62,443 nucleotides of DNA from Candidatus Altimarinota bacterium. GTDB taxonomy: Bacteria; Patescibacteriota; Gracilibacteria; Absconditabacterales; Absconditicoccaceae. Below, piece by piece: positions 1-62,443 of the stretch. The position numbers and the translations under genes are program-made. Every line of letters starts with the position of its first letter. Within the stretch, counting starts at the first letter, position 1. The notes under the pieces were generated by a model. It was not told the origin of the DNA and made no database searches. It saw nothing but the letters and a program-made list of their open reading frames with translations. Where the stretch lies: NCBI GenBank assembly GCA_021734475.1, contig JAIPIU010000008.1, positions 1 to 62,443 on the forward strand, written 5' to 3'.

Positions 1-2144
1 AAGAAAGCAAAAAAATAATCCTCGCGCAAGAAAGCCCGACAAAAACATATATAAATACTCAAAAGAAAATAGTAAAATGATATATAAATGCACTAGAAAA
101 CAATGATGCAAAAACTCTTAATATGTCAGAATTAGTTTATAGTAAATCTATCAATTATTTACAAAATCTAGATAAAAAAATTCAATCAGTCTCCAATCAA
201 GTAAGTAAATATAGTATAGTAAAATCTGATTTCAAAGCTCCAGAAATCAGAACAAATAATGCCTTGATATCACAAAACACAAGTACAAGTACTACTACAA
301 ATCCAAGCCTATGATGATATACAGACATCTCATCTTTTATAAATTGAGTCTTGATAGAATCATATTCTTGATCTGAAAAGAAAATGACAAACGTAGTATA
401 TGAAAAAACATTTACAGACAAAATATGAAAAAATTATGTACAAGAAGATATGAACAAAGACAATAAAAAAGATATTTTGATGCGAGATAATAATAATGTA
501 TATATCAAATATCATTCACAGAACGAAGAATATCCAAACACAAAACACAATACAAAATATTATATATACAACTATTCACTGGATTCTTATTACTGATTAG
601 AATCAATAACCGATGAATGATACTTATCTATACAAGATATAGATATCAAAATATACAGCGAAGACAATGAAGTCAAAAACTTTAAAATGAGATGACAAAA
701 TTTTGAAAATATCAGTTTTGGGTTTATGAATAGTGAGATATTGGGAGATATCCCTGATTGATATTTACTCAAAATCAACCAAAGAATAGATACATTCTTT
801 GACAAAGATGAGATAATAGATTCAAATAATAAAGATAAAATAAGTAAAAAATATATATTGATAGTACCTAAATGAACAGAATATACATGATACAAAATCA
901 AAACAGAAGAATGAACTTATAGAATAGAAGATCTACTAACTTGAACTATTTCTCAAATCATGGAATATAATCCAGCCAAAGAAAATATAAGTATAGTCAT
1001 TTCCTCTCTACCTAGAAATCGAGAATATGCACAAGTATCTACACTCAAATTGGAAAATAGTATTTACTTTATCAACTCTCCTTGGTCAAATCAAACTGTA
1101 TGATGAATACAATTAATATGAGATAACAAATGACCAGAAGTTATAGTAAATCTATACAGACCCGCTATAAATCAAATAATCCAGACCTGAGAAAATCTAG
1201 AATGATTTGTATGAACAAATTATATTATAAATGCTCTACGAGAAGATAATGTAGCAGTATCCAAAATGTGGATAGAAAAAGATAATAAAATACTCAAAAC
1301 ACTGACATGACTAAACAAAACCTGATTTATCAATCTATCATGATTGTTTTTTACATGAGAAAACGATCTAAGTTTTGATTTCTGGGCTGAAGATTTCAAC
1401 CAAAATATAAGCCAACAAAAAGTTATTTTAAAAATCAGAGTTCCTAAATTAGAAATTACTGATATATCCAAAATCACTAATCCAATATGATCTATACAGA
1501 CTCCTATCACTATCACAACTGAAATAGAAAATGATATGGATGAATGAAATATCATCTTCCAAAGATCTAGATATACAAATATACGAGAAAATCTAACATG
1601 AATATACAATTGAAATCAAATCTGATATTATCCATTATCACCAAATCAAATAACAGTAACTTGATGATATTATGATTTTGGAGATGATATTGGACTATAT
1701 CTAGCAAATTGAGATTTGATAGCAAAAGTCAATCCACAAAATTGAAAGATACAAATACAATCTTGATATCAAAACAATATAAGCATAAAAGTAGATTTCA
1801 CTAGCCATATACCTATCATAAAAATAATAGATATACAAGAACTTAAAGTCTTATTCCAAATATACTTCCCTCCACAAAGTTTAGAAAGTTTGCAAGTTCA
1901 ATGATTTGAAAAAGTACAACTAACAAATACTATATTTGGTATATTCAAAGATTGACGATCTATCAGAGAAAATAATCAAGATTCATTATTTATTAGTCCT
2001 CAATGATATATTTACGCCAATCAAGATTTGGATTGAGATTACTCTTTTGACGATAATAGCCAAAGTATTATTTATAATATCAAATCAAAATATAATACAA
2101 ACAATAGCTGAAAAATTTATATCAAGATAAAACCTTTATTTTAA
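1..2144 (+). CDS. Large protein of unknown function, 5' end outside window
   Basis: The frame starting at base 3 is open from the window edge to TAA at 2142-2144, giving at least 713 residues, with dozens of in-frame TGA codons read as Gly. I recognise no domain. The sequence is rich in Asn, Ile, Tyr and Lys, with alternating short hydrophobic and polar stretches that suggest repeated beta-sheet modules, as in extracellular or surface proteins. No transmembrane segment is visible in the part present. The next gene begins 10 bases downstream on the same strand and encodes a signal-peptide protein, followed by a pilin-like membrane protein, so the three probably form one transcription unit for a surface structure. 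That role is inference. Confidence 0.75.
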
Positions 2145-2154
2145 ATCAAATAAA

Positions 2155-3075
2155 ATGAAAAAATTCTGACTCAAAATTCTAATAAGCGCGATCATAATGT
2201 CTACTATCATATGACGTGTTTTTGCATTGGAGTCAGATAATTGAGATTGTGCAATCATACTATCTACATGATGAAATTTTGAATGGTTGAATTCTTGGGA
2301 TTGAGATAATGAGAAAGTATATCCCAAAGAATCTATCAAAAGAGCTATGCTAAATCTCAAAGCATTTTGCTGTCAAGCAAACACACCTGGAAGTGAAACT
2401 CCAACATGTAAATATGACAAAGACAACGGTCTATTATTGGAACAATATCCAGATAGTCAGTTTTTGTTTGATCATTTGGTAGATATATGATTGAGAAGAC
2501 TGGACGCTATGTCTGAATTGTTGTATGAAGATGTAGATGCAGATATTATATGAAAACAGTGGAGAGAATTTATTATCCAAAAAGCTCAACAAAAAGATTG
2601 AACAACGCCTACAGATATAAATCCTGAATTTAAAAGAAATCGGACTTTGAATCAAAACTATATATTGGAATATCGAAGAGATGGAAATTATGCTACAGAA
2701 TATCAATCATGACGAGAATCCAAAGTAAAAGATTATGACAATCGACCACTAATAAATAGATATCAAAACATATGTGAAGTAGTATCATATATATATTGAA
2801 AATCTCCAGGAGAATTGAATAATTACATCAAAACATATTGATATAGCAATTGTGAAAATCTAATAAAAGATACAACATCAAGAAATATTTTGTATACCAA
2901 AGTAATTATGTTGAAAAAATCAAACAAACTATTATATGATAATGCAGACTCATATATCAAAACTTATTTTGCAAAAAGTAGATTACAAAAACTCAAAGAA
3001 ACAGTATTGGCAATACTCCAAGCATTTAGCACAGTAAATAAACAAGTAATCAAACTAGTCCAAGAATGTTCTTAA
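2155..3075 (+). CDS. Secreted protein of unknown function
   Basis: The 306-residue frame opens with ATG and a clear signal peptide: MKK, then a hydrophobic run of about 18 residues ending near RVFA. The mature part is polar and holds several cysteines, including a CC pair near residue 65 and a Cys shortly after, which could form disulfides outside the cell. The C-terminal third is helical and lysine-rich. In-frame TGA codons are read as Gly. It lies 10 bases after the large upstream gene and 18 bases before a small membrane protein gene, so the three are probably co-transcribed. I do not recognise a family. Confidence 0.75.
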
Positions 3076-3093
3076 TTTATATAAATTACAAAT

Positions 3094-3591
3094 ATGATTT
3101 ATACTCTAAGTAAAAAAATCTTAATCTGATTATTAATTCTATCATCGTTTCCAATAGTAAATGCAGCTGATCTAGGTGATAGTGATTTTTATATTATACC
3201 ACCAAGTGAAGACGCAAATATATGAGATAAGGTAATAGAGATATGATCCGAATGATGAAACGTTATCGAAAAATATAAAGATGCAGCATATTGAGAAAAA
3301 GATGCAAACTGAAATCGTCCAAACGAAAGTAATCTTAGTCTTGGAGATCAATTAGCGTCATGAATAATGAACCGAGATACCTTACTAGATTATGTTACAT
3401 ATATTGTCAGGTTTTTATTACAGATATGATTGGTTATATGAGCATGAGTAATGATATATCTATGATATCAAAAAATTACAGAATTCCGAGAATTCAAAGC
3501 ATGAGGAATCAAATATGTAATAGTATGAATTTTTATTATATGATTTGCTTACGTTATAGTTAGGACTCTAGTAAGTATGTTTATAAATTAA
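3094..3591 (+). CDS. Small membrane protein, pilin-like (TrbC/VirB2-like topology)
   Basis: This 165-residue protein starts with a signal peptide (MIYTLSKK followed by a hydrophobic run to about residue 25). It then has a polar region and two hydrophobic helices near the C terminus, at about residues 95-125 and 135-160, separated by a short charged turn. This layout, a cleaved signal and two closely spaced helices in a small protein, is that of VirB2/TrbC pilins and of similar small proteins near VirB4 in candidate-phyla genomes. The sequence itself is not diagnostic. Several Gly residues in the helices are TGA codons. It is the last gene of the 1-3591 unit and is followed by the convergent uvrB fragment. 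Confidence 0.7.
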
Positions 3592-3595
3592 TTTT

Positions 3596-4372
3596 CTAAG
3601 AATCCGGATCCATTTCTTTTAACTGATCACGTATTACTGCTGCTTTTTCAAATTCCCAGTTTTTGATAGCATCTTCCAATTGCTCTCTCAAATTTTTGGA
3701 TATAATTTCTTTCTCTTTTTTGGTCGCTCTTTTGAGTTTTTTAAATTTTCATTTAGTTAATCAGTCGAAATTTTGAAATAGATTATCATCAGTTTTGACA
3801 GATTCCAATGACTTTACATTAGAGTCAGCTTTCATAGGTTTAATCTTATTTTTTTTATTATATTCTTGTTGGATCTCGCGACGACGATATGTCTCTCGTA
3901 ATGATTTGATCATCGATTCAGTAAAATTATCAGCATATAGCACCACTTCACTAGCAGGATTTCTAGAAGCACGACCTATAATCTGAATCAAAGATGTCGT
4001 CGAACGCAAAAATCCCTCTTTGTCTGCATCCAATATAGCTATCAAAGATACCTCAGGAAGATCTATCCCTTCTCTAAGTAAATTTACTCAAACTATTATA
4101 TCAATCTGATCAGTTTTGAGTTTTTTGATTATCTCTCGACGATCGATAGTAGATATCTCGCTATGCAGATAAAATGCTCTATATCATTTCTTCACAAGAA
4201 AATTAGTCACTTCTTCAGAAGATTTTTTGGTCAAAGTCAAAAGCAATATCTTTCATTTTTTAGATATATGATAATCTAATTTGGATAATAGATGATCTAT
4301 AAATTCAGGAACTTTTGCTTTTGTTTTACTTGGATCGGTTTGCAAAAAATCTTTTAAATTAGCATTTTTCAT
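3596..4372 (-). CDS. UvrB C-terminal fragment (helicase domain 2 plus UVR motif)
   Basis: The 258 residues match only the last part of excinuclease subunit UvrB, normally about 660-670 residues. Visible are [12 protein letters not shown], the [12 protein letters not shown] block, [13 protein letters not shown], the helicase motif VI equivalent QIIGRASRN, and a terminal UVR motif ([13 protein letters not shown]). Missing are the N-terminal Walker A motif, the beta-hairpin that grips DNA and the UvrA-binding domain, so it cannot act alone as UvrB. Its ATG lies 14 bases after the stop of the recombinase gene on the same strand. I infer that the insertion or rearrangement that brought in the recombinase truncated uvrB. 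It could be a remnant or a translated C-terminal product. Confidence 0.85.
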
Positions 4373-4385
4373 TTTAACAAAATTT

Positions 4386-5207
4386 TTATAAAGGACTCTG
4401 AATATTTTTCAACATTGGATTGGTTACCTGAGTATATATTTGAGTCGTACGAATATTTGCATGTCATAACAATGACTGAACATAACGAATATCAGTACCA
4501 TTTTCAAGTAGATGTGTTGCAAAACTATGACGAAGTGAATGAAATGTAGCTGACTTTTTGATTCAGGATTTAGTTAGAGCTTGATTAAAAATATTTTGGG
4601 CAGTACGATCAGATAATCATCATCCTCTTTCAGATTCTAAAAGAAAATCATTTCAAGATTTATCAATACAGAATTTTTTTATATCAGCAATCAAAGACAA
4701 GGGTAATAAAGTAATTCTATCTTTTTGTCACTTGGCCGATTTCACGTGTATAAAATTATTTGAAAAATCTATATCCATGACTTTCAAACTAATAATTTCA
4801 CTGACTCTCAGTCAAGCACCATAAGAAAGTCATATCAATAACTTATGTTTGGGATTTAAAATATTATTTAAAATCTGATTAATTTCTTCTCTAGATAATA
4901 AAATAGGTAATTTGCGTGGTTCTTTGGAAAGTCTAAGATCGATGATAATATTCTTCTTTAAAATTTCTTTCACAAAAAATTTAATCGCTTCTTTATAAAG
5001 GTTAATAGTTTTTGGAGCTTTATTTTTAGATTGTAGATGTAAAATAAAATCAATTATTTTTTCTCTATCTATAGACTCAATATTATTTTTTATAGATTTC
5101 AGAAAATAAGAAATACAAGACTGATAAATCTCAATAGTTCTAGGACTATAATTTCTTTGTCTTAATTCTCTACTAAGTTGATCCAAATAATATTGCATTG
5201 TTTGCAT
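4386..5207 (-). CDS. Tyrosine recombinase (XerC/D-like), integron-type integrase candidate
   Basis: The 273-residue protein has the N-terminal SAM-like DNA-binding domain ([16 protein letters not shown]) and a full set of catalytic residues: Arg in GLRVSE, Lys in KGQKDR, HxxR in [12 protein letters not shown], His in LLGHANIRTT and Tyr in IYTQV. Family knowledge says such enzymes cut and rejoin DNA through a phosphotyrosine. The gene points away from three cassette-like units, and an attI-like point lies 98 bases upstream of its start, the standard integron arrangement. The roughly 40-residue insertion that marks IntI between the catalytic Lys and the HxxR box seems absent: spacing there is XerC/D-like. 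In-frame TGA codons show the gene is adapted to the host code. Confidence 0.92.
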
Positions 5208-5304
5208 TTTTTTCTATATTAATTTCAATAAAAACAAACACATAACATTGCGCATAATATACAAAAAATAACTACTTTCAAGAAAACATTGCGGACAAGG
5301 AGTA
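5208..5304. other. attI-like region between the recombinase start and the first cassette
   Basis: There is no gene in these 97 bases. They contain a direct repeat ACATTGCG (about 5246 and 5287) and an inverted pair TAACTACT / AGTAGTTA that ends at the GTTAGGC box at 5305-5311. That box fits the integron consensus GTTRRRY and is repeated in inverse as GCCTAAC at 8738-8744, the R'' box of the first attC-like site. Direct repeats next to a crossover point are typical of recombinase-binding sites at attI. The assignment rests on position and on the box match. Confidence 0.6.
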
Positions 5305-5410
5305 GTTAGGCGACATATTTTTGAAAAATTTGTTAATTGAAATGTTTTTGGTGGGCTTTAAGAAATAAGGAATTTGATTTTTTTAATTTTAAAAGAGGGG
5401 GGGTGAAAGG
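5305..5410 (+). repeat. Left imperfect inverted repeat of cassette 1
   Basis: Segments here recur in reverse complement at 8587-8744: GTTAGGCGA, then TATTTTTGAAAAATTT, GTTTTTGGTGGGCTTT, ATTTGATTTTTTT and a G-rich stretch, in the same order. The right copy carries about 40 extra bases after GTTAGGCGA. Confidence 0.8.
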
Positions 5411-5511
5411 TGTTTTCTCCGCTATCGCTACGAAAACGAATTTTAATTGGAAAAAAGAACAAATTTGAGTATTATAAGTTTAGATATTTTATTCTTTAAT
5501 TGGAGATAATT

Positions 5512-5898
5512 ATGGCTACAAATAAACCAAAAGTATTTATCAGTTTTGATTTTGACAATGATCAATTTTTAAGAGATTCTTTAGTTGGTCAATGCAAAAA
5601 TGAAGGCACTCCATTTGATATGGAAGATTGGTCAGTAAAACAACCTTGGGATCAAAATGAATGGAAAGAAAGATGTTTAACAAAGATTAAAAGATGTGAT
5701 TTAGTGATTGTTATGGTAGGAGAAAAAACGGCAAATTGCAGTGGAGTAAAAGCTGAAATCAAAATGGCAAAAGATGCAAATATCCCGATTGTTGGATTAA
5801 GAGGTTATCCAAATAAAACATGCCCTCATCCTGAGGGAATAAAAGTTTATACTTGGACTTGGGATAATGTGAAGGCTTTAGTTAGTGGTAAAAGATAA
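5512..5898 (+). CDS. TIR-like domain protein (MTH538/DUF1863 type)
   Basis: The 128 residues have the pattern of the TIR-like MTH538 family: KVFISFDFDNDQFLRDSL at the N terminus, a central acidic/Trp segment, CDLVIVMVGEKT, and then EIKMAKDANIPIVGLRGY. Related proteins include the Thoeris sensor ThsB, which makes an NAD-derived signal on phage infection; whether this one has that activity is unknown. I chose ATG 5512 over TTG 5500 because GGAG lies about seven bases before it. No TGA is used for its eight glycines. It is the first gene of cassette 1 and is followed after 2 bases by a small membrane protein, a pairing seen in candidate defence modules. Confidence 0.85.
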   Translation: MATNKPKVFISFDFDNDQFLRDSLVGQCKNEGTPFDMEDWSVKQPWDQNEWKERCLTKIKRCDLVIVMVGEKTANCSGVKAEIKMAKDANIPIVGLRGYPNKTCPHPEGIKVYTWTWDNVKALVSGKR

Positions 5899-5900
5899 CT

Positions 5901-6389
5901 ATGACAAACAAACTTTTTATTAACAGCGAAAAAGAATATGGTGATGATTACAAGAGCCATTTTTTAGAGCAATATAAACTTTATTTAGAAAGCATTGAAA
6001 AAACAAGCGACAGAAGACAATCTGCTAATAATTATTTTCTAACTGCAAATACCGTTTTAGTTTCTATTCTTGCCTTGTCTTTCCAAACCGATTTTTTAAA
6101 AGATATTTTTTGGTTTAAATTATTGATTGCTATTATTGGAATTTTATTTTGTATTGTGTTTTGGTTTTTGATTCGTGCATACAAACAGCTCAATACAGGA
6201 AAGTTTAATGTTTTACACAAAATAGAATCTAAATTGCCACTGTCTTTATATAATTACGAATGGGAAATTTTAGGAGAAGGTAAAGATAAAAAGAAGTATT
6301 ATCCTTTTTCTCACATAGAGCTTTTAATTCCTTGGGTTTTTTCAATAATATATCTAATATTATTTTTTATTTTTATTTGTAAAACATAA
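5901..6389 (+). CDS. Small membrane protein next to TIR gene (RipA-like octameric membrane protein family?)
   Basis: The 162-residue protein has a polar N-terminal helix (EQYKLYLESIEKTSDRRQ), a helix with ANNYFLTANTVLVSILAL, a second hydrophobic pair around residues 70-95 and a final transmembrane segment ending at ICKT. The combination of EQYKLYxE, SDRRQ and NxxFLTxNT is one I associate with small membrane proteins often found beside DUF1863 TIR genes and labelled RipA family. That label is from memory and not checked. In this setting it may be the effector that disturbs the membrane when the TIR protein signals. It lies 2 bases after the TIR gene and 3 before the nuclease gene. No TGA codon is used. 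Confidence 0.65.
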   Translation: MTNKLFINSEKEYGDDYKSHFLEQYKLYLESIEKTSDRRQSANNYFLTANTVLVSILALSFQTDFLKDIFWFKLLIAIIGILFCIVFWFLIRAYKQLNTGKFNVLHKIESKLPLSLYNYEWEILGEGKDKKKYYPFSHIELLIPWVFSIIYLILFFIFICKT

Positions 6390-6392
6390 ATT

Positions 6393-7055
6393 ATGACACT
6401 ACAAAAACTATCAATTGATTATTTAAAAATTGAAGCAAAAAACTTTTGCTTACAATATAGTAAAGAAAAAATCCATGGTTTATATGGCGTTACCGACGGG
6501 AAAGCTGTTGGTACATTTATTGAACATGAGTTTCAAAATTATTTAGAAAAAAAATATATCTACACAAAGGGAAATTCTGCAAAAGGAATTGATTTGCCTT
6601 CGGAAGATATAGATGTTGATATTAAGGTAACATCAATTAGACAACCGCAATCATCTTGTCCGTTCAGAAGTACCAGACAAAAAATTTATGGACTAGGATA
6701 TAATTTGCTAGTTTTTGTTTATGACAAAAAAGATTATACAGATGACGGTAATTATTCCATCTTAGAGTTTGTTAGTTGTGCTTTTGTGGATAAAGAAAGA
6801 ACTGGAGATTTCCAATTAACTAGTTCTCTATTAAGTATTTTAAATAATGGTGCGAATAAAGATGATATTATTGCCATATTTCAAGATAAAAACCTTCCGG
6901 GTGACGATATAACCTTCAATGAGCTTGCGGATGAAGTATTAGAAACAAAACCACTACTAGGCTACTTAACAATTTCAAATGCTCTACAATGGAGATTGCA
7001 ATATGGAAGGATTGTTGGCATGCCAAATTCAGACGGTCTTTATAAACTTATATAA
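6393..7055 (+). CDS. Putative type II restriction endonuclease (PD-(D/E)xK-like)
   Basis: The 220 residues contain a plausible PD-(D/E)xK core: Glu in GTFIEHEFQNYL, then a segment ending DIDVDIKVTSIRQPQ, where D-x-K follows a run of acidic residues, and the beta strand YNLLVFVYDKKD. The position directly before an adenine methylase gene (3-base gap) supports a restriction role. Family knowledge: such enzymes cut unmethylated sites that the partner methylase protects. The recognition site cannot be told from the sequence. All of about 16 glycines are GGN codons and no TGA is used, as in its three neighbours. The alternative is another PD-(D/E)xK nuclease of the defence cassette. Confidence 0.65.
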   Translation: MTLQKLSIDYLKIEAKNFCLQYSKEKIHGLYGVTDGKAVGTFIEHEFQNYLEKKYIYTKGNSAKGIDLPSEDIDVDIKVTSIRQPQSSCPFRSTRQKIYGLGYNLLVFVYDKKDYTDDGNYSILEFVSCAFVDKERTGDFQLTSSLLSILNNGANKDDIIAIFQDKNLPGDDITFNELADEVLETKPLLGYLTISNALQWRLQYGRIVGMPNSDGLYKLI

Positions 7056-7058
7056 ATT

Positions 7059-8570
7059 ATGAAAGAATTTGGAGATTTTCAAACAAATAGCCTCTTGTCT
7101 TCCAAGGTATGTAAATTACTGTTAGAATTGGGGGTAAATCCAAGCGTTATTATTGAACCCACTTGCGGAGAGGGTAATTTTTTACTTGCTGCAAATTCAC
7201 AATTTAAAAATTGCAAAAAGATATTAGGGATAGAATTACAAAAACACTATATAGAAAAAATAAAAGATAAGATAAGTAGTGATAAAAAAATAAATCAAAA
7301 TATTGAAATCATAAATGCTGATGTTTTTGATTATGACTTCGGTAATATTTCATTAAAAGAAGATGATCGTATTCTTCTCATAGGCAATCCACCATGGGTA
7401 ACCAATTCAAACTTGAATGGCAAAAATTTGCCAAAAAAATCAAATTTTAAAAAAAATAACGGTTTAGACGCAATCACAGGTAAAGCAAATTTTGATATAT
7501 CCGAATTTATATTACTACATTTATTTGAATCTTTTAAAAAAAATAAAGGGCATAGTGCTTTTTTATGTAAAACACAAGTTGCAAGAAATATCATTGAATT
7601 TTTACCCTCAACTGACCTTGATATAAACAACATTAAAATATATGAATTTGATTCAATGAAAGAATTTAATGTTTCTGTTGACGCATGCCTATTTTATTGT
7701 GAATTTGGTAATAAGGTTAAAAGTTATCAATGTGAAGTATATAAACTTGATGAATCAGAAAAAATGTTAAGAAAATTTGGATGGCATGAAAATAAATTCA
7801 TTTCTGATTTAACCAAATATAAAAAGATACAAAAACTTGATGGCGTAAGTCAGCTTGTTTGGAGATCTGGAATTAAACATGATTGCTCGGCGATTATGGA
7901 ATTGACGAAAAGTAAAAAATTAAATTTTAAAAATAAAATCGATAATGAAATAAATATAGAAGATAACTATATCTTCCCTTTACTTAAAAGTTCAAATTTG
8001 AAAGGTGGTGTTCTAAATCAATCCGATAAATATATTATTGTTACTCAAAAAAAACCTGGCGAAGATACAGCAGTTATATCTAAAGATTCTCCCAAATTAT
8101 GGCATTATTTAAATTCTCATAAAACCTTATTTGATAAGAGAAAATCTGTCATTTATAAAAAAAATCCTATCTTTTCTATTTTCGGCATTGGTGATTATTC
8201 TTTTAAGCCATATAAAATTGCGGTATCTGGACTTTATAAGAAGCCGAGTTTTACACTGCTTTTGCCTCAAAATAAAAAAACAATAATGGTTGATGATAGT
8301 TGTTATATTCTAAGTTTTGATAATTTAAAGAATGCTCTTATTACTTTTGCAATCTTAAATTCTAAAGAAGTTTCAGATTTATTAGAATCTATCGTATTTT
8401 TAGATTCTAAAAGACCTTATACTAAGAATATTCTTATGAGAATAGATATAAAAAATGTTTTAAACGAATTGACATTCCAAGATATAATTGACTTTTTAAA
8501 AAAGAGAGGTTTATTTTTAGAAGATATAAATAAAAAAGATTATAATCATTTTCTAAATTCATTAGAATAA
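7059..8570 (+). CDS. N6-adenine DNA methyltransferase (type II R-M, Eco57I/TaqI-like)
   Basis: This 503-residue protein begins with a SAM-binding Rossmann fold: motif I EPTCGEGNFLLAA, an acidic strand end at LGIEL, and the catalytic motif IV GNPPWVTN, which marks N6-adenine methylases of the gamma class. The C-terminal half, from about residue 240, resembles the target-recognition part of Eco57I or TaqI-type enzymes. It would methylate adenine in the site cut by the preceding gene product. The protein is full length and its roughly 20 glycines use only GGN. It is the last gene of cassette 1; the intergenic stretch after it leads into the right inverted repeat and the attC-like site. Confidence 0.88.
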   Translation: MKEFGDFQTNSLLSSKVCKLLLELGVNPSVIIEPTCGEGNFLLAANSQFKNCKKILGIELQKHYIEKIKDKISSDKKINQNIEIINADVFDYDFGNISLKEDDRILLIGNPPWVTNSNLNGKNLPKKSNFKKNNGLDAITGKANFDISEFILLHLFESFKKNKGHSAFLCKTQVARNIIEFLPSTDLDINNIKIYEFDSMKEFNVSVDACLFYCEFGNKVKSYQCEVYKLDESEKMLRKFGWHENKFISDLTKYKKIQKLDGVSQLVWRSGIKHDCSAIMELTKSKKLNFKNKIDNEINIEDNYIFPLLKSSNLKGGVLNQSDKYIIVTQKKPGEDTAVISKDSPKLWHYLNSHKTLFDKRKSVIYKKNPIFSIFGIGDYSFKPYKIAVSGLYKKPSFTLLLPQNKKTIMVDDSCYILSFDNLKNALITFAILNSKEVSDLLESIVFLDSKRPYTKNILMRIDIKNVLNELTFQDIIDFLKKRGLFLEDINKKDYNHFLNSLE

Positions 8571-8586
8571 GGAGTTTTGAAAAATG

Positions 8587-8744
8587 GAATTCACCCCCAG
8601 CCCCTCTTCCATTTTTCAAAACAAAAAAATCAAATACAATAATAAAAAGCCCACCAAAAACGGAATAATATGGATAAATTTTTCAAAAATACGCAAGGCA
8701 CGTTGCACTCTCACTCCGCTATCGCTCCGTTCGGCTCGCCTAAC
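8587..8744 (-). repeat. Right imperfect inverted repeat of cassette 1
   Basis: Reverse complement of 5305-5410 with an insertion: GTTAGGCGA, about 40 unrelated bases, then TATTTTTGAAAAATTT, GTTTTTGGTGGGCTTT and ATTTGATTTTTTT. The bases after the methylase stop (8571-8899) hold no gene; they contain this repeat, copies of CGCTATCGCT words and the attC-like site. Confidence 0.8.
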
Positions 8745-8835
8745 ACAGTATATCTGGCTCGCTCCTGCCGTCGCTCGACCCATATTTGCCTCCGCTATCG
8801 CTACGGCAAACATCAGATATACTGAAACGTTGTCT
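8738..8835 (+). other. attC-like site 1
   Basis: R'' is GCCTAAC (8738-8744), then A, then L'' CAGTATATCTG (8746-8756). After a variable spacer come L' CAGATATACTG (8814-8824), AA and the R' core ACGTTGTC (8827-8834). L'' and L' pair perfectly over 11 bases, so the 98-base element folds as one hairpin. R'' is the reverse complement of GTTAGGC at the start of cassette 1. Site length and layout fit integron attC sites. Confidence 0.78.
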
Positions 8836-9702
8836 GTCATATCCCTATAAGCAACTAAGTCCTTTCTGAAAGAAATTTGGAGGGGATTTTTTATTTTAAT
8901 TAAACAAGATTTTGTTCCAACCAATTATCAATATCTCACTCTTCATTTTGTGCTAATTGATTAGCTTTTTCTATTTTTTTATATTCATCCATTCTAGCAC
9001 TATTTTCTGCCTCTCAAATTCTTTTTTCAAAGTTTCATAAAATTTTATTAACACTATTTATATCAAGATTATCTATATTTTGATTATTGTCACCCATCAT
9101 TTCCATTGTTCTTAAAGAGAAAGATCAATTATTATATTTAATTAATTCATATCTCGTTTTTATATCAGGAGTTTTGTGTCTTTCTATTGAAATACCTTTT
9201 CATCAAGACTTTATATCCTCTTTTCAATTTATATATTCTCATGATACACCAAAAGGCACAATAGAAATATCAACTCATTGAGAATCTTGATATTTAAAAG
9301 TTACAGCACCACCAGAAGCATTTTTTGATTTTAATTTATTGTAAATATTATCAAATCTTTGATCTATAGGAACTTCTTTATTTTCAATAACTTCATTATT
9401 TTGTTGAAGTTGGTTTACGGACATTTTAATACGTCGTTAAAAAATAAATATATCTAATTATACTCGCCCCTCGCAATTTGTCAAATATTTGAGGACTTTT
9501 TTTATGTGGGAGAAAACTAGTGTTTTGTGAGATTTTTGAAAAAAGTCTGAGAAAATAGGAAATTTCTTTAATTTTTTGATTGATTTATCTTATTTTTATG
9601 TTATCTTAATTTAGACAAAATCCCCTCCAAGTGGTCAAGTGAGGGATACGAACAGACAACACGCACTATCCATCATAATTCTACGACGGACTAGTGCGAA
9701 AC
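8829..9702 (+). mobile_element. Cassette 2 of the integron-like array
   Basis: The unit starts with GTTGTCTGTC and ends at the AAC|GTT point of attC-like site 2. The first seven bases are the reverse complement of AGACAAC at 9654-9660, and complementarity continues imperfectly through a shared ATCCCT word. It holds one gene, on the opposite strand, which uses TGA as Gly. The donor was therefore a code-25 organism or the gene has been in this lineage for long. Confidence 0.7.
8900..9424 (-). CDS. Protein of unknown function inside cassette 2
   Basis: This 174-residue protein runs against the direction of the array. It starts MSVNQLQQNNEVIENK and reads through about ten TGA codons as Gly to a TAA at 8900-8902. 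The middle has short beta-like segments (GVDISIVPFGVSGEYI) and the C-terminal 60 residues are a charged helix, perhaps a coiled coil. No signal peptide or membrane segment is present. I recognise no family. Antisense genes in integron cassettes usually need their own promoter; the AT-rich stretch 9425-9480 is the only candidate and I see no clear boxes there. Cargo of integron cassettes is often of unknown function, which fits. Confidence 0.7.
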
Positions 9703-9830
9703 GTTATGAGACATACTCGGGAGCTATCTAAAAAATTTCGGGGGTGTTTTGCCCTTATGGGGCAATCTTCCTTTGAAAAAGGAAGCGAAACAAATATATT
9801 CCAATTGATTTATTTTCTAAATTTAGAAAT
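9425..9830. other. Gene-free stretch holding attC-like site 2 and small hairpins
   Basis: No credible gene lies in these 406 bases. They contain attC-like site 2 and, further right, two adjacent hairpins: TGCCC/GGGCA (about 9749-9764) and CTTCC/GGAAG (about 9768-9786). No T-run follows them on the plus strand, so they are not clear terminators. Confidence 0.6.
9654..9710 (+). other. attC-like site 2
   Basis: R'' is AGACAAC (9654-9660), then A, then L'' CGCACTATCC (9662-9671), a short loop, L' GGACTAGTGCG, AA and the R' core ACGTTATG (9701-9708). The L arms pair except for one extra C in L', the kind of extrahelical base that gives attC its polarity. At about 57 bases it is a compact, typical attC. 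R'' is the reverse complement of the first bases of cassette 2. Confidence 0.82.
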
Positions 9831-10748
9831 ATGAAAGAGTCAAATTACTGACTTGGAATGTATAAAATAAACAAGAAAAACTGAAAATTATTAGACAATA
9901 TTTTTCAAAATACAAATAAATTATTTTATACAGCATCTACCATAAAAATAGTATTAGCCGGATTGTTTTATGAAAATTGTTTAGCAGAATTCAACAAGAC
10001 AATAAAAGTAAAAAATAAAGATAAATCCATCTGATGAATATTATATAATACAAAATGAGAAACATTAATATCATACGATGTATTAATAAATCTTATGATA
10101 ACAATATCAGACAACACAGCCACAAATATCATATTTGATAAATTAACATCAAAACTTTGAGATCTAAGTATATTTATAGCTAAAAAACTAAACCTAAAAA
10201 ATACGAAGATTTTTGATATTCGCAAACAAAAAAAATTAGATTATATGTATGGAAGTTGAGAGTCTACACCACAAGAATTTCTTATTTTGTTGAAATATTT
10301 TTTATTTGATTCTAAATATGCTAAAGAAATAAGAAAAATAATGTCTAATCAATACATCAAAGGAAGATGATTAAGATATTTTGATAAAAATAAATTTATC
10401 GATACAGGAAACAAAAGCTGACAATTGGATGATATGATAAATGATTGTTGATTTATAGAAACAAAGAATGAAATATTTTTATATACTATTTTTATGAAAG
10501 TACCAAAAAATTCAGAATATGAATACGAAGTAGAAAATAAATATTATAAAAACATATGAAAAATAATTTTAAATTCTTTTAAAAAACTAACAAAACACCC
10601 CCTTTCTTAGTTAAAATAGCAATTTAAGTCTTATACTCCCTCGTACGCAAGCCCTCGCAATGCTCGGGTCTCATAACAGCCTCTGTCTAAATATCCTGAC
10701 TACTATAAATTTTCAACTGAACGTCAGGACATTAGACTAGAGGCAAAC
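9703..10748 (+). mobile_element. Cassette 3 of the integron-like array
   Basis: The unit begins GTTATGAGAC and ends in attC-like site 3, whose R'' side reads GTCTCATAAC: ten bases in exact reverse complement. It carries a single plus-strand serine-hydrolase gene that uses TGA as Gly. The stretch 9711-9830 before the gene has small hairpins only. Confidence 0.75.
9831..10610 (+). CDS. Class A beta-lactamase-fold serine hydrolase
   Basis: The 259 residues show three penicillin-binding motifs in order: SxxK as ASTIK near residue 40, SDN in ISDNTATN near residue 103, and KSG in TGNKSGQ near residue 205. This is the DD-peptidase/beta-lactamase fold (Beta-lactamase2 group). The usual omega-loop ExxLN with the general-base Glu of class A enzymes is not evident, and there is no signal peptide, so true beta-lactamase activity is doubtful; a cytoplasmic amide or ester hydrolase is an alternative. 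TGA codons encode several Gly, so the gene is at home in code 25. It is the only gene of cassette 3 and points the way cassette genes normally do, with attC-like site 3 about 60 bases after its stop. Confidence 0.8.
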
Positions 10749-10755
10749 GTTATGC
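10668..10755 (+). other. attC-like site 3
   Basis: R'' is GTCTCATAAC (10668-10677), then A, L'' GCCTCTGTCTAA (10679-10690), an inner stem CCTGAC/GTCAGG, L' TTAGACTAGAGGC (10732-10744), AA and the R' core ACGTTATG (10747-10754). The L arms pair over 12 bases with a single unpaired T in L'. The R boxes CATAAC and GTTATG are reverse complements. This is the clearest attC of the three. Confidence 0.85.
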
Positions 10756-10792
10756 TAACAAAAAAAATAATTATTTATATTTCAATTTACAT

Positions 10793-11293
10793 ATGACAAA
10801 TTATTTTATTGGCTACGGTAGCTTATTGAGTCACAATTCACTAAAAAAAACTATAAAAGATAGAGATTTTATCCCAGTTATTGTTAAATGATTCAAAAGA
10901 ATTTTTAATGTTGATTTAGATCCAAACTCTAACAAAGATCTAGATGTTTTAAATATAGTCAAAGATAAGAATAGTTTTTTTAATGGAATTTTAATTAAAA
11001 TTACCGATGAAGAACTTTTAAAATTGAAAGAAAGAGAGAAACATTATGTTTTTGAAAAAGTTGAAGCAAAAGATATAAACTCAAATAAAATATACAAAAA
11101 CTGTATTCTATCAATTGATCATAATTTAGATATTGATTTGGGATTTAAAAAACCAGATCAAAGTTATTTCGATTTATGCAGAGAGGCAGCATATCATATC
11201 AATGAAAATTTTGGAAATATGTTTGATGAAACTACTTTTACTTCAGATGGAACTAGAGTAAAAGAATTTTTATTAAAAAATCCAGATTATTAA
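10793..11293 (+). CDS. Gamma-glutamylcyclotransferase-like protein
   Basis: The 166-residue protein starts TNYFIGYGSLLSHNSL, the FGYGSL signature of the GGCT/ChaC/AIG2 fold. A Glu in KLKEREKHY near residue 78 lies where the catalytic acid of the family is expected. Family members cyclise gamma-glutamyl groups, for example in glutathione, to 5-oxoproline; the substrate here is unknown. Only one or two Gly are TGA. The gene begins 38 bases after attC-like site 3, but no attC follows it, so it is either the last incomplete cassette or flanking chromosome. Its stop codon overlaps the stop of the convergent subtilase gene. Confidence 0.8.
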
Positions 11294-13080
11294 TTATTCA
11301 ACTCCCCTTCAAACAAATACTTTAAATCCTGAATCAATTCCAGATTTTTTTCTTGTTCAGGTTTTTTTTCCAATCAACTAAGCAAAGATACTAGTGATTG
11401 ATAAGTCTTGGTTCTTTTACTCTGAGAGTACGATCTCATCTGTATTTTGATAGCATTAAATAATGCTACAGCTTTTTTATTCAAGTCAGGATTTATTTTT
11501 TCATCAGATTGTGAAATATTATATTTCATCAATTTTTCTATATTTAGAAATTTACCTACCTTGCCTTCATATCCAGGATTGATTGAATCTATATCTTCAC
11601 TACTAGCAAACAAAGCTTTTTGGATATCTATATTTTTCAGCTCTGGTTTATTGGCCCATAATAAAGCTATCGCTCCAGCTACTATAGGACTAGCAAAAGA
11701 TGTCCCATTCCCTAGATCATAAATATCATCGATGCTACTATATTTTTTCTCTGATAATGAAAATATCTCTTCACCAGGAGCAGACATATCCAAACAATTT
11801 TTTCAGTAATAAGAAAACTCAGATTTCTTTTTGTTTTCATCTACCGATGCTACTCATATCACATAATTTTCTCATGCATCATTACAGACTGGAGAGCTTG
11901 GATATCTATCCAAATTTTGTTTACTCTTATTATCAAAAGCATTACCAGCAGCAGCACTTATGATGGCTCATTTATCCCAAGCATATTCAAAATAATTATC
12001 AAAATCTGACTGATAAACATTCTCTCACTCAGCACCAAAACTCATATTGATAATCTGAGCTCCATTGTCTACAGCATAACGCACAGCATCCCCAATATTG
12101 TAAATATTTTTTCATGAATCATCGAATATTTTGATCGGCATTATTTTAGATTTGGGAGCTATACCTGCTATTCATAAACCATTATCTTTGATGGCTGAAA
12201 TTATACCAGCTATCATTGTCCCATGATCAGATGTCGGAGATATATTATTATTTCATCATACAAAATTCCATCCATTCACATCATCTATATATCAGTTATT
12301 ATCATCATCTATTCCATTATCAGCTATCTCTTTTGAATTAGTCCAAATATTAGATTTTAAGTCTGGATGATCAATTTTCACTCCAGCATCCAATACAGCT
12401 ACAGTTATCCCTTCTCACAATTTAGGATAATTATTCCAAGCATATTTCACATTTATCTGACTTAGATATTTCTGTTTGGATGAATAAGTATCATTACTTA
12501 GTTTAGGATAAATTTTAAAAGATTTCAAATCAGAATTGATTCAAGCATTATTTTCTATTCTAAAATTACTAGTAATTTCGTTTACACTTGGTAGATATAG
12601 CCAAATTTTATCTTGTGACCGAGAAATTATATTCGCCTTGCTAGATCCAAAATAAACATTAGCTGCATAATCACCCAATCCCAATCATTGAATCAATACT
12701 TTTTCTCATACAGCTCAATCTTTTTTGATGTATTTACCATCAGATATATCTACAATTATAGGTTTTACAGAATATTGGACACTCTCAAACAAATTTCAAT
12801 TAACATAAATTTTGATAAGTCCAAGCAAAGGAATATTGGAAGGAATAGATATTTGTATAAGATTATTTGACCAAGAAATAATTCAGTTTGATCATTTTAC
12901 GAAACAATGCGTATCATCATTGAAACATATTCATCCATAAGTTCCTATATCATCACCAAATCTATCTCAATATATACTCACAGTTTTTCCTACTTCCAAA
13001 AAATTATTTGACAAAGATACAGCTCAAACAAAAGATCAAAACAATCAGAACAGAAACAAAACTAATATTCACTTTTTCAT
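11290..13080 (-). CDS. Secreted subtilisin-like serine protease (S8) with N-terminal TIG-like domain
   Basis: The 596-residue protein has a signal peptide (MKKGILVLFLFGLFGSFVGA) and, before the protease, about 150 residues that resemble an IPT/TIG beta-sandwich (VEVGKTVSIYGDRFG). The catalytic triad is clear: Asp in VAVLDAGVKIDHPDL, His in SDHGTMIAGI and Ser in GTSFASPIVAGAIAL, with the oxyanion Asn in AAAGNAF. Family knowledge: S8 proteases degrade or process extracellular proteins. A C-terminal helical tail of about 90 residues follows the protease domain. It would act on the cell surface or outside, useful to an organism thought to live on other cells. Dozens of TGA codons are read as Gly. 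Its TAA overlaps the stop of the facing gene. Confidence 0.95.
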
Positions 13081-13155
13081 ATATCACAAAAAATATAAAA
13101 TCAGAATCTAAATTATTTTTTTATTTGATTAAATCAACGGAATAAATATCTACAA

Positions 13156-13245
13156 GTCATTCCGGTCTCATTGACGAAGGCTGCAACCGGAATCTACTAA
13201 TTGACGTTATAAGATTCCGGCTGCAATGAATAACGCCGGAATGAC
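13156..13245. repeat. Dispersed GTCATTCCGG repeat, paired copy
   Basis: GTCATTCCGG..GCAACCGGAATCT (13156-13195) is followed by AGATTCCGG..GCCGGAATGAC (13212-13245). The two halves are near reverse complements. Related copies lie at 14717, 16046, 28230, 31616, 38356, 47491 and 51717. The 13081-13287 gap holds nothing else. Confidence 0.9.
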
Positions 13246-13287
13246 AAATAATTAGTTAATATTTAAATCTGTTAATCCATTAATACT

Positions 13288-14712
13288 GTGCAAGCATTCA
13301 ACTTCTCATTCATAAATCTAGGATGTAACAAAAACTTAGTCGACACACAGTTTCTGATGTGAAGAATTTTTGACCTATGAATAAATAATCCAAACTATGA
13401 AATAAATTACAATACAGACCCTTACGATAAACAAGTAGATTTTGTTTTTCTCAATACTTGCTGATTTATCTCAAGTTGAAGAGAAGAAATGATCAGCACT
13501 ATGAATGATTTAATAAAAAAATGAAAAAAGGTCTACCTACTGGGTTGTTGACTCCAATACTTCAAAACTCTTTCAAACGCAAAAACTAATGCCCCCTTGA
13601 TAAAGGGGGGTCTGGGGGGATTTAAAGAAGAAATTAAAATAACAAAAGATATCTTTCATCTCTCTCGATCTGATTTTGAAAACATCACAATAGCTAAACT
13701 ACTCAAATGATACAATTCTCCAGATTTCAAAGATTTTAAATTTACAGAATACCCAAGAGCCTATACCAATGCTGAATTTTGATTTGAATATCTCAAAATA
13801 GCTGAATGATGTGATAATCATTGTACTTTTTGTATCATCCCCAAACTTAGATGAAAACAAAAATCTCTCCCAATCGAAAAAATAATAAACGAAATTTATA
13901 ATATGCTAAATGCTGGAATTCAAGAAATTATTTTGATAGCTCAAGATACAACTACTTATTGAAGAGATCTTTATGGTGAAAGTAAATTATTTGAATTACT
14001 CGAAGAAATAGAAAAAATAGATGCTGATTTTCAATACAGACTACTATATCTATACCCAGATATAATCACCATCAAAGAACTAAAAAGACTCACAAGATTC
14101 AAAAAATTTATCCCATATTTTGATATCCCATTACAACATATTTCTTCTCCTATACTCAAAAGAATGTGAAGATTTTATGATGAAAAAAAGATATATCAAT
14201 TATTAGATTTCATCAAAAAAGAATTTCCAAACAGTTTTATTAGAACAAATTTCATTATTTGATTCCCATGAGAAGAAGCAGAAGATAATCAAAAGTTATT
14301 AGAATTTATCAATCTAAAATATTTTGACAATATAGCACTTTTTGAATATCACGATGAGCCATTTGCTACATCAAGCAAACTAGATAAAAAAGTTCCTGAT
14401 ACTATAATTAGAAAAAGATTTACTGAAGCTAGACAATTAGTTAATCGTCAATTACTAGATCGAGAAGATAATAGAAAATGAAAAGAATATATTTGATATA
14501 TAATGGACATTCAAACAAACTTGTCCTCCTTGACAAAGGAGGTGGCGTGAATGAAGTGAACGACGGAGGATTTAAAAACACTAATTACTGTTCGTCCACA
14601 ACTTCACGCCCCAGAAATTGATCCTTATGATGAGATTAAATTAGAACAAATTACTTGAGTTTTTGAAGACAAAGATTTAGAAATTTGAGATAAAATAGTC
14701 TATAAAATATAA
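13288..14712 (+). CDS. rimO: Ribosomal protein uS12 methylthiotransferase RimO
   Basis: This 474-residue radical-SAM enzyme would methylthiolate the conserved Asp of ribosomal protein uS12. The N-terminal UPF0004 domain has its cluster cysteines in NLGCNKN, LNTCGF and LLGC. The radical-SAM motif CDNHCTFC sits in EGCDNHCTFCIIPKLRG, which with LIAQDTTTYGRDLYGE is typical of RimO, not MiaB. A TRAM domain ends the protein. The start is GTG at 13288; an in-frame TAA lies just upstream. Two segments look inserted in frame: NAPLIKGGLGG (13592-13622, after LGCGLQYF) and LSSLTKEVAGMK plus flanks in the TRAM domain (14521-14572). Both are DNA repeats. Confidence 0.93.
13592..13622 (+). repeat. G-rich palindromic repeat inserted in frame in rimO (first)
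   Basis: CCCCCTTGATAAAGGGGGG followed by TCTGGGGGGATTT. The same kind of sequence occurs between genes at 35057-35087 and in murF at 34199-34266. Here it keeps the rimO frame open and encodes about 11 residues absent from typical RimO. Confidence 0.85.
14521..14572 (+). repeat. Palindromic repeat inserted in frame in rimO (second)
   Basis: TCCTCCTTGACAAAGGAGG plus GTGGCGTGAATGAAGTGAACG and GGAGGATTT. Two TGA codons inside it are read as Gly. It splits the TRAM domain between EYIGYIMD and TLITVRPQ. Confidence 0.85.
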
Positions 14713-14716
14713 AAAA

Positions 14717-14780
14717 TCATTCTGGCACTCGTCCTTTGTTAAGTCAAAGGATTATTGACGAAATATACAGTCGGAATCTA
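14717..14780. repeat. Dispersed GTCATTCCGG-type repeat, degenerate copy
   Basis: ATCATTCTGGCACTCGTCC ... GTCGGAATCT with an inner hairpin GTCCTTTG/CAAAGGAT, starting 4 bases after the rimO stop. The same inner word recurs in the copy at 31616. Confidence 0.7.
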
Positions 14781-14857
14781 TATAAAAATCTTTCTAATAT
14801 CAATAAAAATTACTAGATTTTCTATTCCAAAATCTAATCCGAAAATAACATAGAATA

Positions 14858-15277
14858 CTATTTCTGTTTTTTATGTAATAATTCTTTTCATTGTCCACCA
14901 AACTTAGTAGCCACAATATCAATCACCAAACCATAAATTGCTCATGCTAATATAGTCAACCAAAAAACAAAAGATTGTTCTGCACTTGTGATAGTTGTAT
15001 TCATATAAATACCTATTGCTATATCTATAGAAACAATAGCTCCAAATAACGCACCACGAAAAATAAAAGTTTTAAATCAAAAGATTGGATGAATAGTATA
15101 AATTCAAACGATACCAACTACTACTCATATCAAAAAACGATTAAATAAAATACTTCGCATAAGTGGTGTTCATCGAATATCTGGACTAGAAGAACTAGCT
15201 AGCCACACACATAAAAGTCAAAATAAAATTCAAAAAACAATAGAAATCAAAAGTCTGTTTAGAAATTTTTTTTGCAT
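14858..15277 (-). CDS. Small membrane protein of unknown function
   Basis: The 139-residue protein starts MQKKFLNRLLISIVFG. Four hydrophobic helices are visible, around residues 8-28, 50-65, 75-95 and 105-125, with a short basic tail ending KELLHKKQK. No motif identifies it. TGA codes for several glycines within the helices, confirming expression under code 25. It lies between rimO and the dedA-like gene and is transcribed away from both. Confidence 0.75.
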
Positions 15278-15414
15278 TTTTTATAGTAAAAAAATAAATC
15301 CCATTCAAGATATTCTTTTTGATACAACATTCAAATAGTTTTTTATTTGAATTAAAATCCTACTTCAATAGATTACTTTTAATTTATTAATTTTTAAATA
15401 ATTTCAACCAAATC

Positions 15415-16044
15415 ATGTCAGAATTTATAGCACCAATAGTTGATCGATATATGTCACACATAAATTATCGAACTATCACAGCACTTATGACTATCGAAAG
15501 TTCATTTATACCATTTCCATCAGAAGTTATAGTGCCACCTGCATGATGGAAAGCGGCTCAATGATTACTCAATCCATATCTAGTTGTATTTTTTTCTACA
15601 CTATGAGCTTTGATATGAGCATTGATAAATTACTATTTATCACTTCGACTTGGAAGAAAAATAATATATAGACTAGCAAACACAAAACGAGCTCATATAA
15701 TTATGATAAACAAAGAATCCATACAAAAATCTGAAGAATATTTTCGTAAAAAATGAAAAATATCAACATTCATTTGACGTTTGATACCAGCTATCCGCCA
15801 ACTAATATCAATACCTGCATGACTTGCAAAAATGGATTTATGACACTTCATTTTATATACCTCATTATGAGCATTATTACGAAATCTAGCTCTATTTTTC
15901 GTATGATATATACTATGACAAAATCGAGAAATGGTAAAAGAATATAACCATATATTCAAATATATAGTCTATGGAATAATTTGATTAGCTATAGTATATT
16001 TAATCGTTAAAAAGATATTAAAAAGGGGAAAAAATAGCAACTAA
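15415..16044 (+). CDS. DedA family membrane protein
   Basis: The 209 residues match DedA/SNARE-associated proteins: ESSFIPFPSEVIVPPAGW near the N terminus, GALIGALINYYLSLRLG, then the conserved cytoplasmic motif FIGRLIPAIRQLISIPAG and a terminal helix pair. DedA proteins are thought to act as lipid scramblases or flippases, for instance recycling undecaprenyl phosphate or phosphatidylethanolamine. Conserved glycines in GRxxPxxR and in the helices are TGA codons. A copy of the GTCATTCCGG repeat starts one base after the stop. Recognition is strong; the exact lipid is unknown. Confidence 0.92.
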
Positions 16045-16045
16045 A

Positions 16046-16160
16046 GTCATTCCGGTCTTATTAGCGAAGCTTGCAACCGAAATCTAAGTGAAACGAATTC
16101 TGCTTAAGCGAAATAAAAATAATAGACTCCTTCTTCCAAAAATAATCCGATAATGACAAA
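16046..16160. repeat. Dispersed GTCATTCCGG repeat, paired and degenerate
   Basis: GTCATTCCGGTCTTATTAGC ... GCAACCGAAATCT, then about 50 bases later TAATCCGATAATGACA, a decayed reverse complement. It fills the gap between the dedA-like gene and hemW. Confidence 0.8.
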
Positions 16161-16185
16161 TTAGTTTTAATAGATAATTTCTTAT

Positions 16186-17427
16186 ATGTTGAGTCTCTAT
16201 ATCCATATTCCATTCTGTGATCATAAATGCAAATATTGTTCATTTAATATTTTTCCAGTTAATAATATAAATAACTCACAAAAAATAATAGACAATTATA
16301 TATCTAGTTTACAAAAAGAAATAGATTTTTATTGAATTTTTTTTTGAAATCAGGAAATTAAATCGATTTATTTTTGATGAGGAACACCAAACAAGATCTG
16401 ATCAAAAAATATAATAAAAATTATAGATATCATCCAAAATAAATTTAATTTAGAAAATTTAGCTGAATTAAGTTTTGAATTCAATCCATATCCATCCGAT
16501 GAAATATTTGAGATTATCAAAACACTAAACAAAAAATATAAAAACGTATCTAGACTAAGATATAGTTTTTGAATACAAAGTTTGGATAACCAAATATTAC
16601 AAGAATCATGAAGAGAATCATCTTTTGTATGAATAGTTGATTTTTTGAGATGACTAAGAAATATCAAACAAGAAAATAACGTAGTAAACTTTGATTTTAT
16701 AGCATTTGGTAAATTCAAAAAAGATAATGAATGAAACACAATACTTCGAAACGACAATACTATGGACTTTTTTGAAGAGTTTATAAATTCATGATTTGCA
16801 GAAAGTTTTTCTCTATATACTCTAGAATTATTTCCATGAAGTTTACGATATCATCAAAACAAAGAAATGTTTGCTGATGATGATATATACGAAGAATTCG
16901 CTATCCTAAAAGATATGATATTAGATGGCTGATACTCTAGATACGAATTATCCAACTTTGCTAAACTAGGCAAAAGTAGCATCCACAATAGAGTTTACCG
17001 AGAGATGGAAAATTATATATGATTGGGAGTATCATGATCTTCATTTTTAAATTCAAACATAGACGGATATTCAGAACTTATAAAAAAAATTAAAATAAAA
17101 CCTGAATGAAACAATAAATGAGTCAGATTTACAAATACACAATCAATTTCTGATTATATAAATTGAGATTTTATCGATCCAAAAAACATCCAAGTTTTGG
17201 ATAACAAAGATTATCTTATAGAAAAGTTTTTCCTAAATCTTAGAACAGATCAATGAATCAAAAATATAGATGAATTCAAATCAGTACTAGTACCCCATTA
17301 TCAATCACTAATAGAACAATTTCACAAATCTTGATTCTGTACTATAGATAAGAAAAAAATAAAATTAAGTGACCAATGAATGGACGTTTTCAATTCTATT
17401 GTTACAGATTTACTAGAAGAAATTTAA
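16186..17427 (+). CDS. hemW: HemW-like radical SAM protein
   Basis: The 413-residue protein starts MLSLYIHIPFCDHKCKYCSF, the CxxxCxxC radical-SAM cluster motif of the HemN/HemW family. YFGGGTPNKI and SFGIQSLDNQIL are also family blocks, and the C-terminal HemN domain (GGYSRYELSNFA) is present. HemW is regarded as a heme chaperone rather than a true coproporphyrinogen oxidase. No heme pathway genes lie nearby, so a chaperone or unknown role is more likely here. The GGG of the SAM-binding motif includes TGA codons. The stop codon overlaps the stop of rlmH on the other strand. Confidence 0.9.
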
Positions 17428-17870
17428 TAATGATAGTTTCTATTCTGAGAAATCATATCTACTCTATACACTTGCTCCAACAAAATTAGTTTAGCTAATC
17501 AGTGCTGTATAGTTATTTTTCCAAATCCAAGTTTCAAATCTATATCATTTTCCAATAATTTTTCATCCAAACCATATGGTCATCATATGATAAAGACTAT
17601 ATCATTATTTTTTTTACAAAAATCAAAAATCTGATCAGTATCCAAAGATTTACCATCTTTACTAAGTAAAACTTTTTTGTAAGATCAGAATCTTTTGCTT
17701 ATTATATCTATAATATTTTGAGTATCTTTTTGAATTATTTGTATATGAGTTCAATTTTTAGATGGTTTGATATTTTCTATCTTAAGTTTTTTTCAAAATC
17801 TCTTTTGATACTCTTTGATAGCTATATCAAAATGTTTATCTGAATCTGAAACAGCCAAGATAACAAACAT
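17424..17870 (-). CDS. rlmH: 23S rRNA pseudouridine(1915) N3-methyltransferase RlmH
   Basis: This 148-residue SPOUT methyltransferase has the family blocks FIIGGPYGLDEKLL (the knot, with Gly from TGA), KITIQHGLAKLILLEQVYR and the terminal NRNYHY; RlmH usually ends with a similar His/Tyr sequence that contacts the substrate. It methylates pseudouridine 1915 in helix 69 of 23S rRNA. The length is close to that of E. coli RlmH (about 155). The gene is convergent with hemW and shares two stop-codon bases. Obg lies upstream on the same strand in reading direction, 40 bases away. Confidence 0.9.
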
Positions 17871-17910
17871 TATCCAAAATTTAACATTTAAAATTTATCA
17901 TTTCACATTC

Positions 17911-19389
17911 CTAATATAGAATATATCTATCATCATATCATTCATAATAGCTTTTGATTTTCAAAACATCTCATTTTTTTATTCACATATCTTCAAGTAA
18001 TTCCAAAAATCACTTCTCTCACATATATTTCCAAAACCACATCTCTGCCTCTTCATTTCATCGCTGAAGTATATATACCAATCTACAAACTTCTGGATCT
18101 GATATTTTCCAAACTTTCCCATATCTAAATTCATTTTCTTGGATATATCATTTTTCCAATAATAATTCTTTATCAGTATCCGTAATTTCTTCAGCAAAAT
18201 TTTCTATAGATTGATGAATATTTTTTCTATCCAATACCTCCTCATAGCTAACATATGATCATGATTTTAATATTTCTACAAATTTCTTTAACATTTCATC
18301 CAATCCTAGATGAGTAGCAGCTGAAATAACAAAGGTATTTTTATTAAACATTTTTTCTGATACTTTTCACATCTTATTTTTCTTTAAGTAAGCAGAAAAA
18401 ACTTTAAAAACCTGACTTTGATATTCTTGGATTATCTCCATATCATTAATCAAATCGTATTTATTTATCAGTATTAATATCTTTTTATGTATAATAATTT
18501 CTCAATCTTTTTTTACAATAAAATGCATATATCATCATTCTTCATTTATCAAAATTTCATCTTTTTCTCATAATATAAATTTATCTCTTACATATATATC
18601 TATCTCTTCCCACAGTTGTATTAGATCATCTATTCAACTATCATATCTAGCAGCATCTAGAATAAAACAGAATACTTTTGATTTCAAAACATGTCTGAGA
18701 AATGCATTACCAAGTCATTTTCATTGTGATGCTCAATCAATCAGTCCAGGAATATCTATCACATTAAAAGTATAATCTCCTACACTTACTGATCATAAAT
18801 TTGGAATCAATGTAGTAAAAGGATATTCTGCAACTTTAGCTTTACTATGAGATATAGCATTTATCAAAGATGACTTTCAAACACTAGGTGTTCATATAAA
18901 AGCTACATCCGCTAATAATTGTAATTCTAATATAATTTCTCTTTTATGTCCCGGTTCTCATAATAGACAAAAAGTTGGATATTGATTTACAGCATCCTTG
19001 AAATGAATATTTCATTTTCATCCATCACCTCATTTCAAAGCCTCTCGTTCTTCTTGATCTTTGATAAAATGATGTAATACATTACCGCTTTCTGCATCTC
19101 TTATGACAGTCCCTACAGGCACTTTTAGAGTTAAATTTTCAGCATTAGCTCCAAATTGGTCTTTGTTTCTGCCAGGTTCTCCTGGTTTAGCTTTAAATAT
19201 TTTTTTATATCTAAAAGCTAAAAGTGTGTTTTCATCTTTGGATGCAACAAAAACTATCGATCATCCATCACCTCAATCTCATCCAGATGGTCATCAATAA
19301 GGTATCTTAGCTTCTCTTCTACCAGAGACCGAACCATCTCATCACTTACCTGATTCTATATAAATTTTTAGTTCATCATAAAATTGCAT
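17911..19389 (-). CDS. obg: GTPase Obg/CgtA
   Basis: The 492-residue protein has all three Obg parts. The glycine-rich N-terminal domain (ESGKGGDGSVSGRREAKIP) has most glycines encoded by TGA, strong proof of code 25. The G domain shows G1 GTPSVGKSS, G3 DIPGLIDGASQGKGLG and G4 NKYD. The C-terminal OCT domain ends GIKKGDVLKI. Obg binds the 50S ribosomal subunit and couples ribosome assembly to GTP. A roughly 30-residue insertion rich in Ile, Glu and Lys lies between G3 and G4 (after LWEEIDIYVRDKF) and is unusual for the family. Start is ATG at 19387-19389. Confidence 0.95.
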
Positions 19390-19772
19390 AATAATTCTTT
19401 ATTATAAAAGTTAGATAGATAATAGAAATCCTGACTAGAAAAAAAAGGGAAACTAACAATTTTTAAACTATTTTACTTATATCAAATAACAGAAAAAACA
19501 ATTTTAGTACTGTAAAGATTAAAATATTAGCAAATATGTCGCAAAACGCGTCGTTTTTTACGACTTGATTTTTTTATCCAATGTTTTTGTATCAAGACAA
19601 AAAGATTGGTCCTGGGGTTTGGGGCAGGAAAAGCCCCATAAAGAACATAAATAAATTAAAAGTTTAATTTTTTAATTGAATTCCAAAAGTATATCATTAT
19701 ATACTAATCAGCTATTTTTTTTGTTGATTTTTTAGGGCACGTAGATTTTTGCTAGAAAGGTTAACATGATAT
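19390..19772. other. Gene-free stretch upstream of obg with one dispersed repeat
   Basis: I see no gene. It holds a two-hairpin repeat (19578-19646) and, at 19735-19744, GGGCACGTAG, which equals the first ten bases of the tRNA that starts at 19773. The left part should contain the obg promoter, but I cannot point to clear boxes. Confidence 0.6.
19578..19646 (+). repeat. Two-hairpin dispersed repeat (copy 1)
   Basis: Stem CCAATGTTTTT / AAAAAGATTGG, then GGTCCTGGGGTTTGGGGC and a second hairpin GGGGC..GCCCC, then ATAAAGAAC. Copies at 35236-35298 and 61949-62020 have different stem bases that still pair. Confidence 0.8.
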
Positions 19773-19845
19773 GGGCACGTAGCTTAGTTGGTAGAGCAGG
19801 TCCCTCTTAAGGACAAGGTCCAGGGTTCGAATCCCTGCGCGCCCA
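19773..19845 (+). tRNA. tRNA-Lys (anticodon CTT)
   Basis: The cloverleaf is clear: acceptor GGGCACG / CGCGCCC with one A-C mismatch, D arm GCTT..GAGC, anticodon stem GGTCC/GGACA (outer pair mismatched), loop CTCTTAA with anticodon CTT, T arm CAGGG-TTCGAAT-CCCTG and discriminator A. CCA is not encoded, so the CCA-adding enzyme at 20501 is needed. Confidence 0.9.
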
Positions 19846-19932
19846 TAATTATAAATATAGGCATACTAGCCTATTTTTTATTTTAATATAAAAAGACTTG
19901 ATTTTTATTTAAAATATAATATAAAATTCTTC

Positions 19933-20193
19933 GGATGTGGAACAAAGAAATATCGATTCCCTAAAAAACTCAAATTGAGAAGTATGGGAGCAGCCCAAAC
20001 TCAATCTTTTGATTGAGGGTCATAGGACCCCGACATGGAACGGACAATATACCAAAAAATGGTGATCCTACCTAGGGGTGGATCCTGAGTAGCTGCTATG
20101 CAGTGAAATAACGTGGATACATTAGAAACAATCACGTAAGGCTAAACTACATTCTACGAGCTTCAAGGTATCGCCCTGAAGCTCTATTTTTTT
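19933..20193 (+). ncRNA. Structured non-coding RNA with terminator, family not identified
   Basis: No reading frame fits, but pairing is dense. A closing stem joins GGATGTGG (19933-19940) and CTACATTC (20147-20154); AGCAGC near 20000 can pair with GCTGCT near 20095; local hairpins include CTCAATC/GATTGAG, GGGTC/GACCC, GATCC/GGATC and ACGTG/CACGT. A terminator, GAGCTTCA/TGAAGCTC (20158-20184) plus a T-run, ends it. The RNase P motif GAGGAAAGTC, the SRP loop and tmRNA ends are not seen. A 6S-like RNA remains possible. Confidence 0.6.
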
Positions 20194-20500
20194 TAAAAAA
20201 AATAGCAATATTTATATTTTCATATAGCTACAAAAATCACTTAGACTAAGCAAGCTAATGGCCGAACAAAATGGCGGATGTGAGGCCTAGAGTTTTTTTA
20301 ACTTGTCCTAAGCGAAGTCTTAGGGTACTTTTTGAGGCAATGTCAAAAAGTATTTTGTCGTCTGGGGCCGAAACCCCAGTAAAAGATAATTCATTTCAAA
20401 AAACGCAATACTAACGACATTTTGTTATTCTACAAAAAACTTGTTATTTAAATAAATAAATATAAAAACAAAAAACTACATTTAACGTATTTATACACCA
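20194..20500. other. Gene-free stretch with small hairpins
   Basis: Holds CCTAAG/CTTAGG (about 20312-20329) and a TGGGGCCGAAACCCCAG hairpin near 20366 related to the second hairpin of the dispersed repeats. No gene is visible. The cca promoter should lie at the right end. Confidence 0.5.
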
Positions 20501-22207
20501 ATGCTAAACTTCCAAAATATATCTATACTAGATAAACATATCAAATATCTTCAAAAAATTTTAGATACAAAAAATTTTTTTCTAGTATGATGATCAGTTA
20601 GAGATATATTACTATGAATAAACGACAATCCAACAGATATAGATTTTACAATGAAATGAGAGCCAGCAAATATATACAAAAAAATAGATAAATCTAATTT
20701 ATCTCATTTCATTACAGAAAAATTCTGAACAATAAGTTTAATAAAAAACGATATCAAATACGAGCTAACTCCTCTACGTACAGAATCATGATACAAAGAT
20801 ACTCGTCACCCTGACGAAATCACACGAAGTGATGATATTGTTTTAGATTCACACAGAAGAGATTTTACAATAAATTGTATCTATTATTTTTCTATAGATC
20901 ATAAAATAAATCATAAAATAGAACAAGAAAAAAAATGTTCAACAGCTATGACATGACTAGAATATATAGCTGAACAAAACTTATTTATAATTAGAAACCA
21001 CGAACATATATCTAAATTATTCAAAGACTGAGAATTCCAAACAGATTGTTTCGATTATTTATTTTCATTAGTTCAAAATAAATTATCTGGTAAATCCAAA
21101 AACTTACAAATAACATCAAATACAGTTAGAGTTATAATAGATCCTTTTAACTGAATGGTAGATTTGGAAAATAGGACATTACAAACATGTGGTAAAGCTG
21201 ACAAAAGATTTCAAGAAGATGCACTTAGACTTATCAGAGCAATTAGATTTGTAAATATTTTGAATAACAAAATCAAAAAACAAGAATCAAAAGATAAAGT
21301 TAAATTATTTGATTTCGAAAAACAAACACGATTAAGTATCAAAAGAAATCACAAACTCATCAAAAAAATAGCTAAAGAAAGAATCAAAGACGAAATAGTC
21401 AAAGTTTTTCAACAATGAAATCCATTCGGATTTATAGCTCTTTTGGATGAGAGTGAATTATTGAAAATTATTTTCCCCGCACTACACAAAACCAAAAACA
21501 TAGCTCAACCAATTAGATATCATCCATTTGATGTGTATGCTCACACAATGTTAACTCTAAATGAATTACAAAAAATAAATTCTGATTATTTAGTTAGATT
21601 AGGAATGCTATATCACGATGTAGGCAAACCAAAACAGTTTTGACAATACAAAGATTGACTAACAAAAGATGAAATAAAAGAAATAATGTGATGACCAAAT
21701 AATCATAGAAGAAATTGACCAGAAATAGCAAAAAAAGATTTTAAAAATCTATGATTTTCTAGCAAAGAAATAGATGATATCTTACGATATATAGCATATC
21801 ATCATAAACCAGAAGAACTAATAAGTGTAGAATGAGACAAAAGAGAAAAAAAAATGAGAAAACTTTTGAGTGAATTTGGTTTAGAAAAAATAAATAACAT
21901 CTTGGATATAGCTATGGCTGACAGACTATGACAGTACAATCCTTTGCAAAATAGTAGTGATATTACAGATATAAGTGATCTTAAAATTTTATTAAAAAAA
22001 TTGGAAAAAAAAGAATGACAATTTACTTTAAAAAACCTAGCAATAGGTTGAAATGACATAATGAAATACTTTAAAATAGAAGCATGACCTATTGTTTGAG
22101 AACTTATAAAAAAATCTCTCAATCGGGTTCTAGATGATATCAAAAATAGAAACAACAAAACAAGTATATTTGAATTTATCAAAAAATATTTAAAGAACAA
22201 AAAATAA
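20501..22207 (+). CDS. cca: CCA-adding tRNA nucleotidyltransferase with HD domain
   Basis: The 568-residue protein has the class II nucleotidyltransferase head: FLVGGSVRDILLG, then the metal-binding DIDFT, with DSHRRDFTINCIYY (RRDFTIN block) and ERIKDEI downstream. Arg-rich EDALRLIRAIRF is the PolyA-polymerase RNA-binding motif. From about residue 340 an HD domain follows (HPFDVYAHT, LYHDVGKP, HHKPEE). It would add CCA to tRNA 3' ends; the nearby tRNA-Lys lacks an encoded CCA. Some CCA enzymes with an HD domain also repair ends by phosphohydrolase activity. The start of queA is 3 bases downstream, so the two are one operon. Confidence 0.92.
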
Positions 22208-22209
22208 AA

Positions 22210-23409
22210 ATGATTCAAAACAAAGATTTTTTATTATCCTCCTACAATTACAAATTAGAAGAAAACCTAATAGCACAAAAACCTAGCAATCCACAGCATC
22301 AAGCCAAACTTCTAGTATGTACAAATAAAAACAACAAATATATATATTCAGACAAAAAAATTATAGATCTAGTAAATATTATAGATTCAGATTCTATACT
22401 TTTTTTTAATGATACAAAAGTTTACAAAGCAAGGCTAAAGTTTAAGAATAAAAAAACTATCAGAAAAACCTGAAAAGAACACATAATACAAGATGGAGAA
22501 ATATTAATTTATAAAATAATAGACAATCAAACCTTTTATGGATTAAGTTCTGACGATAAAAATTTCAAACCATGAACAAGTATTTTTCGAAACAAAAATA
22601 TAAAAATAATAAGCAAATCTTTGCGTTCAGATTGAATAATTTTCGAAATAGTTGGAGAAAAATTAACTAAATTTCTTTCAAGAGAATGAGAAATGCCACT
22701 ACCTCCATATATACAATACAACAAATCAAAAGAGAAACGATATCAAAGCAACTTTGCAAAAGATATATGATCTGCGGCAGCACCGACAGCATCATTACAT
22801 TTTACTAAATTATTATTAGATAAACTAAAGAAAAAGTGAATCAAAACAGAATTTAATACCCTACACATATGACTTGGCACTTTCAAACCAGTTTTTGAAA
22901 AAGATATTAGAAAGCATCAAATCCATGAAGAAGATATCATAATAGATCCATCAATATTTACAAAAATAGCTAAATACAAATCTAAAAACAAAAATTTAAT
23001 AGCAGTATGAACTACAACAGTTAGATTAATAGAAACTCTACCCTATCTACGAAAATCATTAAAAACAAAAAAATTCTCAAAACAAACCAATAAATATCGA
23101 AATAATTTAACAAAAGGTATTATAAAAAAAGAATCTGAAATAATAGTATCAAATATAGAAATTTATTGAAAAAGATATAAAGTCTCTACAAGGCTATTTA
23201 TAATACCTTGATTTAAATATAAAATAGTAGACCAAATAATAACAAATTTCCATCTACCACAAAGTAGTTTAATTATGATGATATCATGATTTATGTGAAG
23301 AAACAATATATTAAAGACATATAAATATGCTCAAAAAAACTGATATAAATTCTATAGTTTCTGAGATGCTATGTTGATAAAAAATAAACTGATAACAAAC
23401 AACGAATAA
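22210..23409 (+). CDS. queA: S-adenosylmethionine:tRNA ribosyltransferase-isomerase QueA
   Basis: This 399-residue protein has the QueA landmarks: NYKLEENLIAQKP near the N terminus, LFFNDTKVYKARL, EGEMPLPPYIQ, GSAAAPTASLHFT, HIGLGTFKPV and, near the C terminus, FHLPQSSLIMMISGF. QueA transfers the ribosyl part of SAM to 7-aminomethyl-7-deazaguanine in tRNA during queuosine synthesis. It is longer than the usual roughly 345 residues because of Lys/Asn-rich stretches, one around residues 275-310. Most glycines in the motifs are TGA. No other queuosine gene is in the window; uptake of the base from outside is possible. Confidence 0.93.
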
Positions 23410-23492
23410 ACCGACAATAATACATAGTAAAATTTGCTTTTATTCATTATTTGGATATAATCAAAAGGAGAGCGTTTTAGTATATCAAAAAC

Positions 23493-25997
23493 ATGATGAA
23501 TGCTCAGTTTATAACACCAATTATAATACTAATAATCTTATGATTTATCATAGGATTGTGAATTAGCTTTTTCAAGCTTACAATTTTATCATTTATAAAA
23601 AAACATAGAGAAACACAAGCTGATCATATGAGATTTTTACAAATTAAGATACCAAAAAACGCAGTTGCAAAAAGTTCAGATATAGATGCAACAGATCATA
23701 TACAAACCATGAAAAACAATATAGAAATAATGAATCAGATTTATAAAAATTTTTCTGCAATATTTGAAGACAAACGAAAGTTTAGAAAACTATGAAACAA
23801 CTATATCTCCATGGAAATACTCGTAGAAAAAGAAATAATAAAATTTATTATTTGAGTACCAGAAGATCATATAATAACACTAGAAAAAATGATATCTTCT
23901 TTTTATCCATGAGCTATAATAGAATCAGTTGATCAACCAAAATTATTGGAAGCATGAAAATTTATGGATTGATGAGAATTTCATTTAACAAAAAATAGTG
24001 TACATCCTATCAAAACATACGAATCATTTGAAGCTGATCCAATGGATAGTCTACTTTCTGCTTGTTCCAAAATAGATAAAGATGAAAAACTATTACTTCA
24101 AATATTAGTAGAACCACTCGAAGAAAAACGATTAAAAAAACTCAGAAAAAAAGCTGAAAAAATAAAAGATTGAAAGGATAACTGACGATTCCTTTGATTT
24201 TTAATTAATATATGGAAAGGATTTAGAAATGATTCTGGAGAAAAAAGTAAAAAAGATACAGATAAACACAAACACGACTTTTCACAGCAACAGCTTTGAG
24301 ATTTTGATAAAAAAATGGATGATGAATTATTTAATGTAAAAATCAGAACATTTGCAACTTCAGACGATCCCAAAAGACCACAAAAAATAATAGATGATCT
24401 ATCTAGATTGTTTAATCAATACAATTATATCTGACTAAATACTCTAAAATTTAAAAAAACAAAAAATATCAAAAGCTTTGCAAAAGAAGTGGTATTAAGA
24501 TTGTTTTTTTCTGATAAATGACGACGATGAAATATAAATGATGAATCAGACAAAACAATGATTTTAAATATCAAAGAATTATCATCTATTATACATTTCC
24601 CACACTCTAGATTTAATCTCAATCCACGCATAGCTCGACAAAAATACAAAATCGTACCAGCTCCAGACGATTTACCAAACGAATGAATAACTGTTTGATA
24701 CAACAATTATGGTGGAGTAAAAAAAGAAATTAGATTAACAGACAAAGATAGATTTAGACATGTATATATATTATGACAAACAGGTACATGAAAGACTACA
24801 ATTATGCTAACTCAAATGATAGAAGATATGCAAAACTGACGTTGATTCACATTTCTAGATCCACACTGAGATGCTTGTAATATATTACTATCTCATTTTC
24901 CAAAAGAAAGAATTGATGATCTTATATATTTTGATTTATCTAATACAGAATACCCTATAGCCTTCAATCCTTTGGATTGATCTGTAGATGAAGACGATAA
25001 AGATGTAATTACAAATGATCTTGTAGAAATGTTTGTAAATATGTATTGAGAAGAAATTTTCTGACCAAGAATACAAGATTACTTTAGAAATGCATGTTTT
25101 CTATTGATGGATCAACCAGAATGATGAACATTGGTAGATATTATGAGACTCTTTACTGATGATGCTTTCGCAGAATCAAAAATTAGAAATATAAAAAATC
25201 CCGTAATTGCTGCCCGATGGAACAAAACCTATAAAAAAATGTGAGATAGAGAAAAAGCTGAAATTATTCCATTTATACAAGCTAAGTTCTGACCATTTAC
25301 TACAGGTACATATATCAGAAATATAATATGACAACCCAAGTCATCATTCATTTTTGATAAAATTATGCAAGAAAAAAAAGTAGTAATAATCAATTTGAGT
25401 AAATGAATAGCCGGTGAAATAAATAGTCAACTCGTAGGTAGAATGGTAACTATGCAACTAAAATTAGCAGCACTTAGAAGAGCAAAAATAGCAGAAAATG
25501 ATAGAGTTCCACACTATTTATATATAGATGAATTTCAAAACTATGTTTCACAATCAATAGAAAGTATATTATCAGAAGCCAGAAAATATAGATTATGACT
25601 GGTAGTTGCTCATCAGTATGTAGATCAATTAAAAAAAGAATGATTAGGTTGAAATCTAGATTTATCCAAAACAATATTTGGTAATATATGATCTATGTTT
25701 ATATTCAAAGTATGAGCGCCAGATGCAGAATCACTAGCAAAAGAATTTGAACCCGAATTTTCACAAACAGATATAGTAAATACAGAAGCTTTTATGTGAG
25801 CATGTAAAATTTCAGTAAATAATCAACAATCCAGACCATTTAGTTTCAAAGCAAAAATACCATACGAATCTTTTGGTGGCCCAAAGCCATTAAATTCTCC
25901 AGAAAAAATAGAAATCATGAAACAAATTTCTGCCCTCAAACGAGGTACAAAAAGAGAATTAGTAGATAAAGAAATTTATTTTAGAGTCTGAGTTTAG
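23493..25997 (+). CDS. VirD4/TraD-like type IV secretion coupling ATPase
   Basis: The 834-residue protein has an N-terminal transmembrane segment (PIIILIILGFIIGLGISFF), about 380 residues of poorly conserved sequence, then a RecA-like ATPase: Walker A ILGQTGTGKTT (two Gly from TGA), FLDPHGDA, and Walker B LYIDEFQNY followed by ARKYRLGLVVAHQY, as in conjugation coupling proteins with a TraM-recognition region. Such ATPases pass DNA or protein substrates to a secretion channel. A VirB4 homologue (51896), a VirB6-like protein (54276) and a pilin-like protein (3094) occur elsewhere in the window, so a complete machine could be scattered. Its TAG stop overlaps that of the convergent gene. Confidence 0.88.
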
Positions 25998-26392
25998 TCA
26001 TCATTATTATCCAAAAATTCTGCACTCAAAACATCTTCAAATTCTCACTTAAAATCTTTCTTAAGACTTTTAGAAATAATATTTCTTTTATTAGATTTAT
26101 TTTTAGATCTAGTTTTTTTTCTCTGTAGTCTATCAAATATTTTCACAATTTGATTTTTAGGATAAGGATATTTTGGGAAAAGATCTGAAGCCTCTTTATA
26201 GATATTTCTAGCTTCTTCATATTTTCTCTCTTTAAACAAAAGATTAGCTTTTTTAATTAAATCTATATATTTTTGGACTTTTTCATATTCTTGATATGAC
26301 AAATTAAAAAACAATTCAGACTTCTTTTCAGTTAAAGAATCATTTACTTCATTAGTTAATTCTCTATCAATATTTTCACTATTAATATTCAT
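25994..26392 (-). CDS. Small TPR-like helical protein
   Basis: The 132-residue protein is nearly all helical. A tetratricopeptide-like pair is visible at about residues 40-85 (KANLLFKERKYEEARNIYKE followed by LFPKYPYPKNQI), flanked by charged ends; a basic stretch RKKTRSKNKSNKR near residue 95 could bind nucleic acid or be a linker. One TGA is read as Gly before the acidic C terminus. TPR proteins act as scaffolds, so no function can be given. The next gene on the same strand begins 25 bases upstream in reading order. Confidence 0.75.
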
Positions 26393-26416
26393 AATTTTTT
26401 TAATTATTAAATTTTT

Positions 26417-27610
26417 CTAAGAATTATATTTTTCTAATTTTTTCAATAAAAAAGTATCAAAACCTTGAATAATTTCTGGATTATTCTTTATCATTTTATC
26501 CAAAAAATCATATATATCTCACAACAAAAATCATCTCTTTATTCACAAAAAGAAATTTTTTTCTGACAATCATAATTCACTATATAAATCTGATAAAATT
26601 GAAATTCATCTTAAAATAAAAGAATAATCAGAATAATTTATTTTATTATTAGTCTCAAACTCCTTTTTATATTTTTCAAATATATTTTCTCTAAATTTAT
26701 CAAAAAAGTTTTTTCTAAACTCAATAAATTTTATATATTTTTCATGATCCAATTTTAATTCATCAATAGAAGATATGGAAACAACGTCAATAACTGAACA
26801 ATCAAACCAGATTATAAATTCCTTAAAAATTGATAGATTATCAACAAAAATTTTATTTAAAACATCTTTAGCTTCTTTATTTCTATAATTTTCTACTTTT
26901 TTATCAGAAGCTACTTTTTGTAAATCTAGATGTCATTTTATATCTCTAATTAAGAATTTTACAAAAGAAAGGTTTTCATAATTACCATTAGACTCTCTTA
27001 ATCTAATAAAATCCTTTAAATCAGAAAAAATTTTATCCAAATCTTCTTTATTATATTTTCACCAAGAAAAATCTTCAAATAATTCATAACAATTTTTTTC
27101 TCCTAAATTAGTAACTCACAATATCTTTCATATTTTTTCTCGTCAATTCGATTTTTTTTGCTTTTCTATCTTTATTTTCTCTGACTTAGAATTACTAATC
27201 TTTTTTTCTTCAACAACTTTTTCTTTTCTATCAACTTTAAAAACTGAACTTATACTAGGTTGAACAACTTTTTTTATTGTTTCTACTTTATTTTCTCATT
27301 TTTTAAAATAAATTTCCAAAGAATTACAAACCGTTTGCATATCACTCAATGAAATATTTTTAGCATCATTTATTTTAAGTAAAGATCAAATCCAATTATT
27401 AAACATATCATAAATTTCCTTATTTTGAAACAAAGATTTTAATAAATCTAAAAAATCAGATTTTAATTTAAACAAATCATTCTTTTCTTTTTCTGATCGA
27501 AAATTTCCTCTATTTATATTATCTCTCAATTCAGAAAAAATAGTTTTCATAGATTCATAAATTCTCTCATTTTTAACAAAATTATCAGCTAATAATTCTT
27601 TATTATTCAT
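26417..27610 (-). CDS. Large helical protein of unknown function
   Basis: This 397-residue protein is rich in Lys, Glu, Asn and Phe and predicted helical throughout, with no signal peptide or transmembrane segment. It contains a Lys/Glu-rich linker around residues 125-165 (VDRKEKVVEEKKISNSKSEK). TGA codons are few but present. I recognise no domain. It lies in the same orientation as the TPR-like gene after it and may be co-transcribed; the 86 bases before it toward tatD hold no feature. Confidence 0.7.
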
Positions 27611-27696
27611 TTTTTCATATAAAATAAAAAATATATATAAACTAGATAATAGTAATAATTATTTACTAATAAATGTCAATTACTTTTATATATAAA

Positions 27697-28557
27697 TTAT
27701 ATTTTATACAAATTTTTAAAATTTTTCTCAACTTGACTCTCTAAAATATTTTTTTCTTTTCACAGAAACTCCGCAACATAATCATAAATATACTTCACAT
27801 TAGCAGGTTCGTTTTGGGTTCATCTAACAATCTGAGGAGATAAATATGGAGCATCTGTTTCCAATAATAATTGATCTTCTCAAACTAATTTTAAACTTTC
27901 ACGTAATTCATCAGCCTTTTTATAAGTAACATTACCACAAAATCATATAAATAATTTCCAATTTTGCTTTATGCTTTCTGCTTTCAGCTTTTTAATTTCT
28001 TCCGGTCCATATCCTCGACAATGAAAGTATATAGTCAGATTTTTATAGTTTTTTAAAACATCCAAAGTCTGATCAAATCCACTTCTTGAATGAATAACTA
28101 ACGGTAAATTTAATTCTTGAGCTAAATCACATTGCATAGCAAATAACTCTTTTTGTTCATCCAAAGTTTCCTGAGATCATGGATAATATAAGTCAATCCC
28201 ACACTCACCCACAGCAACAACATTATTTTGTCATTCCGGTGTTATTGCGGAGTTGCAACCGAAATCTAAAATTAATTGCTTTAATTCTTGTATTTTTAAT
28301 CTCAAATCTTGGTTCTTTAATCTTGCATCTTGCATCAAAATTTCAGGATGTAATCCCAATGTTATTTTAAGAATCATATCACTTTCTGCTTTCTGATTTC
28401 TGATTTTGACCAAAGCAACAGCATTTTTATTATATTCTTCACTAGCTCAAACAACAACCATCCCCTTTCATCCAATATCTACAAAATTCTGAATATATTT
28501 TTCAGCATCATTAAATAATTCTGGACTATTCAAATGAGTATGTGCATCATAATACAT
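27697..28557 (-). CDS. tatD: TatD family metal-dependent hydrolase
   Basis: The 286 residues fit TatD DNases: YYDAHTHLN with the first metal His pair, KITLGLHPE, AVGECGIDLYY, LVIHSRSGFD, IYFHCRGYG and LLETDAPYLSP. Members are 3'-5' exonucleases or tRNA-related hydrolases. Three parts look inserted in frame: a run from RNQKAESDM, the stretch QDARLKNQDLRLKIQE up to DFGCNSAITPEGQ, of which the end is a GTCATTCCGG repeat (28230-28267), and KAESIKQN near residue 200. The DNA of the other two is a low-complexity word repeat (TTTCTGCTTTCTGATTTCTG kind). The TGA inside the palindromic repeat is read as Gly, keeping the frame. Confidence 0.92.
28230..28267. repeat. GTCATTCCGG repeat in frame inside tatD
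   Basis: GTCATTCCGGTGTTATTGCG followed by GAGTTGCAACCGAAATCT. It is a member of the dispersed intergenic family and encodes DFGCNSAITPEG in tatD between the second helix and the AVGECG strand. Confidence 0.88.
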
Positions 28558-28673
28558 ATAATTAATTAAGTAATTAAAATATCAACAAGAGTTTACAGTT
28601 TTTACTTGAATAAAATATACAATTTCTTAAACACTATTCAAAGGTATTTTTTTATTTTTTTGAATAATAATTT

Positions 28674-29873
28674 ATGCGAGGAATAATAATTTGAATCTTG
28701 ATGTTTATGTTTTTAGTGATCATACACGAACTATGACATTTTTGGGCTGCTAAAAAATCATGAGTTAAGGTTATAGAGTTTGGTATATGAATACCACCAA
28801 AAGCATATAAACTATGGACAGATAAATCATGAACAGAATATACTCTCAATCGATTACCATTATGAGGATTTGTTAGACTAAAATGAGAAGATCCAAAAAA
28901 CCCCGAAGAATTCAAAGCAAAAGATAGTCTCATTACGGCTAAAGTACGAAAAAAAATAATAATAATGATAGCTTGAGTTTTTGTTAATTTCGTTTTTGCA
29001 TGGATTCTTTTTACTACTATATTCACTGTTTGAACAAAACCAATATCAATAATACCAGAAAATGCTCTCTTTGTAGAAACAGAGAGTTATTTGGTAACTA
29101 CTCTATCATTTTTAGATCAAAAATGATTAATTAGTTGAGATATACAAGAATCAAATGCTATTATACAAGAGACAACACCATGAATGTTATGAGAAGAATT
29201 ATGAATTCAATCCTGAGATATTATAACAAAAATAAATCAAGATAATATTAATTCCCAAAATATATGAAAAAAATTACAAGAAAATATATGAAAAGAGTTT
29301 GATATAACATATCAAAGATGAGAAGAAATTATACAAAACAGATGAACATGTTGAATAGATAGTTGTTTACTTTGAGTTACAATTATATCATCTAGTAATA
29401 TAGATATCAAAGATATTAAATTCCCATTAAAAGAATCAATAAAACTATGACTAAAAGAAATACAAGCTCAAACAAATCTCAGTTTATCAGTACTTTGAAG
29501 ACTTGGTAAAAATCTAGTATCATTTAATTGAACAAAAATCAAAGAATCAATCAATAAACTTTCATGACCAGTCTGAGCAGTTAAATTTGGAGAAAGATTA
29601 TTGGACAATAAGGATCGAATGGGTTATCTATGATTTGCATGAATGATATCTTTAGCTTTAGCTATTTTTAATGTGTTGCCTATACCAGCTTTAGATTGAT
29701 GAAGAATACTTTGAACATTAATTCAACGAATTTGAAGATTCAAAGCTGAAAAATATTTCAATATAGAATGATATATCAATTTAGTTTTCTTTATACTATT
29801 GATGTGATTGTGAGTTTATATAATTCTAAAAGATCTAATAGTATTTCGATGAGTTAAAATACCATTTATATAA
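28674..29873 (+). CDS. Site-2 membrane protease (M50, RseP-like)
   Basis: The 399-residue membrane protein has the zinc motif HELGHF at about residues 19-24, with the Gly encoded by TGA, the downstream NVLPIPALDGGRIL with the third metal ligand Asp, and a GGFVRLKGED loop. A PDZ domain lies between, around residues 160-215 (LGEELGIQSGDIITKINQ). Such intramembrane proteases cleave anti-sigma factors or leftover signal peptides. The ECF-like sigma factor at 58326 is a possible, unproved partner pathway. An intrinsic terminator follows 17 bases after the stop. Confidence 0.93.
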
Positions 29874-29890
29874 GATATATTTCATTTAAG

Positions 29891-29922
29891 AAAAATCCCA
29901 AACACAAATCGGGATTTTTTTA
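29891..29922. terminator. Intrinsic terminator, usable on both strands
   Basis: AAAAATCCC (29891-29899) pairs with GGGATTTTT (29911-29919), flanked by A and T runs. It sits between two convergent genes. Confidence 0.85.
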
Positions 29923-29934
29923 TATTATTTACAA

Positions 29935-30357
29935 TTAGAATTTAATCTCTTCTCCACATCATTCCTCTATTTTAGCTTCATATTGATAGGAAGATTTGGA
30001 ATAATAAGGTAAGTTATCTGCGAGAGTTTCTAGTCATTCTCTCTTTAGATTTTCATATTCATGAATCAATTTATTTATAGTATCTACATCTATACACTTT
30101 CTATCTTCTGCTGCAGATATCAATTCTTTATAGTACTTTTCCAAAGAATATTTTCTTTTTAATAATTCTCCATTTTCTCACAACACATTTCTTACTACAA
30201 TTTGAATTTTTTGATATATCACTTCAAATCATGAAAATATAGAAACTCTTTCAGCTGGGTTTCTTTGTATATAAACATAACAAAATCATAAAAGTACAAG
30301 TCAAATACAAAACTTTATAAAATTTCTCTTCAATTCTGATTTTCTTTCTGGATCCAT
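29935..30357 (-). CDS. Small single-pass membrane protein of unknown function
   Basis: The 140-residue protein has a basic N terminus (MDPERKSELKRN), one transmembrane segment at about residues 13-28 (FIKFCIGLVLLGFCYVYI), then a soluble helical part of about 110 residues with several Cys and an acidic end. Two Gly near the C terminus are TGA or GGA. No family recognised. The soluble part lies outside or inside depending on topology; the positive-inside rule favours an external C-terminal part. The gap 30358-30506 before the glycosyltransferase holds no feature. Confidence 0.7.
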
Positions 30358-30506
30358 AATTTTTTTCAAGACTAAAAATATTCGATAATTCTTAATATTG
30401 TTTTAAATCATATTTTCAATAGCTTTACAAAAAAATAATTTGCAAATCATATTAAACTAATTATTCTGTATTTCATATTAAATCTTTAGTATTGAACATA
30501 ATCTTT

Positions 30507-31616
30507 ATGAAATTTGCTTTTGTGCATTGTCGAACATTCCCTTGATGAGCATTAAATGTATTCAAAGATTTGATACAAGAAGATTTTGAGAAAAATAAAA
30601 TATCTAGTTCAAAAATATTCACATTAGTATCAGACACAAAATACCTTCAAATTTGAAATCACAAAATAAACATTACAACGGCATTACCATGACGAATAAA
30701 TCAGATTTTTATATATTTCACCAACAATAAATTTCCTATATTATCAAATATATTTGATTATCGTAACCTAATATTTTTCTATCCACTTTTAATGAAAGTA
30801 TTATCCAAAAAAATAAAAAAATATAAACCTGATCATATTACAATATCTTCTTTTGCCATAGCAAAAAATATAAATATTCCAAAATGATGCAAAGCTATGT
30901 TATATCTACATTCGCCTATGCAATATATACGAAGTCATTATGATGAATATTCAAAAAAAATAAAATGATTTAAATGATTTTTATTCAAATCAATAGTCAA
31001 AAAACTTAGAAAATGGGATAAAAAATTTACAAAATTTGATAGTTGTTACTCTAATAGTAATTATACAATGCAGCTTGCAAAAGAAATTTATTGAATAAAC
31101 TGCCAAGTAAAATATCCAAAACTAAATAACGAATATTTTGATACGAAAACAAGCCACAATCCAATGAATTATTATGTCTATGTAGGTAGACTCGTAAATT
31201 TTGTAAGAGAATCTGATCTAGTTATTAAATTATTCAACAAATTACAATTGCCTCTAATAGTAATATGATCTTGACCAGATGAATTATATCTCAAATCTAT
31301 AGCATGAGATAATATAATATTTACATGACGAATAGAAGATACGCAAGAAAGAATAAAAATCATACAACAATCCAAATGATTAATAAATCTTACTAAAGAA
31401 AGTTTTGGTCTAGGTACAGCTGAAGCATTACTATTATGAGTACCAATATTTGGATATAATCAATGAGCCACCCCAGAATTAGTTGATAAAGAATCTTGAA
31501 TTTTAGTAGACAATAAACATATACAAACATTAATTGAAAAATTTCAAGAATTTACAAACAGACAGCGGAACAAAGATATAATATCACAAAACATCAGAAA
31601 AAAATTAAGTAACTAG
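30507..31616 (+). CDS. Glycosyltransferase (GT4-like)
   Basis: The 369 residues have a GT-B fold signature: KFAFVHCRTFPGGALNVF at the start, YLHSPMQY midway and the GT4 C-terminal donor-binding set YVYVGRLV, IVIGSGPDE, IIFTGRIE and ESFGLGTAEALLLGVPIFGY with the EX7E motif. Such enzymes move a sugar from a nucleotide donor, usually to build lipid-linked or surface glycans. No other glycan gene is adjacent, so the acceptor is unknown. Many motif glycines are TGA. The TAG stop runs directly into a GTCATTCCGG repeat. Confidence 0.88.
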
Positions 31617-31685
31617 TCATTCCGATGTTTGTCCTTTGCGAAGTCAAAGGGTTATTTTAACCCAGGAGAATGCAACCAGAATCTT
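31616..31685. repeat. Dispersed GTCATTCCGG repeat with inner hairpins
   Basis: GTCATTCCGATG ... GCAACCAGAATCT with an inner CCTTTG/CAAAGG hairpin. It begins at the last base of the glycosyltransferase stop codon. Confidence 0.8.
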
Positions 31686-31713
31686 GAATAATTTATTTAC
31701 AGTATTTACAGAA

Positions 31714-32463
31714 ATGCAAAATATTCGATTATATTCAATAACAAGTGTACTTATAGTTAGTTTAATATCTCTAATTTGAATTCTAACTTTATGAATCAAA
31801 ACAAAAAAGCTTAAGAAAATTCTAATTTATTTAGTTAGTTTTTCTGCATGATGATTATTATGAGATGCTTTTATACATTTATTACCAGAAATAGTTGAAG
31901 AAAACTGATTTACAATATGGACATCATTTTTTATTTTATCATGAATATTATTTGGACTAATTACAGAAAAAATAATACATCGAAATCACTGTCATATGCC
32001 CATTACAAAAGATCACGTACATCCTTTCGCCTATATGAATTTAATTTGAGATATTGTACATAATTTTATAGATTGATTAATTATAGGAGCTAGTTATTTG
32101 GTTAGTTTACCAGTTTGAATAGCTACAACTATAGCTGTTTTATTACATGAGATACCACAAGAAATATGAGATTTTGGAGTACTCATACATTGATGATTCT
32201 CTAGAAAAAAAGCATTATTAGTAAACTTCTTAACTGCATTAACTTCAATTATAGGAGTAATTATAGCATTAAGTTTAAGCTCTTATGGAGAAAATCTTAC
32301 TAAATTTTTAATACCGTTCGCAGCATGATCATTTATCTATATTGCTTGATCTGATTTAATTCCAGAATTACACAAAGAAACTAAATTAAAACAAGGACTA
32401 ATTCAAATATTATTTTTTCTATTTTGAATCTGACTTATGAGTCTACTTATAATTTTAGAATAA
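31714..32463 (+). CDS. ZIP family metal transporter
   Basis: The 249-residue membrane protein has ZIP landmarks: GDAFIHLLPE in the third helix, HNFIDGLIIGA in TM4 and LLHEIPQEIGDFGVLIHGG in TM5, where the HNxxD and HExPxE residues bind the metal. It moves zinc, iron or manganese into the cytoplasm; iron or manganese could serve the superoxide dismutase at 61024. The His-rich loop RNHCHMPITKDHVHP before TM4 is typical too. Several Gly are TGA. Its 3' end overlaps the code-25 reading of the facing gene by 17 bases, with a terminator hairpin in the same stretch. Confidence 0.93.
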
Positions 32464-32980
32464 AAAAACCTCATCAAGAATATCAAGATGAGGTAGTTTT
32501 AAAATTATCACCATTCTTTTTAAGAATTTTTTTCTTTATAAAGTTTTTTACATACCTTTTTTGATATCTTATAAACCAAGATATTGGTCTACCAAACATC
32601 AATGCAATCAACAATCCTCCAGCCAAAGCATAGAGAAAAGTCTCCAAAGATATTAATCTTATTATAAAGAAAAAAACTAGTTTTAAGACATATAGAGAAT
32701 AAATGGTAACGGTTAGTGCAACAGTATCCGATAACCAGGATACAATTCTGGTCTTTTTTGGAAATATTGTTTTAAATCTTTTTCTATAGTATATTCTTAG
32801 ATTAAGTATGTATCGTATCAAAAGAATATCAACAACGACAGTACTAAGCCTAAGAATAAAAGCTACCCAATGGGACATATTTGCTACTTTTGTCTCCAAA
32901 AAATAACTCACAGTATTAAATACCAATATAGAAAAGACCCAAAGACATATTTCCAAAAACTTTTGGTTTCTGGCTGTCAT
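32447..32980 (-). CDS. Membrane protein of unknown function (C-terminus reads through a terminator)
   Basis: The 177-residue protein has about four transmembrane helices and a basic C-terminal region (QKRYVKNFIKKKILKK). Up to residue 165 no TGA is used for its few glycines. After TTSS the frame meets a TGA that lies in the terminator hairpin 32468-32494; under code 25 it is Gly, and the frame continues GYSGGGFFILKL to a TAA at 32447-32449, inside the end of the ZIP gene. Under a standard code it would stop cleanly before the hairpin. The gene may therefore have come from a standard-code relative, or the tail may be harmless. Confidence 0.75.
32468..32494. terminator. Bidirectional intrinsic terminator
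   Basis: ACCTCATC pairs with GATGAGGT across AAGAATATCAA; A-run on the left and T-rich on the right. Sits between the convergent ZIP gene and membrane protein gene. Confidence 0.8.
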
Positions 32981-33024
32981 AATTATGTGTTTTTATTTGA
33001 ACACAAATGATAATATTTTTATTT

Positions 33025-33609
33025 CTAAAGTCAATACCGCTTTTTTAAAACATATATTACTCTTTGGACATCTCACTCAAACAATTTATATCTATGTTGT
33101 TTAATTAATTTAAATTTATATTTTCTAGATAGTTCGACTAAATCTTTTTTTTCTTGAGGATCAAATCATTTATACAAAATCAAATATCAATCTGATTTTA
33201 TCATATTTCTAGTCCACAAAAAAAGCTTATCTATATATCACACAGCTCTTGCTGTCACATAATCAAATCTATTATGAAAATCCTCTGCTCTAGTCCAGAC
33301 TAAATCAACATTTTCTAATTTCAAATGTGAAACAATTTCTCAAACAGCCTTCAATTTTTTATTTACAGAATCTATTCATGTAAAATTAATATCAGGATTT
33401 GTCATAGCCAAAGGTAATAGAGGAAATCATCATCCAGTACCTATATCACAAACACTAGATCATTTCTTAAATTTCAAAACATTATTGAGTTCAATAGAAT
33501 CCAATATATGTTTGATATAAATTCATTCTTGATTTCTAATAGCAGAAAGGTTTATTTGTGAATTTATTTCAATAAATTTTTTTATCAAATCTTCTCGTAT
33601 TTTTTCCAT
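33025..33609 (-). CDS. rsmG: 16S rRNA (guanine527-N7)-methyltransferase RsmG
   Basis: This 194-residue protein has the RsmG pattern: INLSAIRNQEGIYIKHILDS, then SAM motif I VCDIGTGGGFPLLPLA, FTGIDSVNKKL and VTARAVGYID. RsmG adds the N7 methyl group to G527 of 16S rRNA. The size is near the family norm (about 205-215). The glycines of GTGGGFP are split between GGN and TGA codons. It lies 30 bases after murF on the same strand and is probably co-transcribed with it. Confidence 0.92.
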
Positions 33610-33639
33610 ATTTACACATCGAAAATTAAAAACTAAGTA

Positions 33640-35043
33640 CTAAGAGCTAAAAAAGCTACGCTTTTTTTTCATCCACCGATCAGATTGTCTAGTTAATAAT
33701 TTTGCATCTTCAGGATCTTTTAAAAGCATTTTAACTGTTTCTTCTAGAAATATAGTATTTTGACTTCATTTACAGACTATCAAAATTTCATCTCATTTTT
33801 CTTTCAATAACCTTTTAATAATTTCTCAAGCTTCATTTGATTTATCAAATTTATAAATCAGATTTTTATCATATCATATTTTAATTAATTCATCAGCCAT
33901 ATGCTCACACATCTGTTTTCATACCAAAAATATACGATCAGCAAATTGACTCACATATCAGGCTAATAGTCTATGCTCTTTTTCAGTTAAATCACCAAGC
34001 TCTCTCATATCTCATAAAGTTATCCAAATTTTTCTATTTGGAAACAATCAGTTTTTTATATTATGAACTGCATCTATTATCTTTCTTACGCTAAGCGGAG
34101 ATGCATTATAACTAGAATCAAATATTACACTATTTTCTATTCATTGGAATATACTAAATCTTCCAGCCTGTAATTTATAATCCAATTCCAATTTGTGCTC
34201 CTTTGGACTTGTCCTGAAGCATGAAGGGAAAGGAGCTGGATCCCGTAGTACTACGGGGGACTGAGGATTTATTTTAAACTTATCTAATAGTATTTCTAAT
34301 ATTGTAAACGCTACTCCTATATATCCATAATTTGGCTTTCCAAGTAGATTTGTATTAATTTGATGTTTTTTGTTTTTTATAAATAAATCAAATTGCGCTC
34401 ATACTTTATGATTTTCAAAAGAAAATTTCTCATTTTCAAATCTAATATCAGACTTACTTTCATGTCCCTGTGTCTGATATATAAATTTATCAATCAAAAT
34501 CTGATCTTTCAATTGCATAGCATAAGTATCACTTTCATTCAAAAACGCTATCTCCAATGTATTTTTTATCATTTTTATTTCTTCTTTTGCAATCTCAGCT
34601 GGATCACCAAATTGTTCACTATGTACAGCATCAATTGCAGTAAATACACCCATATGTGGTTTCGCTATTTTAATTAAAAATTCCATTTCCAAGGGTCTAT
34701 CTATACCATATTCCAATATTATAATATCATAAGCTTTTTTTCAAAAAATCAATTTAAAAACTGATTTAAATAATGTTTTAATTAAACATAATATATTTGG
34801 ATCCCAATTCTCTATTTGAAATATCGATAATGACAATCCCAGTTCTCAATTAAAATTCTTTGGTGATGTATAAACTTTTTTTCAAGTTAAAAATTTCTCC
34901 AAAGTCTGAGCAATAATCATACGACAAGAAGTTTTACCTACACTTCCATTGATTCATATAATATATGCCTTATGTTTTTTTAAGTATTTACTAGCCAAAA
35001 AGCCCAATAAACGATAATATAGATTAAGTAATTTTGCTTTCAT
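33640..35043 (-). CDS. murF: UDP-N-acetylmuramoyl-tripeptide--D-alanyl-D-alanine ligase-like Mur ligase
   Basis: The 467-residue protein has the Mur ligase ATP loop IGINGSVGKTSCRMIIAQTL, the central domain LEYGIDRPLEME and the C-terminal domain VIFDSSYNASPLSVRKII with the YNA(S/N)P motif of MurF. MurF adds D-Ala-D-Ala to the peptidoglycan precursor. Between about residues 255 and 285 lies a foreign-looking segment, PQSPVVLRDPAPFPSCFRTS, that comes from a palindromic DNA repeat (34199-34266) inserted in frame. The extreme C terminus (RWMKKKRSFFSS) also runs into repeat-like DNA. TGA encodes many Gly. Confidence 0.88.
34199..34266. repeat. Palindromic repeat in frame inside murF
   Basis: GCTCCTTTGGACTTGTCC, AAAGGAGCTGGATCCCG, TAGTACTA and CGGGGGACTGAGGATTT arranged as nested hairpins. 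Same GGGGG-A-TTT end as the repeats in rimO. It encodes about 24 residues between KFKINP and HKLELDY. Confidence 0.85.
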
Positions 35044-35235
35044 AACATTTTTTCAGTCCCCTTGACAAGGGGGATAAAGGGGGTTTGTCAAAAGTATATT
35101 AAACAAATAAAAAACAAATTCCACTAAAACAAAAAACTCATAGCAATACTTACGAATTAAAATAGCTGAAAAAATTACATGAATAACAATACCAAGAAAA
35201 ATTAACTTAGCGAATAATTTTTCTTGATCTTTTTG

Positions 35236-35298
35236 TCCAGTATTTTTGCATCAAGGTAAAAATACTGGTCCTAGGGTTTGGGGCGGGAAAAGCCCCAA
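35236..35298 (+). repeat. Two-hairpin dispersed repeat (copy 2)
   Basis: CCAGTATTTTT / AAAAATACTGG (11 perfect pairs), then GGTCCTAGGGTTTGGGGC and GGGGC..GCCCC. Differs in stem sequence from copy 1 at 19578 but pairs fully. Confidence 0.85.
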
Positions 35299-35425
35299 GA
35301 AAAAATAAAAAAATATTCAAATAAAAATAGGCGAATAATAATCGCTCCTACTCGTAAAGAACAGTTTGAAAATGTTCCCTACAGTAAGGAACGCTCGCGA
35401 GCGTTCCCTACAAAATAAAAAAAAA

Positions 35426-35448
35426 CTCTCTGCTAATAAAGCAAAGAG
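35426..35448 (-). terminator. Intrinsic terminator of the 35456 gene
   Basis: CTCTCTGC / GCAAAGAG with one mismatch; followed on the minus strand by a run of T (A-run 35414-35425 on plus). Confidence 0.75.
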
Positions 35449-35455
35449 CATTAAA

Positions 35456-35941
35456 CTAATTAAATTTAGACAATTCTAATTCCAATCTTTCTATCTCCTT
35501 TCCATGATGTTGGATAAGCTTCTGATATGGTTTAATTTGATTTTCACAATAAGTGATATCTTTTTTCCATTTTTGAATCTCAGAATTAAGATAGTCCTTA
35601 GTAATTTTCTTCTTTTCTTCCTGAGATAAATTTGCAATAAATTTCCTTGTCTTTCTCTTTCCACGATACAGATCGACAAAAAAACCATAAGAAACCAAAG
35701 TTATAGCAAATACCATTCCAGCGGGTATTAGGCAAAAGAAAAGACAAGCAAAAATACCAGAAGTCCCAGAATTCCAAAAGAAAGAATCATAGGCAAGAAA
35801 AATAACTGAAAGAATATAAGCTATACAAGCTACAATAAAGGCTGTCCACTTGCTTTCTTTCAAGAATTTTTTAGTACCAGTTTTCCAAACATAATTTTCG
35901 AGAGCAATCTGTTCAATTGATTTTTCAATTTTCTTTTTCAT
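35456..35941 (-). CDS. Two-helix membrane protein with coiled-coil tail, paralog A
   Basis: The 161 residues begin MKKKIEKSIEQIALENYVWK, nearly the same start as the next two genes (35456, 36033 and 36553 are paralogs). Two transmembrane helices follow at about residues 34-52 and 65-90. Then comes LSQEEKKKITKDYLNSEIQKW and a charged coiled coil to the end (KEIERLELELSKFN). No family name is known to me. About eight glycines, none encoded by TGA, which is unusual in this genome. An intrinsic terminator lies just after the stop, so this is the last gene of the three-gene row. Confidence 0.85.
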   Translation of the reverse strand: MKKKIEKSIEQIALENYVWKTGTKKFLKESKWTAFIVACIAYILSVIFLAYDSFFWNSGTSGIFACLFFCLIPAGMVFAITLVSYGFFVDLYRGKRKTRKFIANLSQEEKKKITKDYLNSEIQKWKKDITYCENQIKPYQKLIQHHGKEIERLELELSKFN

Positions 35942-35959
35942 AATTTTTCGTTTTTATTG

Positions 35960-36053
35960 TCATTGCGAGTAACAGTTTATCCCGCAAAGCGGGAAAACAA
36001 TCTTATTCCTTATAATTAAGATCGCCACGTCGCTACGCTCCTCGCGATGACAG
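35960..36053. repeat. Dispersed TCATTGCGAG repeat (copy 1)
   Basis: TCATTGCGAG ... CAATCTTATTCC / TTAAGATCGCC ... CTCGCGATGACA: the halves are near reverse complements. Its right end forms the last codons (LSSRGA) of the gene starting at 36542. Copies at 37165-37245 and, in frame, at 48325-48357 in dus. Confidence 0.85.
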
Positions 36054-36542
36054 ATTATTTAATTTTTCTTGAAGCTCAGGGATTCTTTTATTATCTTCTT
36101 CAATTTCTTTTTTCAATTCCTCAATCTCTGATTGTAATTTCTGAATTTCTTTCTCACAATAAGGAATGTTTTCCTGACAAGATTTAATACTTTCCTGAAT
36201 ATAATCCAAAATAGTTTTCTTCTTTTCATCTTGTGATAACAAAGAAATAGATTTTTTAATTATATTTTCATTTCTTCTAGAAGATAAAGAAAAAAGAATA
36301 ACAAACATCATAGCAAGCATACCTAACATCGCAGCAATAACAATTGCACCCAAAACCATCATTCCATAATCATGCGGACAAGTTTCACAGTTTAGAATTA
36401 TAAAGACAAAAGAAATTGCCGATAAAATACCAACAACAATACCAGTAATAATACCAATACTTTCATATTTCTTATCAAGCTTTTCTTTTGCATAGTTCTC
36501 TAGAGCAATCTGCTCAATCAATTTTTCATTTTCAGTTTCCAT
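36033..36542 (-). CDS. Two-helix membrane protein with coiled-coil tail, paralog B
   Basis: The 169 residues share the N-terminal EKLIEQIALENYAKEKL block with the neighbours. Two transmembrane helices follow, around residues 30-50 and 60-85, with Cys-Pro in the loop between (CETCPHDYG). Then LLSQDEKKKTILDYIQESIK and a long coiled coil rich in Glu and Lys. The C terminus LSSRGA and the TAG stop lie within a dispersed repeat, so the original end was probably overwritten. No TGA codons among about ten glycines. Function unknown; the three paralogs may form a membrane complex through their coiled coils (inference). Confidence 0.85.
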   Translation of the reverse strand: METENEKLIEQIALENYAKEKLDKKYESIGIITGIVVGILSAISFVFIILNCETCPHDYGMMVLGAIVIAAMLGMLAMMFVILFSLSSRRNENIIKKSISLLSQDEKKKTILDYIQESIKSCQENIPYCEKEIQKLQSEIEELKKEIEEDNKRIPELQEKLNNLSSRGA

Positions 36543-36552
36543 TTTTTTTATT

Positions 36553-37140
36553 TTAAAAGGTTTCTAATTTTATTTCCAATTCTCTTATTTTAGATATATT
36601 ATCCAAAATCCTCTTTTGATAAGGGTCATGCTGTTTTCTATAATAAGCTATAGTTTCTTCCAATTTAGCTATTTTCCTTTCAAAATAATCTTTATCTTCT
36701 GGATAATCCAAAGCTTTTTTTTCAAGATCAAATTTTTCTAAACAATAATCATTGATAATCTGACCTGTTTGCCAAGATTCTTTTTTACAATAATCATTTT
36801 CATTTTGTAACTGGGTTATTTTATACGCAATATATCCTTCTATAATTTCTCTTTTCTGATATTTAGCCAAAGAAGAAATAATCTTACTTTTTGCTTTTTT
36901 TGACAAAATAAGATAAATTTTATAAGAAAAATAAAGTACAAAATAAAAGATAAATCCGACAATAAGACCAAGCGAAACAAATAGATCAAATTCAGATGAA
37001 AAATAGAAAATAACAGCAGCAAATATAGCTACAATCCAGCTAATGATTTTAAATAACTTAGATGATTTATCACAAGCATAATCTACAGCATAATCCTCGA
37101 GAGCTAATTGCTCAATCGATTTTTCAGTTTTTTTTTTCAT
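36553..37140 (-). CDS. Two-helix membrane protein with coiled-coil tail, paralog C
   Basis: The largest of the three paralogs, 195 residues, starts MKKKTEKSIEQLALEDYAVD. Transmembrane helices lie at about residues 30-48 and 55-78, followed by KAKSKIISSLAKYQKREIIE, the equivalent of the LSQ(E/D)EKKK block, and a coiled coil of about 85 residues that ends ISKIRELEIKLETF. Four glycines, none TGA. It is the first gene of the row; the gap to the next paralog is 10 bases. The AGGAGG-like sequence about six bases before the ATG (CCTCC on the plus strand at 37149) is a strong Shine-Dalgarno, rare in this genome and another sign of foreign origin. Confidence 0.85.
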   Translation of the reverse strand: MKKKTEKSIEQLALEDYAVDYACDKSSKLFKIISWIVAIFAAVIFYFSSEFDLFVSLGLIVGFIFYFVLYFSYKIYLILSKKAKSKIISSLAKYQKREIIEGYIAYKITQLQNENDYCKKESWQTGQIINDYCLEKFDLEKKALDYPEDKDYFERKIAKLEETIAYYRKQHDPYQKRILDNISKIRELEIKLETF

Positions 37141-37471
37141 GTTAAAGACCTCCTATTTTTTAATGTCATCGCGATCCGCCTAGGTAAAGAAGCAATCTTA
37201 TTTCTTATATTTAAGATCGCCGCGTCCTTTGTCCTCGCAATGACGGATTATTTATTTTTTTATTTTATTTGACATTTTTTTATTTAATGATTTAATATTA
37301 AATGTAAATAGATTTGATAATTTTAAATAAATAATTATCATTATTTGATAATCTCAAATACCATGAAAACTTGAGAGTCAACGAAAGTTTTCTGGATATT
37401 TGGATTATACAGAGCCAAAATGGCGTAGTATAATATAAATTTTTAATAATTTTATTACACAACAGAAAAAC
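37141..37471. other. Divergent intergenic region with one dispersed repeat
   Basis: Contains the ribosome-binding site of paralog C, a TCATTGCGAG-type repeat at 37165-37245 and an AT-rich stretch with hairpin-forming AAATAATTATCATTATTTG near 37325. It must hold the promoters of both flanking genes, but I cannot assign boxes with confidence. Confidence 0.6.
37165..37245. repeat. Dispersed TCATTGCGAG repeat (copy 2)
   Basis: GTCATCGCGATCC ... AGCAATCTTA / TTAAGATCGCCGCGTCC ... CTCGCAATGAC, a long imperfect inverted repeat. Confidence 0.85.
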
Positions 37472-38308
37472 ATGTTCTTCCCCAAAACCCTATACGACAA
37501 AATATTTCGAGAACTTGCAGAAAATCAAGAACATACGATTCAGACTCTTCATAAAGCCATAAATAAAAAGGACCTTGGTCCTACGAAGGAGGGGAAAATA
37601 TCTCTTCCAAACTTTTACAAAATAATAGATAATTTTTTAACCAATCAGATTTTAACCAAAGAAAAATGAAAAATAAAACTTCACACATGACGAATAATAT
37701 CGCTATTTGATCTCTCAGAAAAAGTTAAAAAAAACTATATAGAAACAGATTGAATTAAAATAGATTTAAAAGAATGAGAACAAAAAATTTTCTATGCTTC
37801 TTCTCTTATCGATCTGGATAATACTCGAGCAGAATTACTAACAAGTTTAACATTAAAATATTCCAAAGAAGAAAATTTTTATATGTACAATTCCCATCTT
37901 TATCATATTTTATGAATGCCAGAAACTGAAAGCACAAATTTTAAAAACATGAAAAAAAATGTAAACAAAATATATATGCTCGTATGAAACGAAACTATAA
38001 TGGATCAATATGCAGCCAATATACTTAGATTACAATGAACAGATGTTGTTTTAAACCACAAAACTAAATTTCTAAAAGACGGCTATTTCATAAATATAAT
38101 ATGAGATTATATGCTAGAAACTCTATTTCCTGATATAATAAATCAGTATTTCAAAGCTTTTTTTGATAATATCCAAGATCCAAAAGACTTTAATCCTGAA
38201 TTATTCAAAAATATTTTCAAAATGAAAGCTGAGTGTAAAACTACTATCAGACGTTCCAAATCACAAACAGACTCTCTTAAAAAAGAAATCAAAAAATTCT
38301 TCAAATAA
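37472..38308 (+). CDS. Winged-helix-like protein of unknown function
   Basis: The 278 residues start MFFPKTLYDKIFRELAENQE and the first 75 look like a helix-turn-helix of the winged type (TIQTLHKAINKK ... SLPNFYKIIDNFLTNQILT). The rest has a second alpha/beta domain (FYASSLIDLDNTRAELLTS, IYMLVGNETIMDQYAANIL) and a lysine-rich end. It could be a transcription regulator with a sensor domain, or a restriction or abortive-infection type protein; I cannot decide. Residues KKDLGPTKEGK come from GGACCTTGGTCCTACGAAGG, a palindrome that resembles the dispersed repeats, again in frame. TGA is used for several Gly. Confidence 0.75.
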
Positions 38309-38355
38309 ACCTCATAAAAATACACACATTTTCATATAATTAAAAAGACCACATT

Positions 38356-38389
38356 AGATTCCGGCTGCAATACTTAACGCCGGAATGAC
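38356..38389. repeat. Dispersed GTCATTCCGG repeat (half copy)
   Basis: AGATTCCGGCTGCAATAC then TTAACGCCGGAATGAC. Hairpin-forming. A further weak hairpin, AAATCCGA/TCAGATTT (38407-38432), may end transcription of the gene to the left. Confidence 0.85.
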
Positions 38390-38499
38390 AGCAAAAAAAC
38401 AAAAAAAATCCGACCATTTAAGATCAGATTTCTATTATAATTTTTATCAATGTTTATCTATTTTAAACAAAGTTTATCATCCCACAAAGCGGGATATTT

Positions 38500-39762
38500 T
38501 TAATCTTTTTCCAACATAAGTGTGATAATCACAGCAATGGGCACAGCCAAAAGTACTCCCAAAAATCACATCACCAAACCTCATATTATCATAGAAACAA
38601 ATATTACTATAGGATTTACTCCTAATGTTTTGTTCATCAAAAATGGAATAAATACATTATTTTCAAGCCACTGGATAATAAAGAATATTATAAGTACTAC
38701 TATTCATCCATAAATTCCATGATGAAGTAATGCTACCAATATAGCAGCAACACTAGCAAACAATGGTCATAAATATGGAATAAATTCAGTTAATCAAGCT
38801 ATCAATGCAAGGGTTCATTTTTGTGGTAGGTCCATACCAAAAATAGATAACAACCACAATGCAACATAAACTGCAACTCATATAAATATACAAAGCAAAA
38901 GCTGACTTTTCAACCATATTCATAATTTTTTATATATTCTTTCTAGTCTTACAACCATATATTCTCTAGATTTTAATGATCCAATACTAGATATAAATCT
39001 AATAACAGAATTTTTTTCTATAGAAAATAGTACTGATAAAGTCAAAATTATAGCTATCTGTCATATCAAATTAAAGAATAATCATACAAAATTTACAGCC
39101 CACGCTCCTATAACTTGAGCTGAAGTTGTACCTATTTGAGCTAATTGAGATAGATTTTCTTGTATCTTCATCTGAGCAGATCATACAAGATCAGGATTAC
39201 TCAAGAAATTTATAATAGAATCTTTAGCATATCCAGGAATCCAAGACAAAGACATAACCACCTCAGATAAAGGTTTTGTCTGTAATAATGTTTGTATATC
39301 ATTTACATGACCTATAAATATCTTAATAATTTCTGAGATTTGAGAAAAAAGAAAAGGAACAATAAACACCAATCCTGAAAGTAAAATTATTATAAGCAAA
39401 AAATAAGATACTGCTATAGCTAAGCCTCTACGAAATCTGATTCTTTCAAAAAAGTCTATTACAGCTTCAATAGCTACAGAAAGTATATATGCAGTAATTA
39501 TCAAATATATTATTTGAAGAGATTGAAAAGCTATATATCACAAAAATACTACCAACAATCAAATAATCCAAAATTTAAACATTGATTTTCAATCAAAAAA
39601 ACCAGCATTATCTGTACCTTTCTCAGATTTTCTTAATTTTTTTAGTTGATCTTCTACTTTTTCCAATTCTTCTAATTCTTTACTAGCTGTCCTTTTTATC
39701 TTATTAAATCATTTCTCCAAAAATCACTTCATATTAGACCAAAAATCATTTATTGTTTTCAT
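38500..39762 (-). CDS. AI-2E family (PerM/YdiK-like) permease
   Basis: The 420-residue membrane protein has the family pattern: a helix pair near residues 65-100, a soluble middle part with the LLQTKPLSEVV segment, then LTEFIPYLGPLFASVAAILVALL, the signature of the AI-2E transporter family, and paired C-terminal helices (VIFVSMIIGGLVMGFLGVLL). Members export small molecules or work as Na+/H+ antiporters; the substrate here is unknown. The N-terminal 60 residues are a charged helical extension (KGFNKIKRTASKELEELEKV) not common in the family. Its ATG overlaps the end of rnpA by 13 bases, so the two are translated in series. Confidence 0.9.
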
Positions 39763-40151
39763 AAATAATCTTGAAAACTGATAAAACTTTTTCTTAATTC
39801 CTCTTTAGTATAATTACTTATAGCTTTTTTGTCAAAATTTTCAAAGTTTTTTTTAAGTTCATCTATTTTGTTTTTATTCAAAATAATAAATATCTTATAA
39901 AAACTTCACGAAATTTTATTTTCTATCAAACTATTCTCACTAATAAAGTCAAAAACTGCTCTTTTAAGAATATTTCTATATACAGCTTTTTTATTATATT
40001 TTATACTAATATGAACAGAAATCTGATTATAATTCAAATTAGTATATTGTTTATAGTAAAATATTCCAAAATATCATTTAGAAAAAAACTGTCTCTTTCT
40101 AGACAAAAACAAAACATCTCTAGTTTTTAATTTAAATTTTTTTTCTATCAT
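39750..40151 (-). CDS. rnpA: Ribonuclease P protein component (RnpA), divergent
   Basis: The 133-residue basic protein starts MIEKKFKLKTRDVLFLSRKR and contains ISVHISIKYNKKAVYRNILKR, which matches the RnpA block (V..KK.GKAV.RN..KR) in position and pattern, followed by a helix-strand end. RnpA helps the RNase P RNA bind pre-tRNA. It is divergent, and the usual nearby rpmH (L34) gene is not seen on either side. The reading frame passes one TGA near its 3' end and stops at TAA 39750-39752 within the start of the next gene. I call it rnpA with moderate confidence. Confidence 0.72.
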
Positions 40152-40222
40152 ATTATATCAACATATAATCTAACCACAGATTTTATATACAAAATTTAGA
40201 TTAACATACAAGCTATAAAACA

Positions 40223-40921
40223 TTATTTATTGTCCATTTTATGTTTTATACACTTACCCAAAGGTAATTTACCCAAAATAAACTCTCATTCTTTTATTCT
40301 CTGCAGATCCAAGACCTTGTATCATAAACTTTCAAAAATCCTTCTAATATGTCTCTTTTTTCATTCATTCAAAAATATTCTCAAAACATTTGAAACTCAC
40401 TTTTTAACATCAGTTATTCTCAAAACCCTAAGAAATTCTCAATTATTTTGAATTCATTGAACAATTTGCTGTCTATCTCTAGACAAAAGTTTTTTATCGA
40501 TTTTAACTATATATTCCTTTTCTATATTATTTTTGGGACTTTCATAAAAATCAACAAGTTTAGAATTGTTAGTCAACAAAAGTAATCAATGACTATCTTT
40601 ATCCAGTCTTCATATATAATAATAATTTCTAAATTCTTTTGGCAATATATCATAAATAGTTTTATTAAATTTATCTGATTTAGAAACTACATATCATTTT
40701 GGTTTATTGAAAACTACCATAAAAAACTTCATTCAAAATTCTTTTTTTACTTTCATTCTTATTCAAATTTTTTTTATTTCTATCAAATCTCCATCCCTCA
40801 ATTCTTGGACATAAGAGTTTATATTCTGTCAATTCAATAAAATCTGACCATTATTTATCATATCTACAATACTTCTTCTAGGCAAATTCTTGTTTTTTTG
40901 TAAGTAAGGGATTATTTTCAT
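40223..40921 (-). CDS. rRNA pseudouridine synthase, RsuA/RluB family
   Basis: The 232-residue protein has an N-terminal S4 RNA-binding domain (RRSIVDMINNGQILLNGQNI) and a catalytic domain with YIGRLDKDSHGLLLLTN, which holds the essential Asp, and NEGKKRHIRRIFESLGYKV. It isomerises a uridine in 16S or 23S rRNA; the two subtypes cannot be told apart here. Start at 40919-40921. TGA codons encode several Gly including the one in LLNGQN. It lies upstream of rnpA in reading direction with a 71-base gap. Confidence 0.9.
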
Positions 40922-40925
40922 TTAG

Positions 40926-40955
40926 AAAAAAAGGGAACATAAAGCCCCTCTTTTT
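40926..40955 (-). terminator. Intrinsic terminator of the lipoprotein gene
   Basis: On the minus strand AAAAAGAGGGG / CCCTTTTTTT with a loop of about 8, ahead of the pseudouridine synthase start. Confidence 0.75.
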
Positions 40956-40986
40956 ATCGTTTTGATTTTGATTTTCAAGTTTTGAA

Positions 40987-41208
40987 TTATTCAACTGGTA
41001 ATTCTTCAGCTGGCATTTCTTCAACAACTGGAGCCACTTCTTCAACTGGCATTTCTTCAACAACTGGAGCCACTTCTTCAACTGGCATTTCTTCAACAAC
41101 TGGAGCCACTTCTTCAGCTGGCATTTCTTCAACAGTAGTGTTATTTGTACAACCAACTAATAAAAATGCACTTAATGCCAATACCAATAATGCTAATAAT
41201 TTCTTCAT
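40987..41208 (-). CDS. Small lipoprotein with 12-residue tandem repeats
   Basis: The 73-residue protein has a lipoprotein signal (MKKLLALLVLALSAFLLVGC) with lipobox LVGC and Cys at residue 20. The rest is a tandem repeat of EEMPVEEVAPVV or close variants, three units plus a partial one: acidic and Pro/Val-rich, so probably unfolded and extended from the membrane. I prefer the ATG at 41206-41208 to one 18 bases upstream because it gives a standard signal peptide. Highly expressed lipoproteins of this size exist in many bacteria; the function is unknown. A terminator follows. Confidence 0.85.
   Translation of the reverse strand: MKKLLALLVLALSAFLLVGCTNNTTVEEMPAEEVAPVVEEMPVEEVAPVVEEMPVEEVAPVVEEMPAEELPVE
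41002..41133. repeat. 36-base tandem repeat in the lipoprotein gene
   Basis: Three and a half near-perfect 36-base units (41009-41044, 41045-41080, 41081-41116, partial to about 41133), coding for EEMP(V/A)EEVAPVV. Copy number can change without breaking the frame. Confidence 0.92.
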
Positions 41209-41401
41209 TACAAAAAGATTTAACAAATAAAATAATGCGCATTAATATATAATAAAATGCTAACATTTTTCAATAGATTTATAAAAAACAAAAAATACCA
41301 ATAATATCATAAAAAAAAGATTAAATTCACCTTAAAATTTGACAAACAAAAAGGCAATAAATATAATTGAAAAGTATCTTAAATTTATTTTTCAAAAATA
41401 G

Positions 41402-43594
41402 ATGGTAGAAAATAGCGCTATAAATATTTGATTCTACAAAGAACACAGTAAAATAAAAAGTACATACTTAAAAATATATAAAATAGTTTTTAAGTTTACT
41501 TTACCAGTACTCTGAATAATAGTATCTTTTTTTATTTCCAAGCAAATATTAAATAGTATCTATCTTCAAAATATTTCAATATTTCCAGATAAAGACATAA
41601 ATCAGATCCAAAAAGATAATCTAATAAAAAATTTTGACGAACAAATGAATCAAACAATAAATAATAAAGATATTCAAATAGATATAATTCAATGAAAATT
41701 TTATACACAATGAGATTTTATATATTCAAAAGATAATTTAATATACTATAAATGATTTATAATACCAAAAGTATTTGTTATACAAAAAACAGCCCCAATA
41801 AATGAAATAGAATATTTTGAAGATCCAGAATATGATGTAAAAAATCTAGAAACATTAATAGAAAATCTTATTTTTAGTAAAAAACAAGAAGTTAATATAA
41901 AAGTAGAAAAAAATAGACAATTATTTTTAGATAGTGACATTAAAAAAACATTTAATTTAGCTTGTCTATTTGAAAATAGATTAACAGAAAAAACATGTGA
42001 ATATTATTTAGATAATTTTTTAAAATATTTTTATATATATGATATCGATAAAGATATAAATTGATTAAAAGATATAAACAATATATTAAATTGATGAGAA
42101 CATCAGAAAGAATTTTGTGAAAATATAAAAAAATATATAATATATTCCAATGACAACAAGAGTGATCTAAAGGAAATAATAAAAGACTGTTGATCGAAAG
42201 AAAAAGAAGATAATTATAATAAAATAATTGAGTTTATAGAAATTCAAAAAGAATTAGATGAAAATTTCATTTCAGATAAAATATATGCTTACAAAGAATT
42301 AAATACATATAAACTATTGTCTTATCAGCAAATAATATATGATGACATAAATTCAAACAGAATAGATTATATAAAATTAAATAATTATCTGTCTTTTTTA
42401 AAAACACTATTAAAAGAAAATCATTTAGAGCAATTTTATAAAGATGAAATATATCGATTTAATAATTATTTTATATTAGTTAAACTTGAAAAAACCAAAA
42501 AACAAGATTTTTCAAAAAGCATAAAAGACATATATCTGATAAATAAATGAGATAGAGTTTTTGGTCTGATATGACTTTCAAATCAAATAAAAAATCAAAA
42601 ATTAAAAAATTATTGAATAAACACTGAAGAAGATCACAATTCAGCAGAAGATATGTCATGATCAAAAATAATAGATACTCTACTAAAAAGTTTAGATAAT
42701 ATATCCTATTTCTCTATAGTAAAAAAAGACATAATAGATGATCAGACAATTAAATTAGTATGATATTTTAATATAAAAGAAGATTTAATAAAAACAAATA
42801 TGACATTAAAAAAAGAACAAAATTCTTTGATAATAAAAGAAATTGATTTAGAAAATTATTCAACACTAACAAAAGTAGTAGATAATCTAGCTAAAACTAA
42901 TTGATGATGAATAAATAAAATATACCAATATATACTGGACAATATAGATACATATTGAAAAGAAGATGAAGAAAAAACAATAACAAGCATTTGAATATGT
43001 GAGATATTAGAAACCAAAATAGATAAAAGAGATATAATAGAATGTTCAGCCAATAAAATATTAATTGAAAAGGTTTGAACAAGTTACAGCTTTTCTATAG
43101 AAAAAAATAATATAAACAAAATTATTATTTCAAACAATACTATAAACGATACAATAAATCAAAATCTACAAACGATAATAAAAGATACATCAATAGTAGA
43201 TAGTATAGTAAAAATAATAAATTATAAAGAAATAGAAGAAACTCAACAAGATGAATGAAATCAAAATATTATCATAGCAAGCGAAAAATTCAAAAAATAT
43301 ATATGAGATCCTATAGCTGTAATAGAATCCAAATGAAGTATTTTTATAGAATTTAAATTAAAAGAAATATCATTTATATGAGAGTTTGATTTAAATACAA
43401 ACAGTTTCAAAGCACTATATTTCAAAGATATAATATCTGATTGAAAACCATTAGATATAAAAAACTTTTCTTTATCTCTTGATGATGACAACAAAACCAC
43501 TATAAACCAATTTGTCATCGATCCTATAAATTATATAAAAGGAATAGACAGTTTTGGTTACATAAATTATCAAAACAAATTTTGAGAGAAATAA
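41402..43594 (+). CDS. Large membrane-anchored protein of unknown function
   Basis: The 730-residue protein has one N-terminal transmembrane helix at about residues 34-52 (FTLPVLGIIVSFFISKQI) and an external part of about 680 residues rich in Ile, Lys, Asn, Asp and Glu. I see no catalytic motif. Charge pattern and short repeated strand-helix units suggest a surface or cell-contact protein. TGA encodes its Gly throughout. A predicted 3'-5' exonuclease gene follows after 21 bases on the same strand. The 175 bases before it contain no clear feature besides AT-rich DNA where its promoter should lie. Confidence 0.75.
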
Positions 43595-43615
43595 CTTTTA
43601 TAAAAAATAATTGTA

Positions 43616-44617
43616 ATGTACAAAAGGTTCTGATTAGATGAATTAAAAAGTATCCAGAATAATTTTTTCTGACACCTTTTTAATGTAATGAAAAGAGAAA
43701 GAACAATAAATTTAACTGAATTTTTAAAAAGAAACTTAAAAGATAAAGAAGATATATATTATTTTGAAAGATGAGAAGCTATATTTAGAATATCCAAATT
43801 AGATGAATTTTTTATATTAATAGATGAAAAAGATAGGATAGAAGTAAAAATAAGTCCAGAAAAATTACCAGAATTAAACGGAATATTAAAATCAACTCTA
43901 ACAAAAAAATCAAAAGTATTATGACAAAAATCTATAGAAAATATTTTATTAGAAGAATTTCGTAAATGAATCTATTCTAAGATTGATTGAAAGCCATATA
44001 TAGTATATGATATAGAAACAACGTCTGACTCCAACAACATAAGAGAATTGAAGTTTCTGATTTGATATGCAATGCAAGCACAAGAAAACAATACAATGAG
44101 TTATGAATTTATAGATAGAGATTGATTGGATGCTTTTGTGAAAAAATTAATAAATTTCGATTGACGAATAATATGATTTAATAATATAGGATTTGATAAT
44201 CCTGTTTGTATAAGTAACTTATGATTAGATGATAGTTTTTTGGATATAATAAATCAAAAAAGTTTGGATATTTATACATTTATACGAAAATTAACTGGTA
44301 AAAGACTATCATTAAATAAAGTTTCAGAAGCATTAGTTTGATCATGAAAAACATTTTCATCATGATTAGAAGCAGAAGAATCACGAAAACAATACGAAAA
44401 TACTTGAGATAAAAAATTTCTTGAAGAATACAAAAAATATTGTAAAAACGATGTTAGAATAACATCATTAGTTTTATTATATCTTCTACATTACAAAAAA
44501 GTATTTTTAGAAGATGAAGAAATACATTTTGAAATAAAAGATTTAATAGAAAAATGAAATTATAACTGAAAAAATGAAGTTCAAACTAATCAAAATCAAT
44601 CAATATTCCAAGAATAG
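43616..44617 (+). CDS. Predicted 3'-5' exonuclease (RNase H-like, DEDDy type)
   Basis: The 333 residues hold a DnaQ-like core: Exo I IVYDIETTSD (the DxE acids), Exo II GRIIGFNNIGFDNP and Exo III KKYCKNDVRITSLV (YxxxD), with a central Lys-rich stretch. This matches predicted RNase_H_2/PolB-like exonucleases that are not linked to a polymerase. They degrade single-stranded DNA or RNA from the 3' end. The first 120 residues form a separate N-terminal region of unknown role. TGA encodes most Gly. It is followed by a methyltransferase gene that starts GTG 22 bases later. Confidence 0.82.
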
Positions 44618-44639
44618 TTTTAAATTATAACCTAAAAAA

Positions 44640-45392
44640 GTGTCAGTTAAAAAAGATCTAGCTAAAATCTATGACACAAATGCAAAAAAATATTACGAAA
44701 CCAGAAAAAAACACTGGGAAGAAGTAAAATTAATTTTAGATGAAATCAAAAAAACTGATATAAACAAAATATCTATATTAGAATTTTGATGTTGATGATG
44801 AAGGTTTATAAGTGAATTAAATAAAACTTTTCCAAAAAACAAAATCAAATATACATGAATAGATATATCCAAAAAATTATTAGAATTTGCTCAAAAAGAC
44901 AATCCTAAAAATAAATTTATATATTGAGACATCAGTGAAAAAATAAAAAATTTCAAGCAAGAATCATTCGATTTTATAATATGAACAGAAGCTTTTCAAC
45001 ATATAGAAAATAATAAAGAAAGGTTTTTTTTAATGAAAAATTTTTATAGAATATTAAAATACAACGGTAAACTAATTATAACAAATCGGTCATTCTCAAA
45101 TTGGTTTATAAAAAAATATCATAAAAATATTTTGAATTCTATTTCCAAATACATAATTTCTTTTGGTAAAAAATCACGAAAAGATATTTATATCTCACGA
45201 AAAAATAAAACAAAATGAGATTTAATCAGATTTTATCATATATTTTGATTAAAAGAACTTGATAATCTAACAAGATTATCTGGCTTCGTAATAGATAAAC
45301 TCTGTTATTTAGAAAGAAATAATAAAGAAAGCCAAAAATCAAAAAATTCTAAGACATCAATATTGATTGCATCTAAAAAAATATTTAAATAA
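44640..45392 (+). CDS. Class I SAM-dependent methyltransferase
   Basis: The 250-residue protein has motif I ISILEFGCGGGRFISEL (four Gly from TGA), the acidic strand YTGIDISKKLLEFA, IYGDISEK and the motif IV equivalent FDFIIGTEAFQHIEN. The start (AKIYDTNAKKYYETRKKHW) recalls tRNA methyltransferases of the TRM9 type, but this is weak. GTG at 44640 is the likely start because no in-frame ATG precedes the conserved region. A lipoprotein gene follows 12 bases after the stop. Substrate unknown. Confidence 0.82.
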
Positions 45393-45404
45393 AATTTTAA
45401 AAAA

Positions 45405-46046
45405 ATGAAAAAATTAACTTATCTAATTTTAATATCATCTTTAACTTTAAGTCTTTTTGGATGTACTTCAAAAACATTAGAAATACAAGAAACAATTAGT
45501 ACCAACCCAGATATAAAATTACAAGAAAATAATAATAAAGACAATAATGTAGAAAATAAGACTGTAATAAATAATGAAATTATAAAAACAGAAGATACAT
45601 ATCAAAATAAATTATTTTGATTCAAATTAAAATTACCAGATTGACGAACTTTTGAAGAAAACAATAAAATAGAAAAAAAAATGTGAATGTTGGTTAATTT
45701 TTTTCCACAACAAAACAATTTAGAGATCAACGAAAACCTATCTATTAGTATAGATCAATTACAAACAGATGAAGAAGTGCAAGAATATTATCAACAACAA
45801 CAAAATTTAACAAAAGATTATATTAACAACTTTCAAGAAATATCTAGCGAAAAATTAAAAATAAATAAAATAAGCTGAATCAAAAGTGTTTTCAAATGAG
45901 AACTATGATGAAATTTATTACAACGACAACAAATATTATTAAAAAAAAATTGAATATTTTTTCTAATAACATACACAAGCACTCAAGAATTATTCAATCA
46001 AAATATAGATCAAATAGATCAAATAATAGAATCATTTCAATTTTAA
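45405..46046 (+). CDS. Lipoprotein of unknown function
   Basis: The 213-residue protein has a lipoprotein signal (MKKLTYLILISSLTLSLFGC) with Cys at residue 20, a polar Asn-rich linker to about residue 70, and a globular part starting FGFKLKLPDGRTF with strands and helices, resembling PsbP-like/DUF1795 lipoproteins (phrase NKLFGFKLKLP, ending in IDQIIESFQF). The frame continues through several TGA codons. It would be anchored on the outer face of the membrane. The role is unknown. Confidence 0.8.
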
Positions 46047-46050
46047 AAAA

Positions 46051-46078
46051 AGATCTCCGCAAAACAAGCAAGAGATCT
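46051..46078 (-). terminator. Intrinsic terminator of the 46089 gene
   Basis: AGATCTC / GAGATCT stem; on the minus strand it is followed by a T-run (A-run 46044-46050 on plus). Confidence 0.8.
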
Positions 46079-46088
46079 ATTAATTAAT

Positions 46089-46919
46089 CTAATTCACAGT
46101 TTCCAAAACTTGGAAACTTTTTTGGAAATGTTCAAGAAATAAATGATTGCATATTTTCTTTTTTTCTTCCGATACTTCTGAAAAAAGAATTTCTTCTTCA
46201 TCAAACAATACCGGAGAATCAGGATCCGAAGAGTCCAAAGCTTTCTGGAAATTTTCTTCACCAAAAAGAATTTTCAAAGCTTCTACTGATGTCAGATCAT
46301 TATATGGGGTTAAGCATATATGAACACCCCCATATCCATCATAATTACCTTCAGCAACAAAATAGTTCACAAACTGTTTTTGAGAATGACAAACTCTTTC
46401 CATTACATCCCAAAGTTCAACTCTAGAATATAAAAAGTTTTCCTCATCTTCAAAAACAACATCTTGACAGTCAGCTTGAAAAACTTCTTCACATTCAGGA
46501 TCAAAATTTATTTCCTCATCTGTAAAATCAAATTCATCTCCATCAACATCTTCAGAATCAGCTTCATCAAAAGAAATAAGTTTTCCGCTTGTTTGAATAG
46601 ATGAATTAACTTTTTCTTTTTCAAAAAGATCCTCTATCGAAACAACTTTACTTCCGATTAAAACCCACCTGAAAATAGCTGAATCAGTTTCTTTCAATTC
46701 CAGACAATCATGAATACCCAAATTAGGGTCTGAAATTTGATTCCACAACCAAACTTTCTGTGACGAAAGATTGTCAGGCAAAGCAATAAATTCCCTGAAA
46801 TTTGTAATATCTACAGGATCAAGAATCTTTTCATCTCTCTCTTGTAAGAAATCAAATAGTACTTTTACAGCACATACTTCAGGATTTTTCCTTAACAAAT
46901 TACAATTAAATTTTCCCAT
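46089..46919 (-). CDS. Acidic protein of unknown function, no TGA codons
   Basis: The 276 residues have many Glu and Asp (for example DSEDVDGDEFDFTDEE around residues 120-135), eight or so Cys and a fairly high aromatic content. No signal peptide, helix bundle or known motif is visible. All of about 11 glycines use GGN and codon use is more balanced than in neighbours, like the paralog trio at 35456-37140. It ends with its own terminator. Its strong acidity and codon use could mean a foreign or highly expressed gene. I do not recognise it. Confidence 0.8.
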   Translation of the reverse strand: MGKFNCNLLRKNPEVCAVKVLFDFLQERDEKILDPVDITNFREFIALPDNLSSQKVWLWNQISDPNLGIHDCLELKETDSAIFRWVLIGSKVVSIEDLFEKEKVNSSIQTSGKLISFDEADSEDVDGDEFDFTDEEINFDPECEEVFQADCQDVVFEDEENFLYSRVELWDVMERVCHSQKQFVNYFVAEGNYDGYGGVHICLTPYNDLTSVEALKILFGEENFQKALDSSDPDSPVLFDEEEILFSEVSEEKKKICNHLFLEHFQKSFQVLETVN

Positions 46920-47000
46920 AAGCTTTAAATTTTTTTGTTTAACAATTTTGTTTTACACTATTGTGATACATATATTTTATAAAATATCAATATCAAATAT

Positions 47001-47456
47001 CTAATTATTTAATTCTCGCATAAAAATAGCCGAAGTCTGTCCAACATTCAAAGATTCTTTTATTCATTTCATAGAAATATAGACAATATTATCCACCATT
47101 TCCAAAGTAGATTTCATTACTCCATCCACCTCATTGCCAAAAATAACAGCTAAATTTTCATCAGCTTTTAAAGTTTTTGAATATTTTCATAATTCTATAG
47201 CTCATTCACTAATCTCTGCAGCTATGATTTTAAAATTATTTTCTTTTGCATATTTGATAACATCATTTGTATAATCAAATTGTTTTATTCAGACTTCGTT
47301 TTCAGCTCACAAAGATGTTTTCACGACTTTTTTATGATCTCCAGGATCTGGTGTATAACCACATATCCAAACCTTCCATCCCAAAGCATCAGCAGTACGT
47401 ATAATATTTCATACATTGTAAGCACTACGAATATTTTCCAATACAACTACTCTCAT
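47001..47456 (-). CDS. SpoU/TrmH-type RNA 2'-O-methyltransferase
   Basis: The 151-residue SPOUT protein has the three SpoU blocks: VVLENIRSAYNVGNIIRTAD, then LAVIFGNEVDGV and YISMKGIKESLNVGQTSAI, with Arg in block 1, Glu in block 2 and Asn in block 3 all present. It would add 2'-O-methyl to a tRNA or rRNA ribose; TrmL-like or TrmH-like cannot be told apart. No extra RNA-binding domain is attached. Gly codons include TGA at conserved positions (NVG and NEVDG context). Confidence 0.9.
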
Positions 47457-47490
47457 CCTAAAAACTAATAACTAAAAATACACATTGCCT

Positions 47491-47632
47491 GTCATTCCGG
47501 TCTCAAGGACAAAGTCTACAACCGAAATCCGAATGTAATGAGTCCCTCTTTAGCGGGATAATATAACAATAATAAAAAATATATTTATTTATCCAAGTTT
47601 ATCAACGTTTATCTAAGTTTATCTTTCAATTA
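47491..47632. repeat. GTCATTCCGG repeat followed by TTTATC word repeats
   Basis: GTCATTCCGGTCTCAAGGAC ... ACAACCGAAATCC (47491-47530), then about 47583-47632 a run of TTTATCCAAG, TTTATCAACG and TTTATCTAAG words. The second type recurs at 38447-38480 and 60972-61028. Confidence 0.75.
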
Positions 47633-47678
47633 AAATCCAAAAACTTATTCTAGTTTTATTTAAAATTCAACATTTAAA

Positions 47679-48710
47679 ATGATATTGGGTTTAGCTCCTA
47701 TGGATTGATTTACAGATTGTGCTATGCGTCAAATTACGCAAAATATTTTTGATAAATATTGAAATAAATCTGATTTTGATTTACTCTTGTGGACTGAATT
47801 TATGACAGCTGATTGATACGATAGAAATCCATGATGAGTTATCAAGCATCTACTTACAACAAAAGATCAAAAAGAATTAATCGCTCAAATCTTTTGATGA
47901 AAGCCAGAAACACTAGTCAAGACTGCAGTCAATATTCAAAATAAATACTGAAAGTATTTCAAATGAATAGAACTCAATATATGATGTCCAGCAAACAATG
48001 TAATGAGATCTTGATGATGAAGTGCCCTATTAAACGACAAAAAAAACACTCTAAAAATTATTAAAGACATAAAATCAAATTTAGATATGCCATTTAGTAT
48101 CAAAACTAGAACATGATTAAATTTTGAAGATAAAAACAATCAGACTGAATTTATTTTGGAAGCAAGTAAATATTGTAGTATGATTACAATACATTGAAGA
48201 ACTCTTAAATGATGATATCACGAATTACCAGATCGAAAATTTATTTACAATATTAAAAAACTTGCAGATAAAAATTGTAAAATCATCTGAAACGGCTGAA
48301 TAAAAAGTTATCAAGAGATACAAAGTCATTGCGAGCATAGCGAAGCAATCTTAGATTGACTAATGATCTGACAATCTGCTATCTGAAATCCTCGAATATT
48401 TACTCCACATACACCAGATAAACAAGAACTCAAAGAAACTATAATCCAACATCTAAATTTAATGATAAGTTACGAACTACAATTCCAAGAAATAATTAAT
48501 AAAAAAACAATAAATATATTAATTCCCAATTCCAAATTCCAAATTCCTAATTCCCAATTTCAAATTCCAAGTAAACCAATTATCGAATTTAGAAAACATC
48601 TTTTCAACTACGTAAAATGAATTCCATGATCCAAAGAATTTAAACAAAAAATAGCTACAATAAAAGATTATCAAAATCTAGTAAATGAAATAAATAAATT
48701 TCTAAAATAG
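47679..48710 (+). CDS. dus: tRNA-dihydrouridine synthase
   Basis: The 343-residue FMN enzyme has the Dus landmarks: LGLAPMDGFTDCAMR, GGKPETLVKTA, NIGCPANNVMRSGGGSALL with the catalytic Cys, KTRTG, ITIHGRTLKGGY and IGNGGIKS. It reduces uridine to dihydrouridine in tRNA. Two segments are repeat-derived and in frame: SHCEHSEAIL (48325-48357, a TCATTGCGAG repeat) directly after GGIKSYQEIQ, and IPNSKFQIPNSQFQIP (48523-48570, a low-complexity ATTCCAAATTCC word repeat) in the C-terminal helical domain. Conserved glycines are mostly TGA. Confidence 0.93.
48325..48357 (+). repeat. TCATTGCGAG repeat in frame inside dus
   Basis: GTCATTGCGAGCATAGCGAA followed by GCAATCTTAGA, half of the dispersed element at 35960 and 37165. 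It codes for about ten residues within the loop after the FMN-phosphate-binding GGI. Confidence 0.88.
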
Positions 48711-48804
48711 ACATACTTAAATAAAGACTTGATTTACTATTTACAATAATTAATTTTATTGTCGTAATAAAAATTAATAATCAACAAATATAAAAATTAA
48801 AACT

Positions 48805-49611
48805 ATGGAAATTTCTCAAAGAGAAAATCTTTTTAAATTAGCAAAATGTGGTGGATTTAAATTCACTGACAAATGGTTCCCTTACACATCAGGTTGGATC
48901 GGACCATATTATGTTCAATCAATGGATATCTGTAAAACTGGATTATCTTTTCAGACAGCTATTCACGGCATTACTGAAATAGTTGAAGGAATTATTTTTA
49001 ATTCTGGCGAAGCTATTGACGTAATCTCTGGCGGTGAATCACGTGATTGGCCATTCTCATTTCCTATCGCTGATAATCTTGGTATAGCACCATTGATGAT
49101 TTACAAAGATGGAAAAAAGTTTGGTCCAGATCTAAAAGGAAAAAGAGTTCTTCATATTGCAGATCTCAACAACGAAGGATCATCTCCTCGTGACAAATGG
49201 ATTCCTGCAATCAGAAATGCAGGCGGTATTATTACAGACATTGTCTTTTTTGTAGACAGACTTGAAGATGGAGTACAAGTAATGAAAGATCTTGGCCTCA
49301 AATCTCACGCTGTTATTTCACTCAATGAAGAATCTTGGAATTTCTTGAAAGAAAATGACTTTATAAACCAAGAAATTCTTGATTCACTATTGAATTATTG
49401 GAAAGATCGCAAAGCCTGGGGTATAAAAAAGCTACTTGAACATCCAGAAATTCTACTTGATATGTTAAAAAAAGAAAAAGAAGCTGGTCTTTCATTAAAA
49501 AATTCAAAAGGATTTAAGATATTTGATATCTTTTATCCCTTGATAGGAGAAGAACTACCTAAAACTTTAGGATTTGAAAACGAAGAAGAATTTAAAAAAA
49601 ATTTCATTTAA
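48805..49611 (+). CDS. pyrE: Orotate phosphoribosyltransferase-like protein, no TGA codons
   Basis: The 268-residue protein has a PRTase-like fold: GEAIDVISGGESRDWPFSFP, then VLHIADLNNEGSSPRDKWI at the position of the PRPP motif and NAGGIITDIVFFVD after it. The usual acidic pair of the PRPP loop (VxxxDDxxTTG) is changed to ADLNNEG, so activity is not certain. The neighbour is pyrF, which supports a role in making UMP. About 25 glycines are all GGN. No TGA occurs, so transfer from a standard-code organism or strong codon selection is likely. The symbol rests on context and fold. Confidence 0.72.
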   Translation: MEISQRENLFKLAKCGGFKFTDKWFPYTSGWIGPYYVQSMDICKTGLSFQTAIHGITEIVEGIIFNSGEAIDVISGGESRDWPFSFPIADNLGIAPLMIYKDGKKFGPDLKGKRVLHIADLNNEGSSPRDKWIPAIRNAGGIITDIVFFVDRLEDGVQVMKDLGLKSHAVISLNEESWNFLKENDFINQEILDSLLNYWKDRKAWGIKKLLEHPEILLDMLKKEKEAGLSLKNSKGFKIFDIFYPLIGEELPKTLGFENEEEFKKNFI

Positions 49612-49633
49612 TAAAAACTAAAATAAAAATTGT

Positions 49634-50500
49634 ATGAACAAACAAGAATTATTTGAGCAGATCAAGAAGAAAAGAAGCTTCTTGTGCGTCGGTTTGGATA
49701 CTGATCTAAACAAAATACCAAAACATATGCTTATTGAAGATGATCCTGAGAGTTCAATTTTCAATTTCAACAAAGCTATTGTTGATGCTACAGCACCTTA
49801 TGTTGTAGCATACAAGCCTAACCTTGCATTCTATGAATGTTATGGATCTGATGGATGGAGAGCACTTGAAAGAACAGCTCGTTATATTGTAGATAATTAT
49901 CCTGATATTTTCTTGATTGCTGATGCAAAGCGTGGAGATATCGGAAACACATCTACAATGTATGCAAAAGCATTTCTCCAAAGAATGCCTTTCGATGCTA
50001 TCACAGTAGCTCCTTATATGGGAGAAGATAGTGTAACTCCATTTCTTCAATTTCCAGGAAAATGGGCAATTATTCTTGCTCTTACATCCAACAAAGGATC
50101 TTTTGATTTTCAGCAAAGGATTATAGATCTACAACTTGGAGAAAAGAAAGAAGAGAAATGGGAGTTTGTTTATCAAACTGTTTTGAGAAAATCTCAAACA
50201 TGGGGAACTTCTGACAACATCATGTACGTTGTGGGAGCAACCAAAGCAGAACATCTTGAAACAATACGTAAATTTGTCCCAAATCATTTCCTGCTTATAC
50301 CAGGTGTTGGTGCACAAGGAGGTAGTTTACAAGAAGTTGCAAAATATGGACTCACAAACGAATGCGGACTTCTAGTAAACAATTCCCGTGCAATCATCTA
50401 TGCTTCCGATGATGAAAACTTTGCAATAGTTGCTAAAACAAAAGCAATGGAAATGCAAGTTGAAATGGAATTAATTCTATTGGAAAAGAATATTATTTAA
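49634..50500 (+). CDS. pyrF: Orotidine 5'-phosphate decarboxylase, no TGA codons
   Basis: The 288 residues match type 2 OMP decarboxylases: [14 protein letters not shown], then [15 protein letters not shown], the catalytic [16 protein letters not shown] with the essential Lys and Asp, [10 protein letters not shown] and the phosphate-binding [12 protein letters not shown]. It converts OMP to UMP. It is 22 bases after the pyrE-like gene and is followed by a strong terminator, so the two form an operon. None of about 17 glycines uses TGA. Its DNA is less AT-rich than the surroundings. Confidence 0.95.
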
Positions 50501-50511
50501 TACTATTGAAT

Positions 50512-50543
50512 GAAGCGTCGGTTTTTTACCACGCTTCTTTTTT
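50512..50543 (+). terminator. Intrinsic terminator of the pyr operon
   Basis: GAAGCGT / ACGCTTC stem (50512-50518 and 50531-50537) followed by six T. Confidence 0.88.
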
Positions 50544-50632
50544 AAAAATTAAAATTTGCATATCTCTATTTTTTCATTAGAAATCATTCTACAACATTTA
50601 CAGTATTTACTGCTTTTACGGGATTTACATAG

Positions 50633-51706
50633 ATGAATTACGAATTATTCAAACACGACAAAGACTGATTAAAAAAGAATATATTTCTAGTAAATATGAC
50701 CAAAGAGCTTGATCATAATTTTTCTCAATTGATGTTAAAATGACTATCTAAATACATCAAAGAAAAGAAAAAAATCTGAATTATTATGAATAAAAAATGA
50801 TATTCCAACGGTATAATATGCAAAGATTGTGGTTATATTCCACAATGTAAAAAATGTTCTGTTAGTATAAATTATTATAAAATGCCTAGCTGAGAAATGG
50901 CATGAATTTGTCATATATGCAAATCTCAATATAATTTCCCAAGTAAATGTTGAAAATGTTGATCATCAAAAATAAAAGATTTCTGAATTTGAACACAAAA
51001 ACTCGCAGAAATAATCAAAAATGAGTATTGAATCACAAGCACTATAATAGAATCCGAAACTGCAAACTCTCCAAACAAAATAAAAAAAATCTTAGCACAA
51101 ATTTCTAATTCCAAATTCCCAATAAACCAATCACAAGTTATCATATGAACATCACTCCTCTGTCAACCTATCAAAAATTATACTTTTGATCTAATAATAT
51201 TTTTAAACGCAGATTTATGACTAAGTACTCCAGATTATAATTCAGCAGAAAAAAATTTCTATTTTATTTATGAAGCACTTACAAAACATAATTGTCAAAA
51301 TTTCATAATTCAAACATTTAATCCTGATCATCACAGCATACGTCAAGCATGTAAATTAGATAAAGATTGATTTTATGAAATAGAAAATCAGTTTAGAAAA
51401 GATAATGATTATCCACCATTCAAGGAAATATGTATCATACTTTACAAAAATGAGATAGAAGAAAGACTTTTCAACAAAGTCGATAAATTATATAAAGAAC
51501 TCCTCTATCTAAAAGAAAAATATGAAATCAAAGATATAGAAATATATTCTACACCACCACTAATTTACAAAATATTTGGGAAATATAGATATAATATAAT
51601 AATCAAATGATCTGAAGTTAAAAATTTTATGGATATAGTCTATACCAAACTTAAATTAAACCAAAATTGATTTAAAATCAATCGACAAGCCAAAAGTATA
51701 GTCTAA
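50633..51706 (+). CDS. PriA-like C-terminal half (zinc-binding and helicase domain 2)
   Basis: The 357 residues match only the C-terminal part of primosomal helicase PriA. The zinc region has CKDCGYIPQCKKC and CHICKSQYNFPSKCGKC, followed by GTQKLAEIIKNEY, VIIGTSLL and LNADLGLSTPDYNSAEK. The N-terminal DNA-binding and Walker A half is absent: a TAG lies directly before the ATG. Without ATP-binding residues it cannot be a helicase, but zinc-region and C-terminal proteins could still act in replication restart. SNSKFPIN near residue 160 comes from an ATTCCAAATTCC word repeat in frame. TGA encodes many Gly. Confidence 0.85.
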
Positions 51707-51716
51707 AAAAAATACT

Positions 51717-51750
51717 GTCATTCCGGCTTTATTTTTTGCAGCCGGAATCT
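51717..51750. repeat. Dispersed GTCATTCCGG repeat (hairpin)
   Basis: GTCATTCCGGCTT ... GCAGCCGGAATCT, an 8-9 base stem, beginning 11 bases after the priA-like stop. The rest of the gap to 51895 holds nothing identifiable. Confidence 0.88.
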
Positions 51751-51895
51751 TAAATAAATAATCAAATAACAAATTCTATAATATTTTCAGATAAAGTAAA
51801 GTCTTATTCTTTATAAAACAATCAGATTTTGCTTAGTTAAAGTTTTTTTATTATAATTGATATGTGTTTTACAGACTACTAAAAACAAAAAAATA

Positions 51896-53932
51896 ATGAT
51901 AGAAAAAATTAGCAATGTGGTAATAGACACAAATTATTCACAAGATATTCCAAATTGATGATACGTAAATTTTAATTTACCAACTCAAAAAAAGGAATGA
52001 TTTTTTGATAAATTACTAAAATCATTTTTTTGATGATCATCAGGTTCTAAAATAAAAATACCTTGAACTACAGCTAAACCAGAAGAAAAAATTGAAAATC
52101 CCATCATAAAAGATAAAGACCTAAAAGAACAAGTAAAAGCTATATTGGAACTACCAGATGAAGAATATAATGACAGTAAATTAACAAGTAAATTAAGACA
52201 ATTTATAGGCGAAGTTGAAAATCATTATAATTCTACGATTAGCGACTATAAATCACATATAGCTCCATCATATCGGGAATTCAAATGAAACCATTTTAAT
52301 GTTTCTTGATTACTATGAAAATCATATTATGCTCATAGTTATCCAACATACATAGACGCATTACGAACTAGGGATCTTTTTGGTTTTCACGCAAAACGAG
52401 ATATGGCTTTTTATCTATATCCAGCAGATGATAGTAGTATACAGTCTATGCTAAAACAAAAAGCTACTCAACTGAAAGCAGAAATCTGAGATAGTATGCA
52501 GAAATGAATAACAATAGATAAAGAAATAGAACAACAATACAGAGATATAGAAATGATTAGAGAAAAATTAACTACTCACGAAGAAAGTTATTTTGAATTA
52601 TGATATTACACAAACATTTACGAAGAAGATGAAGAAAAACTCAAAGAACTATGAAAAAAATTCGAACAAAAAGTTTCCTGATATTGAATAAATGTAAAAC
52701 ATGCAACACAAAGAATGGATGAGTGATTTAATTCTTCTTTACCTGTATGTCAGGATGAACTATGAATAATTAGAAGTGCTGTTACATCATCTCTAGCATG
52801 AAGTTTCCCTTTTATATCAAACGATATGATAAGTGATACATGAATTTTATACTGAATCAATTTACATACATGATGATTAATAGTTTTTGATAGATTCAAT
52901 TCCAAATTACCAAATATGAACAGTGTTGTTTTGGCTACTTCATGAGCATGAAAATCATTCACTGTAAAATTGGAAATATTAAGATATTTAATCAATTGAA
53001 TTGATGTTTTGGTGATAGATCCTGAAAATGAATACAAAACACTATGTGAAAAAGTTTGATGAACTTATATCAATATTTCTACTAGTTCACAACAACACTT
53101 AAATCCATTTGATATTCCATGAAAAATAGAAGATGTAGAATACGGTAAATGAGATTTATTGAGAAGTCAGATAATGAGTTTAATCTGATTTATTAAATTA
53201 TTAATATGAGAGACCACTACAGAAGAAGAAGCTGTATTAGATAAAGCTATACAAAGTACATATGCACTAAAATGATTTTCAATAGATGATGATTCATACG
53301 AAGGTAAAATCCCTCCAAAAATGGAAGATCTAATGAATACCTTAAATGGTATGGAATGATGAGAAACAATGTGATTAAAATTAAGTAAATATGTTACATG
53401 AACATTCTGAAAAGTTTTCAATGATTACACAAATGTGGATATAAACAATAAAATAACTGTAATAAGTATAAGAGATTTGGAAGAAGCTCTCAAAACTCCT
53501 GCCATGTTTAATGTCTTAAATTTTATTTGGACAAAAGTTAGAACACATAAGAAAAAAAGATTATTAGTTTGTGATGAAGCTTGGATAATGTTACAAAGCG
53601 AGATATCAGCAAATTTTCTATTTGGATTAATCAAAAGAGCAAGAAAATACTGATTAGGAATTACTACAATTTCACAAGATATTGAAGATTTTGTAAGAAG
53701 CAAATACGGTAAACCTATCATATCAAATTCATCATTACAAGTACTACTAAAACAATCTACAAGTTCTATAAAATCACTAAATACCCTTCTATGATTATCA
53801 GAAGCTGAACAACAAAGATTAGTATCCTGTGGTGTATGAGAATGACTAATATTTGCAGGAAACCAACACGTATCTGTAAAAATATTAGCATCTCCATTAG
53901 AAAAACAATTTATAACAACAGATATAAAATAA
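51896..53932 (+). CDS. VirB4/TraC-like type IV secretion ATPase
   Basis: The 678-residue protein has the VirB4 layout: an N-terminal region to about residue 330, then ATSGAGKSFTVKLEIL (Walker A, with Gly from TGA), VLVIDPENEY and, in the C-terminal lobe, RLLVCDEAWIML (Walker B), ARKYGLGITTISQDIED and the arginine-containing end. VirB4 powers pilus building and substrate transfer. The following two genes encode small and polytopic membrane proteins, consistent with a type IV secretion or competence unit. It shares no operon with the VirD4-like gene at 23493. Confidence 0.93.
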
Positions 53933-53951
53933 TTTAATAATAAAATTAAAA

Positions 53952-54275
53952 ATGGATCTAAAAGAAAACTATAAAATACAACTAGCTCTATCATCTATAA
54001 TGTTTTTTTCTCCTATAATAAAAAAATATATAAATCAAGAAAATATTATAGAAAAAGAAAAAAAATTTATAAACTGATATATCCAAATCTGAATATTAAA
54101 TTTATTTATATTGGCAATTATTATATTGAGTTGAATCACAAGCTTATTTTCATGATCAGAATTTATATTAAAATTATATAACACAAGCACAATAACTCTG
54201 GCTATTATAATAAGCCTAGAAATCATACTAATCCTATCAAATACAGATATCAATATTTTATCTATAAAAAAATAG
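53952..54275 (+). CDS. Small membrane protein between VirB4 and VirB6-like genes
   Basis: The 107-residue protein starts MDLKENYKIQLALSSIMFF and has two clear hydrophobic helices (about residues 48-64 and 80-95), with Gly in the helices encoded by TGA. The TAG stop is directly followed by the ATG of the next gene, so translation is probably coupled. By position it could be a VirB3/PrgI-like accessory of the secretion unit, but the sequence is not diagnostic. Confidence 0.75.
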
Positions 54276-55208
54276 ATGAAAAAAATTATCAAGAGAATTT
54301 TATTACTATCTATATTGATTCAAACATCAGTATCTTTTATATATGCAGCAACAGATTGAAGATTTGATACAGTTTTAGATAAAAGTATAAGTCCAATATC
54401 TCAAAATTTAGATTGAGCAGAAGCTAGTTTGGGAGTACAATGAGTAAAAAATTTCGTATTCCAAAAAGCAATGGATATTGTAGTTCCATTGGTAATAATA
54501 GTATGATTGTTGACGGCTATGATATGATTTTACAAAACTATGTTCTCTCAAGCAGAAGATGCTATGAAAGATTGATTCAAAATGATTACATATTGATTAC
54601 TATGAATTGTAATAATAGTAAGTGCTAAATATATTTGATCTGTACTATTTGAAGATATCCTCTATTCATGAAATATAACTACACTATCATGAGTCACTAT
54701 AGCCCAACAAGTTTACGATAAAATAGCATTTCCATTTATAAAAATGTTAATATATTTAGTTTTAAGTGTTTTATTTATATCACTATGCTTCCGCGTATTT
54801 AGTTTTATTACTACTTTTGACGATACAATAAAAAAGAAAGCTATATGAATAATAATTCGAGATATCATAGCAATGATTATAGTTATATGATCAAAACAAA
54901 TAGTAGAAGCTATATATGGAAAAAAAGCTCAAGTATTGAATGTAAATGCACAAAATCTCTGAGATATATGATCATGAATATTAGCAGACAAAAATATACC
55001 TATACTATATCAAGTTATGAGCTGGGTATTATGAATATCTACATTAATTATTTTGATATTAATAATTATACAAACATTACAATTATTACTTAAACCAGAT
55101 GATCCTGATAGAATTAAAAAAATAAAAAAAAGTCTGATCTATATTTTTATATGAATATTAGTAATTGGCGCTTCATATATAATAACAAACGTATTGATAA
55201 TCAATTAA
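54276..55208 (+). CDS. Polytopic membrane protein, VirB6/TrbL-like
   Basis: The 310-residue protein has a signal-like start (MKKIIKRILLLSILIQTSVSFIYA), a short external helix (DTVLDKSISPISQNLDGAEA), and about six hydrophobic helices, one pair flanking the loop MFSQAEDAMKDGFKMITYG. The overall layout, a cleaved signal, amphipathic first part and several helices, is that of VirB6/TrbL-type inner-membrane channel proteins. The place right after VirB4 supports this. Sequence identity to a family could not be checked. TGA encodes most glycines. Confidence 0.78.
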
Positions 55209-55211
55209 ATA

Positions 55212-55499
55212 TTATTTCATAGGTACATTCAAATATTTTACAAAGAAAAATACAATTAAGGCTACTACAAGAAAATCTATCAGACTAGATACAACTTTAC
55301 CATATAAAATTCATTTATAAGAAAGTTCTCACATTTCTTTGACTTTTAATTTAGTAAGAACAGGATTTAATATCAAAGGAGTAATAAGATTATCTATAAG
55401 TGATTTAACTAATTCACCTACTTTCACACCAATAAGTAATCATATAGCTAATCAAATAACATTATATTGTTGCAAAAAAGCAACGAATTCTTTTGCCAT
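55212..55499 (-). CDS. mscL: Large-conductance mechanosensitive channel MscL
   Basis: The 95-residue protein begins MAKEFVAFLQQYNVIGLAIG and continues with the pore helix pattern LLIGVKVGELVKSLIDNLITPLI, then the second helix VVSSLIDFLVVALIVFFFVKY. MscL opens under membrane tension to save cells from osmotic shock. It is short, as the C-terminal helical bundle of E. coli MscL (136 residues) is missing, a common variation. The stop TAA is 3 bases from the stop of the convergent VirB6-like gene. Confidence 0.88.
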
Positions 55500-55642
55500 A
55501 AAAAACAATTTAATATATAAAAACTTAAATTCTTATAAAAAATCTAAACATTTAATCAATATTGAATTTAACAAGTAAATAATTATATTTCAAATAAGGT
55601 TACTCTTACCTAAAAAGAGAACAAAAAAGAATCAAAATAAAA

Positions 55643-55912
55643 ATGAATTCTTATGAAAACTTTATTAACAAAACAATTAAACTTTCTAGAAAAGATATAG
55701 AAAGTTTAGAAAAAAATGGAATTTATGAATTCCAAAACAATGAATTGATCCCAGGATCTTATGATCTATGTATACATAGACATCACCAAACAGATGATAT
55801 TATTATGTATCTACAAAAAGAAAGCGTAAACCATATGTTTACATTTATAATACCATCTGAAATGGGAGAAATTAAAATTGGAAAAGATTTAATCGTTATA
55901 AAATTTTTGTAA
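55643..55912 (+). CDS. Small hypothetical protein
   Basis: This 89-residue frame (MNSYENFINKTIKLSRKDIE at the start) has a balanced composition, no membrane segment and four glycines, all GGN. It includes His-rich CIHRHHQTDD near residue 45. A terminator follows 41 bases after its stop, which supports expression. I recognise no family; the calling rests on length and terminator only. Confidence 0.55.
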   Translation: MNSYENFINKTIKLSRKDIESLEKNGIYEFQNNELIPGSYDLCIHRHHQTDDIIMYLQKESVNHMFTFIIPSEMGEIKIGKDLIVIKFL

Positions 55913-55952
55913 ACGTATTATTAAAATCAAAGCCATAAAAAATCATTACTAT

Positions 55953-55986
55953 AAAGCTCCGTATGTATATCATATGAGAGCTTTTT
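55953..55986 (+). terminator. Intrinsic terminator
   Basis: AAAGCTC (55953-55959) pairs with GAGCTTT (55978-55984), then T-run. Confidence 0.8.
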
Positions 55987-56112
55987 CTAACATAGAATTT
56001 TTAATTAAAAATATTATCAAAAAAATACATTAATCTTGACGAAGTAAATTAACTTGAAAAAAGGATAAAATTTAATACTTTAAACTTAACCTTTTATTAT
56101 TTAATAAAAAAA

Positions 56113-56553
56113 ATGGATTTTTCTTTTGAAGCATCTAATGTATTATTAACCGGCAATGTAGATCCAATAGCAGCTCAAGCTATGGCATGATGACTATGAG
56201 CTATATTTTGATGATTAGCTATTTTGTGGTTAATTATATACATAGCAATAGTAGTATTAATGATTATATAACTACGAAAAATCTTTGAAAAAGCTGGTAA
56301 ACCAGGACGATGATCACTAATACCATTTTACAATCTATATCTTATGTTTGAAATTTGATGAAGACCATGATTACGAGTTTTATGGGCATTGTTTCCGCCA
56401 GTACTTTTTGTTTTATTAATCATCTTACGATTTGATCGAGCAAAAAGATTTAATAGACATCGAGCATTCTGACTTTGATTATGGTTCCTTAATATAATCT
56501 TTATCTGTATATTAGCTTTCGATAAATCTATTACTTATACTCCAAAACAATAA
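56113..56553 (+). pseudogene. DUF5684-like membrane protein interrupted by an in-frame TAA
   Basis: One frame runs from ATG 56113 to TAA 56551 except for a TAA at 56269-56271. Before it are MDFSFEASNVLLTGNVDPIA and a transmembrane helix; after it comes LRKIFEKAGKPGRGSLIPFYN, the mark of the DUF5684 family, whose members usually have Gly just before (W/L)KIFEKAGKPG. A TGA (Gly) to TAA change explains the stop exactly. Either this is a recent nonsense mutation, an error in the assembly, or two split proteins. The second part continues in good coding order with TGA-coded Gly to the end. Confidence 0.75.
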
Positions 56554-56576
56554 TTTCTAAAAAACATCATTACAAA

Positions 56577-56605
56577 AAAATCCTGATTAAATATCAGGAT
56601 TTTTT
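56577..56605. terminator. Bidirectional intrinsic terminator
   Basis: AAATCCTGA / TCAGGATTT with a 7-base loop, A-run left and T-run right. The stop of the following minus-strand gene overlaps its right end. Confidence 0.88.
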
Positions 56606-57221
56606 ATTTCTTTTCACATACAATTATATATCAAGATAACATTCACTTTTCATAAACTGGATTCAAAAAAACTTCAAAAAAATTGTGCTCAGCTTTTTTT
56701 TTAATTTCCTCTATTTTGTATTTATATAGTTTTATTTTAAAAGATTCTCATTTTGTTTTCCATACAAATTCACGTCTTTGAATAAAATATCATATAATCA
56801 AAACTCCTCATTCTCTAAGTATCCTATAAGTTTCTTCAAAAAAATTATCTAAATCAGCTAAATGTTCCAAAACAAAAAAAGCAGATGCTAAATCAAATTG
56901 ATCTGATTCAATAGGGAATTTAGTATCTAAATCAAAAACTAATTTTTTAATATTACCAGGATGTTTATCTATCATTTTTTGAGAAATATCACAAGCAAGA
57001 TATTTATTATAATTTAATTTATTTAAAAATTGCCAAAGTCTTCAATCTCAAGCTCACAAATCTACAATATCAAAAACATCTAAATTTCTACTAACAAACC
57101 TAGAAAAATCTAATTTATAAAATGAATCCAGCCAAGATCGATATTTATCATATTGATCAAAAACTAAATCGTAACCCTGTAAAAGATCCAAAACTTTTAT
57201 ATGAGATTTTTGATATGACAT
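56604..57221 (-). CDS. Class I SAM-dependent methyltransferase
   Basis: The 205-residue protein has motif I IVDLGAGDGRLWQFLNK (Gly from TGA), the strand end YLACDISQKMID, LVFDLDTKFP and the motif IV-like FDLASAFFVLEHLADLDNFF with LREGGVLII after. That is a small-molecule or general Methyltransf_11 type enzyme. The substrate is unknown. It lies 15 bases after the stop of a coiled-coil membrane protein on the same strand. Confidence 0.85.
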
Positions 57222-57236
57222 TAGAGTTCAATTACA

Positions 57237-57635
57237 TTAAAAAAACTTCTTTTCATCATCTTCAGTATGCTTTTTTTGTTTAGCAAAATAATTTATTTTC
57301 TCTTCTATATCAGGGTTTGGATTTTGTAAAAATTTAGTTAATTCACTAGTTTTTTCAGCAGCCTTTTTTATATGAACATAATATTTACTAAGTTCTGATA
57401 CTACATCTCATAAATCATCATTTTTATCCAACAATTCAGAAACCTTCTCTTTTAATAAAGTATTTTGTTGTAGATATTCTTCCAAATCTTCATTCAAACT
57501 ATTTATTTCTTTATTTGCTTCTTTCAAATTACTTCTAAGCTCATTAACTACATCTCTTTGTTTATATCTAAAATAAAAAACCACATATCAAATCAATATT
57601 CAAAAAATAAATCATAGTAAAATATATCAGGTCAT
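57237..57635 (-). CDS. Membrane-anchored coiled-coil protein (YhcB/ZapG-like topology)
   Basis: The 132 residues start with one transmembrane helix (MTGYILLGFIFGILIGYVVF), rich in TGA-coded Gly, followed directly by a coiled coil from about residue 25 to 85 (NELRSNLKEANKEINSLNED and onward) and a charged C-terminal end (KKHTEDDEKKFF). This topology resembles DUF1043 proteins such as YhcB/ZapG, which link cell division and envelope growth, but coiled coils are too general for a firm call. Confidence 0.75.
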
Positions 57636-57783
57636 TTAATTTAAATAATAACTAAAATAAGTATCAAGAACTTATTACTAATCCATCCAACAAAATCAAT
57701 AAAATAAATCGAGAAAAATCCCCAAAAGATTTTTCCGACGTTTTTATCTATAGTAATTATTTTAAAATTTCTATATGATAAAA

Positions 57784-57808
57784 AAAACTCCTCTTGAAAG
57801 GAGTTTTT
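57784..57808 (-). terminator. Intrinsic terminator of the HU gene
   Basis: AAAACTCCT / AGGAGTTTT with loop CTTGAA; on the minus strand a T-run follows. Lies 24 bases after the HU stop. Confidence 0.85.
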
Positions 57809-57831
57809 TATTTAATCAAAAGACTCAAAAA

Positions 57832-58107
57832 TTATTTTACAGCCTTTTTGAAATCAGCACCTGCCTTGAAAGTTACTACTTTCATAGCTGGGATTTTAAT
57901 TTTTTGACTTGGATTTTGTGGATTTACACCTTCTCTAGCTTTTCTTTTAGAAGCTTTGAAAGTTCCAAAACCTTGTAATCTAACTTCACCTTGTTTTTTA
58001 ACACCAACGATAACTGTTTCGATGAATGAATTTACTAATTCAGCAGCTAGTTTCTTTGAAACTCACAATTCATCAGCTAAACTTGCAATAAGAGCAGTCT
58101 TTGTCAT
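57832..58107 (-). CDS. HU family DNA-binding protein
   Basis: The 91 residues are a standard HU/IHF protein: MTKTALIASLADELGVSKKL, then EVRLQGFGTFKASKRKARE and the flexible DNA-binding arm GVNPQNPSQKIKIPAMKV, ending FKAGADFKKAV. HU bends and packs DNA and is highly expressed. Only one of eight glycines is TGA, so strongly expressed genes may prefer GGN in this organism. That is relevant when judging other genes without TGA. Confidence 0.96.
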
Positions 58108-58325
58108 TTTTTGTACTATTTAACAAATAAAAAGAAGTACGTCTTTTGTACAACATAAATAATAGTAGTAATAGACCATATTTCAATAGATTTTCTTAAT
58201 TTTCTTTTAAAAGACTAAATAGACACAAATAACCAAAAATACCAGTTACAAAGCACATTATAATAAATAGACAAATAAATTAAAATCAATAAAAATTGAC
58301 ATAATTAGAATTTATTTTATAATAT

Positions 58326-58898
58326 TTATTGTAAATCTGAATTATTACTGTCCAAAAGCGACTTTAGAAACTTTATTGCTCTAGAAAATTTTTGTCTAAT
58401 ATTTTCTTGACTGATTCATAAAATTTTTTCAATTTCTTCATTACTTTTTTCTTCTATAAATCTAAAATATATTACATCTCTACTATCATCATCAAGTTGT
58501 TTTATAGCCTCCTCTATTTGATCAAATCTAAAATTATTTTCAATCAACCAAGTTAAATCTTCTTCAGATTCTAAATTATCTTGAAAACTAATTGAATTAT
58601 CATTATCCAAAACAGAAAACGAAACATCTTTTTTTTTCTTTAAATGGTCTTTTATAGTATTCTTTAATATAGTCCATACATAAGCATTCAAAGAAATTTT
58701 ATTATCATATTTTTTGATAGCTTCCCACATTTTGACATAAAAATTTGATATAATATCTTCACTATCTCCTTTTGGAAAAAAATAATTAGAATTTATATAA
58801 CGAAAAAAAACGTCTACAGTCTTTATATAGAAAGTATTAAAAGCATTATGGTCTTGTTTTTTCAATTCTTTTATAAACTTTTCGTCAAAATCAAACAT
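58326..58898 (-). CDS. ECF-like RNA polymerase sigma factor
   Basis: The 190-residue protein fits the small sigma-70 group: region 2 with FNTFYIKTVDVFFRYIN and EDIISNFYVKMWEAIKKYD, then AYVWTILKNTIKDHLKKKK, and region 4 with LDDDSRDVIYFRFIEEKSNE and LGISQENIRQKFSRAIKFL as helix-turn-helix. Such factors redirect RNA polymerase in response to envelope or other stress. No anti-sigma gene is adjacent; the ferredoxin gene lies upstream in reading direction. The single TGA near the HTH is read as Gly (EKILGIS). Confidence 0.92.
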
Positions 58899-58941
58899 TA
58901 TATTTACTTCAAATCTAAACGTTTTAACGTTTCAGTATTTT

Positions 58942-59271
58942 TTATATCATTTTTTGTATTATAATTTCATGTATGTCTTGATCCTTAATAAATTCTGATT
59001 TAATTCATCATACACATGTCAAAACCTCTTTGTATTTACCATTTTCATCAACAGATAAATCAACCAATGGAACAGATATTTTTCATATACCTATAAATTC
59101 TGATCAAGAAATAATTTTACAAGCACAAGCAAAACATGCGCCCATACCACAAGAAACTGGAATATCTATTGAGTTTTTTTCTGCCATTTTTGATAAACTA
59201 GTATTATCTTCTCAATCAAATTCCCATAAAAGATTTCCATCTGCATCATTTATTTTTACTTTTACAGTCAT
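58942..59271 (-). CDS. [2Fe-2S] ferredoxin-like protein
   Basis: The 109 residues carry the plant-type 2Fe-2S ligand set: SCGMGACFACACK (CxxGxCxxC) and, later, LTCVGG with the fourth Cys. The fold would shuttle electrons at low potential; the C-terminal third (KDQDIHEIIIQKMI) is longer than in short ferredoxins. No partner oxidoreductase is nearby. Two TGA codons code for the GG after the last Cys. Confidence 0.92.
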
Positions 59272-59286
59272 TTTTAAAATGATAAA

Positions 59287-60516
59287 TTATAAATTATTAA
59301 CTAATATTTCTTTCGCTTCTTCCATTTGATTATCAAATCAATCGCTCTGATATTTATCAGCATCAAATTCTACAACAACATCAGGAGCTATTCACACTTC
59401 ATCAATATTTTTTCAATCTGGAGAATACCATTTTCCTATAGTATATTTCAATAGAGAATTATCTTGAAATTCTTTTACTGTTTGAATAGATCATTTTCCA
59501 AATGTTTGAGTTCATATCAAAATAGCTCAAATTTTTTCTCTCATAGACATAGCTATTATTTCTCAGGCAGAAGCAGTCATTCAATCTATCAATACTACTA
59601 CAGGTAATCATTGTAATGTTTGATATCATTTGGAATAAAATTTTTCATAAGGAAAGTTTTTATATTGTGCAGATACTACAAGTTCATTATTGGGAATAAA
59701 GTGAGAAGCAATTTCTACAGCAATAGGTAAAAATCATCATCAATTACCTCTTAGATCAAGTATAATTCAATCTATATTATTTTGCTTCAAATCTATTATT
59801 TCTTTTTCTAAAAGATTTTCTGTTTCTTCTCATACTATATAAATTTCCAAATATCATATCTTATTTCAATTATAATCAATCACTTCACTTACTACAGATG
59901 GAACAGAAACTTTATCTCTAGTAACGGTTTTATTCAATATAGTTCTATTGTCATCTCTATCATATCTTTCTATCAAAAGATTTACTTGTGATCATTGTGG
60001 TCATCTAATTTTTGAAACAGCTTCATCAATAGAAAGGTTTTCTACATATCATGAATCTATCATCACAATACGATCTAGTGGTTTCAATCCAGATTTAAAT
60101 GCTGGAGAATTTTTTACTATTTCCTCTACCAAAATATAATAATCTTTTTTCATTATATATGCTCCAATTCATTCAAAATCATTTTCTCATTTTAGATCAC
60201 TAGTAAATCCTGATCATTGATCACTATCCATATATACAGTATATGGATCATCTATTGCATCTACATATGCTCTAAGAGCTCCATCTATCATTTTAGATTC
60301 TCCACTCAAGAGAATTTCAGAATTATAATAATTTTCTTGTAAAATCCTCATAACTTCATCGAAACGTCAGTACTTATAGACACTATCTGATCAAGATACA
60401 TTTAAATTTAAATCAAAATACCTATCTAAAAATCAATTATCTTGTTGAAATCTAAAAAAAAGTCCTCACAATAAAAAGGCAAACAAAAAGAACACAATCA
60501 GATTTATTTTTTTCAT
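59287..60516 (-). CDS. C-terminal processing protease (S41, CtpA-like)
   Basis: The 409-residue secreted or membrane-bound protease has a signal anchor (MKKINLIVFFLFAFLLGGLFF), a PDZ domain (residues about 115-190: GIGAYIMKKDYYILVEEI and SGLKPLDRIVMIDSG) and the S41 catalytic core: ILDLRGNGGGFLPIAVEIAS, the nucleophile Ser in GMTASAGEIIA, and the general-base Lys in FGKGSIQ. Members cut proteins at their C termini in the envelope. TGA encodes most motif Gly. Confidence 0.95.
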
Positions 60517-60592
60517 TTAATTTTTTATTTTATAAATATATTTCTTTTCAATATACTTACTCAATTTACAACATTTACAACTTTTACTGTAT

Positions 60593-60937
60593 TTACGAAT
60601 TAGTTACATTTTCATAGACTTGAATTATAGTATTATCCTTTACAAATACAACATCAAGTCTGATATCTTTATCTATATTTTGTTTAGACACATAGTCTTC
60701 TATCGATCTTTCAAGAAATGAAATTTTTTTGGGATTTACACATCATACAATATCATCCAAACTATCAACAACTTTAACTTCTATAAACACAACTTCTTTT
60801 TCATTTTCTGCCACAATATCTATCTCTCATCATTTTATAGTATAGTTCTGATCCAAAATATTATAAGCATTAGCTAAATAATAATCAGCTACCAATCTTT
60901 CTCATTCATAACCTTTTCTTTTTTTATAATCAGACAT
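60593..60937 (-). CDS. YraN/UPF0102 family nuclease-like protein
   Basis: The 114 residues contain the YraN signature GYERERLVADYYLAN and the PD-(D/E)xK-like core KGGEIDIVAENEKEVVFIEVK. The function of the family is not settled; the fold is like Holliday-junction resolvases. The last codons and the TAA stop lie in a TTTAC word repeat (60567-60605), so the natural end may have been altered. Confidence 0.9.
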
Positions 60938-60971
60938 TTATAAACTTATATCTAAAATAATTTTCATTAAA

Positions 60972-61028
60972 GTTTATCAATGTTTATCTACATTTATCAA
61001 TGTTTATCAATGTTTATTTACGTCTATC
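60972..61028. repeat. TTTATC word repeat between yraN-like gene and sod
   Basis: About six imperfect units of 10 bases, such as GTTTATCAAT, GTTTATCTAC and ATTTATCAAT. Runs into the sod stop codon. Confidence 0.8.
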
Positions 61029-61596
61029 AAAACAAAGTATTTACTCTATCTCGATTGATCAGATTCCATCGATTATTTACATAATCCGCTCTCAAATTTT
61101 GATATTTTAGATAATATGCATGTTCTCGTATATCTATAGTCAACAAAGGAATCAATCATTTAGTCAAAGGACTATCAGCATTGGAAGTATTGATTATTTC
61201 AAGTTCTCAAGATTGATTTTTTACAAGTCGAGTCCATCATGATCCAAAATTACTTAGAGCAAATTCAGAGAATAAAGATTTAAAAGCATCAAAGGATCAA
61301 AATTTAGATTCTATTTTACCCAAAATATCTCCTGATATCGTTGATCATCCAGCTTTCATTCAATCTCGATAAAATGTATGATTCCATACTTGAGCAGCAT
61401 TATTAAAAATAGCTCATGTAGATTTCAAGACGATTTCTTCCAAACTTAAATTTTCAAATTCAGTTCAAGCTATCAATCAATTCAATTTATTTACATATCA
61501 CTGATGATGTTTTGTATAATGAAATTCAACAGTCTTTGCATCAATATAAGGCTCCAAAGCATTCATTTCATAAGGTAATTTTTTTAATTCTATCAT
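61024..61596 (-). CDS. sodB: Fe/Mn superoxide dismutase
   Basis: The 190-residue enzyme has every metal ligand: His in [13 protein letters not shown], His in [12 protein letters not shown] and Asp/His in [27 protein letters not shown] and the GSGWTRLV strand are family standards. It disproportionates superoxide to oxygen and hydrogen peroxide, useful to an otherwise anaerobic or host-dependent cell. Whether Fe or Mn is used cannot be told; the symbol reflects the general Fe type. The frame ends LFG with TGA as Gly, then TAG, inside a word repeat. Confidence 0.95.
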
Positions 61597-62198
61597 TTTT
61601 TTAGATTAAATATTAAATATATATTTGGGAACTATCAGTTTCGAATAAAATAGTAAAAGTAATCAAATCATTTTCAATAGATTTTTTATTTTAATTATTT
61701 CAAAGACATTAAATAAATTCATAGCAATTTATACACTTTAATATAGCTGAAAAAATTACCTTATCAATGCTTTCACAATTTGTTCGAGTTTCTTTAACAA
61801 CATTAAATTCAATACCAAGCTTATAGCGACTGGGTCCCTGTATTGAGTTATTGGGTAGGAGCTATATGGAAACACCACAAATAGAAATATTTACATAGAT
61901 TAGTAGTCTGTAAAACATATTACGAGTCTTGTGAAAGCTAGATTTTTTTGCTTACTTTTTTTATCAATGAAAAAAAGTTAGTGGGTGGTTTGGAGGGCAA
62001 AGCCTTCCATAAAGAACGTTAATATTTCATTGTATGAGAATAATGAGAATAATGACAATAAAAGCATTAGAATAAATCACTAATTATATTATATTTCCAA
62101 AAATGTCAAGTAAATCTACAAAATATCAGTCCTCTTTTTTGATAAAACACTATTCCAGAATATAATTAACTAACAAATTTATTTATAAATTTATACAA
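61597..62198. other. Gene-free 600-base stretch with a dispersed repeat
   Basis: No gene found. A two-hairpin repeat lies at 61949-62020 (copy 3: ACTTTTTTT/AAAAAAAGT and a GGGC/GCCT hairpin). ATAGCTGAAAAAATTAC at about 61742 equals a word at about 35161, so the stretch shares ancestry with the spacer before murF. A TATAGC/GCTATA pair around 61826 and 61862 could close a small RNA, not identified. Confidence 0.55.
61949..62020 (+). repeat. Two-hairpin dispersed repeat (copy 3)
   Basis: ACTTTTTTTATCAATGAAAA..AGT stem, then GGTTTGGAGGGCAAAGCC and CCATAAAGAACGTT, which equals the end of copy 1 (ATAAAGAAC). Confidence 0.75.
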
Positions 62199-62443
62199 AT
62201 GAACTCTCACAAAATCTGATATCAAAAAAGAAAAAACAGTACATTCAAGTACATTTCTCTTTTTTTGTTTGGTATTTTATTTGCTTTGATGGCTACTCAA
62301 GCCTTTACTATCGTAACATGAATAGAAAACGCCGTACAATATATTAAACAAATAGTTGTAACTTCAGATTGAACAGCTTCATGAACAACATGAGTCTTTA
62401 TAGAATGACTAAGCGGTAAAGTGTGAGCAAATCGATTTTGTGA
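62199..62443 (+). CDS. Secreted or membrane protein, 3' end outside window
   Basis: The frame runs from ATG 62199 to the window end, 81 codons. It has a basic N terminus (MNSHKIGYQKRKN), then a hydrophobic segment FKYISLFLFGILFALMATQ that fits a signal peptide or anchor, then a Thr/Gly-rich start of the mature part. TGA encodes most Gly. Too little is seen to name a family. Confidence 0.7.

Follow-up and report, generated by a model that had tools for sequence, protein, structure and literature searches.

rRNA mimicry in cis controls bacterial ribosomal-protein genes, as set out in the available portions of two papers (PMC7247131, PMC10931766), and in the second of these a 23S fragment is described as outcompeting the S10 leader for uL4 in vitro. 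Another arrangement is found in apicomplexan mitochondria, where pieces of rRNA are separate small RNA genes and are reported, in the excerpt available, to be incorporated into mitoribosomes (PMC10948144). A further point of comparison is the raiA motif or ModT RNA (RF03072), a compact multi-helix stand-alone RNA of about 210-260 nt, the mechanism of which is unsettled according to the accessible parts of the reports (PMC11706538, PMC11751092). Among the matches listed from the open-licence literature, and within the portions of text that these offer, there is no precedent for a free-standing paralogue of part of an rRNA. To our knowledge, no known bacterial RNA gene is a conserved paralogue of this kind that stands beside an intact rRNA gene.

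The window analysed here is a stretch of 62,443 nucleotides from a Candidatus Altimarinota bacterium of the Absconditicoccaceae, the genome of which (G000) has a GC content of 26% and reads TGA as glycine (code 25). A stand-alone RNA gene with its terminator occupies positions 19932..20193 of the plus strand, between the genes for tRNA-Lys(CTT) (19772..19846) and cca (20501..22207, in code 25), both on the same strand. The GC content of the RNA region is 41%, compared with about 30% in the flanks. The sequence from 19933 to 20193 has a predicted fold of -75.0 kcal/mol, against -56.7 +/- 4.2 kcal/mol for 200 dinucleotide shuffles, none of which equalled it (z -4.31, a value that includes the terminator hairpin). 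An 8-bp closing stem pairs GGATGTGG (19933..19940) with CTACATTC (20147..20154), and is followed by an intrinsic terminator (20158..20194) made up of a hairpin (20158-20184), the bases TA and a T run (20187-20194). A sequence-only reading of the window had described a structured RNA with its own terminator and an 8-bp closing stem between tRNA-Lys and cca; the fold, its z and the gene neighbours confirm that description.

Directly 5' of the RNA is a promoter-like TTGATT-18-TAAAAT (19898..19927, plus strand), where the stretch TAATATAAAAT is identical in the copy of a second species. Sites of this type are not above chance in such AT-rich DNA (three found, 2.1 +/- 1.3 expected). An alternative -10 element, TATAAA, lies at 19920-19925 (plus strand), 7 bases 5' of GG. 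A simple terminator scan did not report the hairpin at 20158-20184. Conservation in the second species is stronger evidence that this is a gene. Several short inverted repeats can be seen by eye at 20240-20400, within the spacer that precedes cca; this spacer is not conserved in the second species. Near the tRNA-Lys/cca locus of several genera there are also tRNA-Lys-like fragments or pseudogenes (L002:1340-1440, plus strand; L113; L115; L117), and the fragment in L002 carries an inserted hairpin.

Does any known RNA family account for this gene? No Rfam family reached its cut-off over the locus, where matches at E<=10 were chance-like; RF00010 and RF00023 have no match there, and the full-length LSU rRNA model (RF02541) gave no report at the RNA. 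RNase P RNA is found elsewhere in the genome, at G000:C3:280915-281255 (E 2.3e-30; 95.9 bits, just missing the cut-off of 100 bits), as is tmRNA, at G000:C8:10879-11340 (above the Rfam cut-off). The model for the bacterial small SRP RNA (RF00169), which detected its target in 11 of 14 control genomes, had no match at the locus at E<=10 and none in the whole G000 genome at E<=1e-3. The earlier view that the RNA is unassigned by Rfam, and is not RNase P, SRP or tmRNA, is thus upheld, with no high-scoring match at the locus. A 6S-type RNA had also been proposed. 6S RNA is a stand-alone RNA of similar size, but the window RNA is predicted to form a multi-branched fold and not the 6S rod, and RF00013, which was detected in 8 of 14 control genomes, has no match in the whole G000 genome at E<=10; this proposal is not supported. 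The raiA motif, considered for its likeness in size and style, was dropped because RF03072 gave no match at the locus; the ancestry of the window RNA in 23S rRNA is a further difference.

The RNA is shared with one relative. BLAST of 59 related genomes found a single true homologue, in the MAG UBA6263 (G001), with 82% identity over the full length (E 1.2e-75); all other matches were short (E >= 0.01; 30 loci scored) and were taken as chance. As in the window, the UBA6263 copy has tRNA-Lys upstream and cca downstream, and an obg-like gene further upstream (recognised by eye in UBA6263, and by Pfam in the window). The homologue that the sequence-only reading had proposed to seek in related genomes therefore exists, at the same locus. 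The RNA bodies are identical at 197 of 225 aligned bases (88%) and the terminators at 36 of 37. The flanks agree at about 50% of positions (190 of 358 before the tRNA, 148 of 304 beyond the RNA), which is near background for a forced alignment. The UBA6263 copy likewise folds well (z -4.44). None of the 69 consensus pairs is broken between the two species, six being maintained by changes on both sides, and 13 of 500 shuffles reach as much; with two sequences only, from which the structure itself was derived, this is support and not proof. The closing stem carries one compensatory change, from U-A to C-G. A coding function is disfavoured because the two copies differ by indels of 1, 1, 3, 4 and 12 nt. 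It is very probable that the window RNA is a functional RNA gene.

How widely is the RNA found? A pattern scan of genome contigs returned UBA6263 only. There was no match to the RNA in phages or plasmids, and viral contigs were searched for an exact piece of 20 bases without a match. By eye, the cca flanks of eight other family genomes contain no such RNA, and a covariance model built from the window and UBA6263 copies only (R1) found nothing above 5.7 bits at 28 cca loci (one of which, L111, is without its upstream side). In a further genome of the same genus (G002), a contig end cuts the tRNA-Lys/cca locus. A second covariance model (R2), built from 25 segments of 23S rRNA and no stand-alone RNA, found no stand-alone copy in 47 of the 49 family genomes under strict filters, some of these genomes being incomplete; for this reason, the RNA does not look essential to the family.

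The two covariance models also point to the origin of the RNA. Most of the segments used for R2 were chosen through R1 matches, so the models are not wholly independent in sequence choice, and their E-values are rough, coming from a shortened calibration. Over 288 genomes of the class, R1 found matches in 41 genomes besides its two sources, nearly full length and of 30-57 bits, all of them in or beside 23S genes (20 placed in 23S by Rfam, 21 placed in or beside it by BLAST). Partial R1 matches of 13-21 bits outside 23S, in G178, G009 and G045 (a second match), were treated as chance. In the opposite direction, R2 finds the window RNA with 55.8 bits (E 8.7e-18) and the UBA6263 copy with 58.1 bits (E 1.2e-18), in each case as the second match of the genome, the genome's own 23S domain I scoring 226 bits in G000 and 217 bits in G001. 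The register is correct in both directions. On E. coli rrlH, R2 matches nt 207-441; R1 has no match on E. coli 23S, and on the 23S of G000 it was silent under strict filters and gave 28.7 bits in a separate search. R2 gave 29 matches above 150 bits in the 49 family genomes, one per genome, which were taken as 23S. Weak R2 matches outside 23S were dropped: one of 20.8 bits within a protein gene (L179), two of 18.7 and 8 bits among ribosomal-protein genes (L181), and those of 8-14 bits in G030 (L186), G251 (L187), G028 (a second match) and G239.

Judged by these comparisons, the window RNA is almost certainly a free-standing, diverged paralogue of the subdomain of 23S domain I that corresponds to E. 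coli nt 207-441, and as far as sequence can decide the matter its 23S ancestry is settled. The earlier idea of a new RNA class survives in altered form: the RNA has a clear ancestry, as a paralogue of a domain I subdomain. It is 52% identical to the 23S of its own genome over 179 aligned columns. Identity to the ten 23S sequences compared ranges from 44 to 56%, and because its own 23S is no closer than the others, the RNA is old or fast-evolving and not a fresh duplicate.

The genome retains a complete 23S gene with its own domain I (G000:C1:106119-109045, 2927 nt, 2501 bits). Thus, the window RNA is neither a complete LSU rRNA nor the sole source of domain I. In UBA6263, domain I lies in 23S context on a contig of 3085 bases and is 90.4% identical to the G000 23S over 512 nt. 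The possibility that the G000 23S is a contaminant was rejected; it is taken as belonging to this lineage because code 25 is in use in a contig stretch that lies left of the rRNA genes, and because the UBA6263 23S is 90% identical over those 512 nt. The rRNA genes of G000 (L183, G000:C1:104000-112500, minus strand) have the unusual order 23S - 5S - 16S. The plus strand of the same locus, on the side of the rRNA genes away from that stretch, has a reading frame of at least 930 codons next to the 23S; it runs from about 5100 as far as the locus extends and, although the genome uses code 25, contains no internal TGA. Its product resembles a Bacteroidota secreted repeat protein, and the frame may be an acquired gene or a contig misjoin.

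Aligned to the 23S subdomain, the window RNA shows the same helices in the same order (RF02541; 207-441). The 8-bp closing stem stands at the base of the subdomain. It is followed by the 23S-like AACAAAGAAAUAUCGAUUCCC (19941..19961; AAAAGAAAUCAA..GAGAUUCCC in 23S), which is matched by R1 and R2, and by a replaced hairpin tip (19962..19985), where the 23S hairpin AGUAGUGGCGAGCGAA (E. coli ~242-256) has been lost. The 23S-like GGGAGCAGCCCAA (19986..19998) provides the 3' arm of the UUCCC stem and the 5' arm of the AGCC/GGCU helix. The hairpin CUCAAUC/GAUUGAG (20000..20017), at the position of a 23S hairpin, has two compensatory pairs between the species. Next, the 23S-like long-range helix UAGGA/UCCUG (20023..20087) encloses a shortened arm, most of E. 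coli ~294-346 having been lost. The hairpin GCUGC/GCAGU (20092..20104), again at the position of a 23S hairpin, has one compensatory pair, and the last hairpin, ACGUG/CACGU, is accompanied by the conserved 23S stretch AAGGCUAAA (20111..20146, part of the R2 match). All of these elements are on the plus strand. Compared with ten 23S segments, the helices kept are UUCCC/GGGA, AGCC/GGCU, the next hairpin, UAGGA/UCCUG and the last two hairpins. Of the 69 columns that are invariant in the ten 23S segments, the window RNA keeps 33, differs at five and is without 31; it therefore keeps 33 of the 38 non-deleted columns, the UBA6263 copy keeping 35 of 38, in an alignment fitted to the R2 structure, which favours likeness of fold. 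Outside the deleted parts, the RNA thus has a predicted rRNA-like fold and keeps most of the invariant positions. It differs from 23S domain I in being a separate gene with a closing stem and terminator, and in being without the tip and the arm.

A third stand-alone copy occurs in another class. Among the 379 phylum genomes searched, 17 had an R1 match at E<=1e-6 under strict filters, G000 included; five of the 17 are outside the class, four of them in 23S and one, in G423, not. This domain I RNA lies between alaS and dus (L225:1375-1644, minus strand) and scores 38.8 bits with R1 and 46.1 bits with R2. Its fold has a z of -3.2, and it keeps 28 of 32 non-deleted invariant columns. The 242-256 tip and the 294-346 arm are absent from all three stand-alone copies. 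A promoter-like TTGACA-16-TACTAT agrees with the consensus at 10 of 12 positions (one site found, 0.3 expected). The strand that carries the G423 copy yielded no T-run terminator. The copy had no match in plasmids or phages, and the best Rfam match, to SAM-II (E 0.62), was elsewhere in the locus. The signature CGATTCCC-N22..45-GGGANNAGSCYAAAC, which was devised on the three stand-alone copies themselves, matches 8 of the 228 loci examined, all of them stand-alone, and is absent from the 23S loci among them; in viral contigs, no signature of the stand-alone type was found. A restriction to these phyla had been suggested as possible; the stand-alone copies seen are all in Patescibacteria, the only phylum in which whole genomes were scanned with the models. 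The case rests on two close copies and one distant one.

Smaller free RNAs carry other pieces of domain I. R2, together with a further model, R3, found smaller intergenic RNAs in five further family genomes that belong to other genera: G016 (L178:1475-1700, L219:1496-1612 and L221:1370-1560, all on the minus strand), G189 (L180:1525-1710, minus), G024 (L177:1420-1640, minus), G027 (L220:1375-1570, minus) and G033 (L185:1400-1575, plus). The seven RNAs carry the 23S hairpin AGUAGUGGCGAGCGAA, or a version with one change, which is the hairpin lost by the window RNA. Some also have the 23S stretch near E. coli nt 56-76, and the G024 RNA has a further motif in permuted order. Terminator-like ends can be seen by eye in five of the seven, and Rfam found nothing at E<=0.1 in the four loci searched. 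The G016 and G189 RNAs share identical blocks of 21 and 20 bases at the motifs, with less conserved sequence between them. Their likeness to the structured RNA of the window is weakened because their folds hardly surpass shuffles, if at all (z -1.4, -0.7 and -2.0). The small RNAs suggest more than one origin of free RNAs from domain I. It is conceivable, although we consider it a long way from likely, that in Patescibacteria domain I has repeatedly spawned independently transcribed RNAs, of the 207-441 type and the AGUAGUGGCGAGCGAA type, which together would be a novel class of rRNA mimics, acting in trans to control ribosome assembly or the supply of ribosomal proteins in cells whose genomes are reduced.

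What might such an RNA do? No tested known family fits: it is not rRNA, since an intact one coexists, nor by its position a leader, nor 6S, nor raiA. Because the helices and rRNA-invariant positions are conserved outside the ribosome while two parts are lost, the RNA may have been kept for something that binds the subdomain. The best overall explanation, which we give an even chance of being right, is an independent RNA gene derived from domain I that acts in trans as an rRNA mimic. The RNA would be transcribed as an independent gene and would stay out of ribosomes; its partner in trans would be a ribosomal protein or an assembly factor with specificity for the subdomain, and the RNA would buffer or sense the free protein. 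The narrower statement, that the RNA is a trans-acting mimic bound by a protein recognising the 207-441 subdomain, is put forward tentatively, as a possibility that falls short of probable. A trans sponge or sensor is the best guess because of the precedents of rRNA mimicry in cis and of the 23S fragment competing for uL4. A sponge for uL4 or uL24, which that competition brought into consideration, is not favoured, because the deleted arm (~294-346) probably contained those protein sites of domain I that have been studied most.

Could the RNA instead act in cis, as an rRNA-mimicking leader or attenuator for the gene that follows it (cca, or dus in G423), in the manner of ribosomal-protein leaders? 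An aptamer-like RNA with a terminator upstream of a gene on the same strand would fit this arrangement, and both downstream genes belong to families that act on tRNA. The likeness to leaders extends to the presentation, presumably to a protein, of an rRNA surface outside the ribosome, according to the available portions of the leader papers (PMC7247131, PMC10931766). However, the window RNA is not part of a ribosomal-protein 5' UTR, and no gene for such a protein is downstream; its neighbours are tRNA-Lys and cca, and in G423 they are alaS and dus. The terminator is 307 nt from cca, across an unconserved interval (the 148 of 304 noted above), and alternative pairing with the 5' arm of the terminator, as expected of an antiterminator, reaches at most 6 bp with two G-C pairs in either species. 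The G423 copy, moreover, has no detected T-run terminator on its strand. Leaders also resemble a short site, whereas the window RNA has its own terminator and is homologous to a whole rRNA subdomain. A cis-acting role is therefore unlikely.

Slightly less likely still is a ribosomal role, in which a trans-encoded piece would stand in for domain I, or be added to it, in some ribosomes, giving a split or specialised 50S. The subdomain helices and most of the non-deleted 23S-invariant positions are kept, and separately encoded rRNA pieces are reported in the mitoribosomes of T. gondii (PMC10948144). Unlike those apicomplexan pieces, as far as that excerpt describes them, the window RNA coexists with an intact 23S. 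The complete 23S of G000 and the domain I in 23S context in UBA6263 stand against a ribosomal role, as does the absence from the stand-alone copies of two conserved parts of the subdomain.

Two further readings are each very unlikely. The first is that the RNA is a non-functional relic of an old partial duplication of 23S, now decaying. It is indeed a partial paralogue with deleted parts, only about half identical to its own 23S, and is found in 2 of the 49 family genomes. Decay is hard to reconcile with 88% identity between species where the flanks reach about 50%, with 69 of 69 pairs kept (six by compensatory change), with a terminator that is identical at 36 of 37 bases, or with boundaries that fall at a helix. 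Furthermore, the G423 copy has kept the same core and lost the same two parts. The second reading is a ribosome-protecting decoy, whose domain I surface would attract a nuclease, modifying enzyme or drug directed at rRNA, or a mobile endonuclease. We know of no such agent directed at this subdomain. A decoy would explain the maintenance of an rRNA surface outside the ribosome, and insertions that carry homing endonucleases often enter CPR rRNA genes (PMC11270868), but an RNA would not titrate an endonuclease that cuts DNA. Finally, that the RNA is of the 6S type or of a class unrelated to rRNA, its 23S match being due to convergence or chance, had the earlier proposal and the lack of an Rfam match in its favour, but it is extremely improbable and is already contradicted by the reciprocal searches, in which R1 recovers the kind of sequence from which R2 was built and R2 that behind R1, both in the same register, with R2 E-values near 1e-18 per genome, and there is no 6S match in the genome.

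For annotation, the window RNA carries a warning: a diverged rRNA domain can lie behind the absence of an Rfam hit, as RF02541 did not report it. The RNA is a reduced 23S subdomain kept by evolution, and as such it should serve as bait for whichever protein recognises it. Plain protein mimicry, if that is its mechanism, would make it a variant, acting in trans, of a principle already known. If the RNA is functional, rRNA would be a parent of new RNA genes, beyond its roles as a machine part and as a model for short mRNA mimics. The finding hints that pieces of the ribosome may take on new lives as independent RNAs.
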